In this document: positions 1 to 64,000 of the stretch, piece by piece
How positions within the stretch are numbered: the first letter of the stretch is position 1
How the letters are laid out: each line of letters begins with the position of its first letter
Source: Halopelagius inordinatus
Lineage (GTDB): Archaea > Halobacteriota > Halobacteria > Halobacteriales > Haloferacaceae
Direction: 5' to 3'
DNA: 64,000 nucleotides
Assembly (NCBI RefSeq): GCF_900113245.1
Contig: NZ_FOOQ01000003.1
Coordinates: 62,001 to 126,000 of the forward strand
Notes under the pieces: model-generated
What the model saw: the letters and a program-made list of their open reading frames with translations, nothing else
What the model was told of the DNA's origin: nothing
Database searches by the model: none
Position numbers and translations under genes: made by a program

Positions 1-945
1 TTCGTGGTCTACAGCAACGATTACATGGCGGTCGAACCCGGCTGGAACCACATCGACGTGACTCCGGGATTCGAGCCGTTCTACCTGATCTACCCGATGG
101 AGCTGAAGATTCGGCAGGCGAAGGTCGAACGACAGCAGGCGCTCATTCACGCGTCCGGCGTCTCTCTCGACGGCCAGACGACGCTGTTTCCGGCGTGGCG
201 GGGCGGCGGCAAGACGAACACGCTCCTTTCGCTACTGCGGGAGGGCGCCGGGTTCCTGTCGGACGACCGCCTCTGGGTCGGCGCGGACGGGTCCGCGCTC
301 GGCTATCCGCTCGGCGTGAACCTCGGGCCGTACAACATCGGGTCGTTCCCCGAAATCGAAGTCGAACACGACACGACGGAAGACCGCATCCGCCACGAGG
401 CCCACGAGTTCATCGACAAACAGGTCGAGAAAGGCGCTTCGCTGCCCGAGACGGCCATCTCCTTCCTGAATGACACCCTTCTCGGCAGCAGCAACCGAGA
501 TTTCACCGACGTGACGTCGGTGTACCCCGGTGCGGACTTCGTCGAAGAATCCACCGTCGACAACGTCGTGTTCCTCCAAGCGGCGCCGGACGCGGACAAC
601 ATCTCGGTCGAACAGATAACGACCGAGGAGGCGATGTCCGGCGTCACCGCCATCTGTAACTTCGAGTGGGACGGGCGACTCCGAGAGTACTTCCACGCGT
701 ACGACGCTCTGGTCGAAGGCGGAGACATGGTCGAGACGCTGGACCAGGTCGTACAGAAGGAACGCTCTGTCTTCCGGGAGTTGTTCGATGACGTGCGAGT
801 CTACCGCGCGCGCGTCCCGCGAAAAGCCGACTGGGGCGAGGCGGGTCTCGACGCCGCCATGGTGGACATGGTGTCTTCGTTCGGTGACCGAGACGACACA
901 AACGACGAACTAACCCGGCGACAGGCTTCTGCGTCCTCCGACTAA
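1..945 (+). CDS. HPr kinase-like P-loop protein (5' end outside window)
   Basis: The reading frame is open at the left edge, so the true start lies upstream. About residues 63-71 hold a Walker A-like loop (AWRGGGKTN) preceded by HASGVSLDG, the arrangement of the HPr kinase/phosphorylase C-terminal fold, and an SDD motif follows near residues 86-88. Related stand-alone HprK-like proteins occur in polysaccharide and RiPP gene clusters; there is no sign of a phosphotransferase-system HPr protein here. The C-terminal half matches nothing I recognise. The substrate is unknown. It is separated by 244 bp from the next gene and probably belongs to an upstream operon. Confidence 0.6.
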   Translation, partial: FVVYSNDYMAVEPGWNHIDVTPGFEPFYLIYPMELKIRQAKVERQQALIHASGVSLDGQTTLFPAWRGGGKTNTLLSLLREGAGFLSDDRLWVGADGSALGYPLGVNLGPYNIGSFPEIEVEHDTTEDRIRHEAHEFIDKQVEKGASLPETAISFLNDTLLGSSNRDFTDVTSVYPGADFVEESTVDNVVFLQAAPDADNISVEQITTEEAMSGVTAICNFEWDGRLREYFHAYDALVEGGDMVETLDQVVQKERSVFRELFDDVRVYRARVPRKADWGEAGLDAAMVDMVSSFGDRDDTNDELTRRQASASSD

Positions 946-1137
946 CTTCTAGTTCGGCGGCGCTTACCGCCGTCCGCGAACCGGCCGTGGAGTCGCTCTT
1001 CGACAGTTCTTGGGTTCAACGACCCGTTTCCCGCGCGTCGGTAACCCTCGACAGCGTCTCGGCATCCGATGGGACGACGCCGACGCGACGACGGCGTTCG
1101 CCGTCCCGTCTCCCGAATTTCCATCTGCAATTTAACA

Positions 1138-1147
1138 GATATATAAC
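1138..1147 (+). promoter_or_regulatory. Putative TATA box for the cohesin-dockerin unit
   Basis: GATATATAAC lies in a locally AT-rich patch about 43 nt before the ATG at 1190. With a usual archaeal spacing of about 25 nt, transcription would start near 1170 and leave a short leader. It is the only good TATA candidate between 946 and 1189, a stretch in which I see no gene. Confidence 0.45.
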
Positions 1148-1189
1148 TATCCACGCTCCGCGAAGACCATTCTCTCAGGACTAATTTCG

Positions 1190-1357
1190 ATGTACAACTT
1201 ACAGGAGATCCGGAGCAGACAGCGACAGGAACGGACACAGAGCGGTTCTATGTCGTCTCAACAGGCGTGTGAGACGACGGAAGATTCCCCGACCGACGAG
1301 CGCTCTCTCGCGACCGACCGACGGTCCGAACAGGTCTACGAGGACGTGAAACGATGA
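1190..1357 (+). CDS. Small 55-residue protein coupled to phosphoesterase gene
   Basis: An ATG at 1190 opens a 55-codon frame ending at TGA 1355-1357, which overlaps the ATG (1354) of the next gene as ATGA, the usual sign of translational coupling. The product is hydrophilic (start MYNLQEIRSRQRQER, then a Ser/Thr/Glu-rich middle and a charged end EQVYEDVKR) with no signal peptide or membrane segment. A TATA-like element lies a plausible distance upstream. I recognise no family. It could be a real small protein or only a coupling leader for the phosphoesterase. Confidence 0.45.
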   Translation: MYNLQEIRSRQRQERTQSGSMSSQQACETTEDSPTDERSLATDRRSEQVYEDVKR

Positions 1358-3219
1358 GTAGAGATACTGATATATCCGGGGACCGACTGGCCCCGACGAG
1401 GCGGAGCGTTCTCGGCGCACTGGGTGCGGGCGTCGGCCTGACGACGTTCGGCGCGACCACTGGTGCCGCCGCGGATTCAGATTCGGACTACTGGACCGTC
1501 GTCGCCCTTCCGGACACACAGGAGTACGCCGAAGCGAAACTGAGCGGGAAGCCCGAGGTGGCGCAGTACGCGCACGACCAGACAAAGTGGATAGTCGAGA
1601 ACCGCGATTCCGAGAATATCGTCTTCGTGACCCACGAGGGTGACGTAATCGACGGCTATCAGAAGCCCGAGGAGAACGCCGACAAAATCGACGCGCAGTG
1701 GGAGTTCATGGACGACGTGATGTCCAGGCTCGACGGCAAGGTACCCTACTCGACGGTCACGGGGAACCACGACTGGCGGACGTGGTGGGACCGAAGTTCC
1801 TCCGTCGCAGGCTACAAAGACTACTTCGGCCCGAAGCGGTACGACCAGTACGACTGGTTCGGCGGTGCGGGGCCGACGAACGGCGACGAGAACCGCGACA
1901 ACCTCAACACCTACCAACTGTTCTCCGCCGGCGGATACGACTTCCTCCACCTCGCGTTAGAGTGGGAGGTTCCGGGGAGCGTCGACGACCCGTCGACGCC
2001 TCTGGGATGGGCACAGAAAGTCCTCGACGAGCATCCGGACCGAGCGACGATACTCACCACGCACTCGTATCTCCGAGACGACCCGACTCGGCGGGCGGAG
2101 AAAATCCAAGAGGCCGATGGCGACGGCAACCACGCAGAAACGATCTGGAACGATCTGGTTTCGCAGAACCCGCAGGTGTTCATGGTGCTGAGCGGTCACT
2201 GGCACGACACCAAAGAGGGCGAAGCCCACCAGGTTTCGACGAACGAGGCCGAACTCCCGGTCTACGAGATGCTGGCGAACTACCAGTTCCGGACCCAGGG
2301 GGGGTACGGCCTGCTCCGGCGCATCGAGTTCCATCCGGGCGGCGGCGACCCGGACCGCATACAGGTCCGAACCTACTCGCCCGGTACGGGGGACGTCGAG
2401 GACGACGAGAACAGCGAGTTTAGCTTCGACCTCGATTTCGACGAACGCTTCGAGGTGTCGTCGTCGCCGTCGTCCCCGGACACGCCGCAGGTCGAGTTCC
2501 AGCAGGGGTCGGACGGCTACGACGGAACGGTCGATACCACCCTCCGAGAGTCCGACCCAGACACGAGTTACGGGACCGAATCGACGGCGGCGGTCGATAC
2601 CGACGACCCGAACGGTTCGGGGGACGCCGTGCAAGCGCTTCTCCGGTTCGACGGACTCGTCGGGACCGAAGACGGGCGATTACCGCCGGGAGCGAACGTC
2701 GAAAAAGCCACCCTCACCCTCGAAACTGCGGACGGAGGCGACGGGGCGGCGGTCCACCGAATGCTCGCGGGGTGGACCGAAGACGACACGTGGGAGTCGA
2801 CTGACGGCGGCGTGCGAGCGGACGGGTCCCAAGCGACGTCCGACGCCGCGGCCCAGACCGGGTCGGTCAGCCCGGGCCAGACGGACGTGGATGTCACAGC
2901 GAGCGTACAGGCGTGGGCGAACGGCAAGGCGAACAACGGGTGGGCGCTTCTCCCACTCGGCGACGACGGCTGGGACATCCGAACCGCGGAGAGCGACTCC
3001 CCGCCGACGCTGACCGTCCAGTACACCGCACCCGAGACGGTTACGGGCGACTCCGACGGCGACGGCGACGTCGACAGCGACGACGTGGACGCAGTCCAGC
3101 GGTCGATAGCCGGCGAGGATGTCGATATCGACGAGGACGCCGCCGATGTCGACGGCGACGGCGATGTCGACGTCGGTGACGCCGTCTCGATTCGGAATCT
3201 GAGCGGGGACGGCGCATGA
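1354..3219 (+). CDS. Tat-exported metallophosphoesterase with dockerin domain
   Basis: A 621-residue secreted phosphoesterase. Residues 14-40 form a Tat signal (TRRSVLGAL, cleavage near Ala40). Calcineurin-like motifs follow: PDTQ near 53-56, GD at 96-97, GNHD at 137-140, TTH at 235-237 and GHWH at 281-284. Residues about 379-545 resemble a DNRLRE-type beta domain, common in exported proteins. The last 57 residues (565-621) form a dockerin type I domain with two calcium loops (DSDGDGDVDSDD and DVDGDGDVDVGD). The 3' end overlaps the next gene by ATGA at 3216-3219, and that gene encodes a cohesin, so the partner is probably its neighbour. The substrate (phosphodiester, phosphomonoester or nucleotide) cannot be read from sequence. 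Confidence 0.85.
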   Translation: MSRDTDISGDRLAPTRRSVLGALGAGVGLTTFGATTGAAADSDSDYWTVVALPDTQEYAEAKLSGKPEVAQYAHDQTKWIVENRDSENIVFVTHEGDVIDGYQKPEENADKIDAQWEFMDDVMSRLDGKVPYSTVTGNHDWRTWWDRSSSVAGYKDYFGPKRYDQYDWFGGAGPTNGDENRDNLNTYQLFSAGGYDFLHLALEWEVPGSVDDPSTPLGWAQKVLDEHPDRATILTTHSYLRDDPTRRAEKIQEADGDGNHAETIWNDLVSQNPQVFMVLSGHWHDTKEGEAHQVSTNEAELPVYEMLANYQFRTQGGYGLLRRIEFHPGGGDPDRIQVRTYSPGTGDVEDDENSEFSFDLDFDERFEVSSSPSSPDTPQVEFQQGSDGYDGTVDTTLRESDPDTSYGTESTAAVDTDDPNGSGDAVQALLRFDGLVGTEDGRLPPGANVEKATLTLETADGGDGAAVHRMLAGWTEDDTWESTDGGVRADGSQATSDAAAQTGSVSPGQTDVDVTASVQAWANGKANNGWALLPLGDDGWDIRTAESDSPPTLTVQYTAPETVTGDSDGDGDVDSDDVDAVQRSIAGEDVDIDEDAADVDGDGDVDVGDAVSIRNLSGDGA

Positions 3220-4649
3220 GGAACGCGCGCGTCGTCCTGGCGTGTGCTCTCGTCGTCCTAGCCGTGGGTCTCCCGGCCGCGGCCGGTTCAGCGCAGACGG
3301 GAACCGCGACGGGGATACATCTCGGCGAGGACGTCGCGGCCGACTCGGACGGGACGATAACCGCGGACCCCGGTGAAACGGTCACGGTGACCGTCTGGGC
3401 GAACGCCACCGGCGTGAGCGGCTATCAGACGGCGGTCACCTACGATTCGAGCGTCGTCGACGTCCAATCGGTCTCGGGTTCGGAGGACTTCGACGACCCC
3501 GTCGTGAACGATGAGGACGGACGGGTCGCGTTCAACCAGATTCGGGCGTCCGACACGACTGACCCGGTTCTGGCAGAGATAACGTTCTCCGTGACCGGCG
3601 ATGCGGGCGACGCCACCGAAATCTCGTTCGTCGGGGACGACACGACGTTCGCCGACGGAAACGGTGAGACGTTCTCGCCGGGGTCGTACGAGAGCGTGGA
3701 ACTGACCGTCGAAGGTTCGACGGCGACGTCCACTCCGACGGAGACGGAAACGCCGACTGACACCGAAACGGCAACCGCGACGTCTACACCGACGGAGACG
3801 GACGCGCCGACCGAGACGGAAACGGCGACGGAGACGGAAGCGTCGACCGAAACCGCGACTGAAGCGCCGGACGGGACTGAAGACTCCACATCCACGCCGG
3901 ATGGCATGGCGGAGCAGACATCCACACCGGATAGTACGAACGAGACGACGTCCACGCCGGACGATACGGACGAATCGACGTCCACGCCGGACAACGAGGC
4001 GACGTCTACTCCGACCGAGACTGCGGCACCGGCTAACACTGGTGGCGGCGGAGGCGGCGGAGGCGGTGGAGGCGGCGGTGGAAGCAGTAGTTACGACGAC
4101 GACGATGACGACGACGACGGAGACAGCGGTGCATCTGACCCCGCCGAACCGTCGTTCTCCATCGCGGAGGCGAGTCTCAACACGTCGTCACCGGAACCCG
4201 GTAGCCCGGTGACCGTGTCGGCTCTCGTCGAAAACACGGGTGACGCCTCCGGCGAGTTCGACCTGCAGGTCTACGTCGACGAAAACGCGACCGACGCGAA
4301 TCAGACCGTCGAGGTCGATGCTGGCCAAGAACGCCGAGTGAATCTCTCGCTTCGGTTCGACTCGCCCGGGACGTATTCGGTCGCGGTTGCCGACACGTCC
4401 GTCGGTAACGTGACCGTCCAACAAGAGGAGACGGCCACCCCGTCGTCCACGGCGACGGAGACGCCGCAGACGACGTCGAAGCCGTCCGATGCGGAGGCAC
4501 CTGCGGACACGGATAGCCCCGCCTCGACTGCGGCCGACGGCACGTCGAGCGGAGAAACCGTAGAGTCGATGCCCGGATTCGGGTTCGCTCTCGCCGCCGT
4601 CGCTATCGCTACCCTCCTTGGATGGGTCGGGCGCAGAGACAACGACTGA
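3216..4649 (+). CDS. Surface-anchored cohesin-domain protein with PGF-CTERM tail
   Basis: A 477-residue cell-surface protein. It has a Sec signal peptide (1-26), a cohesin-like beta-sandwich (about 33-167, with the typical Val-rich strand pattern around VSGYQTAVTYDSSVVDV), and a Thr/Pro/Glu linker (168-275) with several TSTPD repeats. A run of 14 Gly (276-289), a run of 8 Asp (294-301), a CARDB-like adhesion domain (about 313-402) and a second Thr-rich linker follow. It ends with PGF at 453-455, a hydrophobic helix and a basic tail, an archaeosortase sorting signal for lipid anchoring. It is coupled by ATGA to the dockerin-bearing phosphoesterase, so it probably docks that enzyme on the envelope. 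The linker is expected to be heavily glycosylated. Confidence 0.85.
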   Translation: MRNARVVLACALVVLAVGLPAAAGSAQTGTATGIHLGEDVAADSDGTITADPGETVTVTVWANATGVSGYQTAVTYDSSVVDVQSVSGSEDFDDPVVNDEDGRVAFNQIRASDTTDPVLAEITFSVTGDAGDATEISFVGDDTTFADGNGETFSPGSYESVELTVEGSTATSTPTETETPTDTETATATSTPTETDAPTETETATETEASTETATEAPDGTEDSTSTPDGMAEQTSTPDSTNETTSTPDDTDESTSTPDNEATSTPTETAAPANTGGGGGGGGGGGGGGSSSYDDDDDDDDGDSGASDPAEPSFSIAEASLNTSSPEPGSPVTVSALVENTGDASGEFDLQVYVDENATDANQTVEVDAGQERRVNLSLRFDSPGTYSVAVADTSVGNVTVQQEETATPSSTATETPQTTSKPSDAEAPADTDSPASTAADGTSSGETVESMPGFGFALAAVAIATLLGWVGRRDND

Positions 4650-4694
4650 GGCGAGTCGAGACAGCCCTCGTAACGGTCGTTCTCCTTTGCAGCG

Positions 4695-4703
4695 TTTTTT
4701 TTT
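4695..4703 (+). terminator. Poly-T terminator after cohesin gene
   Basis: Nine consecutive T residues lie 46 nt after the cohesin stop codon, in an otherwise GC-rich context. This is the standard intrinsic terminator of haloarchaea. The last two bases touch the 3' end of the opposing recombinase gene. Confidence 0.6.
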
Positions 4704-5838
4704 ACTCGTCGAGGAGTTCACTCGCCGCATCTCCCCGTTCGGACGCGTCGATGTGTGAGTACGCTTCTTTCGTGACCGAGAGGCTACTGTGTCGGAGGAT
4801 GTCCGACGCCAGTCCACGATCCTTCCGGAACAACGTATCGCCGAGTCCGCGGCGGGCACCGTGCAACTTCGGAGCCTCGCCGTCCACCTCGACGCCGGCG
4901 TTCTCGGCGATTCGCGCCAGTACCGTCCGGGCACCGTGAGTCGTGATCGCCGGCGGCGCAATCTCGCACTCCCGAAGAACCGACTCCACGTCGGCGTCCG
5001 CGAGCAAGTCCTCGGCATCCTCTCGTGCCTCCCGAACGGCGGCGTACTTCGAGGGGGCGTGGGCGGTCGGAAACACCGGCCACTCGTCCGTCGGCGGGTC
5101 CTGTACGCGGTACCAGCTTTCGATAGCGTCGCGCGCTTGCTCTAAGACGGAGACGTCTTCCCACGACTGCGATTTCCCCCAGACTCGGAACGTCCACGAC
5201 TCTCGGTCCACCCGATTCCACGTCAGCCCCTGTCGGCCCTCGCGGTCGTCGCCGCTCACTCGGAGGACTTCTGCACCTCTGACGCCCGTGTACGCGAGGA
5301 CGTGGACGAACGCTCGCTCTCGGACCGTTTCGGTCGCGTCGAGGCCCTCGTTCTCGATAGCCTCGTACGCTCGGTCGTTCGTGTATTCGACTAGCTGACG
5401 GCGGACGTCCGGGGTCCAGAACTGCTGCGTGCGGTCTTGGTCGTCGCGAGGCAAGGGTTCGCGGGCGCGGTCCGTCGTCGCCGGGTTCCGCGAGAGGACG
5501 CCGTCGCGGACGCAGAACCCGAGGAACCCACTGATGACGTTGTAGTACATCTGCGCTGTCGAAGCAGCGATGCCGTCCGCATCGACGCGTTGGTTGAGTC
5601 GGTCGGCGTACCGCCGGATGATCTGTTCGCCGTCGCGTTCGAGGTGCTCGAAGGAGTCGAGGTCGCGGCGCCGAAGCCACGTCTCGAACTGCCCGAGGAC
5701 CGTCTCGGCGGTATCTCGGTACTGGGTGGAGTCGCCGCTGGAACGGAGGTATCGATCGACTGTCTCGGTGAACTCGGTCGCGTCGTCGACGCTCACCGCG
5801 GGCCTCCCGCCGCTAGATGGCCGTTTCGATGGTTGCAA
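4702..5838 (-). CDS. Tyrosine recombinase / phage-type integrase
   Basis: A 378-residue site-specific recombinase of the XerC/D-phage integrase family. The N-terminal half (about 20-115) is a SAM-like core-binding domain. The catalytic half carries Arg187 (GVRGAEVLR), Lys222, HGAR at 326-329 (His326, Arg329), His350 and the nucleophile Tyr360 (KEAYSHI), so all expected active-site residues are present. The longest frame opens with TTG at 5838; an in-frame GTG at 5790 is an alternative start, and no ATG is available upstream in frame. It sits beside a long palindrome and decayed toxin and SWIM genes, as expected of the integrase of an old integrated element. It could still be active. Confidence 0.88.
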   Translation of the reverse strand: MQPSKRPSSGGRPAVSVDDATEFTETVDRYLRSSGDSTQYRDTAETVLGQFETWLRRRDLDSFEHLERDGEQIIRRYADRLNQRVDADGIAASTAQMYYNVISGFLGFCVRDGVLSRNPATTDRAREPLPRDDQDRTQQFWTPDVRRQLVEYTNDRAYEAIENEGLDATETVRERAFVHVLAYTGVRGAEVLRVSGDDREGRQGLTWNRVDRESWTFRVWGKSQSWEDVSVLEQARDAIESWYRVQDPPTDEWPVFPTAHAPSKYAAVREAREDAEDLLADADVESVLRECEIAPPAITTHGARTVLARIAENAGVEVDGEAPKLHGARRGLGDTLFRKDRGLASDILRHSSLSVTKEAYSHIDASERGDAASELLDE

Positions 5839-5897
5839 CCCGGTGATTTCGTGGATGACATCGGATGCGATGAGGGTACAGCGTGGGGGCCCTTGAA

Positions 5898-5931
5898 TCT
5901 ACTTACGTGTATGCACCTACACGTAAGTAGA
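5898..5931. promoter_or_regulatory. 34-bp palindrome upstream of integrase
   Basis: Two perfect 14-bp arms, TCTACTTACGTGTA and TACACGTAAGTAGA, flank a 6-bp spacer (TGCACC). It lies 59 bp upstream of the integrase start. It could be an operator for an element-encoded repressor, a recombinase arm or core site (attL or attR), or a hairpin. I found no second copy in this window. Confidence 0.6.
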
Positions 5932-6104
5932 ACCCGAGAACACAAATTCTCGCTTCCCAGCCTTTCTCTCCCCGAATATCTGGCATCCAGCGCGCCACAC
6001 GCGTGAATAAATCATATATAGCTATACAGAATCGCCGTGCTATAGTTGAGACTGCACCCCACATAGAGGGGTTCTGATGCGTGAATTTAGCAGAACCAAT
6101 CTCC

Positions 6105-6522
6105 CTAGTGGATTTCGTCGACGAGTGCCGTCACAGCCTCCTCGACGAGATCATTTTGGAGTCGACCTTGCCAGAAGTCGATGTCTTCACGAACAAGCGA
6201 CTGGGCGCTCCACGGAACGATTCGGCTCTCGTTTGGCATCCCACCGCGCACCCAGTCTCTTCGGGAATGTCGATCAACCCGTCATCCGTGACCTCGTCGT
6301 GAGCGTCAGTGCGATATACTGCTCGCCGTGGAACGAACGTCCCTCGCGGTTCGAGAGAATCGCCCACGGACGTGCGTCCTCTGCGCCTTCGGACGGGTCC
6401 TCACCAGAGCATCTGGTCGAGAGTACGCGAGCAGCCAACGACCGCTTCGGTGAGGAGGACATGGACAAGTGTTGGAGCACGCCATCGACGAACGAGGCGT
6501 TCACTTCCGAGTAACTCGACAT
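6105..6522 (-). pseudogene. PemK/MazF-like toxin gene, frameshifted
   Basis: Read on the minus strand, three frames in succession give a continuous toxin-like sequence. The first, from 6522, includes ARPWAILSNREGRSFHGEQ and IALTLTTRS. The second gives DGLIDIPEE. The third gives WVRGGMPNESRIVPWSAQ, then REDIDFWQGRL and EEAVTALVDEIH, ending at a stop at 6105-6107. This is the pattern I know from haloarchaeal PemK/MazF-family growth inhibitors. At least two indels break it, so no full-length product is expected unless they are sequencing errors. No antitoxin gene is recognisable next to it. Confidence 0.6.
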
Positions 6523-6525
6523 CCC

Positions 6526-6732
6526 ATGGCTGAATCCCTACACGCACGGTTCGACCCGACAGAACGTATGCTGAAACGAGCCCAGTCTGAAACGTTCGAG
6601 TTCTCACTCTTCGACGGTGACGTTCTCGTTCGCAACGGGGGCTACGCGGATCCAGAAAACCACGAATACAGAGTGCGCTTCGAGGACGGCAGTCCCGCAT
6701 TCTGTGAGCATCCTGCCGAGGAAGTATATTAG
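6526..6732 (+). pseudogene. Truncated SWIM zinc-finger family protein
   Basis: The 68-codon frame from ATG 6526 reads ERMLKRAQSETFEFSLF, then VLVRNGGYADPENHEYRV and ends CEHPAEEVY. This resembles the N-terminal part of the short haloarchaeal SWIM-finger proteins associated with mobile elements. The frame stops just where the remaining metal ligands (the C-x-H half of the SWIM motif) should follow, and the expected second Cys of the first pair is replaced by His (CEH). I read it as a truncated remnant; a functional short variant cannot be excluded. Confidence 0.5.
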
Positions 6733-6793
6733 GGACGATGACTGGGCGATTGCGTGAGCGATGTCGTTCTCGTGTGAGAGCGTCCGAGTCGTC

Positions 6794-7438
6794 CTAGAGA
6801 TACTCCGCGAACGCGTTCGCGAGTTTCTCCTCGGCGCGTCGCAGGTGGTGTTCTGCCGTCCGTCGCCCGACTCCGACGATGTCGGCAATCTCGCTCGTCG
6901 TCGTCTCGCGCGGTATCTCGTAGTAGCCCCGTTCGAACGCGGTCAGAAACACGTCTCGCTGGCGGTCGGAGAGAGTCGGGAGAAACGTACCGACCGACAG
7001 CACGGGCGTCTCTGACCTGACGGTCGTCAACTCCTGTTTGGATTCGACCGTCACCTCGTGTTCCGCCGAGATACCGCTGTAGAGCGTCGAAAGGTTCGTG
7101 GGGTCGAGTGCGAGAACGCGAACCACTTTCGCTCCGTGTTCGTATCGAAGCGGCGGGAGGAGCAGACAGTCGTTGGCCGCGAGGTGGGCCTCGATATAGT
7201 CGTCTCCGTACTCTTTCAGACAGTCCTCGGTGATGACGGTCTGTTCGCCGCCGTTTTCGATCCGTTCGCGGACGCCGACTTTCGACCTCACGTGTTCTAC
7301 GACGTCCGCTCGTTGCTCGCCGGTGATATGCAGCAGGTCGCAGTGGTCGTTACACCACAGTTCGATTCGGGTGTCGTTCTGCGACGTCGCTCCCGCGTAC
7401 GGACTGTCGCTTTTGATCCGGAACACCGCCTTGTACAT
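6794..7438 (-). CDS. Bacterio-opsin-activator-type HTH regulator of hut genes
   Basis: The start is taken at ATG 7438 ([10 protein letters not shown]), because a TATA-like TTTAAATA lies 20-30 nt upstream and the N-terminal extension beyond it is Arg/Pro-rich junk. The protein has 214 residues: an N-terminal sensor part of the Bat type ([14 protein letters not shown]) and a C-terminal HTH_10 domain ([20 protein letters not shown] through [17 protein letters not shown]). It is divergent from the hut operon across a roughly 70-bp gap, so it is the likely histidine- or urocanate-responsive regulator. Whether it activates or represses is not visible. Confidence 0.8.
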
Positions 7439-7457
7439 GGGGTCTCGTTCCTCCCGA

Positions 7458-7467
7458 TTATTTAAAA
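7458..7467 (-). promoter_or_regulatory. Putative TATA box for hut regulator
   Basis: On the minus strand the sequence reads TTTAAATAAT, centred about 25 nt before the ATG at 7438, the spacing of a leaderless haloarchaeal transcript. The same AT-rich patch lies 45-50 nt before the hutU start, so factors bound here could affect both genes. Confidence 0.5.
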
Positions 7468-7509
7468 TCATTTCCAAAGGGAGAACCCAGCCTATCAGTC
7501 TGCCAGCCG

Positions 7510-9267
7510 ATGGTATACGTACGCATGAAACACCAACAGGCGGACGACGACTCGGCGGATGTAGCCGACGGTCCCTCTTCGGAGTGGCTCGACTATCAGG
7601 GGTCACCAAGGGGAACGGACATCGAGTGCGAGGGGTGGAGACAGGAAGCGGCGCTTCGGATGCTCAACAACAACCTCGACCCGGAGGTTGCGGAGAACCC
7701 CGAGGACCTCGTCGTGTACGGCGGCACGGGCCGTGCGGCCAGAAGTTGGGACGCGTACGATGCGATTCTCTCGGAGCTACGAACTCTCGACGACGACGAA
7801 ACGCTCCTCGTCCAGTCCGGAAAGCCCGTCGGACGGTTCAAGACGCACGAGCGGTCCCCACGGGTGCTTATCGCGAACTCCAACTTAGTCGGCGCGTGGG
7901 ACGACTGGGAACACTTCCACGAACTCGAATCGAAGGGGCTCATCATGTACGGCCAGATGACCGCCGGGTCGTGGGCGTACATCGGAACGCAGGGCATCAT
8001 CCAGGGGACGTTCGAGACGCTGGCCGAGGCGGCCCGTCAACACTTCCCCGACAGGGAGGGCCTCGAAGGGACGATTACGGTCACCGCCGGTCTCGGTGGG
8101 ATGGGCGGGGCCCAACCGCTCGCGGTGACGATGAACCGCGGCGTGTGTATCGCTGCCGAGGTCGACGAACACCGGATCGACAGGCGAATCGAGACGGACT
8201 ACTGCATGGAGAAGACGGACGACATCGACGAGGCGATCGAACTCGCCGAGGACGCCGCGGCCGACGGTGAGCCGCTTTCCATCGCGCTTCACACGAACGC
8301 CGCCGAGATGTTCGAGGGAATGCTCGAACGCGACTTCGTCCCGGACATCGTCACCGACCAGACGAGCGCACACGACGAACTAGAAGGCTACTACCCGGCG
8401 GGACACACCGTCGAAGAGGCCGACGCGCTACGCGAGGCCGACCCCGACCGGTACGTCGAAGAGAGTCTCGATACGATGCAACGTCACGTCGAGGGCCTCC
8501 TCGAAATGCAAGAGCGCGGTTCGGTCGCCTTCGAGTACGGGAACAACATCCGCGGACAGGTCGAAGAGCACCGAGGAGTGGAGAACGCGTTCGACTTCCC
8601 GGGGTTCGTCCCGGCGTACATTCGGCCCCTGTTCTGCCGGGGGAAGGGTCCCTTCCGCTGGGTCGCGCTCTCGGGAGACGAAGCGGACATCCACCGGACC
8701 GACGCCGCCGTCAAGGAACTGTTCCCGGACAAAGAGCAACTGCACCGCTGGATAGACCTCGCACAGGAACGAGTCTCGTTTCAGGGGCTCCCCAGTCGCG
8801 TCTGCTGGCTCGGATACCAGAGCGACGACGGGCTGACGGAGCGTGCGCGATTCGCGCTCCGAATCAACGAACTCGTCGCCGACGGCGAGATTTCGGCGCC
8901 GGTCGTCGTCACGCGCGATCACCTCGACGCCGGGAGCGTCGCCAGCCCGAACCGGGAAACCGAGGCGATGAAAGACGGGTCGGACGCCGTCGCGGATTGG
9001 CCCATCCTCAACGCCCTGCTCAACTGTGCCGCCGGCGCCGACATCGTCAGCGTCCACGACGGCGGCGGCGTCGGCATCGGGAACTCCCTACACACCAACA
9101 ACCACGTCGTCCTCGACGGCTCCGACCTCGCCGCCGAGAAAGCCCGCCGCGTGTTCACGACCGACCCCGGAATGGGCGTCATCCGGCACGCAGACGCCGG
9201 GTACGACGAAGCGCTCGACGAAGCAACGACCTCGAACGTTCACGTTCCGATGCGAGAGGACCGATGA
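7510..9267 (+). CDS. hutU: Urocanate hydratase
   Basis: Urocanase (585 residues, near the family length) hydrates urocanate to 4-imidazolone-5-propionate, the second step of histidine degradation, using tightly bound NAD+. The sequence shows the conserved [19 protein letters not shown]-like [28 protein letters not shown] (dinucleotide loop), [15 protein letters not shown] and HDGGGVGIG segments across its full length. The first codon may be ATG 7510 or ATG 7525 (MKHQQADDD). The stop overlaps hutG as ATGA, so the operon is translationally coupled. Confidence 0.95.
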
Positions 9268-10178
9268 GCCATCTCACTGCACCACCGGATTGGTCGGGGC
9301 CGTCGTCGGACCCCGCAGACGAGCAGTTCGGCGACGTCGTCAACGCGACTGACCTCGACGCTGCCGACGCGTTCGACGCGGTCATCGTCGGCGAACCGTA
9401 CGACGGTGCGGTCATCTCCCGGCGCGGCGCGGCCGAGGGTCCCGACGCCCTCAGAGACGCGCTGGCGGGCGTCAAGACCCACCACTTCGAGACGGACGCG
9501 GTCGATAGCGTCGCCGACCTCGGCGATATCGACCTCCCCGCGGGGTCGGTCGCCGAGGTACAGGAGGCGGTTCGGGAGGTCACCGAATCGGTTCACGCGC
9601 TCGACGCGCTTCCGGTCTTTCTCGGCGGTGACAACTCGCTGACCGTCCCGAACGTCGCTCCGCTCTTGGACGATTCGAGCGTCGGCGTCCTCAACGTCGA
9701 CGCTCACCTCGACGTCCGTGAAGTCAGAGACGGGCCGACCAGCGGGACGCCCTACCGCCAGTTGCACGAGGCCGGACTCGATAGCTACGCCTGTCTCGGC
9801 GCCCGACACTTCGAGACGAGTACGACCTATCACGACTACGTGCGCGACCGCGGCGGCACGGTCGTGACCGCCGAGGAGGTCGCGGAGAACCTTCCGAAGG
9901 CCGTCGACCGGGCTCTCTCCGGGTTCGACGACGTCGACCGCATCTACTGCAGCGTCGATATCGACGTTCTCGATGCGGTGTATGGCGGTTCGAGCGCGCC
10001 GACGCCGGGAGGGCTGTTGCCGCGCGAACTGTTCCGACTCGTCCGTCTCCTCGCGGACGACGAGCGAATCGCGGGCTTCGAACTGGTCGAGTGTGCGCCG
10101 CCGCTCGATACCGACGGGCGAACCGTCGATGCCGCAGCGCGTACCGTGGCGCACTTTCTCTCGGGGTGGTCGGCGTGA
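9264..10178 (+). CDS. hutG: Formimidoylglutamase (arginase family)
   Basis: A 304-residue ureohydrolase-family enzyme expected to hydrolyse N-formimidoyl-L-glutamate to glutamate and formamide. The start at ATG 9264 overlaps the hutU stop. Metal-site motifs are DAHLD (146-150) and DIDVLD (232-237). The first motif reads GGDNS (121-125) where most arginase-family members have GGDHS, so one manganese ligand is Asn124 instead of His. The 3' end overlaps hutI (GTGA). The assignment rests on fold plus position between hutU and hutI. Confidence 0.88.
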
Positions 10179-11392
10179 CCGACCTCGTCGTCCACGACGC
10201 CTCACAGGTCGCGACCCCGACCGACGACAGCGAGTTGGTGGTGATCGAAGACGGTGCCGTGGCGATAGACGACGGTGTCGTCACCGCAGTCGGACCGACC
10301 GAGGAGGTCACGCGCGACCATCCTCCGGAAAACGCGACGGACGCCGTCGACGCCACCGGAAAGACGGTGCTGCCGGGGTTCGTCGACCCGCACACGCACG
10401 CCGTGTTCGCCGGTGACCGCGCCGACGAGTTCAGCGCGAAACTCGACGGAGCGGACTACCAAGACATCCTCGCGGAGGGCGGGGGTATCTTACGAACGGT
10501 TCGGGCGACGCGCGATGCGTCCCGCACCCGCCTCGTCGAGAACCTCCTCGCGCAGTTCGACGTCATGCTCGCTCACGGGACGACGACGGTGGAGGTGAAG
10601 TCGGGCTACGGACTCGATGCCGAGACGGAAGTGAAGATGCTCGAAGCGATCGACGAGGCGGCCGGTCGGCATCCGATCGATGTGGTGCCGACGTTCATGG
10701 GCGCTCACGCCGTGCCCGAAGACACGAGCGCCGACGAGTACGTCGACCGAGTCGTCGACGAGCAGGTACCCGTCGTGGCGGAGAACGACCTCGCCGAGTT
10801 CTGCGACGTCTTCTGCGAGGAGGGCGTCTTTTCGGTCGAGCAGTCTCGCCGCGTCCTCGAAGCCGGGACGGAACACGGACTGAAGCCGAAGATTCACGCC
10901 GACGAGTTCGAGCGACTCGGCGGGGCGCAGTTGGCCGCCGACGTCGGGGCCACGAGCGCGGACCACCTGCTTCAGTCGACCGAGGCGGACGTCGAGGCGC
11001 TCGGCGACGCGGGCGTGACACCCGTTCTCCTCCCGGGAACCGCGTTCACGCTCGCGACCGACTACGCCGACGCGTCTGCCTTCGAGGCGGCGGACGTTCC
11101 GGTCGCGATAGCGACCGACTTCAACCCGAACTGCTACTCACAGAGCATGGAGTTCGCCATCGACCTCGCCTGCAACGGTATGCGCATGACACCCGCGTCG
11201 GCCGTCCGTAGCGCGACGGTCACCGCTGCGAACGCCATCGACCGGACGGACGGCACGGGGACCCTTCGAGAGGGAGCGCTCGGCGACTTGGTGGTCGCCG
11301 ACGTGCCGGACTACGAGCACCTCCCGTACAACTTCGGTGTGCAGAACGTCCAGACGGTCGTAAAGCGCGGGGAGGTGGTCCGCCGTGACTGA
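10175..11392 (+). CDS. hutI: Imidazolonepropionase
   Basis: A 405-residue metal-dependent amidohydrolase that opens 4-imidazolone-5-propionate to N-formimidoyl-L-glutamate, step three of histidine degradation. GTG 10175 is the start, because it overlaps the hutG stop (GTGA) and directly precedes [10 protein letters not shown]. The metal-binding HTH at 73-75 ([12 protein letters not shown]), the [10 protein letters not shown] substrate segment, HADE and ATDFNPN are all present. The 3' end overlaps hutH by 8 nt. Confidence 0.94.
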
Positions 11393-12959
11393 CGAACCGG
11401 TCGTCGTAGACGGGGAGTCTCTCACGCCGGGCGCCGTAGAGCGGGTCGCACGGCGCGGCGCTTCCGTTCGAGTCTCGGAGGACGCTCGCGAGCGCGTTCG
11501 CGAGTCGCGCGAGCGCATCGTCGACATCGTCGAGTCCGGGGAAGCCGTCTACGGTGTGAACACGGGGTTCGGTGAACTCGTCCAAGAGCGGATACCCGAG
11601 GAGGACATCGAAACGCTCCAGCAGAACCTCGTGCGGAGTCACGCCGCCGGGACGGGCAGCGAACTCGCCTCCGAAGCGGTCCGAGCGATGCTTCTCACTC
11701 GACTCAACGCGCTGGTGAAAGGCTACAGCGGCGTCCGAGAACGAATCGTCGACGTCCTCGTGGAGATGATAAACGAGGCTGTCCACCCCGTGGTGAAAGC
11801 GAAGGGGAGTCTCGGTGCGAGCGGAGATCTCGCCCCTCTCGCGCACCTCGCGCTTGTCGTCACCGGCGAGGGCGAGGCGACCGTGGACGGCGAGCGGCTT
11901 CCGGGCGCTGAGGCGCTGCAGCGGAAGGACATCGAACCGGTAACGCTCCGTGCGAAGGAGGGATTGGGGCTCATCAACGGTACTCAGTTGACCGTCGGGT
12001 TGGCCTCGCTTGTCGTCTGTGATGCCGAGCGTGCGATGCGTGCGGCGGACGTCGCCGGTGCGATGACGACGGAAGCGACGATGAGCACGACTGCCAGTTC
12101 GCATCCCAGTATCCACAGCGTTCGCCCGCATCCGGGGCAGACCGAGAGCGCGGAGAACGTTCGCCGACTCACCCGTGATTCGGAGATAGTCGAGTCGCAT
12201 CGCAACTGTGACCGCGTGCAGGACGCGTACTCGCTGCGCTGTCTGCCGCAGGTGCACGGCGCGGTTCGGGACTCGATCCGACACCTCCGCGAGGCCGTCG
12301 AGACGGAACTCAACAGCGCGACGGACAATCCGCTCGTGTTCCCCGCCGAAGAGGCGGACGACCGCGCGAGCGGAACCGACCGGGCCGCCGTTCTCTCGGG
12401 CGGGAACTTCCACGGACAACCGCTAGCCCTGCGATTGGATTACGTCACGAGCGGTCTCGCGGAACTCGCGTCTATCTCGGAACGCCGGATGGACCGAATG
12501 CTGAACCCGAACGTGCAAGAAGAGCATCTGCCCCCGTTCTTGATCGAGGGGAGCGGTCTTCGATCGGGATACATGATCGCTCAGTACACGGCCGCAGACC
12601 TCGTGAGCACGAACCGTTCGCAGGGGCGGCCGTCCACGGACAACATCCCCGTCAGCGGGAACCAAGAAGACCACGTCAGTATGAGCGCACAGAGCGCCTA
12701 CGCCGCGAGAGAGACCGTCGAATCGACGCTCCGCGTCGTGGGTATCGAACTGGCCTGTGCGGCTCAGGCGCTCGATTTCGTGGAGGACTGCAGCCCCGGC
12801 GTCGGGACCGACGCGGCCTATCGGGCCGTCCGCGAACGCGTCCCTCACCTCGACGAAGACCGACCGATCCACCGAGATATCGACGCCGTGCTTTCGCTCC
12901 TTCGCTCCGATACGTTGCTCGACGCCGTCGAGGCGGCACTCGACGAACCGTTGACGTAG
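11385..12959 (+). CDS. hutH: Histidine ammonia-lyase
   Basis: A 524-residue lyase that deaminates L-histidine to trans-urocanate, the first step of the pathway although its gene is last in this operon. The Ala145-Ser146-Gly147 triad in GSLGASGDLAP forms the MIO electrophile, and the catalytic Tyr56 region YGVNTGFG is present. The GTG start at 11385 overlaps hutI by 8 nt. No gene follows for about 600 bp, so the coupled operon appears to end here. Confidence 0.95.
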   Translation: MTDEPVVVDGESLTPGAVERVARRGASVRVSEDARERVRESRERIVDIVESGEAVYGVNTGFGELVQERIPEEDIETLQQNLVRSHAAGTGSELASEAVRAMLLTRLNALVKGYSGVRERIVDVLVEMINEAVHPVVKAKGSLGASGDLAPLAHLALVVTGEGEATVDGERLPGAEALQRKDIEPVTLRAKEGLGLINGTQLTVGLASLVVCDAERAMRAADVAGAMTTEATMSTTASSHPSIHSVRPHPGQTESAENVRRLTRDSEIVESHRNCDRVQDAYSLRCLPQVHGAVRDSIRHLREAVETELNSATDNPLVFPAEEADDRASGTDRAAVLSGGNFHGQPLALRLDYVTSGLAELASISERRMDRMLNPNVQEEHLPPFLIEGSGLRSGYMIAQYTAADLVSTNRSQGRPSTDNIPVSGNQEDHVSMSAQSAYAARETVESTLRVVGIELACAAQALDFVEDCSPGVGTDAAYRAVRERVPHLDEDRPIHRDIDAVLSLLRSDTLLDAVEAALDEPLT

Positions 12960-13565
12960 GGGCGAACGCCCGTTCGGGCCTTCGGTAACCCGACAAACTC
13001 GACCACGCAGTCGGGCTGTACGGACCGACCCCGACTCCGTGAGTGCTCGTCGAATCCGATTACTTCCGAACGCTCAACGCCCTCGCGGTTCGCGTCCGGA
13101 CGACAGATATATCTGTACATTTTTAAATATCCGACGCACAGAATCACCGGAACCCGACGTACCGTGGTCTCTCTGTGCGAAGGAACTGTAGAAACCGAGA
13201 TACCGTGCTGGATACACTGTGAGGATTCAACAGCACGATTTTCGAACCGAACGTCCCTTCGAAATCCACGCACACCGAGGCTAGCATTTAAATCCCTGTC
13301 CAAATGGAAACCTTTTCTATTTGCAGCTATCTATGGTGATTGTTCATAGACGTATGATACACGGACGTTGTGCGGGTGCCCCGATAAGTCGCGTCGTAGC
13401 GTGCCCACGGAGACGAGAGCTATCACCGTCTCCAGAACGACCGGGCGACGTATCCCGTCCGCCAGAACGAGCGGTCGGATCGGCTGAGAGCACTCAGCCA
13501 GTCCGTCTTCGGCCACCGTCTGTCGGCATCGTCGCCTCAGACGTCGCTATCGACGGGGCGCGCTG
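12960..13565. other. 606-bp intergenic region between hutH and antiporter gene
   Basis: No convincing gene. A short hairpin-forming segment (CCCGTTCGGG) follows the hutH stop. The middle holds a 14-bp palindrome and adjoining AT-rich tract (13103-13130), and a TATA-like CATTTAAAT lies near 13286-13294. Short frames at 13164-13349 and 13321-13566 have Arg/Pro/Ser-rich or otherwise atypical composition and match nothing I know. Confidence 0.5.
13103..13116. promoter_or_regulatory. 14-bp palindrome ACAGATATATCTGT
   Basis: A perfect inverted repeat, followed within a few bases by TTTTTAAATAT, which looks like a TATA element. It is a candidate operator and promoter pair upstream of the antiporter gene, although the distance to that gene's start (about 450 bp) is long. 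Confidence 0.35.
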
Positions 13566-15041
13566 ATGGTCGGATTCGAACCCCGTCTGTTCGACGATAT
13601 CGACCCGGCCGAACGCCCCTCGCTCGCGGCGGCGTTGGTCCCGATTGCGGGGATGATCGTGTTCCTCAGCGTCGGTATCGTCGCCTTCGATCTGGACCCT
13701 CAGTTCCCGCTGTTTTGGGGCATCGCGTTCACCGGCCTGTTCGCCCGTTACCACCTCGGACTGTCGTGGGCGGATCTGTACGAGGGCATCTCGGACGGCC
13801 TCCTGATGGGCATGAAGGTCATTCTCATCATGTTCACGGTCTACGCCCTCATCGCCTCGTGGATTCACGCGGGGACCATCCCGAGTCTCATGTACTACGG
13901 GCTGGATCTGTTCACTCCCGCGGTGTTCCTCCCGGTGACGGCCGTCCTCTCGGCTGTGACCGCGTTCGCGGTCGGGTCGTCGTGGACGGCGGCCGGGACG
14001 CTCGGTGTGGCTCTCATCGGCATCGGGTCGGGACTCGGCATTCCCGCACCGATGACCGTCGGCGCTATTCTCAGCGGGGCCTACACGGGCGACAAGCAGT
14101 CGCCACTCTCGGACACGACGAACCTCGCTGCGGCGGTGACGAACACCGACCTGTACGAACACATCAACGCGATGCGGGCCGGGACGCTCACCGCGTTCGC
14201 GATTGCGGTCGCGTTGTACGCCGCCCTCGGTTTGAGCGCCGCCGGAGATATCCCCGCCGGGCGCATCGAAGCGATTCAATCGGCCATCCAAGGCGCTTAC
14301 ACCGTCTCGCCGGTCGTTTTCTTCCCGTTGATTCTCACCTTCGGGCTCGCGCTGTACGGCATCCCCGCGCTTCCCGCCCTCGGGGCGGGTGTCTTCGCTG
14401 GGGTCGGCACGTCGATACTCGTTCAGGGGTCCGGATTCGGCGCGGCGTGGGCGACCGCACAGTCGGGAACCGCTCCCGAAACCGGGATGGAACTCGTGAA
14501 CGGGCTACTGCAGAGCGGCGGTCTGATCGGCGGCGCGTGGATCGTGACGATAGCCATCGCCGCCCTCTCTCTCGGTGGGATGCTCGACCGGACTGGCGTT
14601 CTCGCGGTTCTCGCCCATCATCTCGGACGGCTCTGTCACGGCGTTGCGAGCCTCACCGGCGTCACCGCGCTTTCGGCAATCTCTATGAACATCCTCGCGG
14701 CCGAGCAGTACGCGAGCATCGTCGTGCCCGGGATGACTCTCGGAAACCTGTACAACGAACAGGGACTGGAGACGAAGAACCTCTCGCGCGCTATCGAAGC
14801 GTCGGGAACCACGACGAGTGCGCTCATCCCGTGGAGCAGCGGCGGACTGTTCATGGCCGGGACGCTCGGGGTGCCCACGCTCGAGTACGCTCCCTACTAC
14901 TTCTTCGGCTTCCTCTCGCCGCTCATATTGCTGGTCATGGGCCTGACCGGCTGGCAGATCACGTTCAAAGACAGCGCCGAAACCGCGGGGCAACCGTCGC
15001 CGACCGGTGGCGTCGAATCGGCGGCGCCGGGCGAGGACTGA
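13566..15041 (+). CDS. NhaC-family Na+/H+ antiporter-type transporter
   Basis: A 491-residue integral membrane protein with about 11-12 hydrophobic segments and NhaC-family signatures: VGSSWTAAGTLGVALIGIG, GAILSGAYTGDKQSPLSDTT and SGTTTSALIPWSSGG. NhaC proteins exchange Na+ for H+, and some relatives exchange amino acids or organic acids. Its place after hutH suggests a role in histidine or glutamate-linked transport, but a plain Na+/H+ antiporter is equally possible. The ATG at 13566 is the first start in frame. A CAGGT/ACCTG hairpin follows the stop. Confidence 0.82.
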   Translation: MVGFEPRLFDDIDPAERPSLAAALVPIAGMIVFLSVGIVAFDLDPQFPLFWGIAFTGLFARYHLGLSWADLYEGISDGLLMGMKVILIMFTVYALIASWIHAGTIPSLMYYGLDLFTPAVFLPVTAVLSAVTAFAVGSSWTAAGTLGVALIGIGSGLGIPAPMTVGAILSGAYTGDKQSPLSDTTNLAAAVTNTDLYEHINAMRAGTLTAFAIAVALYAALGLSAAGDIPAGRIEAIQSAIQGAYTVSPVVFFPLILTFGLALYGIPALPALGAGVFAGVGTSILVQGSGFGAAWATAQSGTAPETGMELVNGLLQSGGLIGGAWIVTIAIAALSLGGMLDRTGVLAVLAHHLGRLCHGVASLTGVTALSAISMNILAAEQYASIVVPGMTLGNLYNEQGLETKNLSRAIEASGTTTSALIPWSSGGLFMAGTLGVPTLEYAPYYFFGFLSPLILLVMGLTGWQITFKDSAETAGQPSPTGGVESAAPGED

Positions 15042-15460
15042 TACGAACCGCTGTCCACAGAACCTCTCTGAACTCAGGTAGCTCACCTGCGAGTCGATTT
15101 TCAATCTCCTCACGCCGACGCGATTTTCCCCAAGCCGAGGCTGACGGCCTCGAACTGCGCTCGATATATAGAAATTTACAAACTGCATAGCTCTCTTTGT
15201 GTCTACCTTCTGGTCGCGGGATTTATATCTCGGTGCTGGCATCGGTAGGTCTCTGGCTTGCCGTTGTACAGGAAAAGTAACCCCACCTCTTTCGTAGTTA
15301 TCTTCTTTCGAAGTCGTCTATATACACTGCCGACTAGACGCCGATGACGGCATCGATGCCTCCGACAGCCACCGCGGTTTTGCCCGAAATACGTAGTTCG
15401 GATCTCGTCGCTATCGAGGGCGCGCCGGCTGACTGGCCGCCGTCACCGCGAGTCCACCGG
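15042..15460. other. Gap between convergent antiporter and RidA genes
   Basis: 419 bp with no supported gene. Three AT-rich, TATA-like patches occur (near 15165, 15222 and 15320). The only long frame downstream of them is antisense to ridA and looks like its shadow. A small hairpin (CAGGTAGCTCACCTG, near 15077) follows the antiporter gene. Confidence 0.4.
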
Positions 15461-15835
15461 TCACACTCGGGCGACGACTTCTATCTCCACGCGTATCTCT
15501 ATCGGGAGTCGCGACACTTCGACGGCCGCCCGGGCGGGGTACGGTTCGCTCATGTACTCGGCGTACACGTCGTTGACCGCCTCGTAGTCGTCCATGTCGG
15601 TGACGTAGACGTTCGCCTTCACCACGTCGTCGAGCGACGCTCCCGCGGCCTCCAGAATCGCGGAGACGTTGTCCAGCGTCTGTGCGGTCTGTTCGCTCGC
15701 GTCGTCCGCGACGACGTCGCCCGTTTCGGGGTCCACCGGTCCTTGGCCCGATACGTACACGCGGTCACCGTCTTTGATACCCTGGGAGTACGGTCCGAGC
15801 GCACTCGGCGCGCTCTCGGTCTCGATTTCCTCCAT
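15461..15835 (-). CDS. RidA family enamine/imine deaminase
   Basis: A 124-residue member of the RidA/YjgF/YER057c family, the usual length. The conserved ALGPYSQGI N-terminal segment, YVSGQGPVDPETG, the PAR arginine (YPARAAVEVSRLP) and the terminal VEIE motif are present. RidA proteins hydrolyse reactive enamine and imine intermediates released by PLP enzymes. It is the last gene of the minus-strand sugar cluster, 31 bp after the CBM9-like gene. There it may act on a pathway intermediate instead of in general housekeeping; that is inference. Confidence 0.9.
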   Translation of the reverse strand: MEEIETESAPSALGPYSQGIKDGDRVYVSGQGPVDPETGDVVADDASEQTAQTLDNVSAILEAAGASLDDVVKANVYVTDMDDYEAVNDVYAEYMSEPYPARAAVEVSRLPIEIRVEIEVVARV

Positions 15836-15866
15836 ATCTCGGCTATCTCACAACTCGCCATTGAAT

Positions 15867-16541
15867 CTATCGCTCGTCCGGTGCCCGTCCGAAGACGAGT
15901 TCGCCGAACTGCGACGGCCGATGGAAGTCCGGAGTCGGCGCATCGACGGGATTCCACGTCGCGTACAGCGCATCGCCACCGTCGCCGAGACGGTGGAAGT
16001 TCCCGCGCCAGACGGTCCCCTCCTCGGGGGAGGTCGGAACGCCCGTGAACGCCCGAAGCGTCTCGAACGGGAGGGCCGCCGCGACCCACCACCGACCGAC
16101 GCCCGAAGACCCCGTCATCGAACCATCGACGGACGTGGCGACGCGAACCGAGTCGGCCAACTCGGGCGATATCAGCTCTCTGTCGTCTCTGTCGGGGCCG
16201 AACCCGAGACGGAACGCGCCGACGCAGTTGACCTCGAAGTTGACGTAGTGGGGTCGCCGACCCGGTTCGAGCGTGGCGAACAGTTCCACGCAACTGTCCT
16301 CCCACACCGGGCCGTTCAGTTCGCTCGTCTCCGCGCGGACGCGGTCCTCCTCGACGCGGTACTGGAGGTAGAGGGCGTCCTCGTCGTACAGCGACCGAAC
16401 GACCGCAGACCGCTCCGCATCCGACGGTCCCCACGGGAACTCGTCGATTTCGACCGCCTCGGCGGCCTCCCACGGCGTCCCCTCGACGACGCCGTCGAGC
16501 GGAACGGTCTCGTCGACTCGGACGACCCGACACCGCTTCAT
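15867..16541 (-). CDS. CBM9-like carbohydrate-binding protein
   Basis: A 224-residue beta-sandwich protein of the carbohydrate-binding family 9-like group (segments DDALYLQYRVEEDRV, VWEDSCVELF, NFEVNCVGAFRLGFG, WWVAAALPFETL and GTVWRGNFHRLG). No signal peptide or membrane segment is present, so it appears to be cytoplasmic. Its start overlaps the SDR stop as ATGA, which ties it to the catabolic operon. Related proteins are found beside sugar-degradation genes; the ligand is unknown. Confidence 0.78.
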   Translation of the reverse strand: MKRCRVVRVDETVPLDGVVEGTPWEAAEAVEIDEFPWGPSDAERSAVVRSLYDEDALYLQYRVEEDRVRAETSELNGPVWEDSCVELFATLEPGRRPHYVNFEVNCVGAFRLGFGPDRDDRELISPELADSVRVATSVDGSMTGSSGVGRWWVAAALPFETLRAFTGVPTSPEEGTVWRGNFHRLGDGGDALYATWNPVDAPTPDFHRPSQFGELVFGRAPDER

Positions 16542-17380
16542 CGCTCGGTCGGTGGCTCGTCGGCTTGGTAGATTTCGTTCTCGAACGAGGTGGGAAGTCC
16601 GACCGTGAGGCCGCCGTCTACGACGACGTTCTCGCCGGTGATGAACCCGGCGCGTTCGGTGGCCAAAAAGAGGGCGGTGTCCGCGACTTCCTCGGGGCGA
16701 CCGAAGCGCCCGAGCGGATACTGGTCGAGCCAGCGGTCGCGCGCGCTCGTCCCCTCAGAGCGTTCCTCCGTGCTCTCCATCTCGTCTCTGCGGTTCTGCG
16801 TCTCGATGGTCCCCGCCGAGATGACGTTCGACCGGACGCCGTGTTGGCCGTAGTGCGTCGCGACGTTGCGCGAGAGGGCGAGAAGGCCGCTCTTGGCTTC
16901 GGAGTAGCCGGTCAGCCCGATACCGAACAGACCGTTGACCGAGCCGATGTGAACCATCGACCCGCCCCCCGACGCTATCATCGCCGGAAGCACCTCGCGA
17001 GCCACCAGGTACGGCCCCTTGAGGTTGAGTTCGAGCATCGACTGGAACTCGGACTCGTCGCAGCGATGCAGGAGGTCGGCGGACTCGACAGAGCCGCCGG
17101 CGTTGTTCACCAACACCTGAACGCCGCCGAACTCGTCGATTGCGGTGTCGACCAACTCGCGGACGTCCTCCGCGTCGGTCACGTCGCACTCGACTGGGAC
17201 GACGCGCCCGTCGTGTTCGGCCGTAATCTCCTCTGCGACCGGTTCGACGTCGTCGTAGGAGCGAGCGCAGATGGCCACGTCACCCCCCGCGGCGGCGAAC
17301 GTCGTCGCTATCTGACGGCCGATACCTCTGGACGCGCCGGTGACGATTGCCGGGCGGTCGGCTAGAGAGAGCTCGATCAT
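16538..17380 (-). CDS. SDR family oxidoreductase (sugar dehydrogenase type)
   Basis: A 280-residue short-chain dehydrogenase. The nucleotide loop is TGASRGIG (14-21) and the NNAG motif is at 92-95. Ser147 and Tyr159-x3-Lys163 (GYSEAK) form the active site, and the C-terminal end TGENVVVDGG is typical of gluconate or 3-ketosugar reductases. It is 129 bp downstream of the enolase-superfamily gene and coupled to the CBM9-like gene. It probably oxidises or reduces a sugar or sugar acid in this pathway; the substrate is not identifiable. Confidence 0.85.
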   Translation of the reverse strand: MIELSLADRPAIVTGASRGIGRQIATTFAAAGGDVAICARSYDDVEPVAEEITAEHDGRVVPVECDVTDAEDVRELVDTAIDEFGGVQVLVNNAGGSVESADLLHRCDESEFQSMLELNLKGPYLVAREVLPAMIASGGGSMVHIGSVNGLFGIGLTGYSEAKSGLLALSRNVATHYGQHGVRSNVISAGTIETQNRRDEMESTEERSEGTSARDRWLDQYPLGRFGRPEEVADTALFLATERAGFITGENVVVDGGLTVGLPTSFENEIYQADEPPTER

Positions 17381-17509
17381 GCAACTTCCGGTACTCGGGT
17401 GGGTGTAAAGAAGATTCCCCTCGCCGGTCGGGTCGGCGGACGTTCCCGCGACGGGACCGACGGCTGGCGGACGGAGTCGCTCGACGCTCGCGTCTCTGTG
17501 ACTCCTCTG

Positions 17510-18676
17510 TCAGACTCGGTACGCTTCGACGGCGTCCATATCGACGTCGATGCCGAGACCGGGGTCGCTCGGGACTCTCATTCGCCCGTCGGTGAGTTCG
17601 AACGGCTCCGCGATTACGTCGCCCTCCCACGCGTAGTAGGTGGTGTCCGGCGGGAGCGAGAACCCCGGAAGCCCGTGGACAGCGTGGAGAATCGCCGCGG
17701 TTCGGACGCCGAGGTCGAACGCGCAGTGGTGCGTGTACGGGACGCCGGCGTCCTCGACGATGGCGGCCTGTTGTCGGAGACCGGCGATGCCGCCCGCGGG
17801 GGTCAAATCGAGGACGGCCACGTCCATCGCTCCCGCGTCGATGAGCGACCTGAGGTTGTTCGGGATGTAGGTGTCCTCGTTCGGGGCTATCGGCTGTCGA
17901 AGTCGCTGTCGGAGCGTCGCGAGCGAATCGTGCGCGTTGACCCGGATGGGTTGTTCCATGTACTGGAGGTAGATTCCGGCGTCTTCGAGGGCGGCCCCGA
18001 CGCGGACGGCTTGGTCGAGCGACCAGCCCTGATTGGGGTCCAGTCGGAACTCGAGTCGCCCCTCCACTTCGTCGTGCATCGCTTCGATGCGGGCGACGTC
18101 CTGCTTCCAGTCGCGCCCCGCTTTCGTCTTGAGGACGGAAAACCCCGCATCGAGCGCTTCGCGCGCCTTGACCCGCGACTCCTCCGGGGAGAGGATGCCG
18201 AGACAGAACGCGAACTCCACTTCGTCGCCGGACGCGGACTCCGCGTTCGCCGCGTCGGCGTTCATCGCCGCCGTCTGCTCGGGGGCGGACGCGCCGCCGA
18301 GAAGTTCGTGGACGGGCTTTCCGAGCGCTTTGCCGGCGATGTCCCAACACGCCGTCTCGACTGCGGCGAAGAACAGTTCGACGTTGGTGTACTCGATGAA
18401 CACCTGCCGCCGGAGGCGTTCGAGTTCGAACGGCGACTGTCCCGTTATCAACGGACCGACGCCGTCTTCGATGATGGCCTCCGTCGCCGCGGCGGAGAGA
18501 AAGGTTCGCATCTCCCCCCACCCCGAGATGCCCTCGTCCGTATCGACGCGGACGAGGACGCGTTCCATCGACTCGACCTGTCCGTGGTTGGTGACGTACG
18601 GTCCGATACCGAGGCGTTCGTCGAGTTCGATCAGCGGTACGTCGACAGTCATCGCAGACACGTCTGTTATCTGCAT
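17510..18676 (-). CDS. Enolase-superfamily (mandelate racemase/muconate lactonizing) enzyme
   Basis: A 388-residue two-domain enzyme. Lys183-x-Lys185 (LKTKAG), the metal ligands Asp213, Glu241 and Glu267, Asp290 and the His316/His317 pair are all present, so it should be active. Members of this superfamily dehydrate sugar acids, racemise acids or cycloisomerise. The sugar importer and SDR neighbours favour an acid-sugar dehydratase. The Lys-x-Lys plus His combination does not fix the substrate. Confidence 0.85.
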   Translation of the reverse strand: MQITDVSAMTVDVPLIELDERLGIGPYVTNHGQVESMERVLVRVDTDEGISGWGEMRTFLSAAATEAIIEDGVGPLITGQSPFELERLRRQVFIEYTNVELFFAAVETACWDIAGKALGKPVHELLGGASAPEQTAAMNADAANAESASGDEVEFAFCLGILSPEESRVKAREALDAGFSVLKTKAGRDWKQDVARIEAMHDEVEGRLEFRLDPNQGWSLDQAVRVGAALEDAGIYLQYMEQPIRVNAHDSLATLRQRLRQPIAPNEDTYIPNNLRSLIDAGAMDVAVLDLTPAGGIAGLRQQAAIVEDAGVPYTHHCAFDLGVRTAAILHAVHGLPGFSLPPDTTYYAWEGDVIAEPFELTDGRMRVPSDPGLGIDVDMDAVEAYRV

Positions 18677-18763
18677 GGCTCTGGGTGGTGTGTGCGGTGC
18701 AAAGAAGGTACCGCCTGGGCGAACGGCGACTCGCGTCTCGGCTCTCGGTTCGGAGTCGTCGCC

Positions 18764-19909
18764 TCACCGAGTCGCCGACGCTATCCAGTCGAGCGACCGT
18801 TCGGTGAGGAGACCGTAGTTGTAGAAGGACACCCGCGGGACGCCGACGTCGCGCAGTCCGTCGACGATATCGACCACCGTCGCCTCGTCGTGGACGGCGG
18901 GGTGTCCGGGGAGGACGCCGACGTGAATCGGAACGTCGGGCGCGAGTGTTTCGACGGTTCGGTAGGCGTCGAGGACGTCCGCGCGGGAGGACTCGTAGGC
19001 CGGAACGCAGTAGTAATCGACGTGCTCTGCGAGGCGTTCGAGGTCGGCCCCGGCCATCCACTCCCGCCCGGGGTCGGGCATCCCGGCGTAGTAGCCGAGA
19101 GGCGTGTCGCCCGCGGCGGCGGCGATGTCGGCGTACAACTCGGCGAGCGATTCCTCCCGGAGGTCGACGTAGTCGGCGACGGCGGGACGAGAGCGAAGCC
19201 ACCGTTCCGGGTCGAGTTCGTGCGGGATGCGGTCGGCGACGACGTCGTCTACGGTCGCCGCGGCGGTTTCGCGGACCGCTTCGGCGTCGATTCCCGCGTC
19301 CGCCGCGGCGTCCCGGCAGTGGTCGCAGAAACACAGGCCGAACAGAAACTCGCCGAGGGACCCGAGGCGGGCGTGAATCTTCTGGTGGTGCCAGCCGAAC
19401 CCGGTGCCGTAGAAGTAATCGAACGTCTCCAACTCGATTCGGTCGAACTGCTCGCGAGTGGCCAGATCGGAGACGAGAGCGACGAGGTACTCTCGAACGT
19501 CGGGCGCGGTCGGACAGAGACCGAAGACGAGGTCGTCCCCGTGGGGGGATTCTATCGCGACGTCCGGGTTCGCCATTCCCAGTCTGGAGTTGTGACAGCC
19601 GACCGTCCACGACGTGAGCGAGATGTCCGTGTCGGCGAGTTCCGCGGCGATATCGTCGGTCCAGTCGCCGTCCATCCCCTCGTAGGGCGTCGGTTCGAGG
19701 CGTCCGTATCCGTCGTCGGGCCGGAAATACGAACTCGCGTGCGCGAAGTGCGTCCGACGTTCGGGGTTGTGCGGTGCGAACGCCTGCACGGAGTGGTAGT
19801 TCGTCGCCAGATTCAGTTCGTCGACGCCGATACCGCGGAGACGGTCGGCGACTCGGTCGGGCCCCTCGTCACGGACGTCCCAGGGGTACCCCCAGACAGC
19901 GAAGTCCAT
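18764..19909 (-). CDS. Uncharacterised glycosidase-like barrel protein
   Basis: A 381-residue cytoplasmic protein. Strand-like segments such as DELNLATNYHSVQAFAPHN, RIELETFDYFYGTGFG, DYYCVPAYES and PIHVGVLPGH suggest a TIM barrel like the hypothetical glycoside hydrolase-like (GHL) families. The C-F-C-D-H-C segment near residue 195 is a cysteine cluster of the kind seen in those families. It lies between the permease gene and the enolase-superfamily gene. A role in cleaving an imported oligosaccharide or in isomerising a sugar is inferred only from context. Confidence 0.65.
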   Translation of the reverse strand: MDFAVWGYPWDVRDEGPDRVADRLRGIGVDELNLATNYHSVQAFAPHNPERRTHFAHASSYFRPDDGYGRLEPTPYEGMDGDWTDDIAAELADTDISLTSWTVGCHNSRLGMANPDVAIESPHGDDLVFGLCPTAPDVREYLVALVSDLATREQFDRIELETFDYFYGTGFGWHHQKIHARLGSLGEFLFGLCFCDHCRDAAADAGIDAEAVRETAAATVDDVVADRIPHELDPERWLRSRPAVADYVDLREESLAELYADIAAAAGDTPLGYYAGMPDPGREWMAGADLERLAEHVDYYCVPAYESSRADVLDAYRTVETLAPDVPIHVGVLPGHPAVHDEATVVDIVDGLRDVGVPRVSFYNYGLLTERSLDWIASATR

Positions 19910-19978
19910 GCGCTCCGTTCGCGCCGTATCACGTTAATTTTCCGGGGCGCCGAACCGAACGAGGAGTCGAGGAGTCCG

Positions 19979-20824
19979 TTACTCCTTGACCGCCCCGGCC
20001 GTCATGCCGGTGACGATGTACTCCTCGAGGAACGCGAAGAGTAGCAAGAGCGGGAGGATGCCGACGACGGAGACGGTGAGCATCATCCGCCAGTCGGTCT
20101 GCAGTGCGCCGACCATCGAGAAGACGCCGCGCGGGACGTTGTACTTCGCGTCGTCCGTCAGGAACGTCAGGACGAACAGCAGCCGGTTCCACGCGTAGAG
20201 GAACGTGTACGTGATGCTGGCGACGAGCGCCGGTTTCGTGAGCGGCAACACTATCTTCGTGAGTATCTGCAGTTGCGAGGCGCCGTCGATGCGAGCCGAC
20301 TCCTCCAGCGACACCGGGATAGTCTGGAAGTAGCCGTACAGCATCCAGACGTTGAACGGCAGGGTGAATGCCGCCGCCGGGATTATCACGGCGAGATAGC
20401 TGTTGAACAGCCCGAAGCTGGTGATGACGTCGAACAGCCCCACGATGAGAACCACGGGGGCGAACATCTGCACGACGAGTACCGCTAAGAGGAACGTTCG
20501 CTTCCCCACGAAGTCGTTGCGCGCACACGAGTACGCGGCCGGAATCGCGAGCAGCAGGGTGAGCGCGACGGTTCCGAGAGAGATGAGGAAGCTGTTGGCT
20601 ATCCAAAGCAGCACGTCAGTCTGGGTCCACACCGCGAGGTACGCCTCGAACGTCGGATCGGCGGGAAAGAGCGCCGGCGGACTCGCGAACATCCCCGTCT
20701 CGGTCTTGAGCGTGCTCGAAAACATGGTGTAGAACGGGAACATCATGAGTCCGAGCAGGGCGATGAGGACGCCGTAGACGCGGACCTTTCGGAGTCCGGA
20801 CTGCTCGTGACCGGCGAGCGTCAC
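19979..20824 (-). CDS. Sugar ABC transporter permease (MalG type)
   Basis: A 281-residue membrane protein with six predicted helices and the EAA loop (EESARIDGASQLQILTKI) that contacts the ATPase. It begins with GTG at 20824, overlapping the partner permease stop (GTGA), and forms the heterodimeric channel with it. Family relatives (CUT1) import oligosaccharides, glycerol phosphate or polyols. Confidence 0.92.
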   Translation of the reverse strand: MTLAGHEQSGLRKVRVYGVLIALLGLMMFPFYTMFSSTLKTETGMFASPPALFPADPTFEAYLAVWTQTDVLLWIANSFLISLGTVALTLLLAIPAAYSCARNDFVGKRTFLLAVLVVQMFAPVVLIVGLFDVITSFGLFNSYLAVIIPAAAFTLPFNVWMLYGYFQTIPVSLEESARIDGASQLQILTKIVLPLTKPALVASITYTFLYAWNRLLFVLTFLTDDAKYNVPRGVFSMVGALQTDWRMMLTVSVVGILPLLLLFAFLEEYIVTGMTAGAVKE

Positions 20825-21759
20825 AGTTCCTCACCTCCGCTGGTGTAGGTCCGAAGGTAGATGACGGCGAACACGAGGAGGAACGCGAATCCGATGACGC
20901 TGTAGGCGGCGCCCTCGCCGAGGTTGCCGTTTTCGAGCCCCACCTGGTAGATCCAGATGACGAGCGTCGACGTCGAGTTTATCGGTCCGCCGCCGGTCAT
21001 CGTCCAGATGACGTCGAAGCTGACAAACGTCCAAATCGTCGAGAGTAGCGTCGCGATGAGGATGACCGGCTTCAACTGCGGGAGCGTGATGTAGCGGAAC
21101 TGGTGCCACTTTTCGGCGCCGTCTATCGCCGCCGCCTCGTAGAGTTCCTGGGGGATGGACTGCAGTCCGGCCAGGAAGATGATAGCCATGAACGGCGTCC
21201 CTATCCACACGTCGGCGGCGAGGACGCCGAGCCACGCGATGTCGGGGTTGCCGAGGATACCGATGCTTTGCTCTATGACGCCGAGTTTCAACAGGACGGC
21301 GTTGAGGTAGCCGTACTGCGGGTGCTGTATCCACCGAAACACCACGGCGGAGATGGCGTAGGGGATTCCCCACGGGATGAGAAACGCCGTCCGGAAGAAC
21401 TTCCGTCCGCGTATGTCGTTGTTGAGATGCACCGCGATGAGAAGCCCCAACAGCGTCTTCCCGAGGACGCCGAGGACGACCCAGCGACCCGTCTGCCAGA
21501 GCAGTTGATAGAAGATGTCGCTGCCGATGATGCTCTCGTAGTGCTGGAGGCCGACGTACGTCTCGACGACCGAGTTAGCGGGCGATTCGTACAGCGACAG
21601 TCGGAACGTCTCGAATATGGGGTAGCCGACGACGCTCAGCAGGAACAGCCCCGCCGGTGCGATTAGCAGGTAGGCGCGCCGGTGTCGCCACAGGTACGTC
21701 AGACCGCGTTCGAGACGCGAATCGGGTGGAGAGTCGGTGTATTGTTCTGCGAGGCCCAT
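20821..21759 (-). CDS. Sugar ABC transporter permease (MalF type)
   Basis: A 312-residue membrane protein with six or seven helices and an EAA loop (YEAAAIDGAEKWHQFRYITL). It is the partner of the MalG-type permease encoded just downstream with a 4-nt overlap, and follows the binding-protein gene after 9 bp. Together they form the CUT1-type importer of this locus. Confidence 0.92.
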   Translation of the reverse strand: MGLAEQYTDSPPDSRLERGLTYLWRHRRAYLLIAPAGLFLLSVVGYPIFETFRLSLYESPANSVVETYVGLQHYESIIGSDIFYQLLWQTGRWVVLGVLGKTLLGLLIAVHLNNDIRGRKFFRTAFLIPWGIPYAISAVVFRWIQHPQYGYLNAVLLKLGVIEQSIGILGNPDIAWLGVLAADVWIGTPFMAIIFLAGLQSIPQELYEAAAIDGAEKWHQFRYITLPQLKPVILIATLLSTIWTFVSFDVIWTMTGGGPINSTSTLVIWIYQVGLENGNLGEGAAYSVIGFAFLLVFAVIYLRTYTSGGEEL

Positions 21760-21768
21760 GGCCAGAGA

Positions 21769-23118
21769 TCACTCCATCGCGTCTTCGAGGTCCGATTGGG
21801 CGTCGTCGAGCGCCTGTTTCGGGGACTTTCGGTCGCCGAGCGCCTCCTGAATCGCCTGGACCATCCGGTTGTTGAACTCGTTGAAGTTCGGGAGTTTAGG
21901 CCGGGCGCGGGCGTACTGCCCGGCTTCGATGTAGGGAGCCCAGTTCTCGGAGTCTTGGAAGTAATCGCGCTCGCCCACCGCCTCCATCGTCGGCATGAAC
22001 CCCTTGCTGGTTGCGTACTCGAAGTGGCGGTCCTCTTGGAAGTAGAACCGAAGCAGGTCCTCGGCAACGTCCTGTACCTCCGTCTGGCTGAATATCGACA
22101 CCGCGTCGATGGTGTTCAGGCTGTACCGCCCCCCCGGTCCCTCGGGGACTTGGACGATGCCGTAGTCGAAGTCGACGTTGCCGCTGTCTTTCGCCTCGTC
22201 GATGTTGATGCCGGTGTAGACGTGAGCGATAACCATGCCCAGCCCGCCGGTTTCGAACAGTTGGCGGATGTCCTGGCGAGTCGAGGACAGCGGTGACGAC
22301 TGCGTGACGTTGTGCTCTAAGTGGAGGTTCGAGTAGAACGTCAACGCATCGACGGCTTCGCCGGAGTTGACGACGGGTTGCCCCTCGTCGTCGATCAAGT
22401 CGGCGCCGTACGACCAGTGGTAGTGGTAGTACTGCGACCCGGTTTCGATCGCGTCGGCACCCGCCAGACCCAACGGAGGCGTGTCCGCCTCGTCGCGAAT
22501 CTGCTGTGCCGCCGAGAGCATGTCGTCCCACGTGTCGAGTTGCGGGTTCTCGGGGTCGAGACCGGCCGCCTCGAACACGTCCTTGTTGTAGTAGAGGCAC
22601 TTGTTCGACGCGGCCCACGGCGCGCCGTAGTAGCTTCCTTGGTACGTGCAGCCCTCGGCCATCCCGTCGTAGAACCGGTCGCCCCAGTCGCTCTCCATCA
22701 GGTCGTCGATGGGGACGAGGGCGTCCTTCCCGACGAGTTGGGGAATCCACCGGGCGGGCCACCGAGCGACGTCGGGCGCTTCGCCGCCGTCCACTCGGTT
22801 GTTGACCGTCTGCTGTGCGTTGTCCCACGTCACGCTCGTGAACTCCAAGTTGACGTCGTGTTCCTCTTCGAACGCGGCGTTGTTCTCCTCGAAGAACTGC
22901 CTGATGTTGTCCCCGACGCCCATCGTCAGGAACTGGATGGTCTGTTGGTCGGAGCCGCCTCCGCCACCTCCGCCGCCTCCGTCTCCTCCGTTACCGTCCC
23001 CGTCGCCTCCACCCAAACAGCCGGTGATGGCGATGATACCGCCAGACCCGAGGGCTCCGAGCATCTGTCGCCGGCCGATACTCTTCTCGTCGAGCAAATC
23101 GGACTCTATGCTAGGCAT
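21769..23118 (-). CDS. ABC transporter sugar-binding lipoprotein
   Basis: A 449-residue extracellular solute-binding protein of the MalE/UgpB class. The start is ATG 23118; a GTG lies two codons earlier. A Tat motif (GRRQMLGAL) and lipobox (ITGC) target it to the outer face of the membrane, followed by a Gly/Asp-rich tether. The binding domain follows (WARWPARWIPQLVGKDALVPI, FEAAGLDPENPQLDTWDDML). It delivers substrate to the two permeases encoded immediately downstream. Substrate identity is unknown. Confidence 0.92.
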   Translation of the reverse strand: MPSIESDLLDEKSIGRRQMLGALGSGGIIAITGCLGGGDGDGNGGDGGGGGGGGGSDQQTIQFLTMGVGDNIRQFFEENNAAFEEEHDVNLEFTSVTWDNAQQTVNNRVDGGEAPDVARWPARWIPQLVGKDALVPIDDLMESDWGDRFYDGMAEGCTYQGSYYGAPWAASNKCLYYNKDVFEAAGLDPENPQLDTWDDMLSAAQQIRDEADTPPLGLAGADAIETGSQYYHYHWSYGADLIDDEGQPVVNSGEAVDALTFYSNLHLEHNVTQSSPLSSTRQDIRQLFETGGLGMVIAHVYTGINIDEAKDSGNVDFDYGIVQVPEGPGGRYSLNTIDAVSIFSQTEVQDVAEDLLRFYFQEDRHFEYATSKGFMPTMEAVGERDYFQDSENWAPYIEAGQYARARPKLPNFNEFNNRMVQAIQEALGDRKSPKQALDDAQSDLEDAME

Positions 23119-23199
23119 ATGCACGAACCAACCACTCCTCAGTATTAAAGTGTACCGATTGTTAATTATCGTTTATTACTTGCGGGCGAGTGGAGGGGT

Positions 23200-24003
23200 T
23201 CAGGCGTTGTGCTCGTGAATCGCGACGAGAAGCGCCGCCAGTTCCGCCGTGACGACATCGTAGATGCGCGCTCCCTTTTCGGCGCTGGCCAACTCCGGCG
23301 CGCCGATGGCACCGGTTTCGGAGTATTCGTCGAAGCCGCGGTAGACGGATAGCGGTCCGCCGTGGAGGAGGTCGACGTCGCTCCACTCGTAGTGTTCGTC
23401 GCCGGGCGTCCCCCGTCGCACCTCCGTCTCGGCGACGAGGTCCGGTCGGAGATGTAACATCAGCGATGTCTCGTACTCGCCGCCGTGGGCCATCCCTCCC
23501 GTCTCGCTCTCCCGGAGGGTTTCGATTTCGTCCGTCGCCAGCGAGAAGTACGTCGTTCCCAGGACTTCGGCGTCCGTCGACCGTCCGACGGTGCTGACGA
23601 CGGCGTCTATGAGCGACGCGTTGCCGCCGTGTCCGTTCACGAAACACACCGCGTCGAACCCGTTTTCGACGCCCGTCAGGGCGACGTCTTCGAGGACCGC
23701 CTTGAGGTGTTCGAGTTCGAGCGACAGCGTCCCGCCGAGCGGGAGGTGGTGCGGCGAGAACCCGCTCCAGACCGGCGGCGTCACCAGTATCGGGAGGTCC
23801 TCTCCGGCCGCTTCGGACCCGCCGTGCACCACGGCGTCGACGAGAATCGTGTCCGTCGCCACGGGCAAGTGGTGACCGTGCTGTTCGACGCTCCCGACCG
23901 GAACGACGAGAAGCGACCCGTCGGCTTCCGCTGTCTCTCTGATTGCCGGGTAGGATTTCCCGGCCCATTCGGCGCTGCTCGACCCTATGGACTCGTATAT
24001 CAT
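23200..24003 (-). CDS. Creatininase-family amidohydrolase/lactonase-like hydrolase
   Basis: 267 residues from ATG 24003. Metal ligands Glu40 and His42 lie in GSVEQHGHHLP, Asp51 follows, and the second signature VNGHGGNAS is intact. The family includes creatininase, a GTP-cyclohydrolase-like deformylase, mycofactocin and PQQ-type proteins, and 3-dehydro-scyllo-inosose hydrolase of inositol breakdown. It is 5 bp downstream of the ABC ATPase gene and upstream of the binding-protein gene, so a sugar or cyclitol hydrolase role fits best. This is inference from context. Confidence 0.8.
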   Translation of the reverse strand: MIYESIGSSSAEWAGKSYPAIRETAEADGSLLVVPVGSVEQHGHHLPVATDTILVDAVVHGGSEAAGEDLPILVTPPVWSGFSPHHLPLGGTLSLELEHLKAVLEDVALTGVENGFDAVCFVNGHGGNASLIDAVVSTVGRSTDAEVLGTTYFSLATDEIETLRESETGGMAHGGEYETSLMLHLRPDLVAETEVRRGTPGDEHYEWSDVDLLHGGPLSVYRGFDEYSETGAIGAPELASAEKGARIYDVVTAELAALLVAIHEHNA

Positions 24004-24008
24004 GGTTT

Positions 24009-25109
24009 TCAGGCTGCGGTTACCGGTTCGGATTCGTCGTCGAGCGAAACTCGGTCGCCGTCGCGGTCGAAAAAGTGCGCGTCGGTCGCCGCGAAGTCCA
24101 GACGGACCGAGTCGCCGACCTCCGGCCGGAACGTGCTCTCGACGCGCGCCACGAGTTCTCCCTCGCCTCCGGGCGGATGCAGATAGAGGAAGTTGTCCGA
24201 ACCCATGGGCTCGACGACGTCGACGACCGTCTCGAAGTGGCCGTCTCGGTCCACTACCGTGAAATCCTCCGGCCGAACGCCGAGAGTGTACTCCCCCGCG
24301 TCGAGAGCTATCGGGAGCGTCGTCTCGAAACCGTCGCCGCGTATTCGGACACCGTCGTCGATCGGCGAGACGTCGACGTCGAAGAAGTTCATCGACGGCG
24401 ACCCGATGAACCCCGCGACGAACTCGTTGTTCGGCCGGTCGTAGCACACCTCGGGTTCGGCGATCTGCTGGAGTACGCCGTCGTTGAGGATGGCGATACG
24501 GTCGCCCATCGTCATCGCCTCCGTCTGGTCGTGCGTGACGTAGATGGTCGTCACGCCGAGTTCCTCTTGGATGCGCTGGAGTTCCGTGCGCATCTGCGTG
24601 CGGAGTTTCGCGTCGAGGTTCGAGAGCGGTTCGTCCATCAAGAAGACGTCCGGGTCGCGGACGATGGCGCGTCCGAGGGCGACGCGTTGCTGTTGTCCGC
24701 CCGAGAGATGCTTCGGCAGTTCGTCGAGCAGTTCCGGAATCTCGAGGAGTTCGGCCGCCTCCTCGACGCGTTCTCGTATCTCCTCGTCGCTGAACTCCTC
24801 GGAGAGTCGCAGCCCGAATGACATGTTTTCGCGCACCGTCATGTGCGGGTACAGCGCGTAGTTTTGGAACACCATCGCGATGTTGCGGTCCTGCGGGCGC
24901 ACGTCGTTGACGACGTCGTCGCCTATCTCGACGGTCCCCGCCGTGATGGTCTCTAGTCCGGCGATCATTCGGAGCGTCGTCGACTTCCCGCACCCCGAGG
25001 GACCGACCAACACGAGGAACTCTCCGTCTCGGACGGTCAGGTTCACCTCCTCGACGGCGAGAACGTCGTTGTACACCTTCGTAACGTCAGAGAGACGCAG
25101 CTTACTCAT
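24009..25109 (-). CDS. Sugar ABC transporter ATPase (MalK/UgpC type)
   Basis: 366 residues from ATG 25109. It has Walker A GPSGCGKST, Q-loop FQNYALYPHM, signature LSGGQQQR, Walker B DVFLMDEPLSNLD and switch His (YVTHDQTEA), followed by a C-terminal TOBE/OB regulatory domain of about 120 residues. It energises the CUT1 importer whose binding protein and permeases lie downstream. As first gene of the minus-strand array it faces the IclR regulator across 141 bp. Confidence 0.93.
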   Translation of the reverse strand: MSKLRLSDVTKVYNDVLAVEEVNLTVRDGEFLVLVGPSGCGKSTTLRMIAGLETITAGTVEIGDDVVNDVRPQDRNIAMVFQNYALYPHMTVRENMSFGLRLSEEFSDEEIRERVEEAAELLEIPELLDELPKHLSGGQQQRVALGRAIVRDPDVFLMDEPLSNLDAKLRTQMRTELQRIQEELGVTTIYVTHDQTEAMTMGDRIAILNDGVLQQIAEPEVCYDRPNNEFVAGFIGSPSMNFFDVDVSPIDDGVRIRGDGFETTLPIALDAGEYTLGVRPEDFTVVDRDGHFETVVDVVEPMGSDNFLYLHPPGGEGELVARVESTFRPEVGDSVRLDFAATDAHFFDRDGDRVSLDDESEPVTAA

Positions 25110-25204
25110 GGTGATGTAGACGACGCTGTGTCGCTGGGCAAAAAATCTATCGGCGATTACCGGTTTCGACGCGCCGAGACCCACACAGCCGAGCTCCGGA
25201 TGTG

Positions 25205-25219
25205 TTTGACAATGCCAAA
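25205..25219. promoter_or_regulatory. Operator-like palindrome ahead of iclR-type gene (copy 1)
   Basis: TTTGACA-A-TGCCAAA, a 15-bp inverted repeat with one mismatch. It lies between the divergent ABC ATPase and IclR genes, 31 bp before the IclR start. It matches the perfect copy at 26153-26167, so it is a probable binding site of the local IclR regulator. Confidence 0.6.
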
Positions 25220-25250
25220 CTCTATACTGGTTCGGACCGAGGCGAGTGGT

Positions 25251-26045
25251 ATGACCGACGACCGAAGCCCGCGACGGATTCAATCCGTGGAGGTAGCGTT
25301 CGAGATACTCGAAGTGCTCCGGGACGCCGAGGGCGCGACAGTCACGGAAGTCGCAGAACAGATCGACCGGTCGCCGGGGACGACGCACACCTATCTGGCG
25401 ACGCTCCGAGACCAAGGATACGTTCGGTCCATAGACGGCACGTACGGCGTCGGACTGTTCGCACTCCCACTCGGCGAGTACGTCCGGTCGCGCTCTCGTC
25501 TGTATCAGGTCGGAAAGTCGGAGGTGGACAAACTCGCACAGGAGACGGGGGAAGCCGGTCACCTGGTCGTCGAGAGTCACGGGCGCGAGATACTCCTTTA
25601 CGAACAGTTCGGACCCGACGCCGTCGGCGAGGACCTCTACACGCGTATCAAAGGGTTCCCGAGGCGGAATCTCCACTGCTCTGCGGCCAGCAAAGCGATT
25701 CTCGCGCATCTCGACCCGGACCGCAGGGACAGCATTCTGGCGGACTACGAGTTCGTCGAGCGAACCCCAAACACCATCCTCGAAGAGGACGCTCTGCGGG
25801 AGGAACTCGAAGAGGTGCGGGAAAACGGGTTCGCCCGGAACGACGAAGAGCAGATAGCCGGGGTGCGTGCCATCGCCGCGCCCATCGTCCACGAGGAAGT
25901 CGTCCACGGGGCGATCAGTCTCTCGGCACCGACGAGTCGAATCCGCGGGGAGCAGTTCTCAGAGTCCGTTCCCGAACGCGTCGTCCACTCGGCGAACGTC
26001 ATCGAGGTCAACCTCCAGACGCCCCCCGCCAGCGGAGAGTTGTAA
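25251..26045 (+). CDS. IclR family transcriptional regulator
   Basis: 264 residues from ATG 25251 (MTDDRSPRRIQSVE), chosen because the upstream extension would run through the operator. The N-terminal winged helix (EILEVLRDAEGATVTEVAEQ, then GTTHTYLATLRDQGYV) and the C-terminal IclR effector domain (RRNLHCSAASKAILAHL, IAGVRAIAAPIV) are complete. It is divergent from the importer operon and flanked by two copies of a palindrome, so it probably controls this locus and itself. Haloarchaeal relatives regulate pentose and other sugar catabolism. Confidence 0.9.
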   Translation: MTDDRSPRRIQSVEVAFEILEVLRDAEGATVTEVAEQIDRSPGTTHTYLATLRDQGYVRSIDGTYGVGLFALPLGEYVRSRSRLYQVGKSEVDKLAQETGEAGHLVVESHGREILLYEQFGPDAVGEDLYTRIKGFPRRNLHCSAASKAILAHLDPDRRDSILADYEFVERTPNTILEEDALREELEEVRENGFARNDEEQIAGVRAIAAPIVHEEVVHGAISLSAPTSRIRGEQFSESVPERVVHSANVIEVNLQTPPASGEL

Positions 26046-26152
26046 CTCGGACGCGAAAAATCTCTCGCGGTGACCCACCGCCGATTCAGTCCCTCGACGA
26101 GAGCGAAACAGCGCCCGAACATCGCCGGAATCCGGGTTCACGGCCCCAAATA

Positions 26153-26167
26153 TTTGACACTGTCAAA
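26153..26167. promoter_or_regulatory. Operator-like palindrome (copy 2, perfect)
   Basis: TTTGACA-C-TGTCAAA, perfect 7-bp arms around one base, 107 bp after the IclR stop and about 430 bp before the polyol dehydrogenase gene. It matches copy 1 at 25205-25219 at 13 of 15 positions, one of the two differences being the spacer base. Its overlap with AAATATTT suggests occlusion of a promoter. Confidence 0.6.
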
Positions 26168-26581
26168 ATCAGATGGTCGGCGATGCCCGCATCGTACCAC
26201 CTGAGACCCGAAACGCGGGTAATCGTCCGCCAGAGGGCCCTCAATCACCCGATTCTAGCTGTTTCCCGTTCGTTCTCTAACTCGACTCTCCAATAGGCAT
26301 TACATCTCTATAACTGTAATTCTCTGAAGCGCCGAGAGCGCCCCCTCTCACGGACATCACGCTCCGACTGGTGCGGCCGCGGCCGTCGAAGTCCCACGCG
26401 GGGGGCACTACCGGCGTTTCGTCCGGGTGCGACGGTTCTTCCCGGGTGCGATCAATTTCAATTCGCATAGGACGAACGTCTCCGCGGCGTTCGTCGCGAA
26501 CGAGAGAGAACCGCACTGTGGCATCCGTCGAACGCCTTGCCGCCGCGAATCGGACCCACCCGTACGTTTTTGTGAGTACCC

Positions 26582-26595
26582 CGCGTTGAAACGCG
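26582..26595. promoter_or_regulatory. Palindrome abutting dehydrogenase start codon
   Basis: CGCGTT-GA-AACGCG, perfect 6-bp arms, ends 1 nt before the ATG at 26597. If the transcript is leaderless, a protein bound here would sit on the transcription start; otherwise it could be a 5' hairpin. Confidence 0.3.
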
Positions 26596-26596
26596 T

Positions 26597-27628
26597 ATGA
26601 AAGCCGCCGTACTGGTCGAACCCACCGAATTCGAGATTCGAGAGCGCTCGGACCCCTCCCCCGGCCCCGACGACGTACTCGTCGCGATTCGGGACGTCGG
26701 CATCTGCGGGTCCGACGTTCACTACTACGAACACGGTCGAATCGGCGATTACGTCGTCGAAGACCCCCTGGTTCTCGGGCACGAGAGCGCCGGCGAAGTC
26801 GTCGAAGTCGGCGAGAACGTTGACGCTCTCGCGCCCGGTGACCGAGTCGCCCTCGAACCCGGCGTCCCCTGTCGCCGGTGCGCCCACTGCAAGCGAGGTG
26901 ACTACCACCTCTGTGAGGACGTCGAGTTCATGGCGACGCCCCCGCACGACGGCGCGTTCGCGGAGTACGTCTCGTGGCCAGCCGACTTCGCGTACAAGCT
27001 ACCGGAGTCCGTCTCGACGACGGAGGGGGCGCTCTGCGAACCGCTCTCGGTCGGTATCCACTCGTGCCGGCGGGGCGGCGTGGGGACCGGTGACACCGTT
27101 CTCGTCACCGGTGCGGGTCCGATCGGACTGATGATCATGGAGACGGCGTTCGCCGCGGGCGCGACGGACGTCATCGTCACCGACGTCGTCTCGGAGAAAC
27201 TCGACTTCGCGAGCGAACGCGGTGCCGACCTGACCGTCAACGTCGCTGAGACCGACCTCGAAGCGGCAGTCGAGGAGTACACCGACGGCGTCGGTGCCGA
27301 CGTCGTCATCGAGGCATCCGGTGCGGAACCGTCGATACGATCGACCATCGACGTCGTCCGTCGCGGCGGCACCGTCGTGTTGGTCGGACTCGCGGACGAA
27401 GCGAACGTCCCGTTCGACGTCCTCGACGTCATCGACAACGAACTCGACGTTCACGGGTCGTTCCGCTACAAGAACACGTACGACGCGGCTATCGGCCTCC
27501 TCGAAGACGACGCCGTCGACGTGGCGGGCATCGTCGATTTCGAGTCGTCACTCGACGATATCGACGACTCGTTCCAACGAGCGATGCGGCCCGACGTCGT
27601 CAAAGGGATGATCACGTTCGACGACTGA
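26597..27628 (+). CDS. Zinc-dependent polyol/sugar dehydrogenase (MDR family)
   Basis: 343 residues. Catalytic zinc ligands Cys37, His61 and Glu62 (GHESAGEV) and structural-zinc cysteines 92, 95, 98 and 106 are all present, and the Rossmann loop reads GAGPIGLM. It resembles L-iditol/sorbitol or xylitol dehydrogenases, which oxidise a polyol to a ketose with NAD+. It is 43 bp ahead of an SDR gene on the same strand and near the IclR operator. It is probably part of the regulon. Confidence 0.88.
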   Translation: MKAAVLVEPTEFEIRERSDPSPGPDDVLVAIRDVGICGSDVHYYEHGRIGDYVVEDPLVLGHESAGEVVEVGENVDALAPGDRVALEPGVPCRRCAHCKRGDYHLCEDVEFMATPPHDGAFAEYVSWPADFAYKLPESVSTTEGALCEPLSVGIHSCRRGGVGTGDTVLVTGAGPIGLMIMETAFAAGATDVIVTDVVSEKLDFASERGADLTVNVAETDLEAAVEEYTDGVGADVVIEASGAEPSIRSTIDVVRRGGTVVLVGLADEANVPFDVLDVIDNELDVHGSFRYKNTYDAAIGLLEDDAVDVAGIVDFESSLDDIDDSFQRAMRPDVVKGMITFDD

Positions 27629-27671
27629 CCTGGGACGAAGGTTTTTGTCGGTCTCTGCCGGTAGTGCTAGC

Positions 27672-28451
27672 GTGACAGTACTCGACGCGTTCGACTTAGA
27701 CGGACAGACGGCGATAGTGACCGGCGGAAATCGCGGCATCGGCCGCGCCATCGCGAACGCTCTCGCGGAGGCGGGCGCGAACGTGGTCGTCGCGAACCGC
27801 GACGGAGAGTCGGGAGAGGCGGCGGCCGAGGAGATTGCCGACGCGACGGGAGCCGATACGCTCGCGGCGGAGTGCGACGTGACCGACGAGGACGCCGTCG
27901 CGGCGACGGTCGAGGCCACCGTCGAACGGTTCGGCGGGATAGACGTACTGGTAAACAACGCCGGAATCGTCGTCCACGAAGCCATCGAGACGATGTCGCT
28001 CGACGAGTGGTCGACGGTCATCGAGACGAACCTCACGGGGACGTTCATCTGCTCGCGCGCGGCCGGTCGCGAGATGATGGACGACGACGGCGGGGTCATC
28101 CTGAACGTCTCCTCTATGTCCGCGTTCATCGCCAACTACCCGCAGCGACAGGTGGCGTACAACGCCTCGAAGGCCGGGTTGGAGGGGTTCAAGAACCAAC
28201 TCGCCTCGGAGTGGGCCGAGTACGGTATCCGCGTGAACAACCTCGCGCCGGGGTACGTCGCCACCGACAACGCGGACCAGGGCGCACAGGTCGCCGAGAA
28301 CGCCGTCGAAACGTGGGAAGGCGAGATGTTGATGGACGAGATGGCGACGCCGGAGATGCTCGGTCCGACGGCGGTGTATCTCACCAGCGATGCGTCGGCG
28401 TACATGACCGGGGAGACGGTCGTTCTCGACGGCGGGTACACGGTCCGCTGA
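27672..28451 (+). CDS. SDR family oxidoreductase
   Basis: 259 residues from GTG 27672. It has the glycine-rich loop TGGNRGIG, NNAG at 95-98, the active-site Ser of NVSSMS near 147-150, Tyr163 and Lys167 (YNASK), and the C-terminal TGETVVLDGG. It is closest in appearance to 2-deoxygluconate, mannonate or sorbose reductases. It is co-directional with the polyol dehydrogenase 43 bp upstream and is likely the second oxidation or a reduction in the same route. Confidence 0.87.
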   Translation: MTVLDAFDLDGQTAIVTGGNRGIGRAIANALAEAGANVVVANRDGESGEAAAEEIADATGADTLAAECDVTDEDAVAATVEATVERFGGIDVLVNNAGIVVHEAIETMSLDEWSTVIETNLTGTFICSRAAGREMMDDDGGVILNVSSMSAFIANYPQRQVAYNASKAGLEGFKNQLASEWAEYGIRVNNLAPGYVATDNADQGAQVAENAVETWEGEMLMDEMATPEMLGPTAVYLTSDASAYMTGETVVLDGGYTVR

Positions 28452-28822
28452 CCGCATCGACCGAGACTGAGACATATTTCTTCGTATTTTCTCCCAACAG
28501 TCAATTGCTCAGGTATTCTAGTATGATATCTATTCACAGCACTAAGCAGTAACTTTTCAACTGAATAGGGTGATCCAAACACTTCACGTTCGTATATGTC
28601 GATATAATTCTAATACTGAACAGACACATCCGCCGACCATCCGGGCGCGCCGACCGCCCATCGAGTCAAAAATCTAAGGACTTCTACTTCGGTCGGCGGA
28701 GCACGTCTCGGACGGGGCTGTCGTCGCTCCCAGCGACTGCATCGTTAGCTCTCTATCGCACCGGTGAGGGAGATCGACCAGACGCGCTTCGGGCGTCGTC
28801 CGGGCTATGGCCGGTTCTCCAC
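28452..28822. other. 371-bp AT-rich intergenic gap
   Basis: Lies between convergent genes. Positions about 28470-28640 are markedly AT-rich for this genome, with T-rich tracts (TATTTCTTCGTATTTTCTCC near 28474) that could terminate the SDR transcript. No gene or recognisable element fragment is supported. Confidence 0.4.
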
Positions 28823-29041
28823 TCAGACTCTGGGTTGGGACCCCTGCCGCGCAACGAGCAGCGACATCGGGAGACTCGCGGCGACGAGGCCGTACGCTCC
28901 ACCCATCAGTGGGTCGACGCCCAGAGAGGGCGCGAGCAGATAGCCGGCCCCGAACCCGAACGGGTCGAAGACGGCGGCGAGAACGAGTATCTGCTGTTGG
29001 ACGGGCTTCGATTCGAACCAGCCGGAGAGACTTCCGAACAT
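28823..29041 (-). CDS. Small two-helix membrane protein
   Basis: 72 residues from ATG 29041. Two hydrophobic segments (QQILVLAAVFDPFGFGAGYL and GAYGLVAASLPMSLLV) are joined by a short Pro/Gly-containing turn. The length and composition look like a conserved haloarchaeal small membrane protein, but I cannot name a family. It is 33 bp downstream of the CPBP protease gene on the same strand, so they may be cotranscribed. Confidence 0.55.
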   Translation of the reverse strand: MFGSLSGWFESKPVQQQILVLAAVFDPFGFGAGYLLAPSLGVDPLMGGAYGLVAASLPMSLLVARQGSQPRV

Positions 29042-29074
29042 GGAGGGGATGCTGTCTCTCCCGTCTCTGTACTT

Positions 29075-30070
29075 TTACTCCCTGGACGATTCGTGGGCGG
29101 TCTCTCGGTCGAATATCGGCGTCCACCGCGTCACACCGCCGTCGAGTCGGAGGGACCCGTCACGATGGCGGACGTACGCGATCAAACACACCCCGCCGAG
29201 GACGGCGAATAGCAGATGGACGAGTCCCTCTTCGCCCACCCACCGAGTCGGTCCGACGATGTCGAGGACGACGAGTTCCGGAGTCTGTTGGGTGACGCCG
29301 AGTCCGAACACCGCGCTCATGGTGAAGTTGTAGCACGCGTGAAATCCGATCGAGAGGGCGAGTTCGCCGGTCAGAACGTACGCGACGCCGAGAACGACGC
29401 CGGCGACCACGTAGTACCCGTACTGGCCGATGTGGGTGACTTTTCCGCCGTGCAGGAAGGCGAAAACGAGTGAACTGACGAGCACGGCGAATCCGACGGC
29501 CGCCCACCGCGGGACGTAGCCGTCGCTGCCCTCGGCGATATTCTTCAGCATCGTCCCGCGGAGGACGAACTCCTCCCAAGATGCCGCGACTGCGAGGTAG
29601 GCGAACACCACGACCATCGCGGGCCAGAACGGGAGCGACCCGGACCCTTCGGCGAACCCCGCGACGGACGCCCATCCGGTCGCCAGCATCGCGGCCGACG
29701 AACCGGCGTTGACCGCCGTCGCTATCGCTCCGCCGACGGCGACGGACCGCCACCACCGACGGTCGAACGAGAGACCGTACTCGGCGACCGGCCGTCTGTC
29801 TATCAGTCTCGCACTGACGAGGACGCCGCCGACGAGGACGACGGAAAGCCCGACGGCCTCGACCGGTTCCACCACCGGGTGGTCGAACTGCGCTCTCACC
29901 GCGGACTGAACCGCGGCGAGGGCGAGAAACGTGATCACGAGGGGTAGTATCGCTCGCACCGGCGCCCGAAGGCGGCGTCGTCTGCGGTTCCAGACCGGCC
30001 ACGTGAACCACCGCCACCCCTGTCGGAGCGCGGTCGATACTCGTCGGGCCGTCGTCGAAGCGGGGGACAT
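29075..30070 (-). CDS. CPBP family intramembrane metalloprotease
   Basis: 331 residues from ATG 30070 (MSPASTTARR); an upstream extension is low-complexity serine. About eight membrane helices are predicted. CPBP (Abi/CAAX-like) motifs are visible: EE in SWEEFVLRGTML, FAFLHGGK and HACYN. The family cleaves prenylated or other membrane substrates, and some members are bacteriocin-immunity or stress proteins. It is divergent from a winged-helix gene at 30171. Confidence 0.82.
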   Translation of the reverse strand: MSPASTTARRVSTALRQGWRWFTWPVWNRRRRRLRAPVRAILPLVITFLALAAVQSAVRAQFDHPVVEPVEAVGLSVVLVGGVLVSARLIDRRPVAEYGLSFDRRWWRSVAVGGAIATAVNAGSSAAMLATGWASVAGFAEGSGSLPFWPAMVVVFAYLAVAASWEEFVLRGTMLKNIAEGSDGYVPRWAAVGFAVLVSSLVFAFLHGGKVTHIGQYGYYVVAGVVLGVAYVLTGELALSIGFHACYNFTMSAVFGLGVTQQTPELVVLDIVGPTRWVGEEGLVHLLFAVLGGVCLIAYVRHRDGSLRLDGGVTRWTPIFDRETAHESSRE

Positions 30071-30138
30071 ATCCAGACTGACGGCCGACACCGACGTACC
30101 GACCGGGGGTGAGCTTCCGAGACGGAAACTGTGGGGAT

Positions 30139-30147
30139 TTTTTAATA
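30139..30147 (+). promoter_or_regulatory. TATA box of winged-helix gene
   Basis: TTTTTAATA lies about 24 nt before the ATG at 30171, the spacing of a leaderless haloarchaeal promoter. Confidence 0.55.
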
Positions 30148-30170
30148 CTTCGTCGGTCGGGGGAGAACGT

Positions 30171-30515
30171 ATGGACGAGGACGGCGACGATGAACTCCTC
30201 GCGTTACTCGACGACGAGTACGCTCGCGCCATCCTCGCCGAACTCACCACCGAACCGATGTCCGCCTCTGACCTCTGTGCCGCCTGTGAGATGTCGGAAC
30301 CGACCGCGTACCGCCGTCTCGATAGACTACAGGCGGCCGACCTCGTGACAGAACGGCAGGTGATCGACCCCGACGGCCACCACTACAAGCGGTACGTCGC
30401 GACCGTCGAAGACGTGACCGTCACGTTCGACGACGGGACGTACAACGTGACGGTAACTCGCTCGTCGGAGAACCCGGCCGACCGCTTTACCGACCTGTTC
30501 GGGAGGTTGTCCTGA
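30171..30515 (+). CDS. ArsR-like winged-helix regulator
   Basis: 114 residues. An acidic N-terminus is followed by a winged helix (YARAILAELTTEPMSASDL, MSEPTAYRRLDRLQAADLV) and a C-terminal beta-rich tail. A one-base gap separates it from a small membrane-protein gene, whose stop in turn overlaps a third gene. This trio (HTH plus two small membrane proteins) recurs in haloarchaea and probably forms a sensor-regulator unit; the signal is unknown. Confidence 0.8.
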   Translation: MDEDGDDELLALLDDEYARAILAELTTEPMSASDLCAACEMSEPTAYRRLDRLQAADLVTERQVIDPDGHHYKRYVATVEDVTVTFDDGTYNVTVTRSSENPADRFTDLFGRLS

Positions 30516-30516
30516 G

Positions 30517-30846
30517 ATGGTCTGGACGCTACTCCAACTGCGCGCGACCGGGACCGACCTCTCCGTAGCGGTCGCCGTCATCGGACTCTCGCTTCTCTCT
30601 ATCGCGCTCTCTCTCGGCATCGCGGTGCAACTCGCTCGGGGGTACCGCCGCACCGCCGGCAACGCGAGGGTGCTGGGTCTGGCGGTGGGACTGCTCTTTT
30701 TGACGACCGTGCCGGAACTCCTCCGAATCGGACTCCCGACCGTCACCGGTCTCGGCGTCGTCGGTCGCTCCGTTCTCGTGAGCGGGAGCGAACTACTGGG
30801 CTTGGGGTCCATCCTGTGGGCCGTCTACGGGAGTGGGTCGCAGTGA
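30517..30846 (+). CDS. Three-helix membrane protein in HTH operon
   Basis: 109 residues with three hydrophobic helices and short basic loops (ARGYRRTAGNARVL). It starts 1 nt after the winged-helix stop and overlaps the next gene by GTGA. No catalytic motif is visible. It resembles the next gene in size and topology, suggesting a paired membrane sensor. Confidence 0.65.
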   Translation: MVWTLLQLRATGTDLSVAVAVIGLSLLSIALSLGIAVQLARGYRRTAGNARVLGLAVGLLFLTTVPELLRIGLPTVTGLGVVGRSVLVSGSELLGLGSILWAVYGSGSQ

Positions 30847-31148
30847 GCGCGTTCGCTCCCCTCGTCGCCGACCTGCTGACCCCCGACGGCATCGCGTGGG
30901 CGTCGCGCGCGGTGACGGCCGTCGTCGGTCTGTTCGTCGCCGCACTGGCCTACCGGGGATTCCGGCGCAACGACGCGCCGAAGATGCGGTTGCTCGCCGT
31001 CGGCATCGCCCTCTTGACCGCCGGCGTCTTTCTGGCGGTCACCGTCGCAGAGCAGGTGGGTGCCGGAGACGGCGTCGTTCTACTCACCCGCGGCGTCGTG
31101 ACTGTCGCGGGACTCTGTGCGGTACTGTACGCGCTCGTGTACGACTGA
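30843..31148 (+). CDS. Three-helix membrane protein, partner of preceding gene
   Basis: 101 residues from GTG 30843, which overlaps the upstream stop. Three hydrophobic helices with a basic loop YRGFRRNDAPKMRL after the first, much like the LARGYRRTAGNARVL loop of its neighbour, so the two are probably diverged duplicates. Function unknown. Confidence 0.65.
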   Translation: MSAFAPLVADLLTPDGIAWASRAVTAVVGLFVAALAYRGFRRNDAPKMRLLAVGIALLTAGVFLAVTVAEQVGAGDGVVLLTRGVVTVAGLCAVLYALVYD

Positions 31149-31236
31149 CGCGAGCGACCACCGACCGAGAGGGACGCCGGAAGCGGCGGCGTGGGTGTTC
31201 GGAATCACTTTTCTCGGACGACGCAGACTACCCCGT

Positions 31237-31599
31237 ATGGACTACGTTCCCTTCGACGACGCAGAAACGTACGAACCCGACGAGGGGTGGATGCGCGCCT
31301 CTCTCGCCGGTAGCGACGCGTTCACCTTCGAGTGGTTCGAGAAACCGCCGGGGCACAGTTCGCCGATGCACGACCACGAGAACGAGCAGGTCTGTCTGTG
31401 TCTGGAGGGCGAGTTGACGCTGTACACCGAGGACGGCGAGTCGGTGACCCTTCGGAAGCACGATTCCGTACACCTCGACGCGTGGGAACCGCACCGCGTC
31501 GAGAACACCGGCGACGAACGCGCCGTCGGCCTGGACGTGTTCGCGCCGGGGCGCGGATTCGACTTCTGGACCGACCGAGAAGACGAGGGAGAGGAGTAG
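31237..31599 (+). CDS. Cupin-domain protein
   Basis: 120 residues, single cupin. Metal-site pattern HDHENEQVCLCLEGELTLY (His-x-His and Glu) with a second His in LDAWEPHRVENTG. The acidic C-terminus is typical of halophiles. It precedes the fumarylacetoacetate-hydrolase-family gene without a gap, so they form a unit. It may bind or isomerise a small carbonyl compound; substrate unknown. Confidence 0.82.
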   Translation: MDYVPFDDAETYEPDEGWMRASLAGSDAFTFEWFEKPPGHSSPMHDHENEQVCLCLEGELTLYTEDGESVTLRKHDSVHLDAWEPHRVENTGDERAVGLDVFAPGRGFDFWTDREDEGEE

Positions 31600-32430
31600 A
31601 TGGGGACCGACCGACGGTTCGCGCGCACCGTGGATGGGCGTTCGTGGGTGGGCGACGACGCGGGGTTCGTCCCGCTCGAATCGGCCGTTCCCGGCGTCGA
31701 CGACGTGACCGAGGTGCTGTCCTCGCGCGGCGATTCCCTCGCGGACGTCGACGTCGATAGCGCTCCCGCGCGACGGGTCCCGGGCGAGTCGCTGACGTTC
31801 GGCGCGCCGTTCGACCCGGGGAAACTCTGGGGAATCGGACTCAACTACGCCGACCACGCGGCCGACCTCTCCGAGATGCGGCCGAACGCGCCGGCGAGTT
31901 TCATGAAACCGCGGACCGCCCTCACCGCGCCGGGCGGGCCGATTCGACTCCCGGCGTGGAGCGACCGAGTCACCGCGGAGGCTGAGTTGGGCGTCGTCAT
32001 CGGCCGAGCCTGCTCGGACGTCGGCCGCGACGAGTTCGGCGACGTCGTCGCCGGGTTCGTACCCGTGATCGATATGACCTGCGAGGACGTTTTAGAGGAG
32101 AATCCGCGCTTTCTGACGCGCGCGAAGAGTTTCGACACCGCCATCGTCGTCGGCCCGTGGCTCTCTGCCCCGGCGACGCTCGACCGACTCGCGGACGTGA
32201 CGGTTCGGACCGTCGTCGAGGACGAGGTGGTCGCCGAGAACGACCTCGACGGGATGTTGTTCCCCCCGGACGAACTCGTCTCGTTTCACTCTCGCGTGAT
32301 GACGCTCGAACCGGGAGACCTCATCTCCACCGGCACGCCCGGCGCGGGCGTCATCGAACACGGAGACCACGTTCGTGCGGAAGTCGACGGTATCGGCGTC
32401 CTCGAAGCCGACGTGGTCGGACCCTCGTAG
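31600..32430 (+). CDS. Fumarylacetoacetate hydrolase family protein
   Basis: 276 residues with the FAH fold: GIGLNYADHAAD, metal ligands Glu127 and Glu129 (TAEAELGVVIG), Asp158 (PVIDMT), AKSFDT and the GTPGAGV loop. Family members hydrolyse or decarboxylate 2,4-diketo or acylpyruvate compounds and are often the last steps of aromatic or sugar-acid (2,4-diketo-3-deoxy) degradation. The gene starts directly at the cupin stop codon. It might serve the polyol/sugar route upstream, though it lies 3 kb away. Confidence 0.87.
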   Translation: MGTDRRFARTVDGRSWVGDDAGFVPLESAVPGVDDVTEVLSSRGDSLADVDVDSAPARRVPGESLTFGAPFDPGKLWGIGLNYADHAADLSEMRPNAPASFMKPRTALTAPGGPIRLPAWSDRVTAEAELGVVIGRACSDVGRDEFGDVVAGFVPVIDMTCEDVLEENPRFLTRAKSFDTAIVVGPWLSAPATLDRLADVTVRTVVEDEVVAENDLDGMLFPPDELVSFHSRVMTLEPGDLISTGTPGAGVIEHGDHVRAEVDGIGVLEADVVGPS

Positions 32431-32635
32431 GTCTACTCTTCTCGGTAGGCGAACGGGGGTGGATACAGCTCTCCGTCGTCGGTGGCGTAAACCTTCGAAT
32501 CCGTGGTACCGGTGAGCGAGTCGTACCGCGACGAGATGCGTCTGGTAGGACCCGACGAATCCAGAATTTTGAGAGCGACTCGCAGGGCGGGGAAATTCTC
32601 TAAACACGGAAGTGTTCGTGAGTTGTCTAGTCGGT

Positions 32636-33562
32636 ATGCGTTTCGGATCAGAACTAGATGGAGCGTCGGTCCTCGTCACCGGCGGCGCGGGGTTCATCGG
32701 CGGTCACATCGCCGATACGCTCGCGGACCACGCCAGCGTCACCGTCCTCGACGACTTCTCGACCGGCGCCAAAACGACTGTTCCGCCCTCGTGTGACGTC
32801 GTCGAAGCCGACATCCGAGACGCCGACGCCGTCGCGGCGGCCGTCGAAGGCTGTGACGTCGTCTTCCACGAAGCGGCTGTCGTCGACGTCTCTCAGTCCG
32901 TCGAGACGCCGATTCCCTGCCACGACGTGAACGTCGATGGGACGCTGAACGTGCTCGAAGCGGCGCGGACGCACGACGCGCGCGTCGTCGTCGCGTCGAG
33001 TGCGGCGATATACGGCCCGCCGACGAGTACGCCGATAGAGGAGTCAGAACCGACCGACCCGATGTCCCCGTACGGCATCGACAAACTCGCCATCGACCAC
33101 TACACGCGCTGCTATCACGACCTGTACGGGGTGGATACGGTCGCGCTCCGGTATTTCAACGCCTACGGCCCGGGGCAGTCCGCGGGCGCTTACTCGGGCG
33201 TCATCGACGCGTTTTTCGAACAGGCGCGCGCTGGCGAGGCACTCACCGTCTACGGCGACGGCGAACAGACGCGGGATTTCGTCCACGTCGAGGACATCGT
33301 CCAAGCGAACCTCCTCGCCGCGACGACGGACGACGTCGGCGAGGCGTACAACGTCGGCACGGGAACCTCCGTCACTATACGCGAACTCGCCGAAGAGGTG
33401 AAGGCGGCCGTGGGGTCGGAGTCTCCTATCGTTCACACCGACCCCCGCGAGGGCGATATCCGACACAGTCGCGCCGACGTCGCCCGCGCGAACCGGAAGT
33501 TGGGTTACGAACCGACCGTCTCGCTAGGTGATGGTCTCGCGACTCTCGTCGGCGACTGGTGA
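32636..33562 (+). CDS. NAD-dependent sugar-nucleotide epimerase/dehydratase
   Basis: 308 residues from ATG 32636. NAD loop TGGAGFIGGH (15-24), SSAAIYG (121-127) and the catalytic Tyr146-x3-Lys150 (SPYGIDK) mark an extended SDR of the UDP-glucose 4-epimerase type. DFVHVEDIV and NVGTG follow as expected. It probably supplies UDP-hexoses for surface glycans made in the right-hand part of the window. Confidence 0.9.
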   Translation: MRFGSELDGASVLVTGGAGFIGGHIADTLADHASVTVLDDFSTGAKTTVPPSCDVVEADIRDADAVAAAVEGCDVVFHEAAVVDVSQSVETPIPCHDVNVDGTLNVLEAARTHDARVVVASSAAIYGPPTSTPIEESEPTDPMSPYGIDKLAIDHYTRCYHDLYGVDTVALRYFNAYGPGQSAGAYSGVIDAFFEQARAGEALTVYGDGEQTRDFVHVEDIVQANLLAATTDDVGEAYNVGTGTSVTIRELAEEVKAAVGSESPIVHTDPREGDIRHSRADVARANRKLGYEPTVSLGDGLATLVGDW

Positions 33563-33653
33563 ATCGAGACCGAATCCGAGGCGACCACCTCCCCGTTCCT
33601 CGTTTGCCCGCTTGGCGTAGGTATTCATGTCGTGCCGTCTTTGAGAGAAGATA

Positions 33654-34205
33654 ATGTGGCCCTGGGGACACCTCGCAGTCGGCTATCTTTGCTACACCGC
33701 TCTCGTGAGGCTACGCGGCGAAGGGAGGCAAACGTCGCTTGCGCTGTTGGCTGTCGGCTTGGGGAGTCAGTTCCCGGACCTGGTGGACAAACCTCTCGCG
33801 TGGAGTTTCGCTGTCCTCCCGTCCGGTCGTTCGCTCGCTCACTCGCTTATCACCGCTTCGGTGATAATCGGCGTCGCGTACTGGGTGGGACGACGACGCG
33901 GTCGCGAGGAAGCGGCAGTGGCGTTCGGAGTCGGATACGTCTCTCACTGCTTGGCCGACCTCGGTCCGAACGTGATCTTCGGACTGCTTCGCGGTGACGT
34001 CGAGCAACTCCGGTGGACGACGTATCTAGTCTGGCCGCTACTGCCTTCGCCGCCGTATCCGAACGATAGCTCGTTTATCGAACATCTCGCGGCTTTCGAG
34101 TTCAGTTCGTACATCCTCGTACAGTTCGCGTTCGTCGGCGTCGCCTTCCTCGTGTGGCTCCTCTCCCGTTATTTCTCGCCAAGTGGCGGTCATCGACGCG
34201 CCTAG
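33654..34205 (+). CDS. Membrane-bound metal-dependent hydrolase (DUF457-like)
   Basis: 183 residues with four or five hydrophobic helices. Conserved polar motifs are HLAVGYL, QFPDLVDKPLAW, LAHSL and SHCLAD, the His/Asp set of the YdjM/DUF457 inner-membrane hydrolase family. A paralog with the same N-terminal layout lies at 44008-44643. Both lie near glycan genes. The substrate is unknown. Confidence 0.75.
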   Translation: MWPWGHLAVGYLCYTALVRLRGEGRQTSLALLAVGLGSQFPDLVDKPLAWSFAVLPSGRSLAHSLITASVIIGVAYWVGRRRGREEAAVAFGVGYVSHCLADLGPNVIFGLLRGDVEQLRWTTYLVWPLLPSPPYPNDSSFIEHLAAFEFSSYILVQFAFVGVAFLVWLLSRYFSPSGGHRRA

Positions 34206-34658
34206 GCGTCGTTCGAACATCCCCCGTTAGTCGTCACCGAGATTGACGGGTGACCGACGACCGAATGCATCCGATAGCGCTCTGGCCGTTCTCCACCTCG
34301 CTTCACCCCGTCCCCGTGAACATCGTCGAAGGAGCGCGAACTATCTCCGTAACCGTTCGACCACGGTCAGTCACTAGTACCCGTTCGATCCCCGAAACGG
34401 GCGGAGAACGGGAACGCGAAGGACGACGTGAACCGCTTCGGGGTCAAGCCCCGAGGCACTCGGCCTGCTCAGCCTGTAGACAGTAGATTCTAATGGTGTC
34501 AGTTCGTGGAACGGAGTATGGGCACCGAGCGCCGATATCTTTCACGCAGTTGCGGAGTCCCGCGCTTACTCGCGGTTCTCCTCGGTCGGCGGTGGTGCAG
34601 GCCCCGAATCGACGACTCGTCCGCTGGGATCGACTCACTCTCCGAGAGGGATGTCTGA
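34206..34658. other. 453-bp gap with possible TnpB-element remnant
   Basis: No complete gene. It contains a short coding remnant (34353-34493) with a hairpin-rich GGGGTCAAGCCCCG segment. The part after 34493 holds nothing I recognise, although a short frame continues toward the DUF4350-like gene on the opposite sense. Confidence 0.4.
34353..34493 (+). mobile_element. Possible 3' remnant of IS200/IS605 (IS1341-type) tnpB
   Basis: After a stop at 34350, one frame reads through AENGNAKDDVNRFGVKPRG and ends TRPAQPVDSRF before TAA 34491-34493. The end and its underlying hairpins (CGGGGTCAAGCCCCG, then GGCCTGCTCAGCC) remind me of the 3' end of haloarchaeal tnpB genes, where the guide RNA also lies. 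The rest of the gene and the left end are missing. This is recognition by memory only. Confidence 0.35.
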
Positions 34659-35561
34659 ATGGTTCGGTTCTCGGACGTCGACCTGCCGCGTGCGCTTCTC
34701 GTCGTGTTGATACTGCTCACGTTACTCTCCGTCGGCGTTCTGATGAGTACGTCCACGAGCGCGTTCGGCGCGTACAACCCGGCGTGGGAAGGGACGTCGT
34801 CGCTCCGCGACCAAGCGTCGGCGGTCGATGTCGAGACGATGGTCGCCACGAACACGAGCGAGTACGCGGAGGCGAATCCGACGTCGAGTGTCGCCGTCAT
34901 CCTCTCGCCCGACAGACCCTACACGTCGGCGGAGGCCGAAGACGTCCGCGAGTTCGTCCGGGCGGGCGGGACGCTCGTCGTCGCAGAGGACTTCGGCCCG
35001 CACACGAATCCGCTTCTCGACGAGTTGGGCGTTCAGACGAGAATCGACGGCCGACTCCTCAGAGACGAACGCCGGTACTACCGGTCGCCCGACATCGTGG
35101 TCGCCTCCGACGTGGAGGAACACCCTCTGACCGGCGAGACGTCGCAACTCACGCTGAACCACGGAACCGCGCTTCGGCCGAACGAATCGCGCGTTTTGGT
35201 GAACAGCTCCGGGTTCTCGTATCTCGACACGAATCGGAACGGCTCGCTGGACGGCACCGAATCGATGACCTCCTATCCCCTCGTGACGCTCGAGACGGTC
35301 GGCGACGGCCGCGTCGTCGTCGTCTCTGACCCGAGCGTGTTCATAAACGCGATGCTCGAACGCCCCGGTAACGAACAGTTCGCTCGGTCGCTCTTTTCGG
35401 GCCACGAGACGCTCGTCCTCGACTACTCTCACCAAGGAGAGCTCCCGCCGTTCACCGCCGCGGCCGTCGCCGTCCGACAGTCGGAACTGCTCCGCGCACT
35501 CGTGGGGTTCGGGAGCATCGCAGCCATCGCGGTTGTGAGCCGGAAGCGCCGAGACGATTAA
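34659..35561 (+). CDS. DUF4350-like membrane-anchored protein
   Basis: 300 residues with one helix at each end (about 11-30 and 270-290) and an extracellular middle. The middle has a Rossmann-like pattern seen in DUF4350 and ABC-associated GldG-type proteins: SVAVILSPDRPYTSAEAE, GGTLVVAEDFG, DGRVVVVSDPSVF. It is 124 bp upstream of a MoxR gene on the same strand, the common arrangement in MoxR/DUF58 clusters. No catalytic residues can be assigned. Confidence 0.75.
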   Translation: MVRFSDVDLPRALLVVLILLTLLSVGVLMSTSTSAFGAYNPAWEGTSSLRDQASAVDVETMVATNTSEYAEANPTSSVAVILSPDRPYTSAEAEDVREFVRAGGTLVVAEDFGPHTNPLLDELGVQTRIDGRLLRDERRYYRSPDIVVASDVEEHPLTGETSQLTLNHGTALRPNESRVLVNSSGFSYLDTNRNGSLDGTESMTSYPLVTLETVGDGRVVVVSDPSVFINAMLERPGNEQFARSLFSGHETLVLDYSHQGELPPFTAAAVAVRQSELLRALVGFGSIAAIAVVSRKRRDD

Positions 35562-35685
35562 CACGGCCGAACGTGTAGAGCGAGCCACGAGTGGTCCGTG
35601 GCGTCCTCTCGCCGCGGATCTACTCTAGACCCGAAATTACAAATAAATAAGATGATTATCTTCACGCACTCAAATTATCCCTACC

Positions 35686-36696
35686 ATGGACGAACCTGAT
35701 ACCCTGTACACGGCGATTCGCGACGAAGCCGCGACCGTCCTCGTCGGAAACGAGTCCGTGTTGGAGGAACTCACCGTCTCGCTACTCACCGGCGGGCACG
35801 TTCTCCTCGAAGGCGTTCCGGGCGTCGCTAAGACCACCATCGCGGAGGTGTTCGCGCGGACGCTCGGGTTAGACTTCCAGCGCATCCAGATGACGCCGGA
35901 CCTCATGCCCGCAGACGTCACGGGAACGACCATCTATCGCGAGACGACCGGCGAATTCGAGACGAAGCGCGGACCGATCTTCTCGAATCTCGTCGTCGTA
36001 GACGAGATAAACCGCGCGACGCCGAAGACCCAGAGCGCGCTTCTCGAGGCGATGCAAGAGGGACAGGTGACCATCGAGGGGGAAACGTACCCGCTCCCGG
36101 AACCGTTCATGGTCGTCGCCACGATGAACCCCATCGACATGGACGGAACGTTCGCCCTCCCGGAAGCGCAGTTCGACCGGTTTCAACTCAAGATAGACGT
36201 CGATATACCCGAACGCGAACTGGAGAGCGCACTGTTGGAACGCTTCGACGAGACGCCCGACCTGCGGCCCGACCTGATCAGACAGGTCGTCTCCGCCGAC
36301 GACATCTACGCTGCGAGAGCGACGGTACGGGACGTTCACGTCGACCCGTCGATCCGAGACTACATCCTCGATATCGTCCAATCGACCAGAGACAGCACCG
36401 ACACCGCGCACGGCGCGTCCCCCCGCGCGGGGATTCACCTCCTCTCGTCTTCGAAGGCGCGGGCCGCCGTCGAAGGGCGAGACTACGTCATCCCCGACGA
36501 CCCGAAAGCCCTGGCCGAACCCGTCCTCGCCCACCGAATCGTGCTCAGTACGGACGCCGAACTCAGCGACTTGGACTCTCGCTCGGTCGTCGGAGACGCA
36601 GTCAGCGCGGTCACGCCTCCGACGCACGACGTAGCGCCGTCGGCCGAAGCCGTCAGCGACGGCGGAGAGCATCCGAACGCCGACGGTGACGAATAG
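35686..36696 (+). CDS. MoxR family AAA+ ATPase
   Basis: 336 residues. Walker A GVPGVAKT (43-50), Walker B LVVVDEINR (102-110), a sensor-1 Asn in VVATMNPID and the C-terminal lid (SPRAGIHLLSSSKARA) are intact. MoxR ATPases act as chaperones for assembly or activation of partner complexes, often with DUF58/VWA proteins. The DUF58 gene lies at 38151-39632 on the other strand. The terminal 40 residues are a low-complexity acidic tail. Confidence 0.93.
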   Translation: MDEPDTLYTAIRDEAATVLVGNESVLEELTVSLLTGGHVLLEGVPGVAKTTIAEVFARTLGLDFQRIQMTPDLMPADVTGTTIYRETTGEFETKRGPIFSNLVVVDEINRATPKTQSALLEAMQEGQVTIEGETYPLPEPFMVVATMNPIDMDGTFALPEAQFDRFQLKIDVDIPERELESALLERFDETPDLRPDLIRQVVSADDIYAARATVRDVHVDPSIRDYILDIVQSTRDSTDTAHGASPRAGIHLLSSSKARAAVEGRDYVIPDDPKALAEPVLAHRIVLSTDAELSDLDSRSVVGDAVSAVTPPTHDVAPSAEAVSDGGEHPNADGDE

Positions 36697-36735
36697 CCCG
36701 ACGGGGCGGGACTGCGTTCGGTACGGCTGTCGCGT

Positions 36736-37647
36736 TCACCACCGGCAAGTAATCAGGACGTCGGATTCCCCATCGTCGACTCGTTCTACCTCGACCGTCA
36801 CCGGCGTTTCCAGCCCGCACGCTAACCCGCCGCCGAGGAAGGACGCGACCGGATGGTCGAACCCCGTCGTATTCGGATAGCTGACGCCGGTAACGCCGAC
36901 GGTAATCCGCTGCATCTCCTCGTCCAGTTCCGCGTCTGCGGCGCGAAGTAACTCGAACTGTTCGACGAGAGCGTCGCAGAGTTGAGCGACCCGCGTGTCG
37001 AGTCGGAGGTCGGCCTGGGCGGAGCGAGTCCGTTCGAACTCCGCGAGCATCCGCCCGGCGGTCGGAGTGAAAGCGACACCGCGGCGTCGACCGTCCTCGG
37101 GAACGACGAACGCGGAACGGAGGTCGTCGTCGGACGGTAGGTCGTACTCCGGCGACTGCGGAACGAACAGGCGGACTGGCGCTCTCGTCTCGGTGGCCAC
37201 CGAGTCGACGGGGACGTACACCGCCACGTCCGCGAGGCCGAGTTCGTCTCGGATGGTCGAACCGGTCTCTCTGACCGCGTCGTACGCCGACCGACCGACG
37301 GTCGCGGGCATGACCGTATCCGGCGAGAGGAAGTACGTCAGGATAGAGCCGAAGACGCCGGTCGAACCGAGAGCGAGGAGGACGGTTCGCGCCGAGGGGA
37401 ACGTGATACCCGCCGCGATGCCGACCAACCCGACGCCCAGCAACGCGATAGCCGTCTGTCGGTGCTGGAGCCGTTTTCCGCGGGCGTAGTCCTCTCTGAG
37501 TCGCTCGTTCTCGGCGCGTAACTCTTCGAGCCGCCGCTCCCGTTCGTCGCCGGTAGCCGGGTCGTCGGGCCTGCTTCCGTTGTCGTCGTTCGATTCGCTT
37601 CGTCCGTCTGCGGGCGGCTCAGTCGCCCGCTCGTCGGTCAAGCTCAT
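36736..37647 (-). CDS. Haloarchaeal membrane protein with coiled coil
   Basis: 303 residues from ATG 37647 (MSLTDERAT). An acidic disordered N-terminus (1-40) leads into a coiled coil (ERRLEELRAENERLREDY), two helices (about 65-105) and a C-terminal soluble domain with VAVYVPVDSV, VRLFVPQSP and VTVGVTGVS-like strands. The start overlaps the next upstream gene (ATGA). It accompanies DUF58 and MoxR genes in haloarchaea; function unknown. Confidence 0.72.
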   Translation of the reverse strand: MSLTDERATEPPADGRSESNDDNGSRPDDPATGDERERRLEELRAENERLREDYARGKRLQHRQTAIALLGVGLVGIAAGITFPSARTVLLALGSTGVFGSILTYFLSPDTVMPATVGRSAYDAVRETGSTIRDELGLADVAVYVPVDSVATETRAPVRLFVPQSPEYDLPSDDDLRSAFVVPEDGRRRGVAFTPTAGRMLAEFERTRSAQADLRLDTRVAQLCDALVEQFELLRAADAELDEEMQRITVGVTGVSYPNTTGFDHPVASFLGGGLACGLETPVTVEVERVDDGESDVLITCRW

Positions 37648-38150
37648 TGGTGGTGTTCTCCCTCCGTCGGCCCGAATCTGACGTGTTCGCGCCTGTGCAG
37701 TACGTACGCGCTGACGGCGACGACGACCCACAGGCCCGCGGCGGCGTACCAGAGTCGATTGCCTTCAGACGCGACGTACCAGACGCCGCCGCCGAGGCCG
37801 ACGTACGCGAGGAGCCAAGCCGCGCTCACCGCCGGTGACTCGTCCGCCGTCCAGAGCGACCCGGCGACGAGCAGACCCAACCCCGCCTCGACCCCGAGAA
37901 ACGGTCCCAACGCCAGGGGTTCGGTGCCGACGACGAGTGCGACCTGTCCCGTCGCGAACGCGTACTCGACGGGGAGGACGACCCAGACGACGACGAGTCC
38001 CGCCGCCGCGATGACTCCGCTCACCCCGCCGCCGAGTACGAGCGCCGACGCCGCGACTCCGACGCCGAGGCACTCCAGCGCCGTCGACGGCCACGACGAG
38101 AGACCGGCGTCCGTCTCCGATTCGAACAACGACCGAACGCGGGCGGACAT
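37644..38150 (-). CDS. Five-helix membrane protein in DUF58 cluster
   Basis: 168 residues, mostly hydrophobic, with about five helices, starting MSARVRSLFESETDAGLSS and ending in a basic HRREHVRFG tail. It directly abuts the DUF58 gene and overlaps the coiled-coil protein gene by 4 nt, so all three are one minus-strand operon. No motif is recognisable. Confidence 0.7.
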   Translation of the reverse strand: MSARVRSLFESETDAGLSSWPSTALECLGVGVAASALVLGGGVSGVIAAAGLVVVWVVLPVEYAFATGQVALVVGTEPLALGPFLGVEAGLGLLVAGSLWTADESPAVSAAWLLAYVGLGGGVWYVASEGNRLWYAAAGLWVVVAVSAYVLHRREHVRFGPTEGEHHQ

Positions 38151-39632
38151 CTACCGAACACCTCCGGCGCGACGCCGTCCCGTTCCGTCGGTCGGTCGCC
38201 CGCTTGCGTTCCGACCGACACTGAGAATCGCCTCTATTCTGTCACCCGGTCCGACCTCGAACGCGGTGACGCCGTCCATGTTCGCGATCTTCTGTCGGAA
38301 CTGTTCGAACTCCCGGTACCGTCGGTACGCGGACTTCGGGTCGGCGGACCGCGCGCCGTCGAACAGGACCGTCGGCGTCACGAACACCGCGACGTGCCCG
38401 TCGCCCCGCCGCGCGAGTTTCACGGTGTCGCGCAGACCTGCGCGGTCCGAGTCGTCGGTGACGAGTATCGTCCACGTCGAGCTTCGAAGTGTCGCCGCGT
38501 GCGCTTGAACCGTAGAGAACAGCGGTTGGGTTCCCAGTCGGCGGACGTAGGCGTCCCGCTCTGCGACGTACGGTCGGAGCGTCCGGTCGAACGGCGTCGT
38601 CCCCTCGGCGAACCGGTCGGCGAGCCGACGCGCCCGCGCGGTGTGCGTGAGGGTCTCTTGGTCGCCGTCCGCCGCCTCGGGATTCGAAGTCGGCGTCAGG
38701 TCGAGCAGACGCCGTCTCAACTCGTTGTAGTGTTCGGTGCCAGTGCCGAACTCCTGTTGGGCGGTCACTCCCTCGTCGCCGACGGTGTACAGGCTCACCG
38801 GGTCCTCGTGCGCTCTGGCGTCTCTGAGGAGTAAGAGCGCGAGGTCCCGCGCGTAATCCAGTTTTCGTTCGCCGGGCCGGCCGACTCCCATCGACGCCCG
38901 ATGGTCGACGAGGAGCGCAGTCCGCCGCGGCGTTTGCTGTTCGTACTCTCGGACGTGCGGGTGGTTGAGTCGGGCGGTCGCCTTCCAGTCGATGTGTCGC
39001 ATCTCGTCGCCCGGGACGTACTCGCGTACCCCCGTGGACTCTTGGCCACTCCCGATGTGGATGGTGTCGCGTTCGCCGTACCCTATCGTCAGTTGCTCTC
39101 CGCCCGCCCCGACGTGCAACTGCCTCGGCGTACGGGGCTCGATGTGGACCTCGACCGGTTCACCCGCGACGAGCGACTTCGAAAACAGGCCGGACGGGTC
39201 GGTCAGTCGTATTTCGGGGCGGCCGAACGTGACCCGACCGGCGACGGTTCCGGACGCCGTCATCGTCGTCGTGGCGCTCCGTTCGCCGCGCGACAGTTCG
39301 CACCGCCGTTCGTCGTCGGAGACGCCGGAGACGCTGACAGCCGGGTCACATCGAATCTCCACGTCGAGCGGTGATGGACGGTCGAGCGCGGCTTCCACCG
39401 TCACCGCGAACGGTTCGTCCTTCACGACACGCTCGCGCGAACTCGTCTGAGAGACCGAGAGGTCGTTCATCGTCCGTCGCGTCCGCCTATCGAACCGAGA
39501 CTGGCGCGCGAGGAGCCACGCACCGATGCCCGCGGCGCCCACGAGCGACACCGGCCGGTCGAGGAGGAGTGCGAGAGCGGTCAACGTCCCCCCGAGGGCG
39601 ACGCTGCCCCAAAATCGGGTCGTGGCGCGCAT
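38151..39632 (-). CDS. DUF58 domain protein (MoxR partner)
   Basis: 493 residues from ATG 39632 (MRATTRFWG); upstream codons are less plausible. Two N-terminal helices (GSVALGGTLTALALLLDR and following) anchor a beta domain. The DUF58 signature YVPGDEMRHIDWKATARLNH is followed by a VWA-like half with TALLVDHRASMGVG, whose metal-site motif is altered from the usual DxSxS. DUF58 proteins pair with MoxR ATPases in envelope-related complexes. A TATA-rich divergent region separates it from the large membrane protein gene at 39772. Confidence 0.88.
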   Translation of the reverse strand: MRATTRFWGSVALGGTLTALALLLDRPVSLVGAAGIGAWLLARQSRFDRRTRRTMNDLSVSQTSSRERVVKDEPFAVTVEAALDRPSPLDVEIRCDPAVSVSGVSDDERRCELSRGERSATTTMTASGTVAGRVTFGRPEIRLTDPSGLFSKSLVAGEPVEVHIEPRTPRQLHVGAGGEQLTIGYGERDTIHIGSGQESTGVREYVPGDEMRHIDWKATARLNHPHVREYEQQTPRRTALLVDHRASMGVGRPGERKLDYARDLALLLLRDARAHEDPVSLYTVGDEGVTAQQEFGTGTEHYNELRRRLLDLTPTSNPEAADGDQETLTHTARARRLADRFAEGTTPFDRTLRPYVAERDAYVRRLGTQPLFSTVQAHAATLRSSTWTILVTDDSDRAGLRDTVKLARRGDGHVAVFVTPTVLFDGARSADPKSAYRRYREFEQFRQKIANMDGVTAFEVGPGDRIEAILSVGRNASGRPTDGTGRRRAGGVR

Positions 39633-39738
39633 TCTGTGAATAGTACTCTGCTGGGTGACGTAAATATTGTTGGTACGGCTGACAGGTGGACGCAGTCGGG
39701 ACGAACGGTGGCGGAGACGTTCAGGATAGGAGAAAGAA

Positions 39739-39748
39739 TAAGTTAAAT
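39739..39748 (+). promoter_or_regulatory. TATA box of the large membrane protein gene
   Basis: TAAGTTAAAT lies about 24 nt before the GTG start at 39772, consistent with a leaderless transcript. Confidence 0.5.
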
Positions 39749-39771
39749 CTGTCACTCGATATGATACTGTC

Positions 39772-42006
39772 GTGCCCCGGGATCGAGTACAGGGACGCGT
39801 CGTAGCGATCTCCGTCTGTCTGTTAGTGGTACTCTCACTCGTCTACGCTGTGGTTCCCGCCGGTGCCGCGTCGGTCGCCGGGTCAGACGGCGACCGTGGG
39901 GTGTTTCCGCAGCAGACCACGGAACGCCCGGAGCAGACGGCTCAGGGGAACAACTCGACCGTCGTCCACGAGAATCCGCGGAACGCGAGCGGTTCGGACG
40001 ACCTCGAAGACGTAGAGAGGTGGCTCGCCAATCGGATGTCGGGGGCAGTCCTCGACTGCACCGAACAGGTGCGAAACGGTAGCTCCTACGCCTGTCGCCG
40101 ACTCGACCGAGACTACCCGGAGTGGGCGGGTCGGTACGTCGAAGTACAGAGACAATCCGGCGACACGTCCACCGAGAGAACCGACGAGACCCTCAGCCAA
40201 ACGCGACAGAACGCAAAGAGATTCGCCGAGCAGGTAGAGACGTTCCGCGAACTCGAAGACGAGTACGAAGAGGCGAAGGCGGAGGGCAACTCCCGACGGG
40301 CCCGCGAACTCGCACACCGGCTCGTGGAACAGAGTCGCAGGATAAACCAAACCGGGAACCGCGCCACGAGCAACTACGACGCGTTCTCCAACGAGACCAG
40401 CGGTAACCTGTCGGAGGCCAGCGATGCGGTCGTCGAGATAGAGAACGATACCGCTACGACGGCCTCGGCGATTCGCGATGCGGAACTCGTCGCGACCACC
40501 CTCTCCGCCGAGGCGACCGAACCGGACGGCTCGTTCAGTTCACCGCTCGTCGTCGAAGGGCAGTTGCTGAGCGAGAACGGGACGCCGGTGTCCAACCGAC
40601 GGGCGACGTTCGACGTCGGAAACGGAACCGTGGCGACTCAGACGGATGCCCGAGGGCGGTTCTCGTTCGAGTACCGACCCACGACCGAACTCGTCGGCCC
40701 GTCGGAGTGGAACGTGACGTACGTCCCGACGAACGCCTCGCTGTACGGCGGGTCGAGAGACCGAATCAGCGTCGACGTGACCGGAGTCGAGGGGACGGTG
40801 ACCGTGACTAACCGCCCTTCGACGGTCAGGTTCAACGACACTCTCACCGTCTCGGGGCGCGTCGAAGCCGCCGGACGGGGAGTCGACGACGTTCCGGTCG
40901 CGGTCTCTCTCGGTGGCGCGCGTCTGGGAACCGTCCGAACGAACGAGACGGGCGGGTACTCGCTCACCACTTCCGTCCCGGTGAACGTCTCCGCGGGTGA
41001 CGCCCGAACCGTCGCGGAACTACCGTTCGCGGGACGCGCACTCTCTGCGGATAACGCGTCCGCGCCGGTTCGAGTCGAGTCGATGGCGACGAGGCTCACT
41101 CTCGACGGCAACCGAACCGGCGGACGCGTCGCCCATATAGAGGGGCAACTGGAGACGGAGGTCGGTTTCGTCGCCGGGCGCGAGGTGGAGATATCCGTCA
41201 ACGGTTCGACCGTCGGACAGGTCGAGACGGGACCGGACGGCCGCTTCTCGGCGGACGTCGACCTCCCCTCTTCCGTGACCGCCTCGGATACCGCAGTGGT
41301 CACGGCGACGTACGCAGGCGCGGGGGAGAACCTCGAATCTGCGAGCGGTCGGGTCGTACTCTCGCCGACGGCATCCGGGGAGTCGGGAGGCCTCGGAGGA
41401 CTCATCAGCGATCAGATCGACTCGTTGTTCGCTCGGCTGACGGGAGCGCCACCCGAACGCGCCCAAGACGCTTCTCAGGGCGTGACTCGGTTTCTTCCCC
41501 TGGCGGCCGTCGTACTGGCAATCCTCGGAATACTCGTTCTCGGATACCTGGTCGCGAGATGGTTCGCGCCGGAGTCGTGGCTCCGGAGACTACTCGGCGA
41601 CGGCGACTCGGACGGCGGAGAGGTGGTCTCTCCCGAGACCCCCGACCCCGACCCCGTTCCCGCGCAGACGAGCAGAGACGACGCGTCGCTCTTGGCGACC
41701 GCCCGCGAACGCCTGTCGAACGGCGACACCGATGCGGCCGTCCTCGCGGGGTACGAAGCGGTACGGAGTCGGCTCTCGGACCGCCTCGACCGCGACTCTC
41801 CGATGACGCACTGGGAGCTAGTCCAGTTCTACAGGGCGCGTCTCGCCGCCGAGAACGCGAACGCTCTCCAGCAGTTGACCGAGGCGTACGAGCGCGCCGC
41901 CTTCTCGCTGCAGACGAGTTCTGAGGAGACGGCGCAGACGGCGCTCGAGAACGCCGCACGCGTGCTAGAGGAGATAGAGCGACCGTCCGATTCGAGACGG
42001 AACTGA
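39772..42006 (+). CDS. Large exported membrane protein with DUF4129-like C-terminus
   Basis: 744 residues from GTG 39772. A Sec signal or anchor (about 10-33) precedes a long extracellular region: a coiled-coil-forming stretch (about 135-190), then two or three Ig-like/carboxypeptidase-regulatory-like repeats (VEGQLLSENGTPVSNRRATF, LTVSGRVEAAGRGVDDVPV, IEGQLETEVGFVAGREVEI). One membrane helix (about 577-600) follows. The cytoplasmic tail (LLATARERLSNGDTDAAVLAGY to AYERAAFS) resembles the DUF4129 tail of transglutaminase-like proteins from MoxR/DUF58 clusters. It probably forms the surface part of this complex. Confidence 0.75.
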   Translation: MPRDRVQGRVVAISVCLLVVLSLVYAVVPAGAASVAGSDGDRGVFPQQTTERPEQTAQGNNSTVVHENPRNASGSDDLEDVERWLANRMSGAVLDCTEQVRNGSSYACRRLDRDYPEWAGRYVEVQRQSGDTSTERTDETLSQTRQNAKRFAEQVETFRELEDEYEEAKAEGNSRRARELAHRLVEQSRRINQTGNRATSNYDAFSNETSGNLSEASDAVVEIENDTATTASAIRDAELVATTLSAEATEPDGSFSSPLVVEGQLLSENGTPVSNRRATFDVGNGTVATQTDARGRFSFEYRPTTELVGPSEWNVTYVPTNASLYGGSRDRISVDVTGVEGTVTVTNRPSTVRFNDTLTVSGRVEAAGRGVDDVPVAVSLGGARLGTVRTNETGGYSLTTSVPVNVSAGDARTVAELPFAGRALSADNASAPVRVESMATRLTLDGNRTGGRVAHIEGQLETEVGFVAGREVEISVNGSTVGQVETGPDGRFSADVDLPSSVTASDTAVVTATYAGAGENLESASGRVVLSPTASGESGGLGGLISDQIDSLFARLTGAPPERAQDASQGVTRFLPLAAVVLAILGILVLGYLVARWFAPESWLRRLLGDGDSDGGEVVSPETPDPDPVPAQTSRDDASLLATARERLSNGDTDAAVLAGYEAVRSRLSDRLDRDSPMTHWELVQFYRARLAAENANALQQLTEAYERAAFSLQTSSEETAQTALENAARVLEEIERPSDSRRN

Positions 42007-42061
42007 CCGCCACGCCGCGCCGGTGCGGACGCACCGACCGGTCAGTCGCGCCACGAGCGTT

Positions 42062-42877
42062 TCACAACGAGACGACGAGGTCGAAGGTGAGGTTCTCCGA
42101 CCCGGAGGGCGGGGGAGAACCGTAGGTCACCTCGACGGCCGCGTCGGTCTTATCGCTCACCCAGAACGTGCCCGCGGCGTCCGCCGAGGACGGAGTCACC
42201 GTCGCGACTCTCGGGGCCGTATCGAGGGGATGGGACAGCGAGAACGTCGTTTTCGACCCGTCACCGCTCGCCGTCGCCGTCGTCGCGGGGAGATTCGGTG
42301 CGTGACCCGAAGCGCCGTCCCAGACGGTCTGGGGTACCTCGCCGGTCGTCGTCACGTCGCCCTCCACGCGGGTCGTCCCGTTGTCGAACAGCGCTGTCGG
42401 TTCGCCCGCCGTCGAGACGCCCAGGATTCCGCCGTCCTCTCGCCAGAGCCCCGTATCGTTCTGGTTGACGAAGTTATAAGAGGGGTCCTGAACTGTCCCA
42501 TCGGAGACTTCGACTTCGTTCTTGACGATGAGGGAGTCGTCGACGTAGACATCTCCTTTGTCGCCGTTCTCGTCGGCTTCGATGCGGATGTTCCGTCGCG
42601 GGTTCGCTCCGAAGGGTTTGTGAACGACCTCGAGTTCGTTGGTGCTGGAGTTGTACCGGAGGCCCCAGTCGCTCTCCTCGCCGAACGTGACCCAGCGGTT
42701 TCCGAACTTCTCGAACCCGTCGACGGTCTCGGAATCCGTCTCCGACGCTTGATTTCCCGACGTCAGTTGCGTCATAGAGCTACATCCCGAGAGGAGCCCG
42801 ATGATGCCCACTGCGCTGGACCCGGCGAGGAATCCCCGCCTGCTCGATTTCGCCTCCGGTTCGCCGTCATACGTCAT
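42062..42877 (-). CDS. Tat lipoprotein with tail-fibre-like C-terminal domain
   Basis: 271 residues. Tat motif SRRGFLAGSS with lipobox LSGC, then a Ser/Thr linker. The body (WGLRYNSSTNELEVVHKPF, IRIEADENGDKGDVYVDDSL, DGGILGVSTAGEPTALFD) has the short beta-strand repeats of phage tail-fibre or adhesin stalks. The final FSLSHPLDTAPRVATVTPSS segment is a typical phage-structural-protein end domain. It may be a surface glycan-binding appendage. No operon partner lies close on this strand. Confidence 0.6.
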   Translation of the reverse strand: MTYDGEPEAKSSRRGFLAGSSAVGIIGLLSGCSSMTQLTSGNQASETDSETVDGFEKFGNRWVTFGEESDWGLRYNSSTNELEVVHKPFGANPRRNIRIEADENGDKGDVYVDDSLIVKNEVEVSDGTVQDPSYNFVNQNDTGLWREDGGILGVSTAGEPTALFDNGTTRVEGDVTTTGEVPQTVWDGASGHAPNLPATTATASGDGSKTTFSLSHPLDTAPRVATVTPSSADAAGTFWVSDKTDAAVEVTYGSPPPSGSENLTFDLVVSL

Positions 42878-43008
42878 CTTTCTGAACCGCCGCGGTAGTC
42901 TGGTTCTCTGATCCTGTGTCTATCTGGGGACGCATCGTTTGTACTCCAAATTGAAACCTCACTAACCAAAATCTTTTGTCTACTGGCAGACATCCCAGAA
43001 GAGACTAC

Positions 43009-43944
43009 ATGACGTATTCGCTGTCGAACTTAAGAGAGGTGCGTGATGATCCTACATTAGCTCTTCGAGAACTCAATCGACTCTACTACACCAGAGGGAG
43101 AACGAGAGACTACAACACCGACGCTCCGAACGTCTTCGACGAGGATTGGGACAACCTCCTCATCCTCGACGCGTGTCGACACGACGCGTTCGAACGGGTC
43201 CTCCCCGAGTTCGAACTTCCGGGCACGTTCGGTCACCGCTATTCGAGAGGCGCGAGCACCATCGAGTTTCTGAGGGCCAACTTGACCGAACGCGACCTCT
43301 CCGATACGGTCTACATCACGGCGACGTCGATGCTCTATCGGCTCATGGTGCTCAACGACGAGATAGACCACAACCTGCACGCCGTCGTCGACGTCTGGGA
43401 GGACGCTATCGACGTCGGCGAGTGGGGCGTCCGTCCCGAGCGGATGGCAAAGCGCGTGCAGGAGATTCAACAGGAGTACCCCCAGAAGCGACTCGTCGTC
43501 CACTTCATCCAGCCCCACATCCCGTTTATCGGCGAGTTCGGATCCGAACAGTTCGATGACGAACTCGTCTGGCGCAAGATGCGGCAGCGTGGACTCGACG
43601 CATCCGACGACGACCTGTGGCGCGCGTACATGGAGAATCTCAGACTCGCCATGCCGAGCGTCGAAGAACTCCTCCACGCACTTCCGGGCCGGTCGGTGGT
43701 CACGGCGGACCACGGCCAACTCATCGGCGACCGAGTCTTCCCCGTTCCGTTCAAAGAGTACGGCCATCCGACCGGGATATACTGCGAGGAACTGGTCAAA
43801 GTCCCGTGGCACGCCCACGAGAACGGACCGCGAAAGCGCATCGTCGCCGAGAAGTCTACAGGAGACCAATACGAGCGCAAGGACAAAGAAGAGCTGGATT
43901 CGAAGGCGGAAGCCCACCTCAGGAACCTCGGCTACCTCCAGTAA
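43009..43944 (+). CDS. Alkaline-phosphatase/sulfatase-superfamily protein
   Basis: 311 residues from ATG 43009. Motifs of the superfamily: NLLILDACRHDAF (first metal Asp and a possible substrate pocket), a Ser/Thr-rich GASTIEFL segment where the nucleophile would lie, HFIQPHIPFIG, TADHGQLIGD (metal Asp-His) and the HP...KVPWH end. There is no signal peptide. Related proteins in haloarchaeal glycan clusters are annotated as sulfatases or phosphoglycerol transferases. It ends in LRNLGYLQ, like the enzyme at 56259 that ends LEDIGYLE. Confidence 0.78.
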   Translation: MTYSLSNLREVRDDPTLALRELNRLYYTRGRTRDYNTDAPNVFDEDWDNLLILDACRHDAFERVLPEFELPGTFGHRYSRGASTIEFLRANLTERDLSDTVYITATSMLYRLMVLNDEIDHNLHAVVDVWEDAIDVGEWGVRPERMAKRVQEIQQEYPQKRLVVHFIQPHIPFIGEFGSEQFDDELVWRKMRQRGLDASDDDLWRAYMENLRLAMPSVEELLHALPGRSVVTADHGQLIGDRVFPVPFKEYGHPTGIYCEELVKVPWHAHENGPRKRIVAEKSTGDQYERKDKEELDSKAEAHLRNLGYLQ

Positions 43945-44007
43945 CGACTGTCTCGTCGGCTGGCGTCACCGTCGCTGACTGTCAGTGTCTCGTCTCCGAC
44001 CGACAGA

Positions 44008-44643
44008 CTACTTCCCTTCGTCGCCTCCGATCGTTCCCCGCGCCCACGATACCGTCTCGCGAAACGTCCTCAATCCGGGCGCTCCATCGAAGAGCCACAC
44101 ACCGATTGCGACCGCTGTGACCGTCACCTCGAACAGCCGAATTAGCGTCTTTAGGTCCTCCCCCGTGGGGAGATTGGCCGCGGTCCACGACGCCTTGTTG
44201 GCGACGACGTATTCGACCGTCGGAGTCACGGTCAGTCGCTCGACTATCCGCTCGGCGGGGGGTGTCAGCGGCCAGATCCAAAACGACACTTCGCGAATAT
44301 CGGTGACGAGCGCCCCCTGGATGAACTGCTGTGCTCCGTCGAAGAACAGCGCCGAGAGGTAACTCACGCCGAACGCGACGGAGGGGGTTATCTCGCCCCG
44401 CCGTCGGTAGACGACCGCGCCGACTATCGCGATTACCGGGAGTCCGAACAGCAACGAGTGACCCAACGCTCGTCCGCTCGGCAGGACACCGACCAACGCG
44501 AGCGGTTTGTCGATGAGGTCCGGAAGCTGCGTTCCAAGAAGGACGAGCACCGCCGCGAACTCGCTCGGGGACCGTCGGAGGCGGGCGTGCGAGTAGCTCG
44601 TATACAGGAGGTAACCGATCGCTAAGTGAGATGATGGCCACAT
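44008..44643 (-). CDS. Membrane-bound metal-dependent hydrolase (DUF457-like), paralog
   Basis: 211 residues with about four helices. HLAIGYLLYTSYSHARLRR, QLPDLIDKPLAL and LGHSLLFG correspond to the same motifs in the protein at 33654, and both begin MWP. The third His motif (SHCLAD there) is replaced here by FFDGAQQ, so one copy may have lost or altered a ligand. It is divergent from the flippase gene. Confidence 0.72.
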   Translation of the reverse strand: MWPSSHLAIGYLLYTSYSHARLRRSPSEFAAVLVLLGTQLPDLIDKPLALVGVLPSGRALGHSLLFGLPVIAIVGAVVYRRRGEITPSVAFGVSYLSALFFDGAQQFIQGALVTDIREVSFWIWPLTPPAERIVERLTVTPTVEYVVANKASWTAANLPTGEDLKTLIRLFEVTVTAVAIGVWLFDGAPGLRTFRETVSWARGTIGGDEGK

Positions 44644-44842
44644 GGTGCTCAGAGAACTCCTCGTCGGTAGATACGACGCCGAATCAATAAATAATGGCCC
44701 CCTCTTCGACCAACAGTCACACGGCTGTTCGCCCGTTTCCGCATCAGTAGAACTAAGTCTGACCTGAATGGTAACCCGTACGTGTTCGGACGGTTACACG
44801 AGTGACCGTACGGTCGATGCCTCTCTCGAGGGACGTGTCCAC

Positions 44843-46294
44843 ATGAATCTCGCAAAATCGAGCGTCAAACTCGCGGTCGCGAGCGGCGGAAGCGCGGCGA
44901 TAACGTTCGGCGGCGTAGCCCTCTTCGCGCGGTTGCTCCCGCCGGCGGAACTCGGCGTCTTCTTCCTCTTCGAGGCGCTCTTAGGCATGCTATTCATCCC
45001 CGCCGACTTCGGTATCCGCGGCGCGTTGCAAAAGCGGATAAGCGAGGGCTCGAACCCCGGTCAGATGCTGACGACGGCGGTCCTGTTGAAAGCCGTCCCG
45101 CTCTCCATCGTCGTGACCGCCATCCTCGTAGCTCGTCCCTGGATAAACGGGTACGTCGGCGAGACCATCGCGGTGTGGCTCGCAGTCGCCATCGTCGGCT
45201 ACGAACTGTTTCAGCTCGGCATCGACGTTCTCAGCGGCGAGTTGCGCGTGGGCGAGACGGCGGGCATCCGCCTCGCTCAGAAAATCGTCTGGTTAGTCGC
45301 CGGATACGTTCTCGTCGAGCAGGGATACGGAGTTCGCGGCCTGATATTCGGACTGATCGCTGGCTACGCGGTCTCATTTCTGTGGGGGATGTACCGCCGG
45401 TCGACGCCGTTTCTCCGCCCGACGTTCGGCGAGGCGCACTCGCTCGTTTCCTACTCTCGCTACAACTTCGTTTCGGCGATAAGCGGATACTTCTACAGTT
45501 GGATGGACGTCGCTCTCATCGGCCTGTTCTTGACCACCTCTCACGTCAGCACGTACGAGGCCGCGTGGCGGGTGAGCGCAGTCGCCGTGTTGGGGAGTAC
45601 GGCGATCGCCCAGACCATCTTCCCGCAAGTCAGTCGGTGGGACGCCGACCAAGCGAGAGACCGAATCGAGCGGCTCATTCCGCGGACGGTCCTCCCGTCG
45701 CTCATTCTGGTTGTCCCCGCGTTCTTCGGCACGCTGTTGTTCTCCCGAGAGATTCTCGGACTCGTCTTCGGGTCGGAGTACACGGTCGCGTGGCTGGTGC
45801 TCATCATCCTGATGGGCGAGAAGATATTCCAAGCAGTTCACAATATCACCGGGCGTTCGCTTCAGGCCATCGACTACCCGAATCTCGCCGCCCGCGCGGC
45901 GATTATCGCCATCGCCATCAATCTCGCTTTGAACGTGCCGCTCATCCAGTTGTACGGCATCGCCGGGGCCGCGGTGGCGACCGGCATCTCGTTCGTGGTC
46001 AACGCACTCCTCTGCGTCCGCTATCTCTCTCGGTTCATCGACGTTACGATTCCGTGGACGGACCTCGGTTGGGTACTCGCGTCGTCTCTCGGGATGACGC
46101 TGGTGCTTCTCGTCGTGCAGTCTACGGTCCGCGTTGACTCTCTCGTCCGACTCGCGTTCGTCATCTGCGTCGGAGTGGTCGCCTACGCCGGATTCGTCCT
46201 CGCGTCGCCACCGCTCCGCGAGCAGATACAGCGCAGTGCGCGACTGTTGCGGTCGGACCAACCGCGGACCGACCCGACGAACGGTGACGACTGA
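44843..46294 (+). CDS. Oligosaccharide flippase (Wzx/MATE-like)
   Basis: 483 residues from ATG 44843 (MNLAKSSVKLAVASG). About 14 hydrophobic segments, with the typical polysaccharide-transporter openings (FEALLGMLFIPADFGIRGAL) and C-terminal GIAGAAVATGISFVVN. It would move lipid-linked repeat units across the membrane, for a surface polysaccharide or for protein glycosylation. Its position among glycosyltransferase, carbamoyltransferase and lyase genes supports this. Confidence 0.88.
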   Translation: MNLAKSSVKLAVASGGSAAITFGGVALFARLLPPAELGVFFLFEALLGMLFIPADFGIRGALQKRISEGSNPGQMLTTAVLLKAVPLSIVVTAILVARPWINGYVGETIAVWLAVAIVGYELFQLGIDVLSGELRVGETAGIRLAQKIVWLVAGYVLVEQGYGVRGLIFGLIAGYAVSFLWGMYRRSTPFLRPTFGEAHSLVSYSRYNFVSAISGYFYSWMDVALIGLFLTTSHVSTYEAAWRVSAVAVLGSTAIAQTIFPQVSRWDADQARDRIERLIPRTVLPSLILVVPAFFGTLLFSREILGLVFGSEYTVAWLVLIILMGEKIFQAVHNITGRSLQAIDYPNLAARAAIIAIAINLALNVPLIQLYGIAGAAVATGISFVVNALLCVRYLSRFIDVTIPWTDLGWVLASSLGMTLVLLVVQSTVRVDSLVRLAFVICVGVVAYAGFVLASPPLREQIQRSARLLRSDQPRTDPTNGDD

Positions 46295-46359
46295 CGCGAC
46301 CCTCTCGATCGGAGACCACGCTCGTTCGCGTCACGAGCGGAGAACCCCGTCGTCGCTGT

Positions 46360-48123
46360 TTACTTGGCGGGTTCCGCCGCCTCTTCGCGCCGAACCTCTC
46401 CGCGGTCGATCTGTTTTTTCTCCACGACGCGGTCGCCGAGGACGAGGAGGTCGAGCCCCATCCCGAAGAAGTCCTTGATGGCCTCCGACGGCGTGTTCAC
46501 GATCGGTTCGCCGTGGTCGTTGAACGAGGTATTCAGGACGACCGGAACGCCGGTGATATCCTCGAACTCGGAGATCAACCGGTGGTACCGGGGGTTCTGG
46601 TCCTCTCGGACGGTCTGGGGCCGCGTCGTCTCGTCCGCGGGGTGGAGCACTGCGGTGACGTCGTCTTTCTTCTCCTCTCTCGCGTCGAACGTCTTTATCA
46701 TGTACGGCGACGGTTCCGGGTTTTCGAGGTAGTCGTCGATGGCTTCTTCGAGCATCGACGGCGCGAACGGGCGCCACTCTTCGCGGTGTTTGACGAACTC
46801 GTTGACCCGGTCGAGAGAGTCTCTCGTTCGGGGGTCGGCGAGGATACTGCGGTTACCGAGGGCTCGCGGGCCCATCTCCAACTGTCCTTGGAACCACCCG
46901 ACCAACGCGCCGTCGGCGAGTCGCTCTGCGACCATCCGCTCTACGTCGTCCGGCGCCGAGTACTCTATCTTGTTGACGTCTAACTTCGCTTCGATCTGTT
47001 CTGTCGTGTACTCCGGTCCCCAGTAGACCGTGCTCATTTCGGGGACGTCCTCGGGACGGTATTCGAGCATCCCCGCACCGAGTGCGCTTCCGGCGTCGTT
47101 CGACACCGGCTGGATGAACAACTCGTCGACGCGGTCTAGCTCCATGACGCGCTTGTTCATCTTACAGTTGAGCGCCACTCCTCCGGCGAGTGCGACGTTT
47201 CCAACCCCGAGGCGTTCGCAGTACGTATCGACGATGTTCGCGACTATCTCCTCCAGCAGCGACTGGGCGGTGAACGCGAGGTCTTTCTCCCATTGGCTGA
47301 ACTCCGAGGCCGACTGCTTTCGCGGGCGATCGAAGAGTTCTTCGAGACGGCTCGTCGCGTACTCGAAGCCCTGCGAGAGTTCCGTGATGTCGTAGTCCGC
47401 TCCCGTCTCGACGAGGCTTCGGAGAGCTCTCTCGATGTTCTCGTTCTTCTCGCCGTACGGCGCGAGTCCCATCACCTTCCCCTCTCCGTTGTTCGGGTAG
47501 AAACCGAGGAACTTGGTCACCGCTCCGTAGAAGTACCCGAGGCTGTTCGTGTAGTCGTGCGTCTTGAGTCGTGTGAGCCCCGATTCGTCGCCCCACCAGA
47601 CGACTGTCGCGTCGCGTTCGCCGCGGGCGTCCATCGTGACGACGAGTGCCTCGTCGAACGACGTCGGGTAGAACGCGCTCGCCGCGTGCGACTTGTGGTG
47701 TTCGCGCGTTACGACGGGGGGCGGTGAGGGGTCCACATCTCGGAGGTGGCTCTCGACGGTCCGTTTGCCGAACACTCCCGAGCGGAGTTCCGAGCTAACC
47801 CGCCAACCGGCGTGTTTCGCCCGGTCGAGCACTGGTCCGTCCTGGGAGACCATCTGTTGGACCAGGTTCGGGACCATCCGCGGAAACAGCGACGGCTTCC
47901 ACGGGACGACGACCTTCTCGACGTCGGAAAGCGAGATATCTCGCGAGTCGAGACACGCGCCGATGGCCTGGCGGGGGAAGGTGTTCATCGCGTGCTTCTG
48001 ACGCGTGAGTCGCTCTTCCTCTATACCGAAGACCGGCTTGCCGTCCTCGAACAGGACCGCGGCAGGATCGTGCGAACCCGCTCCCCCCACTCCTGGGTTT
48101 ATCGAGAGTACGTACTGAGTCAT
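46360..48123 (-). CDS. Carbamoyltransferase (NodU/TobZ family)
   Basis: 587 residues from ATG 48123 (MTQYVLSINPG), with TATTTTAA 25 nt ahead. The N-terminal Kae1-like domain carries HHKSHAASAFYP (metal-binding His pair) and GGVALNCKMN. The C-terminal domain has GPRALGNRSILADPR and NTSFNDHGEPIV. The family transfers carbamoyl from carbamoyl phosphate to hydroxyls of sugars or small molecules. In this region it probably carbamoylates the surface glycan. Confidence 0.92.
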   Translation of the reverse strand: MTQYVLSINPGVGGAGSHDPAAVLFEDGKPVFGIEEERLTRQKHAMNTFPRQAIGACLDSRDISLSDVEKVVVPWKPSLFPRMVPNLVQQMVSQDGPVLDRAKHAGWRVSSELRSGVFGKRTVESHLRDVDPSPPPVVTREHHKSHAASAFYPTSFDEALVVTMDARGERDATVVWWGDESGLTRLKTHDYTNSLGYFYGAVTKFLGFYPNNGEGKVMGLAPYGEKNENIERALRSLVETGADYDITELSQGFEYATSRLEELFDRPRKQSASEFSQWEKDLAFTAQSLLEEIVANIVDTYCERLGVGNVALAGGVALNCKMNKRVMELDRVDELFIQPVSNDAGSALGAGMLEYRPEDVPEMSTVYWGPEYTTEQIEAKLDVNKIEYSAPDDVERMVAERLADGALVGWFQGQLEMGPRALGNRSILADPRTRDSLDRVNEFVKHREEWRPFAPSMLEEAIDDYLENPEPSPYMIKTFDAREEKKDDVTAVLHPADETTRPQTVREDQNPRYHRLISEFEDITGVPVVLNTSFNDHGEPIVNTPSEAIKDFFGMGLDLLVLGDRVVEKKQIDRGEVRREEAAEPAK

Positions 48124-48147
48124 CAATTCTATACATACGGTTGTCAT

Positions 48148-48155
48148 TAAAATAC
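48148..48155 (-). promoter_or_regulatory. TATA box of carbamoyltransferase gene
   Basis: On the minus strand TATTTTAA lies about 25 nt before ATG 48123, the spacing for a leaderless transcript. Confidence 0.5.
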
Positions 48156-48273
48156 TTACCGCGGACGACCACTCCGTTTCGTCGGTCCGGAGCCGCGCCG
48201 ATAGGTCCCGAATCGCCCGTCGGCACGCCTCGGAGACGGTTTCACGCCGAAAAATTCGGGCTACTCGACCGGT

Positions 48274-48972
48274 TCAGTAGTCGCTCGGGTCGATGGTCTG
48301 TCCGTCCAGAACCGCGCTTCCGTCGACCTGTAGTGAGAGACTGGCGAGCGTTCCATCGAACTCGAACGTCTCAGGTCGCTTACCACCTTTGATGCCACCT
48401 TCGATTAGGACAGTTCCGTCGCTTTGGGTCGTGACGGTGTCGCCCGAGTTGAGATTCGTGGTGTTCAGCAACTCGCCGTCGATGACTATCCTGTACGTAC
48501 TCCACGACGCACCGTCTGCGGGGACAATCTCCAGTAGATGTGTGCCGTCCGTCGTGGCGGTCGAACCGTCCGTGGTATCTGAGGAACTATCCGTCCCGTC
48601 GGACGTTCCACCAGTTCCCACGGCGAGGGACTCGACGCCGCTGTCTAGCTGCACTTTCAACGTGTCAGTGTCGGATCGGTACCAGATTCGACCCGTCTCG
48701 CCGTCGGTCGGGTCGTTCGTCGTGGATTCGACGGCGAAGTCCTGTCGGGGTTGCGGCGTCGCTTCCACCCATTGCTCACCGTCGCCCAAGAAGCGTCGGC
48801 CGGTATCGGTCGCGAGGAACTTCGCGCCTTCTTTCGGCGTATACTCGGCGGTGTTCCCCTCGACGTCGCGGATTTCGACGTCGGTGTCGATCTTCTCGAA
48901 GTTTTCGTTCAGCGGTACGTGCCAGTCGGTCGCTCCCTTTTCAGGCAGGCTGTAGTTGTGATTGTCGGTCAT
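48274..48972 (-). CDS. Modular protein with TDWHVPLNENF N-terminal domain
   Basis: 232 residues, no signal peptide. Residues 1-115 match the N-terminal half of the neighbour at 49185: both have TDWHVPLNENF, EGAKF, DTGRR and an RIWYRSD or ALWYRTD segment. This looks like the leader domain of phage-tail-like or adhesin proteins. A Ser/Thr/Asp linker (118-142) joins it to a small C-terminal beta domain (HLLEIVPADGASWSTYRIVI, FDGTLASLSLQVDGS). Secretion route and function are unknown. Confidence 0.6.
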   Translation of the reverse strand: MTDNHNYSLPEKGATDWHVPLNENFEKIDTDVEIRDVEGNTAEYTPKEGAKFLATDTGRRFLGDGEQWVEATPQPRQDFAVESTTNDPTDGETGRIWYRSDTDTLKVQLDSGVESLAVGTGGTSDGTDSSSDTTDGSTATTDGTHLLEIVPADGASWSTYRIVIDGELLNTTNLNSGDTVTTQSDGTVLIEGGIKGGKRPETFEFDGTLASLSLQVDGSAVLDGQTIDPSDY

Positions 48973-48984
48973 TGGTTCGTATAG

Positions 48985-49188
48985 TCAGATGTTCTCGTCT
49001 ATTCGTTCGTCCGAGACCCGTTTCTCGTCGAAGTACGCCCTGTTGTTCGCTGGGGACGGCTTCCCGTCCCGGTCGGTGCTCTCCTCGTCAACCCCCGTCT
49101 CCGCGAGACCCATATCCGTCGTGGACTCCTGGTGGGCATCCTCACGCGGCCCCTGTTCGAGGTTCTCGTCCGAGGCGATGCGAATCAC
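48985..49188 (-). CDS. Small acidic hydrophilic protein
   Basis: 67 residues from GTG 49188, overlapping the upstream stop by GTGA, so it is translated as part of the lyase-like operon. It is rich in Asp, Glu and Arg with no hydrophobic segment (GLAETGVDEESTDRDGKPS). No family recognised. The coupling argues that it is real, the composition argues for caution. Confidence 0.45.
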   Translation of the reverse strand: MIRIASDENLEQGPREDAHQESTTDMGLAETGVDEESTDRDGKPSPANNRAYFDEKRVSDERIDENI

Positions 49189-50285
49189 AGTTGCTGATTC
49201 TCCCAGAGTTGTACGTCGTCGATGTACAGCGCCATATCGTTACCAGGCGTCCAGCCGCCGCCCATGAACACGTCCAGCCACCATTCACCGACGGCGACGC
49301 TGTCCATCGTTCGGAAGCGCACCGACGTGTCTTCGTAAGCGAGTTTTCCGTCCACCCACGCCCGCAACACGCCGTTCGAGCTTCCGACGTCGTTTACCTC
49401 GACGTACTGGTCGATGCGGTACCACTGCCCGAATCGAATCTCCCCGTTCTCGTTCCAGTCGTCGGAACTGCCGTAGCCGCCATCTTTCCCCGGCAGGTAG
49501 CTGTACCATCCTAACCGAGTGTCGCCTCCGCTCTTGGGCGGCCGGAACGACCCCCGCGTCGACCACGAATCATCGACGCTCCCGCCGCCGTGGGCCGACC
49601 CGTGCGTGAGGTCGGCGAATCCGGGCAACTTGCCCCCGTTCACGTCCCACGGCTTATCGTGCGTTCCGAGGCCCCAGTTCTCGCCGAGATACAACCAGTA
49701 TCTCGCGTGGACGGTGTCGGGCCGTCGGCTCCAGTTGTCGGCGAAGCGAAAGTGCATGTTCGCTCCGGTGCGTTCGCCCTCGTAGAGTTGGACGCGGAGG
49801 GCACGCCCCGACTGCGACGGCGCAGACACGGTGTCGTTGTGGTCGTCCTTGATACCCGTGAAAGCGCTGCGCCACGCGTCGCCGTCGAACGTGACGTGCG
49901 TCTTGGCGTCGTTCGTTTTCGGGGCCGGTCCGCCGGCGAGTGTGACGACGCCGGAGTCGAGGCGCGCGCGCACCTCGTCGACGTCCGTTCGGTACCACAG
50001 CGCACCGACGGGCGCGTCAGCGGGGTCTTCCGTCTCCCGTGGAAGGGTAGTCTCGGATGGCGAGTGCGAGGGGATATCGACCCAGTCGGTTCCGTTTCCG
50101 AGATATCTCCGTCCCGTGTCCACCGCGAAGAACTTCGCCCCTTCGTTCGGCGCGTATTGGGACAAGGCATCCTCCGTATCGCGGACTTCGACGTCAGCAT
50201 CTATCGACGCGAAGTTTTCGTTCAGCGGGACGTGCCAGTCAGTTGTCCCTTCTGCTGGCGTCCCGTAGTCGTGATTTAAAGTCAT
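49185..50285 (-). CDS. Modular polysaccharide-lyase-14-like protein
   Basis: 366 residues, no signal peptide. Residues 1-115 are the TDWHVPLNENF module shared with the protein at 48274. Residues about 130-366 form a jelly-roll domain like polysaccharide lyase family 14: KLPGFADLTHGSAHGGG, WSTRGSFRPP, GWYSYLPGKDG, RFGQWYRIDQYVEVN, GVLRAWVDGKLAYEDT and GGGWTPGNDMALYIDDV. The same domain recurs at 50504. It may cleave or bind a uronate-containing glycan. It is coupled to the small gene at 48985. Confidence 0.72.
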   Translation of the reverse strand: MTLNHDYGTPAEGTTDWHVPLNENFASIDADVEVRDTEDALSQYAPNEGAKFFAVDTGRRYLGNGTDWVDIPSHSPSETTLPRETEDPADAPVGALWYRTDVDEVRARLDSGVVTLAGGPAPKTNDAKTHVTFDGDAWRSAFTGIKDDHNDTVSAPSQSGRALRVQLYEGERTGANMHFRFADNWSRRPDTVHARYWLYLGENWGLGTHDKPWDVNGGKLPGFADLTHGSAHGGGSVDDSWSTRGSFRPPKSGGDTRLGWYSYLPGKDGGYGSSDDWNENGEIRFGQWYRIDQYVEVNDVGSSNGVLRAWVDGKLAYEDTSVRFRTMDSVAVGEWWLDVFMGGGWTPGNDMALYIDDVQLWENQQL

Positions 50286-50503
50286 TCAGCACAACCTCAC
50301 CCCTACACGCACATATCAATTATAAGTAAATATAGAGTTTGTCAACAGAATACTCACTATGCAGCTAGACTGTTCGTCGATATCGTCGCCACGAGCGCCC
50401 GTGAAACCGATTGAGAGAAAAGAGACCGGGAGGTACGGAACTACCTCGACATTGTCAACTCGAATATGTATCCGAGGCGTTTTCTGATGTTCCGGAACTA
50501 GGT

Positions 50504-51928
50504 CTAACTACGCTCCCCCTCAGCATCGAGTAATGGACGGTCGAACATCTCGACTCCGTCGATGAATACGGCCTGGTCCCGCGGGGACGGCCACCCGCCG
50601 CCGTAGTACACCTCGTGCAACCAACTTTTGACACCGATATTCTCGTATCCCTCGGCCCTAAACTTCAGTTCGGTCCGGTCGTAGGCCAACGTTCCGTCGA
50701 CCCACCCGCGGAGGATACCGTCGTTCTTCCCCGGCGTGTTCATCTCGACGTAACAGTCCAGTCGGTACCACTTCCCCCGTTCGATCGCGCCTGCGTTGTC
50801 GTTGACTCCCCACGGGTCTTTGTTCCCGTACTTGTCTTCCATGTCCGCGTGATAGAGGTAGTACGCGAGCTGAATTTTGCCCTCGTCTTCGTCGAACCCA
50901 TGGCGTTCGGGCCGGTCGAAACCGCCCCTGGCGGACCAACCGTCAGTCCCGTCGCACGGGCCGTCTCCTCCGGAGCCACATCCGTACTTCCCGCCGAATC
51001 CGGGGAGTTTCCCCCCCGCTTCGATCACCTCGAACTCGTCCGAGAATCGAACGTAGTACCGGGCGTGAGCGCGTTCGAGGCTATGTCCGACAGTATCTGA
51101 GAACTGGAAATCCGCGATACAGCCCTTGTGGTTCCCCTCGTCTAACGCGACACGTAAGGACTGCCCACGGTGGGCGCGGTCATCAGAGACGAGTTCGAGA
51201 TGTTCCTTCGGTTGGAGGTCGGCGTACGACCAGTTCGATTGTGGATCGAAGGCTCCGCCGAACTTCGGTTGGTCGTCGAACGAGAGCCGTTGTATCGGGG
51301 TCAGGCCGCTAACGCTAACGCCTTCGTTCATCGGAACGGCTCTGAGGTTCGCAGACACCGCGTCGCTCTCGACGCCCGCGTTCTCGGTCTGCGTCCGGTT
51401 CGACGAGGATTTCACAGAGGGGTCACGGGTAACCGTTACATCGAAGGACGCGCTCGCGTCGTTCTCTGCGAGGACGTTCCCTTCTGCGTCGTGCAAAGCG
51501 GCGTGAAGCAGTATACGGCCCGTCTTCGTGGCCCGCCCACGTTTCGGTTCGACGTCGAACGAACTCGCAGACGGGAGGGACGTCTGCGTCTCTCTATCGA
51601 ACAGGTCGAACCGAGATTGTGACACGACCATCTCGTTCTCAGACTCGTCGATCGCACGTGCAGCCGACCCGACACGCGTCCACGGGGAACCGCGAGGACC
51701 CTTCACGAACCAGGTGAGATCAACACTGGTAGGCCTCACTTCGCTCCACTGGAGGGCGACGGTCGGCGCGGCGCTGACGGTGCGGACTTTCCCCGTTGCG
51801 GTGGTGACCACGACGTCGTTCGCCTCTAACTGAATCGTTAACTCCTCCGACTGGCCGAAACAACCCGCTGTTAGAGACATGCCGGAGAGGGCAACCAGCG
51901 CGCCGAACTGACGACGAGAGAGGGGCAT
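50504..51928 (-). CDS. Tat lipoprotein with polysaccharide-lyase-14-like domain
   Basis: 474 residues. Tat motif SRRQFGALVALSGM and lipobox TAGC anchor it to the outer membrane face. The middle part (about 25-170) is a beta-rich domain of unknown type (TVALQWSEVRPTSVDLTWF). The C-terminal half (about 225-470) parallels the lyase-like domain of the gene at 49185: GGKLPGFGGKYG, DGWSARGGFDRPE, YYLYHADMEDK, RGKWYRLDCYVEMN, GILRGWVDGTLAYDRT and GGGWPSPRDQAVFIDGV. It is likely a surface glycan lyase or lectin. Separated from 50285 by 218 bp. Confidence 0.75.
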   Translation of the reverse strand: MPLSRRQFGALVALSGMSLTAGCFGQSEELTIQLEANDVVVTTATGKVRTVSAAPTVALQWSEVRPTSVDLTWFVKGPRGSPWTRVGSAARAIDESENEMVVSQSRFDLFDRETQTSLPSASSFDVEPKRGRATKTGRILLHAALHDAEGNVLAENDASASFDVTVTRDPSVKSSSNRTQTENAGVESDAVSANLRAVPMNEGVSVSGLTPIQRLSFDDQPKFGGAFDPQSNWSYADLQPKEHLELVSDDRAHRGQSLRVALDEGNHKGCIADFQFSDTVGHSLERAHARYYVRFSDEFEVIEAGGKLPGFGGKYGCGSGGDGPCDGTDGWSARGGFDRPERHGFDEDEGKIQLAYYLYHADMEDKYGNKDPWGVNDNAGAIERGKWYRLDCYVEMNTPGKNDGILRGWVDGTLAYDRTELKFRAEGYENIGVKSWLHEVYYGGGWPSPRDQAVFIDGVEMFDRPLLDAEGERS

Positions 51929-52069
51929 CAGTCTCTCTTTTCACTCCCACACATATCATTGGTACGTCCGAGAGAGATTTCGAGCGTACTCCGTCGATGC
52001 GGTGTCGTTCGGTCCAGCGTCCTCCCCATCGAAATGTCTATCACCCTATCCGTCGAACCCCTCGTAGTG

Positions 52070-52945
52070 ATGGCAGAGAGTCACGAGGCGCTCTCGGCAC
52101 ACTCGGCGGTCTCTTTCAGAGCTATCGTGGGAACGGTCGTCGTCGGCTCGGCGGTGAGCGCGCTCACGCTGGTTCTGTTGGAACTGTTCGGCGTGACGTG
52201 GGCGTCCGTCGGGCCGTTCACGTTCCAGCCGCTCCCGGGACTCGTCGCGGCGGGCGCCGTCGTCGCTGGCCCCGCCGCAGTCGTCGGTACAATCGTCGGC
52301 TACCTCTGTTACCAGTTCGTCTACGGCGTCTTCGCTCTCTGGGAGACGGCTGGCTATCTGCTTCTCGGAGCGCTCGTCGTTGTCTTCTGGCACGGCGCCC
52401 GCTCTGCGTACTCCGGTGACACCGCGGCGGGAAGGTACCTCCACTTCGCTATCGTCGCGGCGACGGCATCGCTCTGGGCGGCCACGCTCACCACGTGGGG
52501 ACTCGAACTGGCCGGGCGGGGTCGGTTCTTCCCGGCGTTCGCCTTCTTCACGGTCGATGCACTGTTCTCTACTCTGACGCTCGGTGGAGCGGTGTACGTA
52601 GCGTTCGAGCGACTCTCCGGTACGGACGGACTCCTCGCCTCTCTCAGGCGCGTCCAGCCCCTTATCGAACTGACAGAGCGTCCCACCCGGGCGTTCCGGT
52701 TCGAAATTCTGGCGGTTCCGTTCGCGTGGTTTCTCGTCGGGAGCACCGTCAGTATCGGATTTCAAACCGTCGAGCTCGTCCCGAGGTTCCACTTTCGCCT
52801 CCGTGGCCTCGGTGCGCTGACCGTATTCAAAGAGACGTGGCTGTTCGGACGGGGCGGCACGACTGTCTTGGCGGCGGGCGGTGCAGCGTGTCTGGTACTC
52901 CTCGTCGCGATGCTCTATCGTTGGAACGCCGTTCGACCGCAGTAG
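52070..52945 (+). CDS. Multi-helix membrane protein, function unknown
   Basis: About 291 residues from ATG 52070; ATG 52034 (MSITLS) or a start at 51959 would extend it. At least seven hydrophobic helices, with Leu/Val/Gly-rich segments such as GTVVVGSAVSALTLVLLELFG and conserved-looking PRFHFRLRGLGALTVF before the last helix. No catalytic motif. It is divergent from the lyase-like lipoprotein and precedes the GMC pair by about 100 bp; an electron-transport or transport role is guesswork. Confidence 0.6.
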   Translation: MAESHEALSAHSAVSFRAIVGTVVVGSAVSALTLVLLELFGVTWASVGPFTFQPLPGLVAAGAVVAGPAAVVGTIVGYLCYQFVYGVFALWETAGYLLLGALVVVFWHGARSAYSGDTAAGRYLHFAIVAATASLWAATLTTWGLELAGRGRFFPAFAFFTVDALFSTLTLGGAVYVAFERLSGTDGLLASLRRVQPLIELTERPTRAFRFEILAVPFAWFLVGSTVSIGFQTVELVPRFHFRLRGLGALTVFKETWLFGRGGTTVLAAGGAACLVLLVAMLYRWNAVRPQ

Positions 52946-53039
52946 CGACAGTCGGTGCCGTCGTCTCGATTCCAAGCCGGGTAGTGTCTGGACCCACTAT
53001 CGGCGTTAAACCTAATGCCGCGTGTCCGAATTACTCGCC

Positions 53040-53582
53040 ATGATGTTGACACGACGAGACGCGCTTAGTGCTCTTCTCGCCGGTGGTGGGCTGGGAATCG
53101 GTATCTCTCGGATGTCCCTCGACGACGCCGGTGCCTCGAACGGAGGGCAGATGGCAAGCGACGACGTACGTACTCTCGTCGCTGTCGCCGACGTCGTCTA
53201 TCCGTCGGAGGTGACCCCGACCGGCGAGTTCGTCGAGAACTACGTCGGCGGACTTCCCGGACCGCGGACGCAGGCCGTCCTTCGCACCGTTCGATCGCTC
53301 GACGCGCACGCCCGACGAGAGCGGGGGCGTCCGTTCTCCGCTCTCTCGGAGACGCAGCGAGACGCACTGCTCCGGTCGATGGGCGTCGACCGGACCGGCT
53401 CCGACCCGGAGGGAGTGCTCTCCGAGCGGATCCGTTACTACGTGGTCAACCAACTACTGTACGGACTCTACACCTCTCCCCGCGGAAGCACTCTGGTCGG
53501 CATCGACAACCCCGTGGGTCACCCCGGGGGATACGAATCGTACCAGAACCCGCCCTCCGAGTCCGCGTCGGTGGAACGATGA
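53040..53582 (+). CDS. Gluconate 2-dehydrogenase subunit 3 family protein
   Basis: 180 residues from ATG 53040 (MMLTRRDALSALLAGGG), whose RR and hydrophobic run look like a Tat signal. The body, DDVRTLVAVADVVYPSEVTP, LRTVRSLDAHARRERG and GYESYQNPP, matches the small subunit of membrane-bound FAD sugar dehydrogenases. Its stop overlaps the GMC gene (ATGA), so the two are subunits of one complex; the Tat signal probably carries the folded pair out together. No cytochrome c subunit gene follows. Confidence 0.82.
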   Translation: MMLTRRDALSALLAGGGLGIGISRMSLDDAGASNGGQMASDDVRTLVAVADVVYPSEVTPTGEFVENYVGGLPGPRTQAVLRTVRSLDAHARRERGRPFSALSETQRDALLRSMGVDRTGSDPEGVLSERIRYYVVNQLLYGLYTSPRGSTLVGIDNPVGHPGGYESYQNPPSESASVER

Positions 53583-55237
53583 CGCAGGCGACTGACGGGC
53601 AGGACCGAACGCCGTCCGAGAATCCCGACGTCTGCGTCGTCGGTTCCGGACCCGCCGGTGCGCTGGTCGCCTACTCCCTGGCGAGTCGGGGTCACGACGT
53701 GGTCATCCTCGAAGCGGGACCGCGATTCGAACGGTCGGACCGCCTCCAGCAGATGGAGGAGACGATTCGACCGGAGGGAAGTATCGAGGACGTGTGGGAC
53801 GTCGGCGGTGAGCGCGACCGGTACACCTCCTCGGGCGAGACGTTCTACGGACTCAACAAGACGCGCGTGAAAGGCGTCGGCGGGACGACGCTTCACTGGC
53901 TCGGAATCGTGCCTCGACTGCACGAGAAGGACTTCGAGATGAACACGCGGTACGGTCTCGCGTCCGATTGGCCCATCGGTTACGACGACCTTCGACCGTA
54001 CTACGCCCGAGCAGAACGGGAACTGGGAGTCGCCGGCAGTGAAGACAACCCGTTCGAACCGCCGCGGGACGAACCGTTCCCGATGGAGGCGTTCCCTCCG
54101 AGTTACTCGGACTCGCTGTTCGCCGAAGCCTGCGACGAACTCGGCATCACGATGCATTCGATTCCGCAGGCCCGCAACTCCGAGGCGTACGACGGTCGCA
54201 GCGGGTGCGTCGGCTACAGTACGTGTATTCCCGTCTGCCCGTCCGGCGCGAAGTACAGCGCCGACGTCCACGTCCGGAAGGCGGAGTCGGAGGGAGCGCG
54301 CGTCATCGACCGAGTGCCCGTCCAACGACTCGAACACGACGATACCGGCGAACACGTCGAGGCTGCCGTCTACGCCACCCCGGACGGAACGCGACGTCGA
54401 CAGACCGCCGATCGATTCGTGCTGGCCTGTGGCGCGGTCGAGATTCCGCGGCTACTTCTGCTCTCGAAGTCCGACGCCTATCCGGACGGACTGGCGAACT
54501 CCAGCGGCGCTGTCGGTCGATACTTCATGGACCAGCCTATCGTGTCGATAGGGGGCGTGCTGGACCAGCCGACGAATCAAAATCCCATCGGCTATCACAC
54601 GAGTGAGACGCACCAGTTCTACGACCACGACGACCCGTCGCCCGGGAGCATCAAGTTCGTCTTCGAGAACGTCAACCCGATGACCGCCGCTACCCGCGCA
54701 CTCAGAGGCGGGGACGAGAGCACTCGCGGAGACCTTACCGACCTCTTTACGGGCGACTCGTGGGGAGACGAAGCGCTCGAAGAGATGCGAGACGACGTCC
54801 CGAACCAGCGGGTCGGCCTGTTTGCGAATCCGGAACTGCTCCCGCGCGAAAAGAACAGAGTCGTTCTCGACGAGTCCCGCACCGACCAGTTCGGAAATCC
54901 GGCCCCGAACGTCTCGTGGAACATCGGTTCGCACGCCCGCGAGACGATGGAACACGCCCGGGAGATACAACACCGAGTCATGGACGAGATGGACGCAGAG
55001 ATCACACACGAGAGCGATCTCTCGTCTCCGAGACCCGCCTCGCACAAGATGGGGACGACGCGAATGGGTGACGACCCCGCAGAGAGCGTCGTCCGACCGA
55101 CGCTTCGGACGCACGACCTACGGAATCTGTACATCGCGTCGGGTAGCGTCTTCGTGACCGGCGGCGCGATGAACCCGACGCTAACCATCGCGGCGCTCGC
55201 GCTCAAGGCGGCCGACCACATCGACGAGAGCCTGTAG
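53579..55237 (+). CDS. GMC-family FAD oxidoreductase (sugar/alcohol dehydrogenase)
   Basis: 552 residues. FAD loop VVGSGPAGALVAYSLASRGH, ILEAGPR, the VKGVGGTTLHWLG segment, a Cys-containing GCVGYSTCIPVCPSGAKYS segment, and the C-terminal GSVFVTGGAMNPTLTIAALALKAA with the catalytic His/Asn region (HKMGTTRMGDD). It resembles the large subunit of gluconate or 2-keto-gluconate dehydrogenase. It has no signal of its own and overlaps the small-subunit gene by 4 nt. It may oxidise a sugar released from the surface glycan. Confidence 0.9.
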   Translation: MTQATDGQDRTPSENPDVCVVGSGPAGALVAYSLASRGHDVVILEAGPRFERSDRLQQMEETIRPEGSIEDVWDVGGERDRYTSSGETFYGLNKTRVKGVGGTTLHWLGIVPRLHEKDFEMNTRYGLASDWPIGYDDLRPYYARAERELGVAGSEDNPFEPPRDEPFPMEAFPPSYSDSLFAEACDELGITMHSIPQARNSEAYDGRSGCVGYSTCIPVCPSGAKYSADVHVRKAESEGARVIDRVPVQRLEHDDTGEHVEAAVYATPDGTRRRQTADRFVLACGAVEIPRLLLLSKSDAYPDGLANSSGAVGRYFMDQPIVSIGGVLDQPTNQNPIGYHTSETHQFYDHDDPSPGSIKFVFENVNPMTAATRALRGGDESTRGDLTDLFTGDSWGDEALEEMRDDVPNQRVGLFANPELLPREKNRVVLDESRTDQFGNPAPNVSWNIGSHARETMEHAREIQHRVMDEMDAEITHESDLSSPRPASHKMGTTRMGDDPAESVVRPTLRTHDLRNLYIASGSVFVTGGAMNPTLTIAALALKAADHIDESL

Positions 55238-55396
55238 CCGGTCCGACCGACGCGCCCCCACCTCTGTTCTGTCGAACGCTGCGGACGGCGAGATACGCCG
55301 AGGGCTCTCCGTACCCTATCAGTATCGTGAACTTCTGCTTGACATACTATAGGAATTGCTGAAAGACGCATCATACTACCATTCCTGTTCGGGAAC

Positions 55397-56119
55397 ATGG
55401 AAGAGCAAGACAGCACAGACGGGGAGGGGGAAGGCAGTATTCGGGTCGGCCGTCGGTCCTATCTAGCACTCGCAGGGACAGTCGTCACCGGCCTCGCGGG
55501 GTGTACCGGCAAGGAGTCGTCGGCCGAGCCAGTGGTGACGGAAGCGGTCGAAGCGTTCGGGTACGGGGGCGTCGCACTCGTCGCTCGGGAGGCCGTCGCG
55601 GTGAGTTCGGCCGGGTCGGTCGACTCGTTGAGTTCGGCGACCGAAGCCGAACCGAACGACTCCCGGGCGAACGCGACGAAGATTTCGCTCGGGACGGAGA
55701 CGACGGCGGAACTGACGGCGGGCGACGCGGACTGGTTCGCCTTCGACGCCAGCGCGGGCGACGAACTCGCACTTCACCTCTCTCGCGAGAGCGGTGACGG
55801 AATCGTCGGAGCGCTTCTGTACGACAGCGAAGGGAGCTTCCTCGATATGGTGTACGCGGGAAGCGCCACTCCGGGTGCCGTCACCGCGAACGCCGACACC
55901 TCGGGGACCTACTTCGCAGAGATCGTCGACATCAACGGTGGGACGGGAGCGTACACGGTGAGCGTTACGAACGGTGAGACGTCGACGGCCACGCCGACGC
56001 CGACTCCGACTCCGACGCCGACACCCACGCCGACACCGACGCCGACACCGACGCCCACGCCGACGTCTGACGACTACGGACAGCAGAAATACGGGGAGTT
56101 AGGCTACGGCGGAGTCTAA
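55397..56119 (+). CDS. Tat lipoprotein with PPC-like domain and GYGGV C-terminus
   Basis: 240 residues. Twin Arg at 19-20 and lipobox LAGC (Cys36). Residues about 80-195 form a bacterial pre-peptidase C-terminal (PPC)-like beta domain (EPNDSRANATKISLG, DWFAFDASAGDELALHL, SGTYFAEIVDINGG, AYTVSV). A run of Thr-Pro repeats (about 198-222) leads to the end DDYGQQKYGELGYGGV. A related FGYGGV occurs at 54-59, just after the lipobox. The exported location is clear; the function is not. Confidence 0.65.
   Translation: MEEQDSTDGEGEGSIRVGRRSYLALAGTVVTGLAGCTGKESSAEPVVTEAVEAFGYGGVALVAREAVAVSSAGSVDSLSSATEAEPNDSRANATKISLGTETTAELTAGDADWFAFDASAGDELALHLSRESGDGIVGALLYDSEGSFLDMVYAGSATPGAVTANADTSGTYFAEIVDINGGTGAYTVSVTNGETSTATPTPTPTPTPTPTPTPTPTPTPTPTSDDYGQQKYGELGYGGV
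55991..56067 (+). repeat. Thr-Pro coding hexanucleotide repeat
   Basis: About a dozen tandem units of ACGCCG and close variants (ACTCCG, ACACCG, ACGCCC) encode an alternating Thr-Pro linker. Such tracts are prone to slippage, so copy number is likely to vary between strains. Confidence 0.8.
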
Positions 56120-56258
56120 CGGCCGCTCCTCCGAGCGTCTCTCGACGCGCCCGATTCGCGACACGGTGTCTGAGTGCGGCGGGCGCTACCGGAAACGACC
56201 GCGAAACTGTTGCACGGTGGCCGAGGCGTCGGACCGGCGCTCTCGGCTCCGTCAGCCA

Positions 56259-57815
56259 TTATTCTAGATAGCCGATATCTTCGAGCCGGTTCTGCGCCTC
56301 GTCGCTCAGTCCGTCGTCGCTCGACTGTCGCCGCTCCGTAGAGGCGTCGAGCGGGCGTCGAGTTCTCACCGAACGCGTCGCCGGGTCGCTCCCCTCTTCG
56401 AACGCCTCCGTGACGACGGACCCGTCCATGTCCGACGGGACGTCGAGGCCCAACCAGTGCAGGACGGTCGGCGCGATGTCGGTTATCCGAATCGGGTCGA
56501 GTTCGGTCGGTCGCACGTCCGTACCGTGGAACAGGACCATCCCCTCGGGGACGTTCTCGCCGCGCCAGTTCGACGGTTCGGTCCGGACCGGACCCTCTCC
56601 CATCGCTTCGCCGGTGTGGACGCCGGGCGTCTGGTCGAACACGAGGTCGGGCGCTCGGTCGAGATACTCGCCGCTGTACACCTCGTCCGGTCTGTAGACG
56701 GCGCGAACGAGCGGTCCGCCGTCCAGCGCCGTCTCGGCCTCTAAATCCCGCTTCAGCGACTCGAATATCCGCTCGCGTTCCTCGGGGTCGTCGGCGACTA
56801 TGTAGACCAGTCCCTGACCGCTACCGATCGCTTTGGTCTCTTCCCAGTCCACCATCTCCAGTTTCTCCTCGCGGACGACGCCCTCATCGCTGGGGAACCG
56901 TTCGATGATCGTCCGGGGGATGAACGGCCTCACGTAGGATTCGAGACCCATCGACCGCACCATCGACGCCACGCGTTCCTGAGTGATGCCGACGTCGAAC
57001 AGCCGAGACGAGAGACTCGATTTGGTCTGGAGGTAGCCGCGCTCCTCCAGCCAGCGGTTCACGTAGAAGACCGTGTGAATCCCGGTACAGCCGTGGTCCG
57101 ACATGAGGACGAGGTTGTAGTCGCCCTCGACGAACGGTTCCAGTTCCTCGTCGACTATCTCCCACGCGCGGCGCGTCTCCGGCCCGTCCCAGAAGTAGTG
57201 TTGGAGGACGTTCAGGTGAAACAGCGTGACGTGTAGGAAACTGAGGTCACGTTCCTCGAAGAGAGCCCGGGCGGTGCGGAGCCTCGTCCGGAGGAGGTCG
57301 TGGACCATCTCGACCTCCCGTTCGGAGTCCTCGTTCGACGTGAGGACGTTCTCGGGGTGGACCCGGTAGTCGAACCGGTCTTCCAGTTCGCTCTGGAGTT
57401 CCTCCGGTTTCGTGTAGCGCCGTTCCCGCGACCGCGGCCCGCCGGCCACCATGACGCCGTCTATCTCTCGGGGTGGGTACGACATCGGCAGGTTGACCAC
57501 GCCAGCCCGCCCGCCGGCGTCGTTGACGTAGTCCCAGATTTCGGAGCTCCGGAAGTCGGTGGAATCGGGGAGATGCATCGTCCGGTTCTCCGTGTCGATT
57601 CGCTCCCACCAGTAGACGCCCAGTTGCCCCGGGTTCTTCCCGGAGGCGTAACACTTCCAGTTCGGACAGGTGACCGGCGGCAGGTGGCTCCGCGAGACGC
57701 CGGACGCCCCCTCGTCGTGGAGCGTCTGTAGGTTCGGGAGTCGTCCCTCGGCCATCCAGTCTCGGATCAGCGGCCAGTTCCCGCCGTCGAGTCCGATGAC
57801 TATCGTCTTCTCCAT
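56259..57815 (-). CDS. Alkaline-phosphatase-superfamily phosphodiesterase
   Basis: 518 residues from ATG 57815 (MEKTIVIGLDGG), an in-frame TTG lies two codons upstream. Type I phosphodiesterase/nucleotide pyrophosphatase features: metal Asp in GLDGGNW, the Thr nucleophile in PPVTCPNWKCYASGKNPG, MSDHGCTG (metal Asp-His), YIVADDPEE, and HTGEAMGEGP. No signal peptide. It ends LEDIGYLE. In glycan clusters such enzymes act on nucleotide sugars or phosphoglycerol; the role here is open. Confidence 0.87.
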   Translation of the reverse strand: MEKTIVIGLDGGNWPLIRDWMAEGRLPNLQTLHDEGASGVSRSHLPPVTCPNWKCYASGKNPGQLGVYWWERIDTENRTMHLPDSTDFRSSEIWDYVNDAGGRAGVVNLPMSYPPREIDGVMVAGGPRSRERRYTKPEELQSELEDRFDYRVHPENVLTSNEDSEREVEMVHDLLRTRLRTARALFEERDLSFLHVTLFHLNVLQHYFWDGPETRRAWEIVDEELEPFVEGDYNLVLMSDHGCTGIHTVFYVNRWLEERGYLQTKSSLSSRLFDVGITQERVASMVRSMGLESYVRPFIPRTIIERFPSDEGVVREEKLEMVDWEETKAIGSGQGLVYIVADDPEERERIFESLKRDLEAETALDGGPLVRAVYRPDEVYSGEYLDRAPDLVFDQTPGVHTGEAMGEGPVRTEPSNWRGENVPEGMVLFHGTDVRPTELDPIRITDIAPTVLHWLGLDVPSDMDGSVVTEAFEEGSDPATRSVRTRRPLDASTERRQSSDDGLSDEAQNRLEDIGYLE

Positions 57816-57879
57816 GGTCAAGCCACAGTGGTCATGATATTAACACGTTTGGGTCGAATTCCCTGTGCGGTCACGGTTC

Positions 57880-58929
57880 TCACGTTCGCGTCCGTTGATA
57901 CGCGTCTCGCGTCCGAGCGGCGATTCCCCCCCAGTCGAGTTCCGTCACGCGCTCGTAGTTTCGGTCACCGATGAGGTCGAGGTCGGCGTCGAGCGCTCGC
58001 ACCAACGCAGCGTCGAGCGATTCGCTGTCTGGGTCGTAGAGTAACTCCGGTTGTGTGCGCAGTAGTTCCGGGAGACAGCCCGTACGCGGTCCGACAACCG
58101 GTTTCCCGAAAGACATGCTGAGGACCGCGCTCCCCGACGTGAGGATGTCCCGGTAGGGGAGTACGACCGCGTCCGCCGCGTTGAAGTAGGTCTGGACCTC
58201 CTCCTCGGGGATATAGGAGAGTTCGGTCGCGATTCGAGAGTCTCCCTCGGCGCTGGCTTCGATGGCTCGCGCGAGGGACTCGTCCGTCGGCTTCCCCGCG
58301 ACGAGGAGTCTGACGTCCGGCGATTCGAGCGACCGGACGGTGTCGACGAGACGGGGAATCTGTTTGTAGGGACGGATCTGTCCCAAGTAAAGGAAGACGG
58401 TCGAATCGCGCTCTACTCCGAGACGCTCGCGCGCCTCGCCACGACTCACCGTATTCTCGTGAGCCGAGCAGTAGTGTCCGTGCGGAATGACGTGTACTCG
58501 GGAGTCCGTCGGCAGTCGGTACTGTTCGACGACCGAGTCGCGGGCTGCCTCGCAGTGAACGATGATTTCGTCGGCCAAGCGAGCGTAGAGGCGTCGCCAA
58601 AACAGTTCGAACCGCGGGCGACGGCGTTCGTGTTCGAGTAGGTTGTGGACGGTCCAGACGACTCGGACCCCGAGCAACTTCGCGAGGAGCGTCGAGAGAA
58701 CGAAGACGACCGACTTCAGAAGACTCGCGAGGATGCTATCCCCGACGAGAAACGGAGCGATCCAATGTACGTGAACGATATCTGGTCGGGTCTTGAGGGC
58801 GGTCCGAAGCGTCGAGAGCGGGTACCCGCTCGCCAGCGTGACGTCCACGTCCTCGGCGGACAACCCCTCCGAGAGCCGTCTCTGATACGGATTCCCGTCG
58901 GTGAAGTCCGGGAGGAACAAGACCTTCAT
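57880..58929 (-). CDS. Glycosyltransferase family 4
   Basis: 349 residues with a GT-B fold: N-terminal KVLFLPDFTDGNPYQRRL, HVHWIAPFLVGDSI and VVWTVHNLLEHE, then C-terminal VFLYLGQIRPYKQIPRLVDT, RLLVAGKP, and the EX7E-type donor region (AADAVVLPYRDILTSGSAVL). It adds a sugar from an activated donor to a growing lipid-linked glycan on the cytoplasmic side. It lies 64 bp after the phosphodiesterase start, head-to-tail in the same direction. Confidence 0.9.
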   Translation of the reverse strand: MKVLFLPDFTDGNPYQRRLSEGLSAEDVDVTLASGYPLSTLRTALKTRPDIVHVHWIAPFLVGDSILASLLKSVVFVLSTLLAKLLGVRVVWTVHNLLEHERRRPRFELFWRRLYARLADEIIVHCEAARDSVVEQYRLPTDSRVHVIPHGHYCSAHENTVSRGEARERLGVERDSTVFLYLGQIRPYKQIPRLVDTVRSLESPDVRLLVAGKPTDESLARAIEASAEGDSRIATELSYIPEEEVQTYFNAADAVVLPYRDILTSGSAVLSMSFGKPVVGPRTGCLPELLRTQPELLYDPDSESLDAALVRALDADLDLIGDRNYERVTELDWGGIAARTRDAYQRTRT

Positions 58930-59034
58930 GGATACACCTCTTTGGTTCGATTCTTAATTGTTTTGACGTCACGCCGTTCCATCGACGCCGAGACCGGGCG
59001 GTAAGGTCCGTGCCGGTTCCGCTAAGTCGGCCGC

Positions 59035-61011
59035 TTACGCTACAGAGCTGTTTTTACTGCCGGACGAACTCCGTTGGACGACGACGTCTCCGTTGGAGTA
59101 GACCACGTCACCGGCGTGTCGGTTCCATCGGTAGTCGTCGGCAGAGACCGTTTCGGTCACTTTGACGTCCCCGCTGTATAACCCGGATTGGATCTCGGTG
59201 ACGTCGACTTTGATCCCCTGCTTTCGGAACGCATCGACTGACATGACGGTGAGGTCGGAGCCGGACAGTATCCGTTTGCTCCGGTGACTGGCTTCGAGGC
59301 GGTCGAACTGGCTCTCGTCGAACCCCTTGTCGAGCGCCCACGTGTACTGTCGGAGGTAGACGTACATGTCCGACCGACTGGTCGCCCGTTGCTGCTCCGC
59401 CATGTGCCCGTACACGAACTCGGTCGTAGCCATCTCCTCTCCGGAGAGATACTCCTGGGGTCCCTTCTGGATGCCCGCGAGGTCGGTGAGTCCCGGATGC
59501 GTGAGACCGCTCGCAACCGTGGTGAAGACGAGAACGAGAGCGAAACCGACCACGGCCGCCGTCCGAAGACTGCCCGTCCTTCCGCTCTTGATGACGTGTC
59601 TAATACCGACTGCCGGGAGGAGGACGACGAACGGGAGGACCATCAGCCGCCACCGGTTGAACTCGGCCAGCCCTTCTAACGGAACCCACGCGGGGTTGGG
59701 AAAGTACAGTAGCGTGGCCGGTACCGCCCCGAGAACGACTACCTTCCAGCGCGGGTCGGACAACTGCCTCGAACGGAGAAGCACCCACGCGCCGACGCCG
59801 CCCACCGCCATGAGGAACGCGTAGTGGAGGCTGTCGACGAAGAACGGAAGCGAACGCTCGAGGAGTTCCGGAACCGAAGCGTACGACTGAGCGATGTAGG
59901 AGACCGCTGGAATACCGTCTGCCGAGGCGCTACTGAAGAACACCCACACGAGGATTTCGCTGAATTTCGTCGTGACGACGGCCCAGTAGACGCCGAACAT
60001 CAGACAGAGCGTGGCGAAAAGCAGCATCGTGTTACTTCGGTACGCCATTTCCGGGTCGTGCCGGGCCCGAATCGACAGGTACGCCACGGGCATCGCAGTC
60101 AGGATGATCGCCATCAGGATGCTGACGTGGTGGGTGAGAATCCACGCGACGAGGAGAGGGACGGTCACGAGGAGGTCCCGACCGCTCCAAGAGCCCCTAA
60201 ACAGGAGGAACAAGAACAGACAGAAGAACGTGAAGCTCATCGACTGGTAGTGCGCGACGGAGCCGTAGTGGATGTACGCGATGTTGATGGCCATCAGTAC
60301 GGCCCCGACGACGGCGAACGAGCGAGATGACGTCAGATACCGGAAAAATAGATACGCGGACAGGAGCACGATCTGGAACATCGCGATGACGAGAGCCCCG
60401 GTGAGCAGTCGGGGTTCGAGTCCGGTGAACGCCATTCCGACGCTCGAGAGGACGTGAAACGCGGCGAAAGCGAAGTACCGCGTGCCCTCTATCGACCCGA
60501 GGAACCCGGCGTCGCGCAGCACGATGGCCGTGGAGGTGTGGTTGACGGTGTCGGCCGTGCTCACGTAGTACGCCACCGTGAAGACCTGCGAGCAGAGCAC
60601 CGACACCGACGCGCCCAACAGGAGAGCGAGGTCGACACCGCTCAGGAATCGGTCCCGTTCCAGTACGACCGAGCGGAGGAGAACGACCACGAACACGACG
60701 GAGATGCCGAGGTAGAACTCGGCTCCGGGTCCGAGCAGAGCGAGTATCGCGATACTCGCCAACAGCACGATGGCCGGGACTCGGGGATCGAGTACCCTCG
60801 TCAACGACGCCGACGTCGGTTCGTCCGACGCTCTCACGAGGAGGAGGAGGAGGATATCGACGAACAAGACTGCGACCAGGACGTAGAGACCGAGACCGAC
60901 GAACCGCGGACGTCCGATCCGCAGCGTGAGCCACAACCCCGCCACGACGACGACGTGAGTGGCGAGAAGCGCTACTCTGAGAGCGGTATCACGAGTAGCC
61001 TTCGGGAGCAT
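59035..61011 (-). CDS. Large multi-helix membrane glycan enzyme (GT-C/polymerase-like)
   Basis: 658 residues. Roughly 14 hydrophobic helices in the first 510 residues, then a soluble extracellular domain of about 150 residues (YTWALDKGFDESQFDRLEAS to the end). Loop motifs DTVNHTSTAIVLRDAGF and SVAHYQSMSFTF suggest a GT-C glycosyltransferase or polymerase of the kind common in haloarchaeal glycan loci. I cannot assign substrate or family. A strong TATA box lies 22 nt upstream. Confidence 0.7.
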   Translation of the reverse strand: MLPKATRDTALRVALLATHVVVVAGLWLTLRIGRPRFVGLGLYVLVAVLFVDILLLLLVRASDEPTSASLTRVLDPRVPAIVLLASIAILALLGPGAEFYLGISVVFVVVLLRSVVLERDRFLSGVDLALLLGASVSVLCSQVFTVAYYVSTADTVNHTSTAIVLRDAGFLGSIEGTRYFAFAAFHVLSSVGMAFTGLEPRLLTGALVIAMFQIVLLSAYLFFRYLTSSRSFAVVGAVLMAINIAYIHYGSVAHYQSMSFTFFCLFLFLLFRGSWSGRDLLVTVPLLVAWILTHHVSILMAIILTAMPVAYLSIRARHDPEMAYRSNTMLLFATLCLMFGVYWAVVTTKFSEILVWVFFSSASADGIPAVSYIAQSYASVPELLERSLPFFVDSLHYAFLMAVGGVGAWVLLRSRQLSDPRWKVVVLGAVPATLLYFPNPAWVPLEGLAEFNRWRLMVLPFVVLLPAVGIRHVIKSGRTGSLRTAAVVGFALVLVFTTVASGLTHPGLTDLAGIQKGPQEYLSGEEMATTEFVYGHMAEQQRATSRSDMYVYLRQYTWALDKGFDESQFDRLEASHRSKRILSGSDLTVMSVDAFRKQGIKVDVTEIQSGLYSGDVKVTETVSADDYRWNRHAGDVVYSNGDVVVQRSSSGSKNSSVA

Positions 61012-61389
61012 GCGTGGACATCTCTGGCGGACATATTTATATATTTTCTAGCTCGCCGACGTTCGCGGGTCGAGTGGTGCGGTCGTCACGCCGATTGCAA
61101 AATCCGCGCGAAGAGATGACCGCTCACGTGGTGCCCGAACTACTATCGACGCTAAGTCGTGTCCCACCACGAAACATTCGGCGTACAGAGCGTTCGCGTG
61201 ACTAGCACCGCGTACCTGGTACGGAAGACGGTTACCGAACTTCGAGAGTTCGACCGTCCGGTATCTATAAGGAGTATTTCCATGACCTGTGAAGTAGAAT
61301 GTCTCGGGTACTCAGCGCCGAAGCCAGCGTAGTGTTACCGCCGTTCGACCACGCCACGGATCCGTCCTGCGGTCACCGATAGAGAGAAC
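61012..61389. other. 378-bp divergent promoter region
   Basis: Separates the GT-C-like and GT2 genes. It contains the TATA box at 61033-61043 and a TATAAGGAGTAT stretch near 61266 on the plus strand. I see no small gene, RNA or repeat. Confidence 0.45.
61033..61043 (-). promoter_or_regulatory. TATA box of GT-C-like gene
   Basis: The minus strand reads ATATATAAATA, about 22 nt before ATG 61011, consistent with a leaderless transcript. Confidence 0.55.
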
Positions 61390-62556
61390 ATGTCTGTACT
61401 GCTCAAACTCGTTTTCTGGGTGGCGGCTCTCGTTTTGCTCCACGTGTACTTCCTCTATCCGGGGGTCCTATTCGTTCTCGGATCCATCCTCGACCGTTCG
61501 GTGACAAACGAGGTGACGGACGGCCGGTGGCCGTCCGTCTCACTCGTCATCGCCGCCTACAACGAAGAGGAGATCATAGAGCAGAAAATCAAGAACTCGT
61601 TCGAACTCGACTACCCCGAGGAGAAGTTAGAAATCGTCGTCTTCTCCGACGCGTCCTCGGACGACACGGATCAAATCGTCCGCTCGTACGAGGACGAAGG
61701 GGTACGTCTGGAACGCATCGAGGGGAGGGTCGGGAAGACGGCCTGCCAGAACAAGGTGACCGAGAGGTTGGACAGCGATATCGTCGTGTTCTCCGACGCA
61801 GACAGCATGTACGAGGAGGACGCCATCAAACGGCTAATCGAGAAGTTCGGTCCGAACGTCGGGTGCGTCGTCGGGGAACTCTGCTACGACAAGTACGGAG
61901 TCGAAGCCGAGTCGGCCTACAGGACGTTCGAGAAACTGATCAGGCGCTTAGAACCCACGGTGAGTTCGGCCGCCGGCGCGAACGGATCGATATACGCCGT
62001 CAAGCGCTCCTCGTATGTGCCGCTTCCCCCGGATCAGATTAGCGACTTCGCCGAACCGCTGGCTATCGTCCAACGCGGGGAGCGCGTCGAGTACACCTCC
62101 GAGGCGCGAGCGTGGGAGAACACGGGAGAGAACGTCGAGTCGGAGATGTCTCGCCGAATCCGTATCGCCACTCGCTCGTGGCACACGTTCTTCGACTACG
62201 TCGACCTGTTGAATCCGGTCCGCTATCCGTTCTTCAGCTTCGAACTCGCCTCGCACTGGGTCCTGCGTTGGTTCTCTCCGTTGCTCCTCGCGGTGGTCGG
62301 CCTCAGTAACCTCCTGTTGGTCGCCTTGGGAGACAACCCGTTGTACCTCCTTTTGCTCGCCGGCCAGGCGGGGTTCTATCTTCTCGCGACGGTGGGATGG
62401 GCACTGAACCGCTCGGACCTTTCCACACCCCGAGTAGCGTACGTCCCGTACTACTTTCTCGTGTTGAACTACAGCCTCCTCGTCGCCCTCGGAAACGTCG
62501 TCCGAAACCGAAATATCGTCACGTGGGAGACCGAGACGCGGACGAACTCGGACTGA
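61390..62556 (+). CDS. Membrane-bound family 2 glycosyltransferase
   Basis: 388 residues. One N-terminal helix (about 4-27), a GT-A domain starting SLVIAAYNEEEIIEQKI, SDASSDDTD and the DxD motif in VFSDADSMYEEDAI, and three or four C-terminal helices. It resembles cellulose-synthase-like or hyaluronan-type processive transferases, though a simple lipid-linked transferase is possible. It is divergent from the GT-C-like gene and probably part of the same glycan pathway. Confidence 0.9.
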   Translation: MSVLLKLVFWVAALVLLHVYFLYPGVLFVLGSILDRSVTNEVTDGRWPSVSLVIAAYNEEEIIEQKIKNSFELDYPEEKLEIVVFSDASSDDTDQIVRSYEDEGVRLERIEGRVGKTACQNKVTERLDSDIVVFSDADSMYEEDAIKRLIEKFGPNVGCVVGELCYDKYGVEAESAYRTFEKLIRRLEPTVSSAAGANGSIYAVKRSSYVPLPPDQISDFAEPLAIVQRGERVEYTSEARAWENTGENVESEMSRRIRIATRSWHTFFDYVDLLNPVRYPFFSFELASHWVLRWFSPLLLAVVGLSNLLLVALGDNPLYLLLLAGQAGFYLLATVGWALNRSDLSTPRVAYVPYYFLVLNYSLLVALGNVVRNRNIVTWETETRTNSD

Positions 62557-62598
62557 CGGTCGCGCTGCCGTCTCTGTCGTCCCTATCTTCGAGCGCCA

Positions 62599-63600
62599 CT
62601 AACTCGGTGCAGTCACGTTCACCCAGAGATGCGTTCGGCGGTACGCCTCGCCCGTCTCCGGGTTCTCTGCCCCGTCACCGCGGTACAGAGAGACGGTCAG
62701 ACGGAGTCTGTCGCCGGTGAGCGACGGCGTCAACACGCGCCTCTGGCGCGTCGATTCGTTCGACGCCAGCGCGACTCCGAAGCGGTCTAACCGCTCTTCT
62801 TCGACGACGGTGGTCGAACCACCCCCGGAGCGGACTCGCTGTAACTTCGTCACGACGGTGTAACTCATCTGCTCGTGTTCGTGGTTCCGGACGCCGACCA
62901 CGAGAGACCGACTCTGGGTCGCGGTGAGTTCTGTCGGGTAACCGTCGGTGACGAGTCTGCCGTCGTCGTTCTCGGTGAGAAGGTACAGCTCAGTGTACCG
63001 TTCGCCGTTCTGCTGGTCTACCAGTACGTACCCGACGCTCGCCACCGCGAGCAAGACCATCGCCGCGAGCGCCACGTTCAACGCCGCATCCGTCTGCGTC
63101 CTGTGCGGGACGAACTCGTTTCTGAAGCCGCGATACCAACGGCTGACGGGCGGTGAGAACCTCCTCTCTTCGGGGAGTTTCGACCGTCGAGTCGCCGCGA
63201 GACCGACGCAGACGACGCTAAATAGCCCCAGTGCCGCCAGCATCGGAACGAGCCGGAAACCCCACGGCGTGAAGTTGAGCGCGAACCCGAACAGCGGGAC
63301 GATAGCAACGCTACTTCCCAGAGAGAGAGTGACCCGCTCTACGTTCGATAGCTGCCGGTGAGAGGCCTCCACTTCGTCCCGCGTCTCGGCCGCCGGGAAG
63401 ACAGCCGCGACGAACGAGTAGCCGGGGACGAAAAGGAGAAACGGAAACGTGACGACGGCTCGAAGCGGCGTCTCGCTGACGACGGGAACCGTCACCGCCA
63501 ACGCCGCCACGAAGACGGCGGCGAGGACGCCCAGAAGGTCCAACGAGAGATAACGAACCGACTCGGGTAGATACGGCCACACTCGCTCCCGAAACGACAT
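62599..63600 (-). CDS. DUF1616 domain membrane protein
   Basis: 333 residues. Helices at about 20-40, 47-66, 95-130 and 175-200 and a DUF1616-like start (LRAVVTFPFLLFVPGYSFVAAVFP). A C-terminal extracellular domain with beta-strand pattern (VVGVRNHEHEQMSYTVVTKL, RLRLTVSLYRG) ends LWVNVTAPS. DUF1616 proteins accompany glycan and S-layer glycosylation loci in haloarchaea; molecular role unknown. The gene lies convergent with the GT2 gene. Confidence 0.8.
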   Translation of the reverse strand: MSFRERVWPYLPESVRYLSLDLLGVLAAVFVAALAVTVPVVSETPLRAVVTFPFLLFVPGYSFVAAVFPAAETRDEVEASHRQLSNVERVTLSLGSSVAIVPLFGFALNFTPWGFRLVPMLAALGLFSVVCVGLAATRRSKLPEERRFSPPVSRWYRGFRNEFVPHRTQTDAALNVALAAMVLLAVASVGYVLVDQQNGERYTELYLLTENDDGRLVTDGYPTELTATQSRSLVVGVRNHEHEQMSYTVVTKLQRVRSGGGSTTVVEEERLDRFGVALASNESTRQRRVLTPSLTGDRLRLTVSLYRGDGAENPETGEAYRRTHLWVNVTAPS

Positions 63601-63673
63601 GCCCGGAGGATTACGCCGGACTGGTAAAAATACCTCGGTGACGCCAGCCAGCGCCGAGGACGGTCAACCCCGT

Positions 63674-63946
63674 TCAGAACACAGTCGGAATGACCGTGAG
63701 CGCGTTTCTGATCACGAGGTACGCGAAAGCGACGAACCCGACGACGATGGGCCACTTCAGACGTGCTCGCCACCGGGGGGTGATGTTGACCGGGGCCGTC
63801 AACAGTGTCAGCAGCATGAACCCGATAAGTGAGAGGAGAAAGAACAACTCGAAGCTGAGTGCATCGATAGCTGCGAGGCCGAGAACCGATGCTAACATCC
63901 AAGCGATCTGTCCGTTGACGAACCGCTGGCGCCGAGTTGTAGCCAT
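63674..63946 (-). CDS. Small membrane protein, function unknown
   Basis: 90 residues from ATG 63946 (MATTRRQRF); a start at 63973 would add nine residues. Three hydrophobic helices (QIAWMLASVLGLAAIDAL, FFLLSLIGFMLLTLL and IVVGFVAFAYLVIRNAL). It is 73 bp upstream of the DUF1616 gene on the same strand. No family recognised. Confidence 0.55.
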   Translation of the reverse strand: MATTRRQRFVNGQIAWMLASVLGLAAIDALSFELFFLLSLIGFMLLTLLTAPVNITPRWRARLKWPIVVGFVAFAYLVIRNALTVIPTVF

Positions 63947-64000
63947 ACTCCCATCATTCCGCTTGTTCCGCATAAACGGTCGGGTGCGAATGCTTCCAGC

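Follow-up and report, generated by a model that had tools for sequence, protein, structure and literature searches.

Cohesin and dockerin domains have been described in several settings. The bacterial cellulosome is built on a multi-cohesin scaffoldin together with several dockerin-bearing glycoside hydrolases. In archaea, specific cohesin–dockerin binding has been documented for Archaeoglobus fulgidus, a result that PMC9012536 cites and PMC9705933 makes use of, and the docking principle itself is therefore not new. ANME archaea have multi-cohesin scaffoldin-like proteins and carry dockerins on ABC-transporter binding proteins, and the role of archaeal cohesins and dockerins has been called unclear from genomic presence alone (PMC9012536).

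Here we analysed a 64,000-nucleotide stretch of Halopelagius inordinatus DNA (positions 62,001 to 126,000 of contig NZ_FOOQ01000003.1; hereafter designated the window), near the start of which a gene for a dockerin-bearing metallophosphoesterase runs into a gene for a cohesin protein. The reading that we favor, with a probability of roughly 0.6, is that the two form a dedicated one-enzyme docking pair within a conserved three-gene haloarchaeal module that combines an intracellular kinase with a tethered phosphoesterase. The features of the locus are as follows; ORF starts were picked by rule.

1–945, + strand: 3' part of an HprK-like kinase gene (full gene L004:11692-12945, 417 aa, starting before the window)
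1138–1148, + strand: TATA-like element (agatatataac), read by eye, a possible promoter of the pair
1190–1357, + strand: 55-aa ORF whose end shares ATGA with the enzyme start; no homologue at other loci
1354–3219, + strand: Tat-type protein of 621 aa with metallophosphoesterase, CBM96/DNRLRE and dockerin domains (Pfam and NCBIfam matches)
1354–1473, + strand: predicted Tat signal (TRRSVLG...) without a lipobox cysteine; RR invariant in a 19-row alignment
1492–2451, + strand: calcineurin-like metallophosphoesterase domain (PF00149), present in 19/19 members
2530–3021, + strand: CBM96/DNRLRE domain (PF24517, 1.5e-8; NF033679, 1.1e-17)
3046–3195, + strand: type I dockerin, its pair of calcium loops at residues 566-577 and 598-609
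3216–4649, + strand: membrane-anchored cohesin protein (477 aa), starting within the ATGA that also contains the enzyme stop
3354–3662, + strand: cohesin domain (PF00963, 1.3e-10); its AlphaFold2 model resembles solved cohesins
3708–4145, + strand: low-complexity spacer rich in T/P/E/D and G, from the sequence
4152–4391, + strand: CARDB (Ig-like) domain (PF07705, 4.5e-7)
4569–4646, + strand: C-terminal PGF-type sorting tail (MPGFG, hydrophobic stretch, RRDND), from the sequence

The dockerin enzyme and its cohesin partner

The original prediction described a Tat phosphoesterase ending in a two-loop dockerin and, overlapping it, a gene for an anchored cohesin; the ORFs, their ATGA overlap at 3216–3219 and the domains were all found as it had stated. 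It further took the overlap to make equimolar synthesis likely, a step that does not follow, as such an overlap suggests translational coupling and says nothing on stoichiometry. The range that it gave begins at 1190 because it takes in the 55-aa ORF, of which the prediction makes no mention. This ORF is probably either a leader ORF or spurious; the idea that it encodes a precursor peptide acted on by the kinase described below was rejected for want of homologues at other loci.

The enzyme was matched by Pfam at E-values of 1.5e-7 (Metallophos), 1.5e-8 (CBM96) and 1.4e-4 (Dockerin_1). In the 19-row alignment of its homologues, D54, H94, D97, GNHD137-140, H237 and H282 are invariant, and CBM96/DNRLRE is missing in about half of the members. 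One homologue carries a fused GH16 domain. The C-terminal module has the make-up of a type I dockerin, namely two 12-residue calcium loops with Asp or Asn at ligand positions 1, 3, 5, 9 and 12. The Pfam check proposed with the original prediction came out clearly for the cohesin, at 42 bits against a cut-off of 24.1, and on the border for the dockerin, which scored 22.5 bits with hmmscan and 25.9 bits in the genome search around the PF00404 cut-off of 22.9. The assignment, borderline by score, is backed by the homologues: 16 of the 19 family members match Dockerin_1 at E<=1e-3, and the ten calcium-ligand positions show no change across the 19 aligned enzymes apart from one that is either Asp or Asn. 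A Tat-like motif was present in all 26 dockerin-bearing enzymes that we collected from two families, and a pattern count found a lipobox, a hydrophobic C-terminus or a C-terminal membrane segment in none of them (0/26).

The partner protein has a Sec-type signal and an N-terminal cohesin domain. The AlphaFold2 model of the cohesin (pLDDT 77) found cohesin-containing entries in all of its 49 best PDB matches, with TM-scores of up to 0.70, consistent with the cohesin beta-sandwich; for 6kgf, the E-value was 1.4e-7 and the TM-score 0.66. At the other end, the protein terminates in MPGFGFALAAVAIATLLGWVGRRDND, comprising a PGF motif, a hydrophobic stretch and a basic tail. Frame breaks in repetitive sequence truncate two cohesin proteins (L069 and L090), and these were left out of the tail counts. 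Among the 24 whose C-terminus is intact, a PGF-like motif was found in 20, and 23 passed the hydrophobic-tail threshold, the exception falling just below. The PGF motif is thus absent from six proteins, in two owing to the cut end. TIGR04126 matched 5 of the 19 cohesin homologues, the window protein not being among those listed, and the latter matched TIGR04216 over residues 314-465. The genome of the window also encodes the archaeosortase ArtA (TIGR04125, E 1.2e-104). From the PGF tail and the presence of ArtA, we infer that the cohesin protein is lipid-anchored. Since the enzyme lacks an anchor and the partner has a tail, it is the partner that would supply the anchor. A scan of the whole collection with the cohesin protein retrieved no relative, with search patterns lying partly within low-complexity stretches.

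Recurrence of the pair and evidence on docking

Within the window's family, 19 loci in 16 genomes encode a dockerin protein homologous to the window enzyme with 50–65% identity. The enzyme and cohesin genes share a 4-base overlap in 16 of these 19 pairs and lie within six bases in the other three, and all seven pairs of a second haloarchaeal family also show the 4-base overlap. The arrangement thus recurs at 26 loci in two families, which is far beyond chance; another dockerin protein paired with cohesins in genus g9 was not counted among them. In the 170 genomes of the window's family, cohesin was detected in 45 and dockerin in 72, and at many sites a dockerin ends 150–200 bases ahead of a cohesin on the same strand. 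Fisher p-values calculated for co-occurrence are purely descriptive, the genomes being related by descent.

That the dockerin and the cohesin serve each other is supported most strongly by their association within one enzyme family. A cohesin gene lies directly downstream of the dockerin-bearing enzyme in 26 of 26 cases, in contrast to 0 of 9 for dockerin-less homologues, for which the fetched neighborhoods spanned about 9–17 kb; one of these nine is a paralogue from the same genome as the window. Together with the lack of a lipobox or membrane segment in the enzymes themselves, this result bears out the predicted placement of a Tat enzyme beside a membrane-anchored cohesin, and docking between the two domains is well supported as a prediction. 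A mirror-tree comparison was dropped as proof of co-evolution; it does not single out the dockerin and the cohesin, because the comparison of dockerin, catalytic-domain and cohesin distances came out positive in all three combinations.

An alternative is that the dockerin binds calcium or a substrate and not the adjoining cohesin. Substrate binding has been ascribed to the dockerin in haloarchaeal glycoside hydrolases (PMC10963439), many genomes of the family contain dockerins with no cohesin detected, and the Pfam score of the window dockerin is borderline. Against these points stand the contrast of 26/26 with 0/9, the intact calcium loops and the reported binding of archaeal cohesin–dockerin pairs, and we consider this alternative improbable. 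It is still harder to credit that the cohesin is a general scaffold for several enzymes, a question that the original prediction had left to a genome-wide dockerin search. In the window's genome (3.53 Mb, 99.9% complete), a profile search found no second dockerin even at E<=10, and the sole cohesin over the cut-off is the gene adjoining the dockerin enzyme; the anchor therefore serves one enzyme there, which contradicts a general scaffold. Some pair-bearing genomes do have more dockerins than cohesins; in G112, for instance, a single cohesin stands against four dockerins. Where a genome carries two such dockerin enzymes, however, it has two cohesin genes, one behind each.

A putative HprK-like kinase linked to the pair

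The most consistent further partner of the pair, missed by the original prediction, is the kinase-like gene upstream. Its product had no Pfam match and no significant PDB match, and an AlphaFold2 prediction from three sequences gave a pLDDT of 32. All 14 aligned homologues weakly matched TIGR04355 HprK_rel_B (HprK-related kinase B), the best at 6.1e-8, with a score of 27 bits against a curated cut-off of 200. The alignment contains an invariant motif, H153 ... G173-K174-T175 ... D191-D192, and the sequence has no evident export signal; the protein would accordingly be a putative kinase.

The kinase gene adjoins the pair at 22 of the 26 loci (15/19 in the window's family and 7/7 in the second), in four arrangements: upstream in the same direction, downstream convergent, upstream divergent, and downstream in the same direction. 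For one pair (G164) the kinase is 28 kb distant, and three second copies of the pair in genus g10 have none nearby. When a kinase profile was run against the 170 genomes, 15 strong matches and one fragment fell in exactly the 16 pair-bearing genomes, in addition to two distant homologues. Run against 391 genomes of the class, the same profile hit seven genomes of one genus in the second family, and in all seven the enzyme and an overlapping cohesin gene were located directly beside the kinase. As the enzyme and the cohesin played no part in finding these genomes, the prediction made from the kinase held in the second family, 7/7. These results show a strong linkage of the kinase to the pair.

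In one further genome (L166), the kinase adjoins an enzyme that has two CBM96 domains and neither a dockerin nor a cohesin partner, so that the kinase–enzyme link is separable from docking. G267, a genome with a strong match to the kinase, contains no such enzyme, and the kinase is thus able to occur in its absence. Distant kinase homologues adjoin flippases and sugar-processing genes, a glycan context that was not seen around the window itself. The CBM96/DNRLRE domain of the enzyme also fits a glycan context. Because of these neighbors and of the GH16 fusion mentioned above, a glycan is our best guess, and only a guess, for the kinase substrate. A role in lasso-peptide formation was rejected, because peptide-maturation genes are not among the recurrent neighbors.

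Proposed surface system and comparison with known systems

From established knowledge, Tat export of the folded metalloenzyme, Sec export of its partner, processing of the tail by ArtA and calcium-dependent docking outside the cell are to be expected. In the proposed mechanism, the metallophosphoesterase would fold in the cytoplasm and leave through Tat as a soluble protein without an anchor, and the cohesin protein would leave through Sec, with the PGF-type tail at its C-terminus, probably once processed by an archaeosortase, keeping it at the membrane. The long spacer of the cohesin protein may let it reach across the S-layer. The calcium-loaded dockerin would bind the cohesin outside the cell, keeping the enzyme at the surface, and CBM96/DNRLRE, where present, would bring the enzyme to carbohydrate. 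The HPr-kinase-like protein would work inside the cell, where its presumed role is to phosphorylate a precursor; a surface-glycan precursor is the more probable target, a peptide the less likely one. After export, the tethered enzyme would hydrolyse either this phosphate or a phosphodiester derived from it.

In this extended form, the module would be a phosphate-cycling surface system, in which the HprK-like kinase adds a phosphate to an exported molecule, the cohesin-tethered phosphoesterase removes it at the surface and docking of the cellulosome type serves as a detachable anchor for the Tat-exported enzyme. We put this forward tentatively, at somewhat less than even odds. The surface complex could also be real and the kinase linked to it for an unrelated reason, for example a shared mobile island. 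The module is indeed patchy, occurring in 16 of the 170 genomes and in one species on a 464-kb plasmid, and the kinase is not beside the pair in four loci. We rate this possibility clearly below the favored reading, given that the linkage persists in four gene arrangements and two families and that L166 retains the adjacency of kinase and enzyme in the absence of dockerin and cohesin.

The docking pair within the three-gene module would represent a minimal case, one enzyme with one anchor, in which a Tat-exported protein lacking an anchor is retained by a partner that is exported through Sec and anchored. Its recurrence in two families makes it testable in haloarchaea, and the linked kinase, which points to an uncharacterised family, is a lead to the biological purpose of the module. 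A cohesin–dockerin pair functional near salt saturation would also serve surface display. On a Halobaculum halobium plasmid, the three genes are annotated as 'hypothetical protein' (kinase), 'DNRLRE domain-containing protein' (enzyme) and 'cohesin domain-containing protein' (partner). A literature search of incomplete coverage found no paper combining dockerin, cohesin and metallophosphoesterase, nor 'cohesin domain' with haloarchaea; the dedicated phosphoesterase anchor and its link to a kinase thus appear to be undescribed.

The kinase shares with the lasso-peptide HprK-like kinases the order His – Walker A – Asp-Asp at equal spacing, as in the motif of BsfK (H148, G168-K169-S170, D186-D187; PMC10368454). 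It differs from these and from the HprK-related kinases A/B of NCBIfam in scoring far under the curated cut-offs and in having no recurrent peptide-maturation neighbor. The pair resembles the bacterial cellulosome in the type I dockerin on a secreted enzyme, the cohesin on an anchored protein and the cohesin fold; unlike the cellulosome, it has one cohesin and one client, a phosphoesterase in place of glycoside hydrolases, and the genome, with its one cohesin and one dockerin, contains no multi-cohesin scaffoldin. As in the ANME archaea (PMC9012536), these domains are here put to a use other than the breakdown of cellulose; the pair is distinguished from the ANME proteins by its single cohesin and by the kind of protein that bears the dockerin. 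The pairs of Archaeoglobus fulgidus are likewise archaeal and non-cellulosomal; the present pair, of a kind undescribed in the papers found, is set apart from them by its haloarchaeal host, Tat-exported phosphoesterase, PGF-type anchor and kinase partner.

Phosphoesterase homologues and active-site variation

Two relatives of the phosphoesterase in the window, which carries CBM96/DNRLRE and a C-terminal dockerin, were found in other domain contexts:

L149:3253-6117 (genome G079), single protein with GH16 and metallophosphoesterase parts
G000:C8:76214-77116 (L142), second Tat-type phosphoesterase of the Halopelagius inordinatus genome itself

The metallophosphoesterase part of the former is related to the window's enzyme with 47% identity, the same polypeptide also bearing the GH16 glycoside hydrolase domain. 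The latter, 51% identical and belonging to the same enzyme family, has no dockerin, CBM96 or neighbouring cohesin. In the 19-row alignment of the window's enzyme and its homologues (A1), five phosphoesterase copies (loci L069, L071, L090, L078 and L083) carry Y, S or T instead of the second GHxH histidine, and these replacements hint that metal binding or activity may be altered.

Exceptions in the kinase gene

Two unusual cases of the HPr-kinase-like gene that adjoins most pairs were noted:

L074:2349-3351 (G126), kinase gene fragment adjoining the pair
G164:C3:545552-546664 (L141), kinase gene; pair at 515010-517174

Since only a fragment is present in G126, the gene there is either decaying or mis-assembled. 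In G164, the kinase and the pair lie on one contig, separated by 28 kb, and the kinase stretch also contains a type I phosphodiesterase gene.

Other dockerin and cohesin arrangements

A different type of dockerin–cohesin pair was observed in one genus, g9 (L075, L076, L079–L082 and L098–L100), in which a Sec-type protein of about 400 residues with a C-terminal dockerin is followed, after a 4-base overlap or a 3-base gap, by a cohesin protein bearing a PGF-like tail. Separately, a cluster in G119 (L175, G119:C103:1-20000) encodes seven secreted-looking proteins, each ending in dockerin-like repeats (DVQALF...FDFNGDG); the genome search of G119 gave eleven dockerin matches, whereas no cohesin exceeded the threshold. 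Finally, large open frames of about 650–1470 residues, in which cohesin and dockerin matches share one reading frame, occur in G118, G123, G125, G127, G130, G146, G150, G158 and G160 (for example, at L018, L022, L176 and L177), with a second cohesin gene following, an arrangement in haloarchaea that is scaffoldin-like.

Follow-up and report, generated by a model that had tools for sequence, protein, structure and literature searches.

Two neighbouring genes of Halopelagius inordinatus code for proteins, P0001 and P0002, that share an N-terminal head and differ in the rest of their sequence. In Halobacteria, the genes that code for this head are genetically paired with genes that code for Tat-exported proteins, mostly lipoproteins, which carry a short peptide referred to below as the YG tag. 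We propose that head and tag are a domesticated fibre–baseplate docking pair used for surface display, probably with export of the head protein as a Tat hitchhiker, and we give this reading a probability of about 0.45.

A common N-terminal head with exchangeable C-termini

P0001 (48274..48972, minus strand, 232 residues) consists of the head (residues 1–118, 48619..48972, minus strand), a linker and a small beta domain. P0002 (49185..50285, minus strand, 366 residues) consists of the head (49932..50285, minus strand) and of a PL14 (alginate-lyase-like) domain. BLASTP aligns the two heads without gaps from residue 1 to about residue 119, with 62 identical residues out of 119 (52%, E 6e-42), and finds nothing meaningful beyond that point. 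This likeness, judged from the sequences, is far beyond chance, and it bears out the sequence-only reading, which had described about 115 shared N-terminal residues continuing into divergent C-termini. The core of the head has about 72 residues (MTDNHNYSLPEKGATDWHVPLNENF...GDGEQW in P0001); in 25 aligned rows, P10, G13, W17, P20, N22, N24, F25, D29, E33, D36, Y44, P46, K51, D56, G63, G65 and W68 are invariant.

Neither protein has a signal peptide, as had also been noticed at first reading: a TGA codon immediately precedes the ATG of P0002 and an in-frame TGA lies five codons 5' of that of P0001, so that these stops just upstream of both start codons exclude it with certainty. Profile searches with the head return no family model above its cut-off, no solved homologue is found among PDB sequences, and the head matches no known cytoplasmic domain. 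The head of P0002 is modelled poorly (pLDDT 47–68), that of P0001 is modelled better.

Residues 215–355 of P0002 (49221..49643, minus strand) match Polysacc_lyase_14 (PF21294) with an E value of 1.1e-13 and 51.9 bits, against a cut-off of 27. The model of P0002 has the beta-jelly-roll fold of PL14, the best Foldseek match being 5gmt (E 2.9e-13, TMt 0.70), followed by 6kcw and 3gne. The residues K, S-x-R and Y-x-Y, which we take from work on AkAly30 to be catalytic in PL14, are present in P0002 as K219, S242-x-R244 and Y261-x-Y263, and all five are kept in eight of nine aligned rows. By sequence and model, the C-terminus of P0002 is a member of polysaccharide lyase family 14 and a predicted lyase. 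In P0001, residues 144–227 form a small beta domain in the predicted structure; this domain matches no Pfam family, and the model of the protein gives only weak, chitin-binding-like matches in the PDB (Z 6.2) together with weak matches to many viral fibre and collar models. A recurrence of this last domain of P0001 in the Tat protein of another locus (L081) was considered, and the direct comparison gave no support for it.

The two genes lie in a glycan/exopolysaccharide cluster. In the window (the whole stretch of 64,000 nucleotides analysed here), the genes around them code for a polysaccharide flippase-like protein (44768..46294, plus strand), a carbamoyltransferase (46360..48147, minus strand), a glycosyltransferase (57880..58929, minus strand), a family 2 glycosyltransferase (61390..62556, plus strand) and a DUF1616 protein. 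Annotated plasmid loci (L032, L033) likewise place heads amid glycosyltransferase and sulfatase genes. An ORF coding for 67 residues, acidic and matching no Pfam family, lies between P0002 and P0001 and overlaps the stop codon of P0002 (48985..49188, minus strand). The gene of P0003 (50504..51928, minus strand), located directly upstream of that of P0002 after a gap of about 220 nt, codes for a protein with a Tat/lipobox signal and a PL14 domain, with neither head nor YG tag. This second PL14 gene and the tagged lipoprotein P0005, described below, are two features that the earlier reading did not mention.

P0001 and P0002 carry the only head copies of the genome of the window. Many other copies, beyond simple duplicates, are found elsewhere in Halobacteria, where the head matches in 102 of 391 genomes and in 43 of 86 genera. 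A profile scan of one genome per species, over 84,980 species, gives 55 head loci, all with Halobacteria titles. The C-termini that follow the head include PL14 domains, several beta-helices (some of which match tail-spike families), S74 fibre chaperones with coiled coils, YadA-like glycine repeats, C1q-like domains and very short ends; these classes were assigned partly by eye and partly by family matches. The pair made of a PL14 head and a second head recurs, with two intact frames, in another genus (G330). At six loci (L083–L088) the core motif is instead C-terminal, in signal-less glycosidase-like or pectate-lyase-like proteins, where it precedes a short coiled coil.

Head genes are paired with genes of Tat-exported tag proteins

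Head genes are often immediately preceded by a gene for a Tat-signal protein that ends in [YFL]GxxxYGxxxYGG, 0–7 residues from the stop codon; we found no family model for this tag. The tag proteins contain LamG, CBM35/CBM6 or PPC-like domains, or no folded domain at all, and often have a second motif, F/YGYGG, just past the signal. A tag gene is present in 38 of 56 stretches, and in 31 of these it precedes the head gene on the same strand at a distance of –4 to 39 nt. Plasmid pHH400 of Haloarcula hispanica carries one such arrangement, with the tag lipoprotein HAH_RS18945 encoded just before the head protein HAH_RS18950. According to simple pattern tests, 37 of the 38 tag genes code for a Tat-like start, 27 for a lipobox-like sequence and 29 for the second motif (one stretch, L050, was scored by a short doubtful ORF, although the full tag gene is also there). 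Among the genes located close upstream on the same strand, those before head genes are Tat-like in 25 of 32 cases, and those before other genes of the same stretches in 21 of 169 (p 2e-13). A signal-like start is found in none of 54 N-terminal heads, viral heads included. The head genes of four stretches escaped the gene calling, which lowers these counts.

Since the tag had been found in head loci, it was tested genome-wide with one exact DNA pattern, which covers [YF]GxxxYGxxxYGG and leaves outside variants such as L or W in place of Y/F. This pattern occurs at 94 places in 75 of the 391 genomes. Both tag and head are present in 68 genomes, the tag only in 7, the head only in 34 and neither in 282 (OR 81, p 8e-42), whereas the same pattern read backwards occurs in 27 genomes with an odds ratio of 3.4. 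At the level of genera, 28 of the 31 that have the tag also have heads (OR 25, p 1.7e-8). At 49 of the 94 places, a head on the same strand follows the tag directly, at a distance of 7–120 nt, as computed to the heads among the matches listed. Twenty further stretches were read, mostly for tag places that are far from a listed head: several code for minimal anchors, which consist of a signal, F/YGYGG, a low-complexity linker and the tag only; in some, the motif is right past the Tat signal and not at the end; and in L270, which was found by its tag in a genome already in the head list, a divergent head gene overlaps the tag gene by 4 nt. Head genes and tag genes are thus genetically paired; such pairing by gene neighbourhood cannot prove contact between the proteins.

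In the window, the candidate partner of P0001 and P0002 would be P0005 (55397..56119, plus strand), a Tat lipoprotein with FGYGG (55556..55570, plus strand) shortly past the lipobox, a PPC-like domain, a TP linker and a C-terminal YG tag (56075..56119, plus strand; YGQQKYGELGYGG followed by V and the stop codon, the protein ending in DDYGQQKYGELGYGGV). Its gene is 5.8 kb from that of P0002, on the opposite strand. Six tag lipoproteins can be aligned with P0005 over its whole length. The genes of five of them immediately precede head genes, and that of the sixth (L083) immediately precedes the gene of a protein with a C-terminal core. In the genome G330, a PL14 head and a second head occur together with a relative of P0005, which is encoded about 8.3 kb from the PL14 head. 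Both the exact tag and a close relative of P0005 are absent from eight other genomes with heads of the P0001/P0002 set (PL14-type heads in G019, G022, G056, G082, G146, G148 and G324; a P0001-type head with a broken neighbour in G332), which makes the partner of PL14-type heads uncertain. A relaxed search for the tag near PL14-type heads returned only P0005 of the window itself, and these heads are mostly without a tag partner.

It may be that heads and tag lipoproteins are components of the surface or matrix that are made together and do not touch each other, the fibre being exported by the head itself or by another route. The one third of head genomes (34 of 102) that are without the exact tag, the PL14-type heads that mostly have no partner, and the tag places that are far from heads or have the motif right past the Tat signal all speak for this explanation. 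On the contrary, the tight and often overlapping order of tag gene and head gene in many genera and the existence of minimal anchors fit a direct partnership better, and we consider the absence of contact to be unlikely.

A purely cytoplasmic role, in which the head proteins would work on glycan precursors or stored polymer and the lipoprotein would be merely co-regulated, is in our opinion quite improbable. The impossibility of a signal peptide on P0001 and P0002, the lack of signal-like starts among the 54 N-terminal heads and the location of heads in glycan biosynthesis clusters are consistent with a cytoplasmic function, but C-termini such as S74 chaperones, tailspike-like beta-helices and PL14 lyases typically belong to proteins found outside the cell or in virions and, according to the simple Tat test, the partner is exported in 37 of the 38 stretches where it occurs.

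Viral relatives of the head and a viral parallel for the tag

Looking for the module in haloviruses, as the sequence-only reading had suggested, was productive when a profile was used: in IMG/VR, 10 of 95 stretches that match the pattern encode a relative of the head. The profile was needed because a scan of viral contigs and of a phage collection with the single sequence of the P0002 head found no relative, only two weak matches over 22 residues in Bacillus phages. Two of the viral relatives keep most of the head, L090 with 53% identity over 81 residues (residues 1–81) and L091 with 39% identity over residues 5–68. In both contigs the gene immediately before that of the head fibre codes for baseplate J (PF04865; phrog_6), and for this reason the head looks like the N-terminus of a tail fibre. 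The eight other relatives keep only 'P..G...W.VPLN.NF..ID', which is located, as judged by eye, at the start of tail-collar or fibre-like proteins. The head proteins of L090 and L091 gave nothing when compared with the phage collection, and the search for more viral examples returned only the same contigs and one contig that is cut at its start (L299).

The fibre-like nature of these relatives fits weak profile matches of the heads to Mtd_N (PF18454, the N-terminal domain of the major tropism determinant of a Bordetella phage), seen for 16 of 25 head rows at E values up to 1 (best 1.2e-4), and to DUF2793, seen for 7 of the 25 rows at the same threshold; the likeness to both families consists of such weak matches, and the scores seen fall below the curated cut-offs (18.5 bits for L090 against 26.3 for Mtd_N).

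The tag too has a viral parallel. In L090, two genes past that of the head fibre, a baseplate protein (matches to phrog_1160 and phrog_6277) begins with YGRGGYGSGTYGDGG / MSHVGYGRGGYGSGTYGDGGY; its counterpart in L091 starts with a WG version, WGTYEWGNDYYWG. The aligned proteins of HATV-2, HRTV-2 and HRTV-27 do not have such a YG start, and neither the head nor the YG pattern was matched in the scanned stretches of the cultured haloviruses HATV-2, HRTV-2, HRTV-8 and HRTV-27. The 84 places of IMG/VR with the YG-repeat pattern that were read (80 of 120 reported stretches) are mostly inside one recurrent structural-type protein or scattered, and the fibre motif is in none of the fetched stretches; the viral pairing of head and tag therefore comes down to one clear case, L090, and a loose one, L091. 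Among 19 proviral places with gpI-like genes, two (L251, L256) start with a short YG/FG repeat, yet no head is encoded in the 1.5 kb or so around them. In HFTV1, a virus of haloarchaea, it is the N-terminus of the baseplate hub that holds the fibres (PMC12494034), which is a related arrangement.

Given these relatives, P0001 and P0002 could themselves belong to a resident virus, as its tail fibres, or to a contractile injection system, as its tip; a type VI system has been published in haloarchaea (PMC11566945). The head fibres encoded behind baseplate J in L090 and L091 and the isolated gp19 tube gene that precedes a few head genes (L034, L048) would be in line with this possibility. However, the genome of the window has no baseplate J gene and no gp19 tube gene, although the same gp19 model matches in 80 of the 391 genomes. 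Over these 391 genomes, heads are independent both of gp19 (22 genomes shared, of 80 and 102; OR 1.1, p 0.78) and of proviral gpI-like genes (5 of 17, OR 1.2). Because of these missing genes and of the lack of co-occurrence, the published type VI system (PMC11566945) is not a likely host of the heads. We rejected a virus or an injection system as the origin of the two proteins in the window genome on the same grounds; this explanation is largely refuted there, and we consider it very improbable.

The initial proposal that the locus encodes exchangeable glycan-targeting heads of a fibre or injection tip holds, then, in one of its two parts. Across Halobacteria, a common head does carry swapped and mostly glycan-directed C-termini, and it resembles the N-terminus of a phage tail fibre, considering its position after baseplate J in L090 and L091 and its S74 partner domains. 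The virion or injection tip is the part to be abandoned, given the missing baseplate J and gp19, the odds ratio of 1.1 and the location in a glycan cluster.

A mere local duplication of one surface enzyme gene, the second copy of which would be decaying, is hardly credible: it would agree with there being just two head copies in the window genome, 52% identical, but the pair of PL14 and small-beta proteins recurs in G330 with both frames intact, the PL14 active-site residues are kept, and the spread of the module already refutes it.

The proposed docking model and known systems

We return to the proposed docking of a fibre-like head onto an exported tag. The head would be a host-encoded copy of the N-terminal docking module of a viral tail fibre, carrying exchangeable C-termini that bind or cut glycans, a PL14 lyase and a small beta domain in the case of the window. 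The YG peptide, at the flexible end of a Tat-exported protein, would replace the baseplate peptide of the virus. The head, in a protein that would probably be a trimer, may bind this peptide in the cytoplasm, and the folded complex of head protein and lipoprotein would then cross the membrane by Tat hitchhiking. Tat export of the folded complex is the simplest route, since the fibre protein is signal-less and often only a few bases separate its gene from the end of the tag gene. The lipid anchor would keep the fibre on the outside of the cell, and the C-terminus of the fibre may there act on glycans of the cell itself or on foreign ones. Some observations go against this model: P0003, which is encoded directly upstream of P0002, has no tag, P0005 is distant and on the opposite strand, and the exact tag is lacking in 34 of the 102 head genomes.

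On a more general level, and tentatively, haloarchaea could possess a modular surface display derived from a virus tail, in which the YG peptide is the socket and the fibre head is the plug, and Tat would export any fused enzyme or lectin in its folded state for attachment to the surface. This would be a new principle of export and anchoring, like an archaeal counterpart of the cellulosome. We have found no description of a head–tag system in the freely accessible literature that we searched. Two sets of "hypothetical proteins" that were formerly unlinked are joined here in one testable system, whose heads occur in half of the sampled haloarchaeal genera and whose 13-residue tag is a handle for searches. 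The docking model offers a possible route by which fibre-like and carbohydrate-active proteins without a signal could arrive at the surface of haloarchaea. If it is true, a viral attachment interface has been turned into a host device for surface display, which would be a ready tool for displaying folded proteins on halophiles.

Regarding the enzyme domain, the C-terminal half of P0002 resembles the PL14 family (AkAly30, 5gmt; Aly36B; vAL-1 of a Chlorella virus) by its match to PF21294, its fold and its K/SxR/YxY residues, and it differs from it by the fused fibre head and the missing signal peptide. More generally, the known kinds of systems that would be involved are domesticated viral fibres and hitchhiker export. 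The tail fibres of contractile-tailed viruses (L090, L091) have the same N-terminal head and changing C-termini, and their genes directly follow baseplate J, whereas no tail genes accompany those of the cellular proteins, which lie in glycan clusters, and some of the cellular proteins have enzyme domains.

In bacteria, the export of signal-less proteins as Tat hitchhikers is established, for instance for HybOC and PaoABC of E. coli (PMC4273604). As in these complexes, a signal-less protein is encoded here together with a partner that has a Tat signal; the bacterial complexes are redox enzymes with cofactors, whereas the partner considered here bears a short peptide as its tag and is often anchored by a lipid. 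In the haloarchaeal pairs, the Tat signal is on the tag partner and there is none on the head protein.

In the surface display based on cohesin and dockerin, many enzymes share a small module by which they bind to an anchored partner. The head and the tag may work in a similar way, by analogy and with no sequence relation seen; the socket would here be a peptide of 13 residues.

Small reading frame between the two head genes

The gap between the genes of P0002 and P0001, the two window proteins that begin with the fibre-like head module, holds an acidic ORF of 67 aa (48985-49188, minus strand), which overlaps the stop codon of P0002 and matches no family in a Pfam search. This ORF is not kept in L003, a locus of genome G330 from another genus, where a gap of only about 50 nt separates one head from the other.

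Heads in other gene and domain contexts

In three loci from Natronosalvus and a Halobacteriales MAG (L034, L048 and L072), a head with an S74 chaperone is encoded directly 3' of a lone T4 gp19-type tube gene. Proteins of about 2000 residues flank this site in L034 and L072, and in L034 they are annotated as PQQ propellers. In L083-L088, the core motif of the head is located at the C-terminus of signal-less glycosidase-like or pectate-lyase-like proteins, in which a low-complexity linker precedes the core motif and a short coiled coil follows it.

Position of the YG repeat

The YG repeat, the proposed docking partner of the heads, is typically a C-terminal tag of Tat-exported proteins, most of them lipoproteins. 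The Tat proteins of L265 (genome G367), L261, L262, L266 and L278 carry it immediately after the signal rather than at the C-terminus, and that of L265 has, as judged by eye, apparent dockerin-like repeats further on. Many IMG/VR contigs (loci such as L115, L125, L132 and L147) encode a recurring protein of structural type, about 500 residues long, with YGxxxYGxxxYGG about 58 residues from its end. Short YG/FG repeats also start proviral gpI-like baseplate proteins in L251 (G060) and L256 (G182); no head gene was found within about 1.5 kb of these.

A GMC oxidoreductase pair in the cluster of the heads

The cluster of the heads in the window also includes, on the plus strand, a gene for a protein like subunit 3 of gluconate dehydrogenase (53022-53582). 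The protein has a Tat-like start, and its gene overlaps that of a signal-less GMC oxidoreductase (53579-55237). This gene order is the layout of a known Tat hitchhiker pair (PMC6719666), in which a signal-less protein is exported with its Tat-signal partner.
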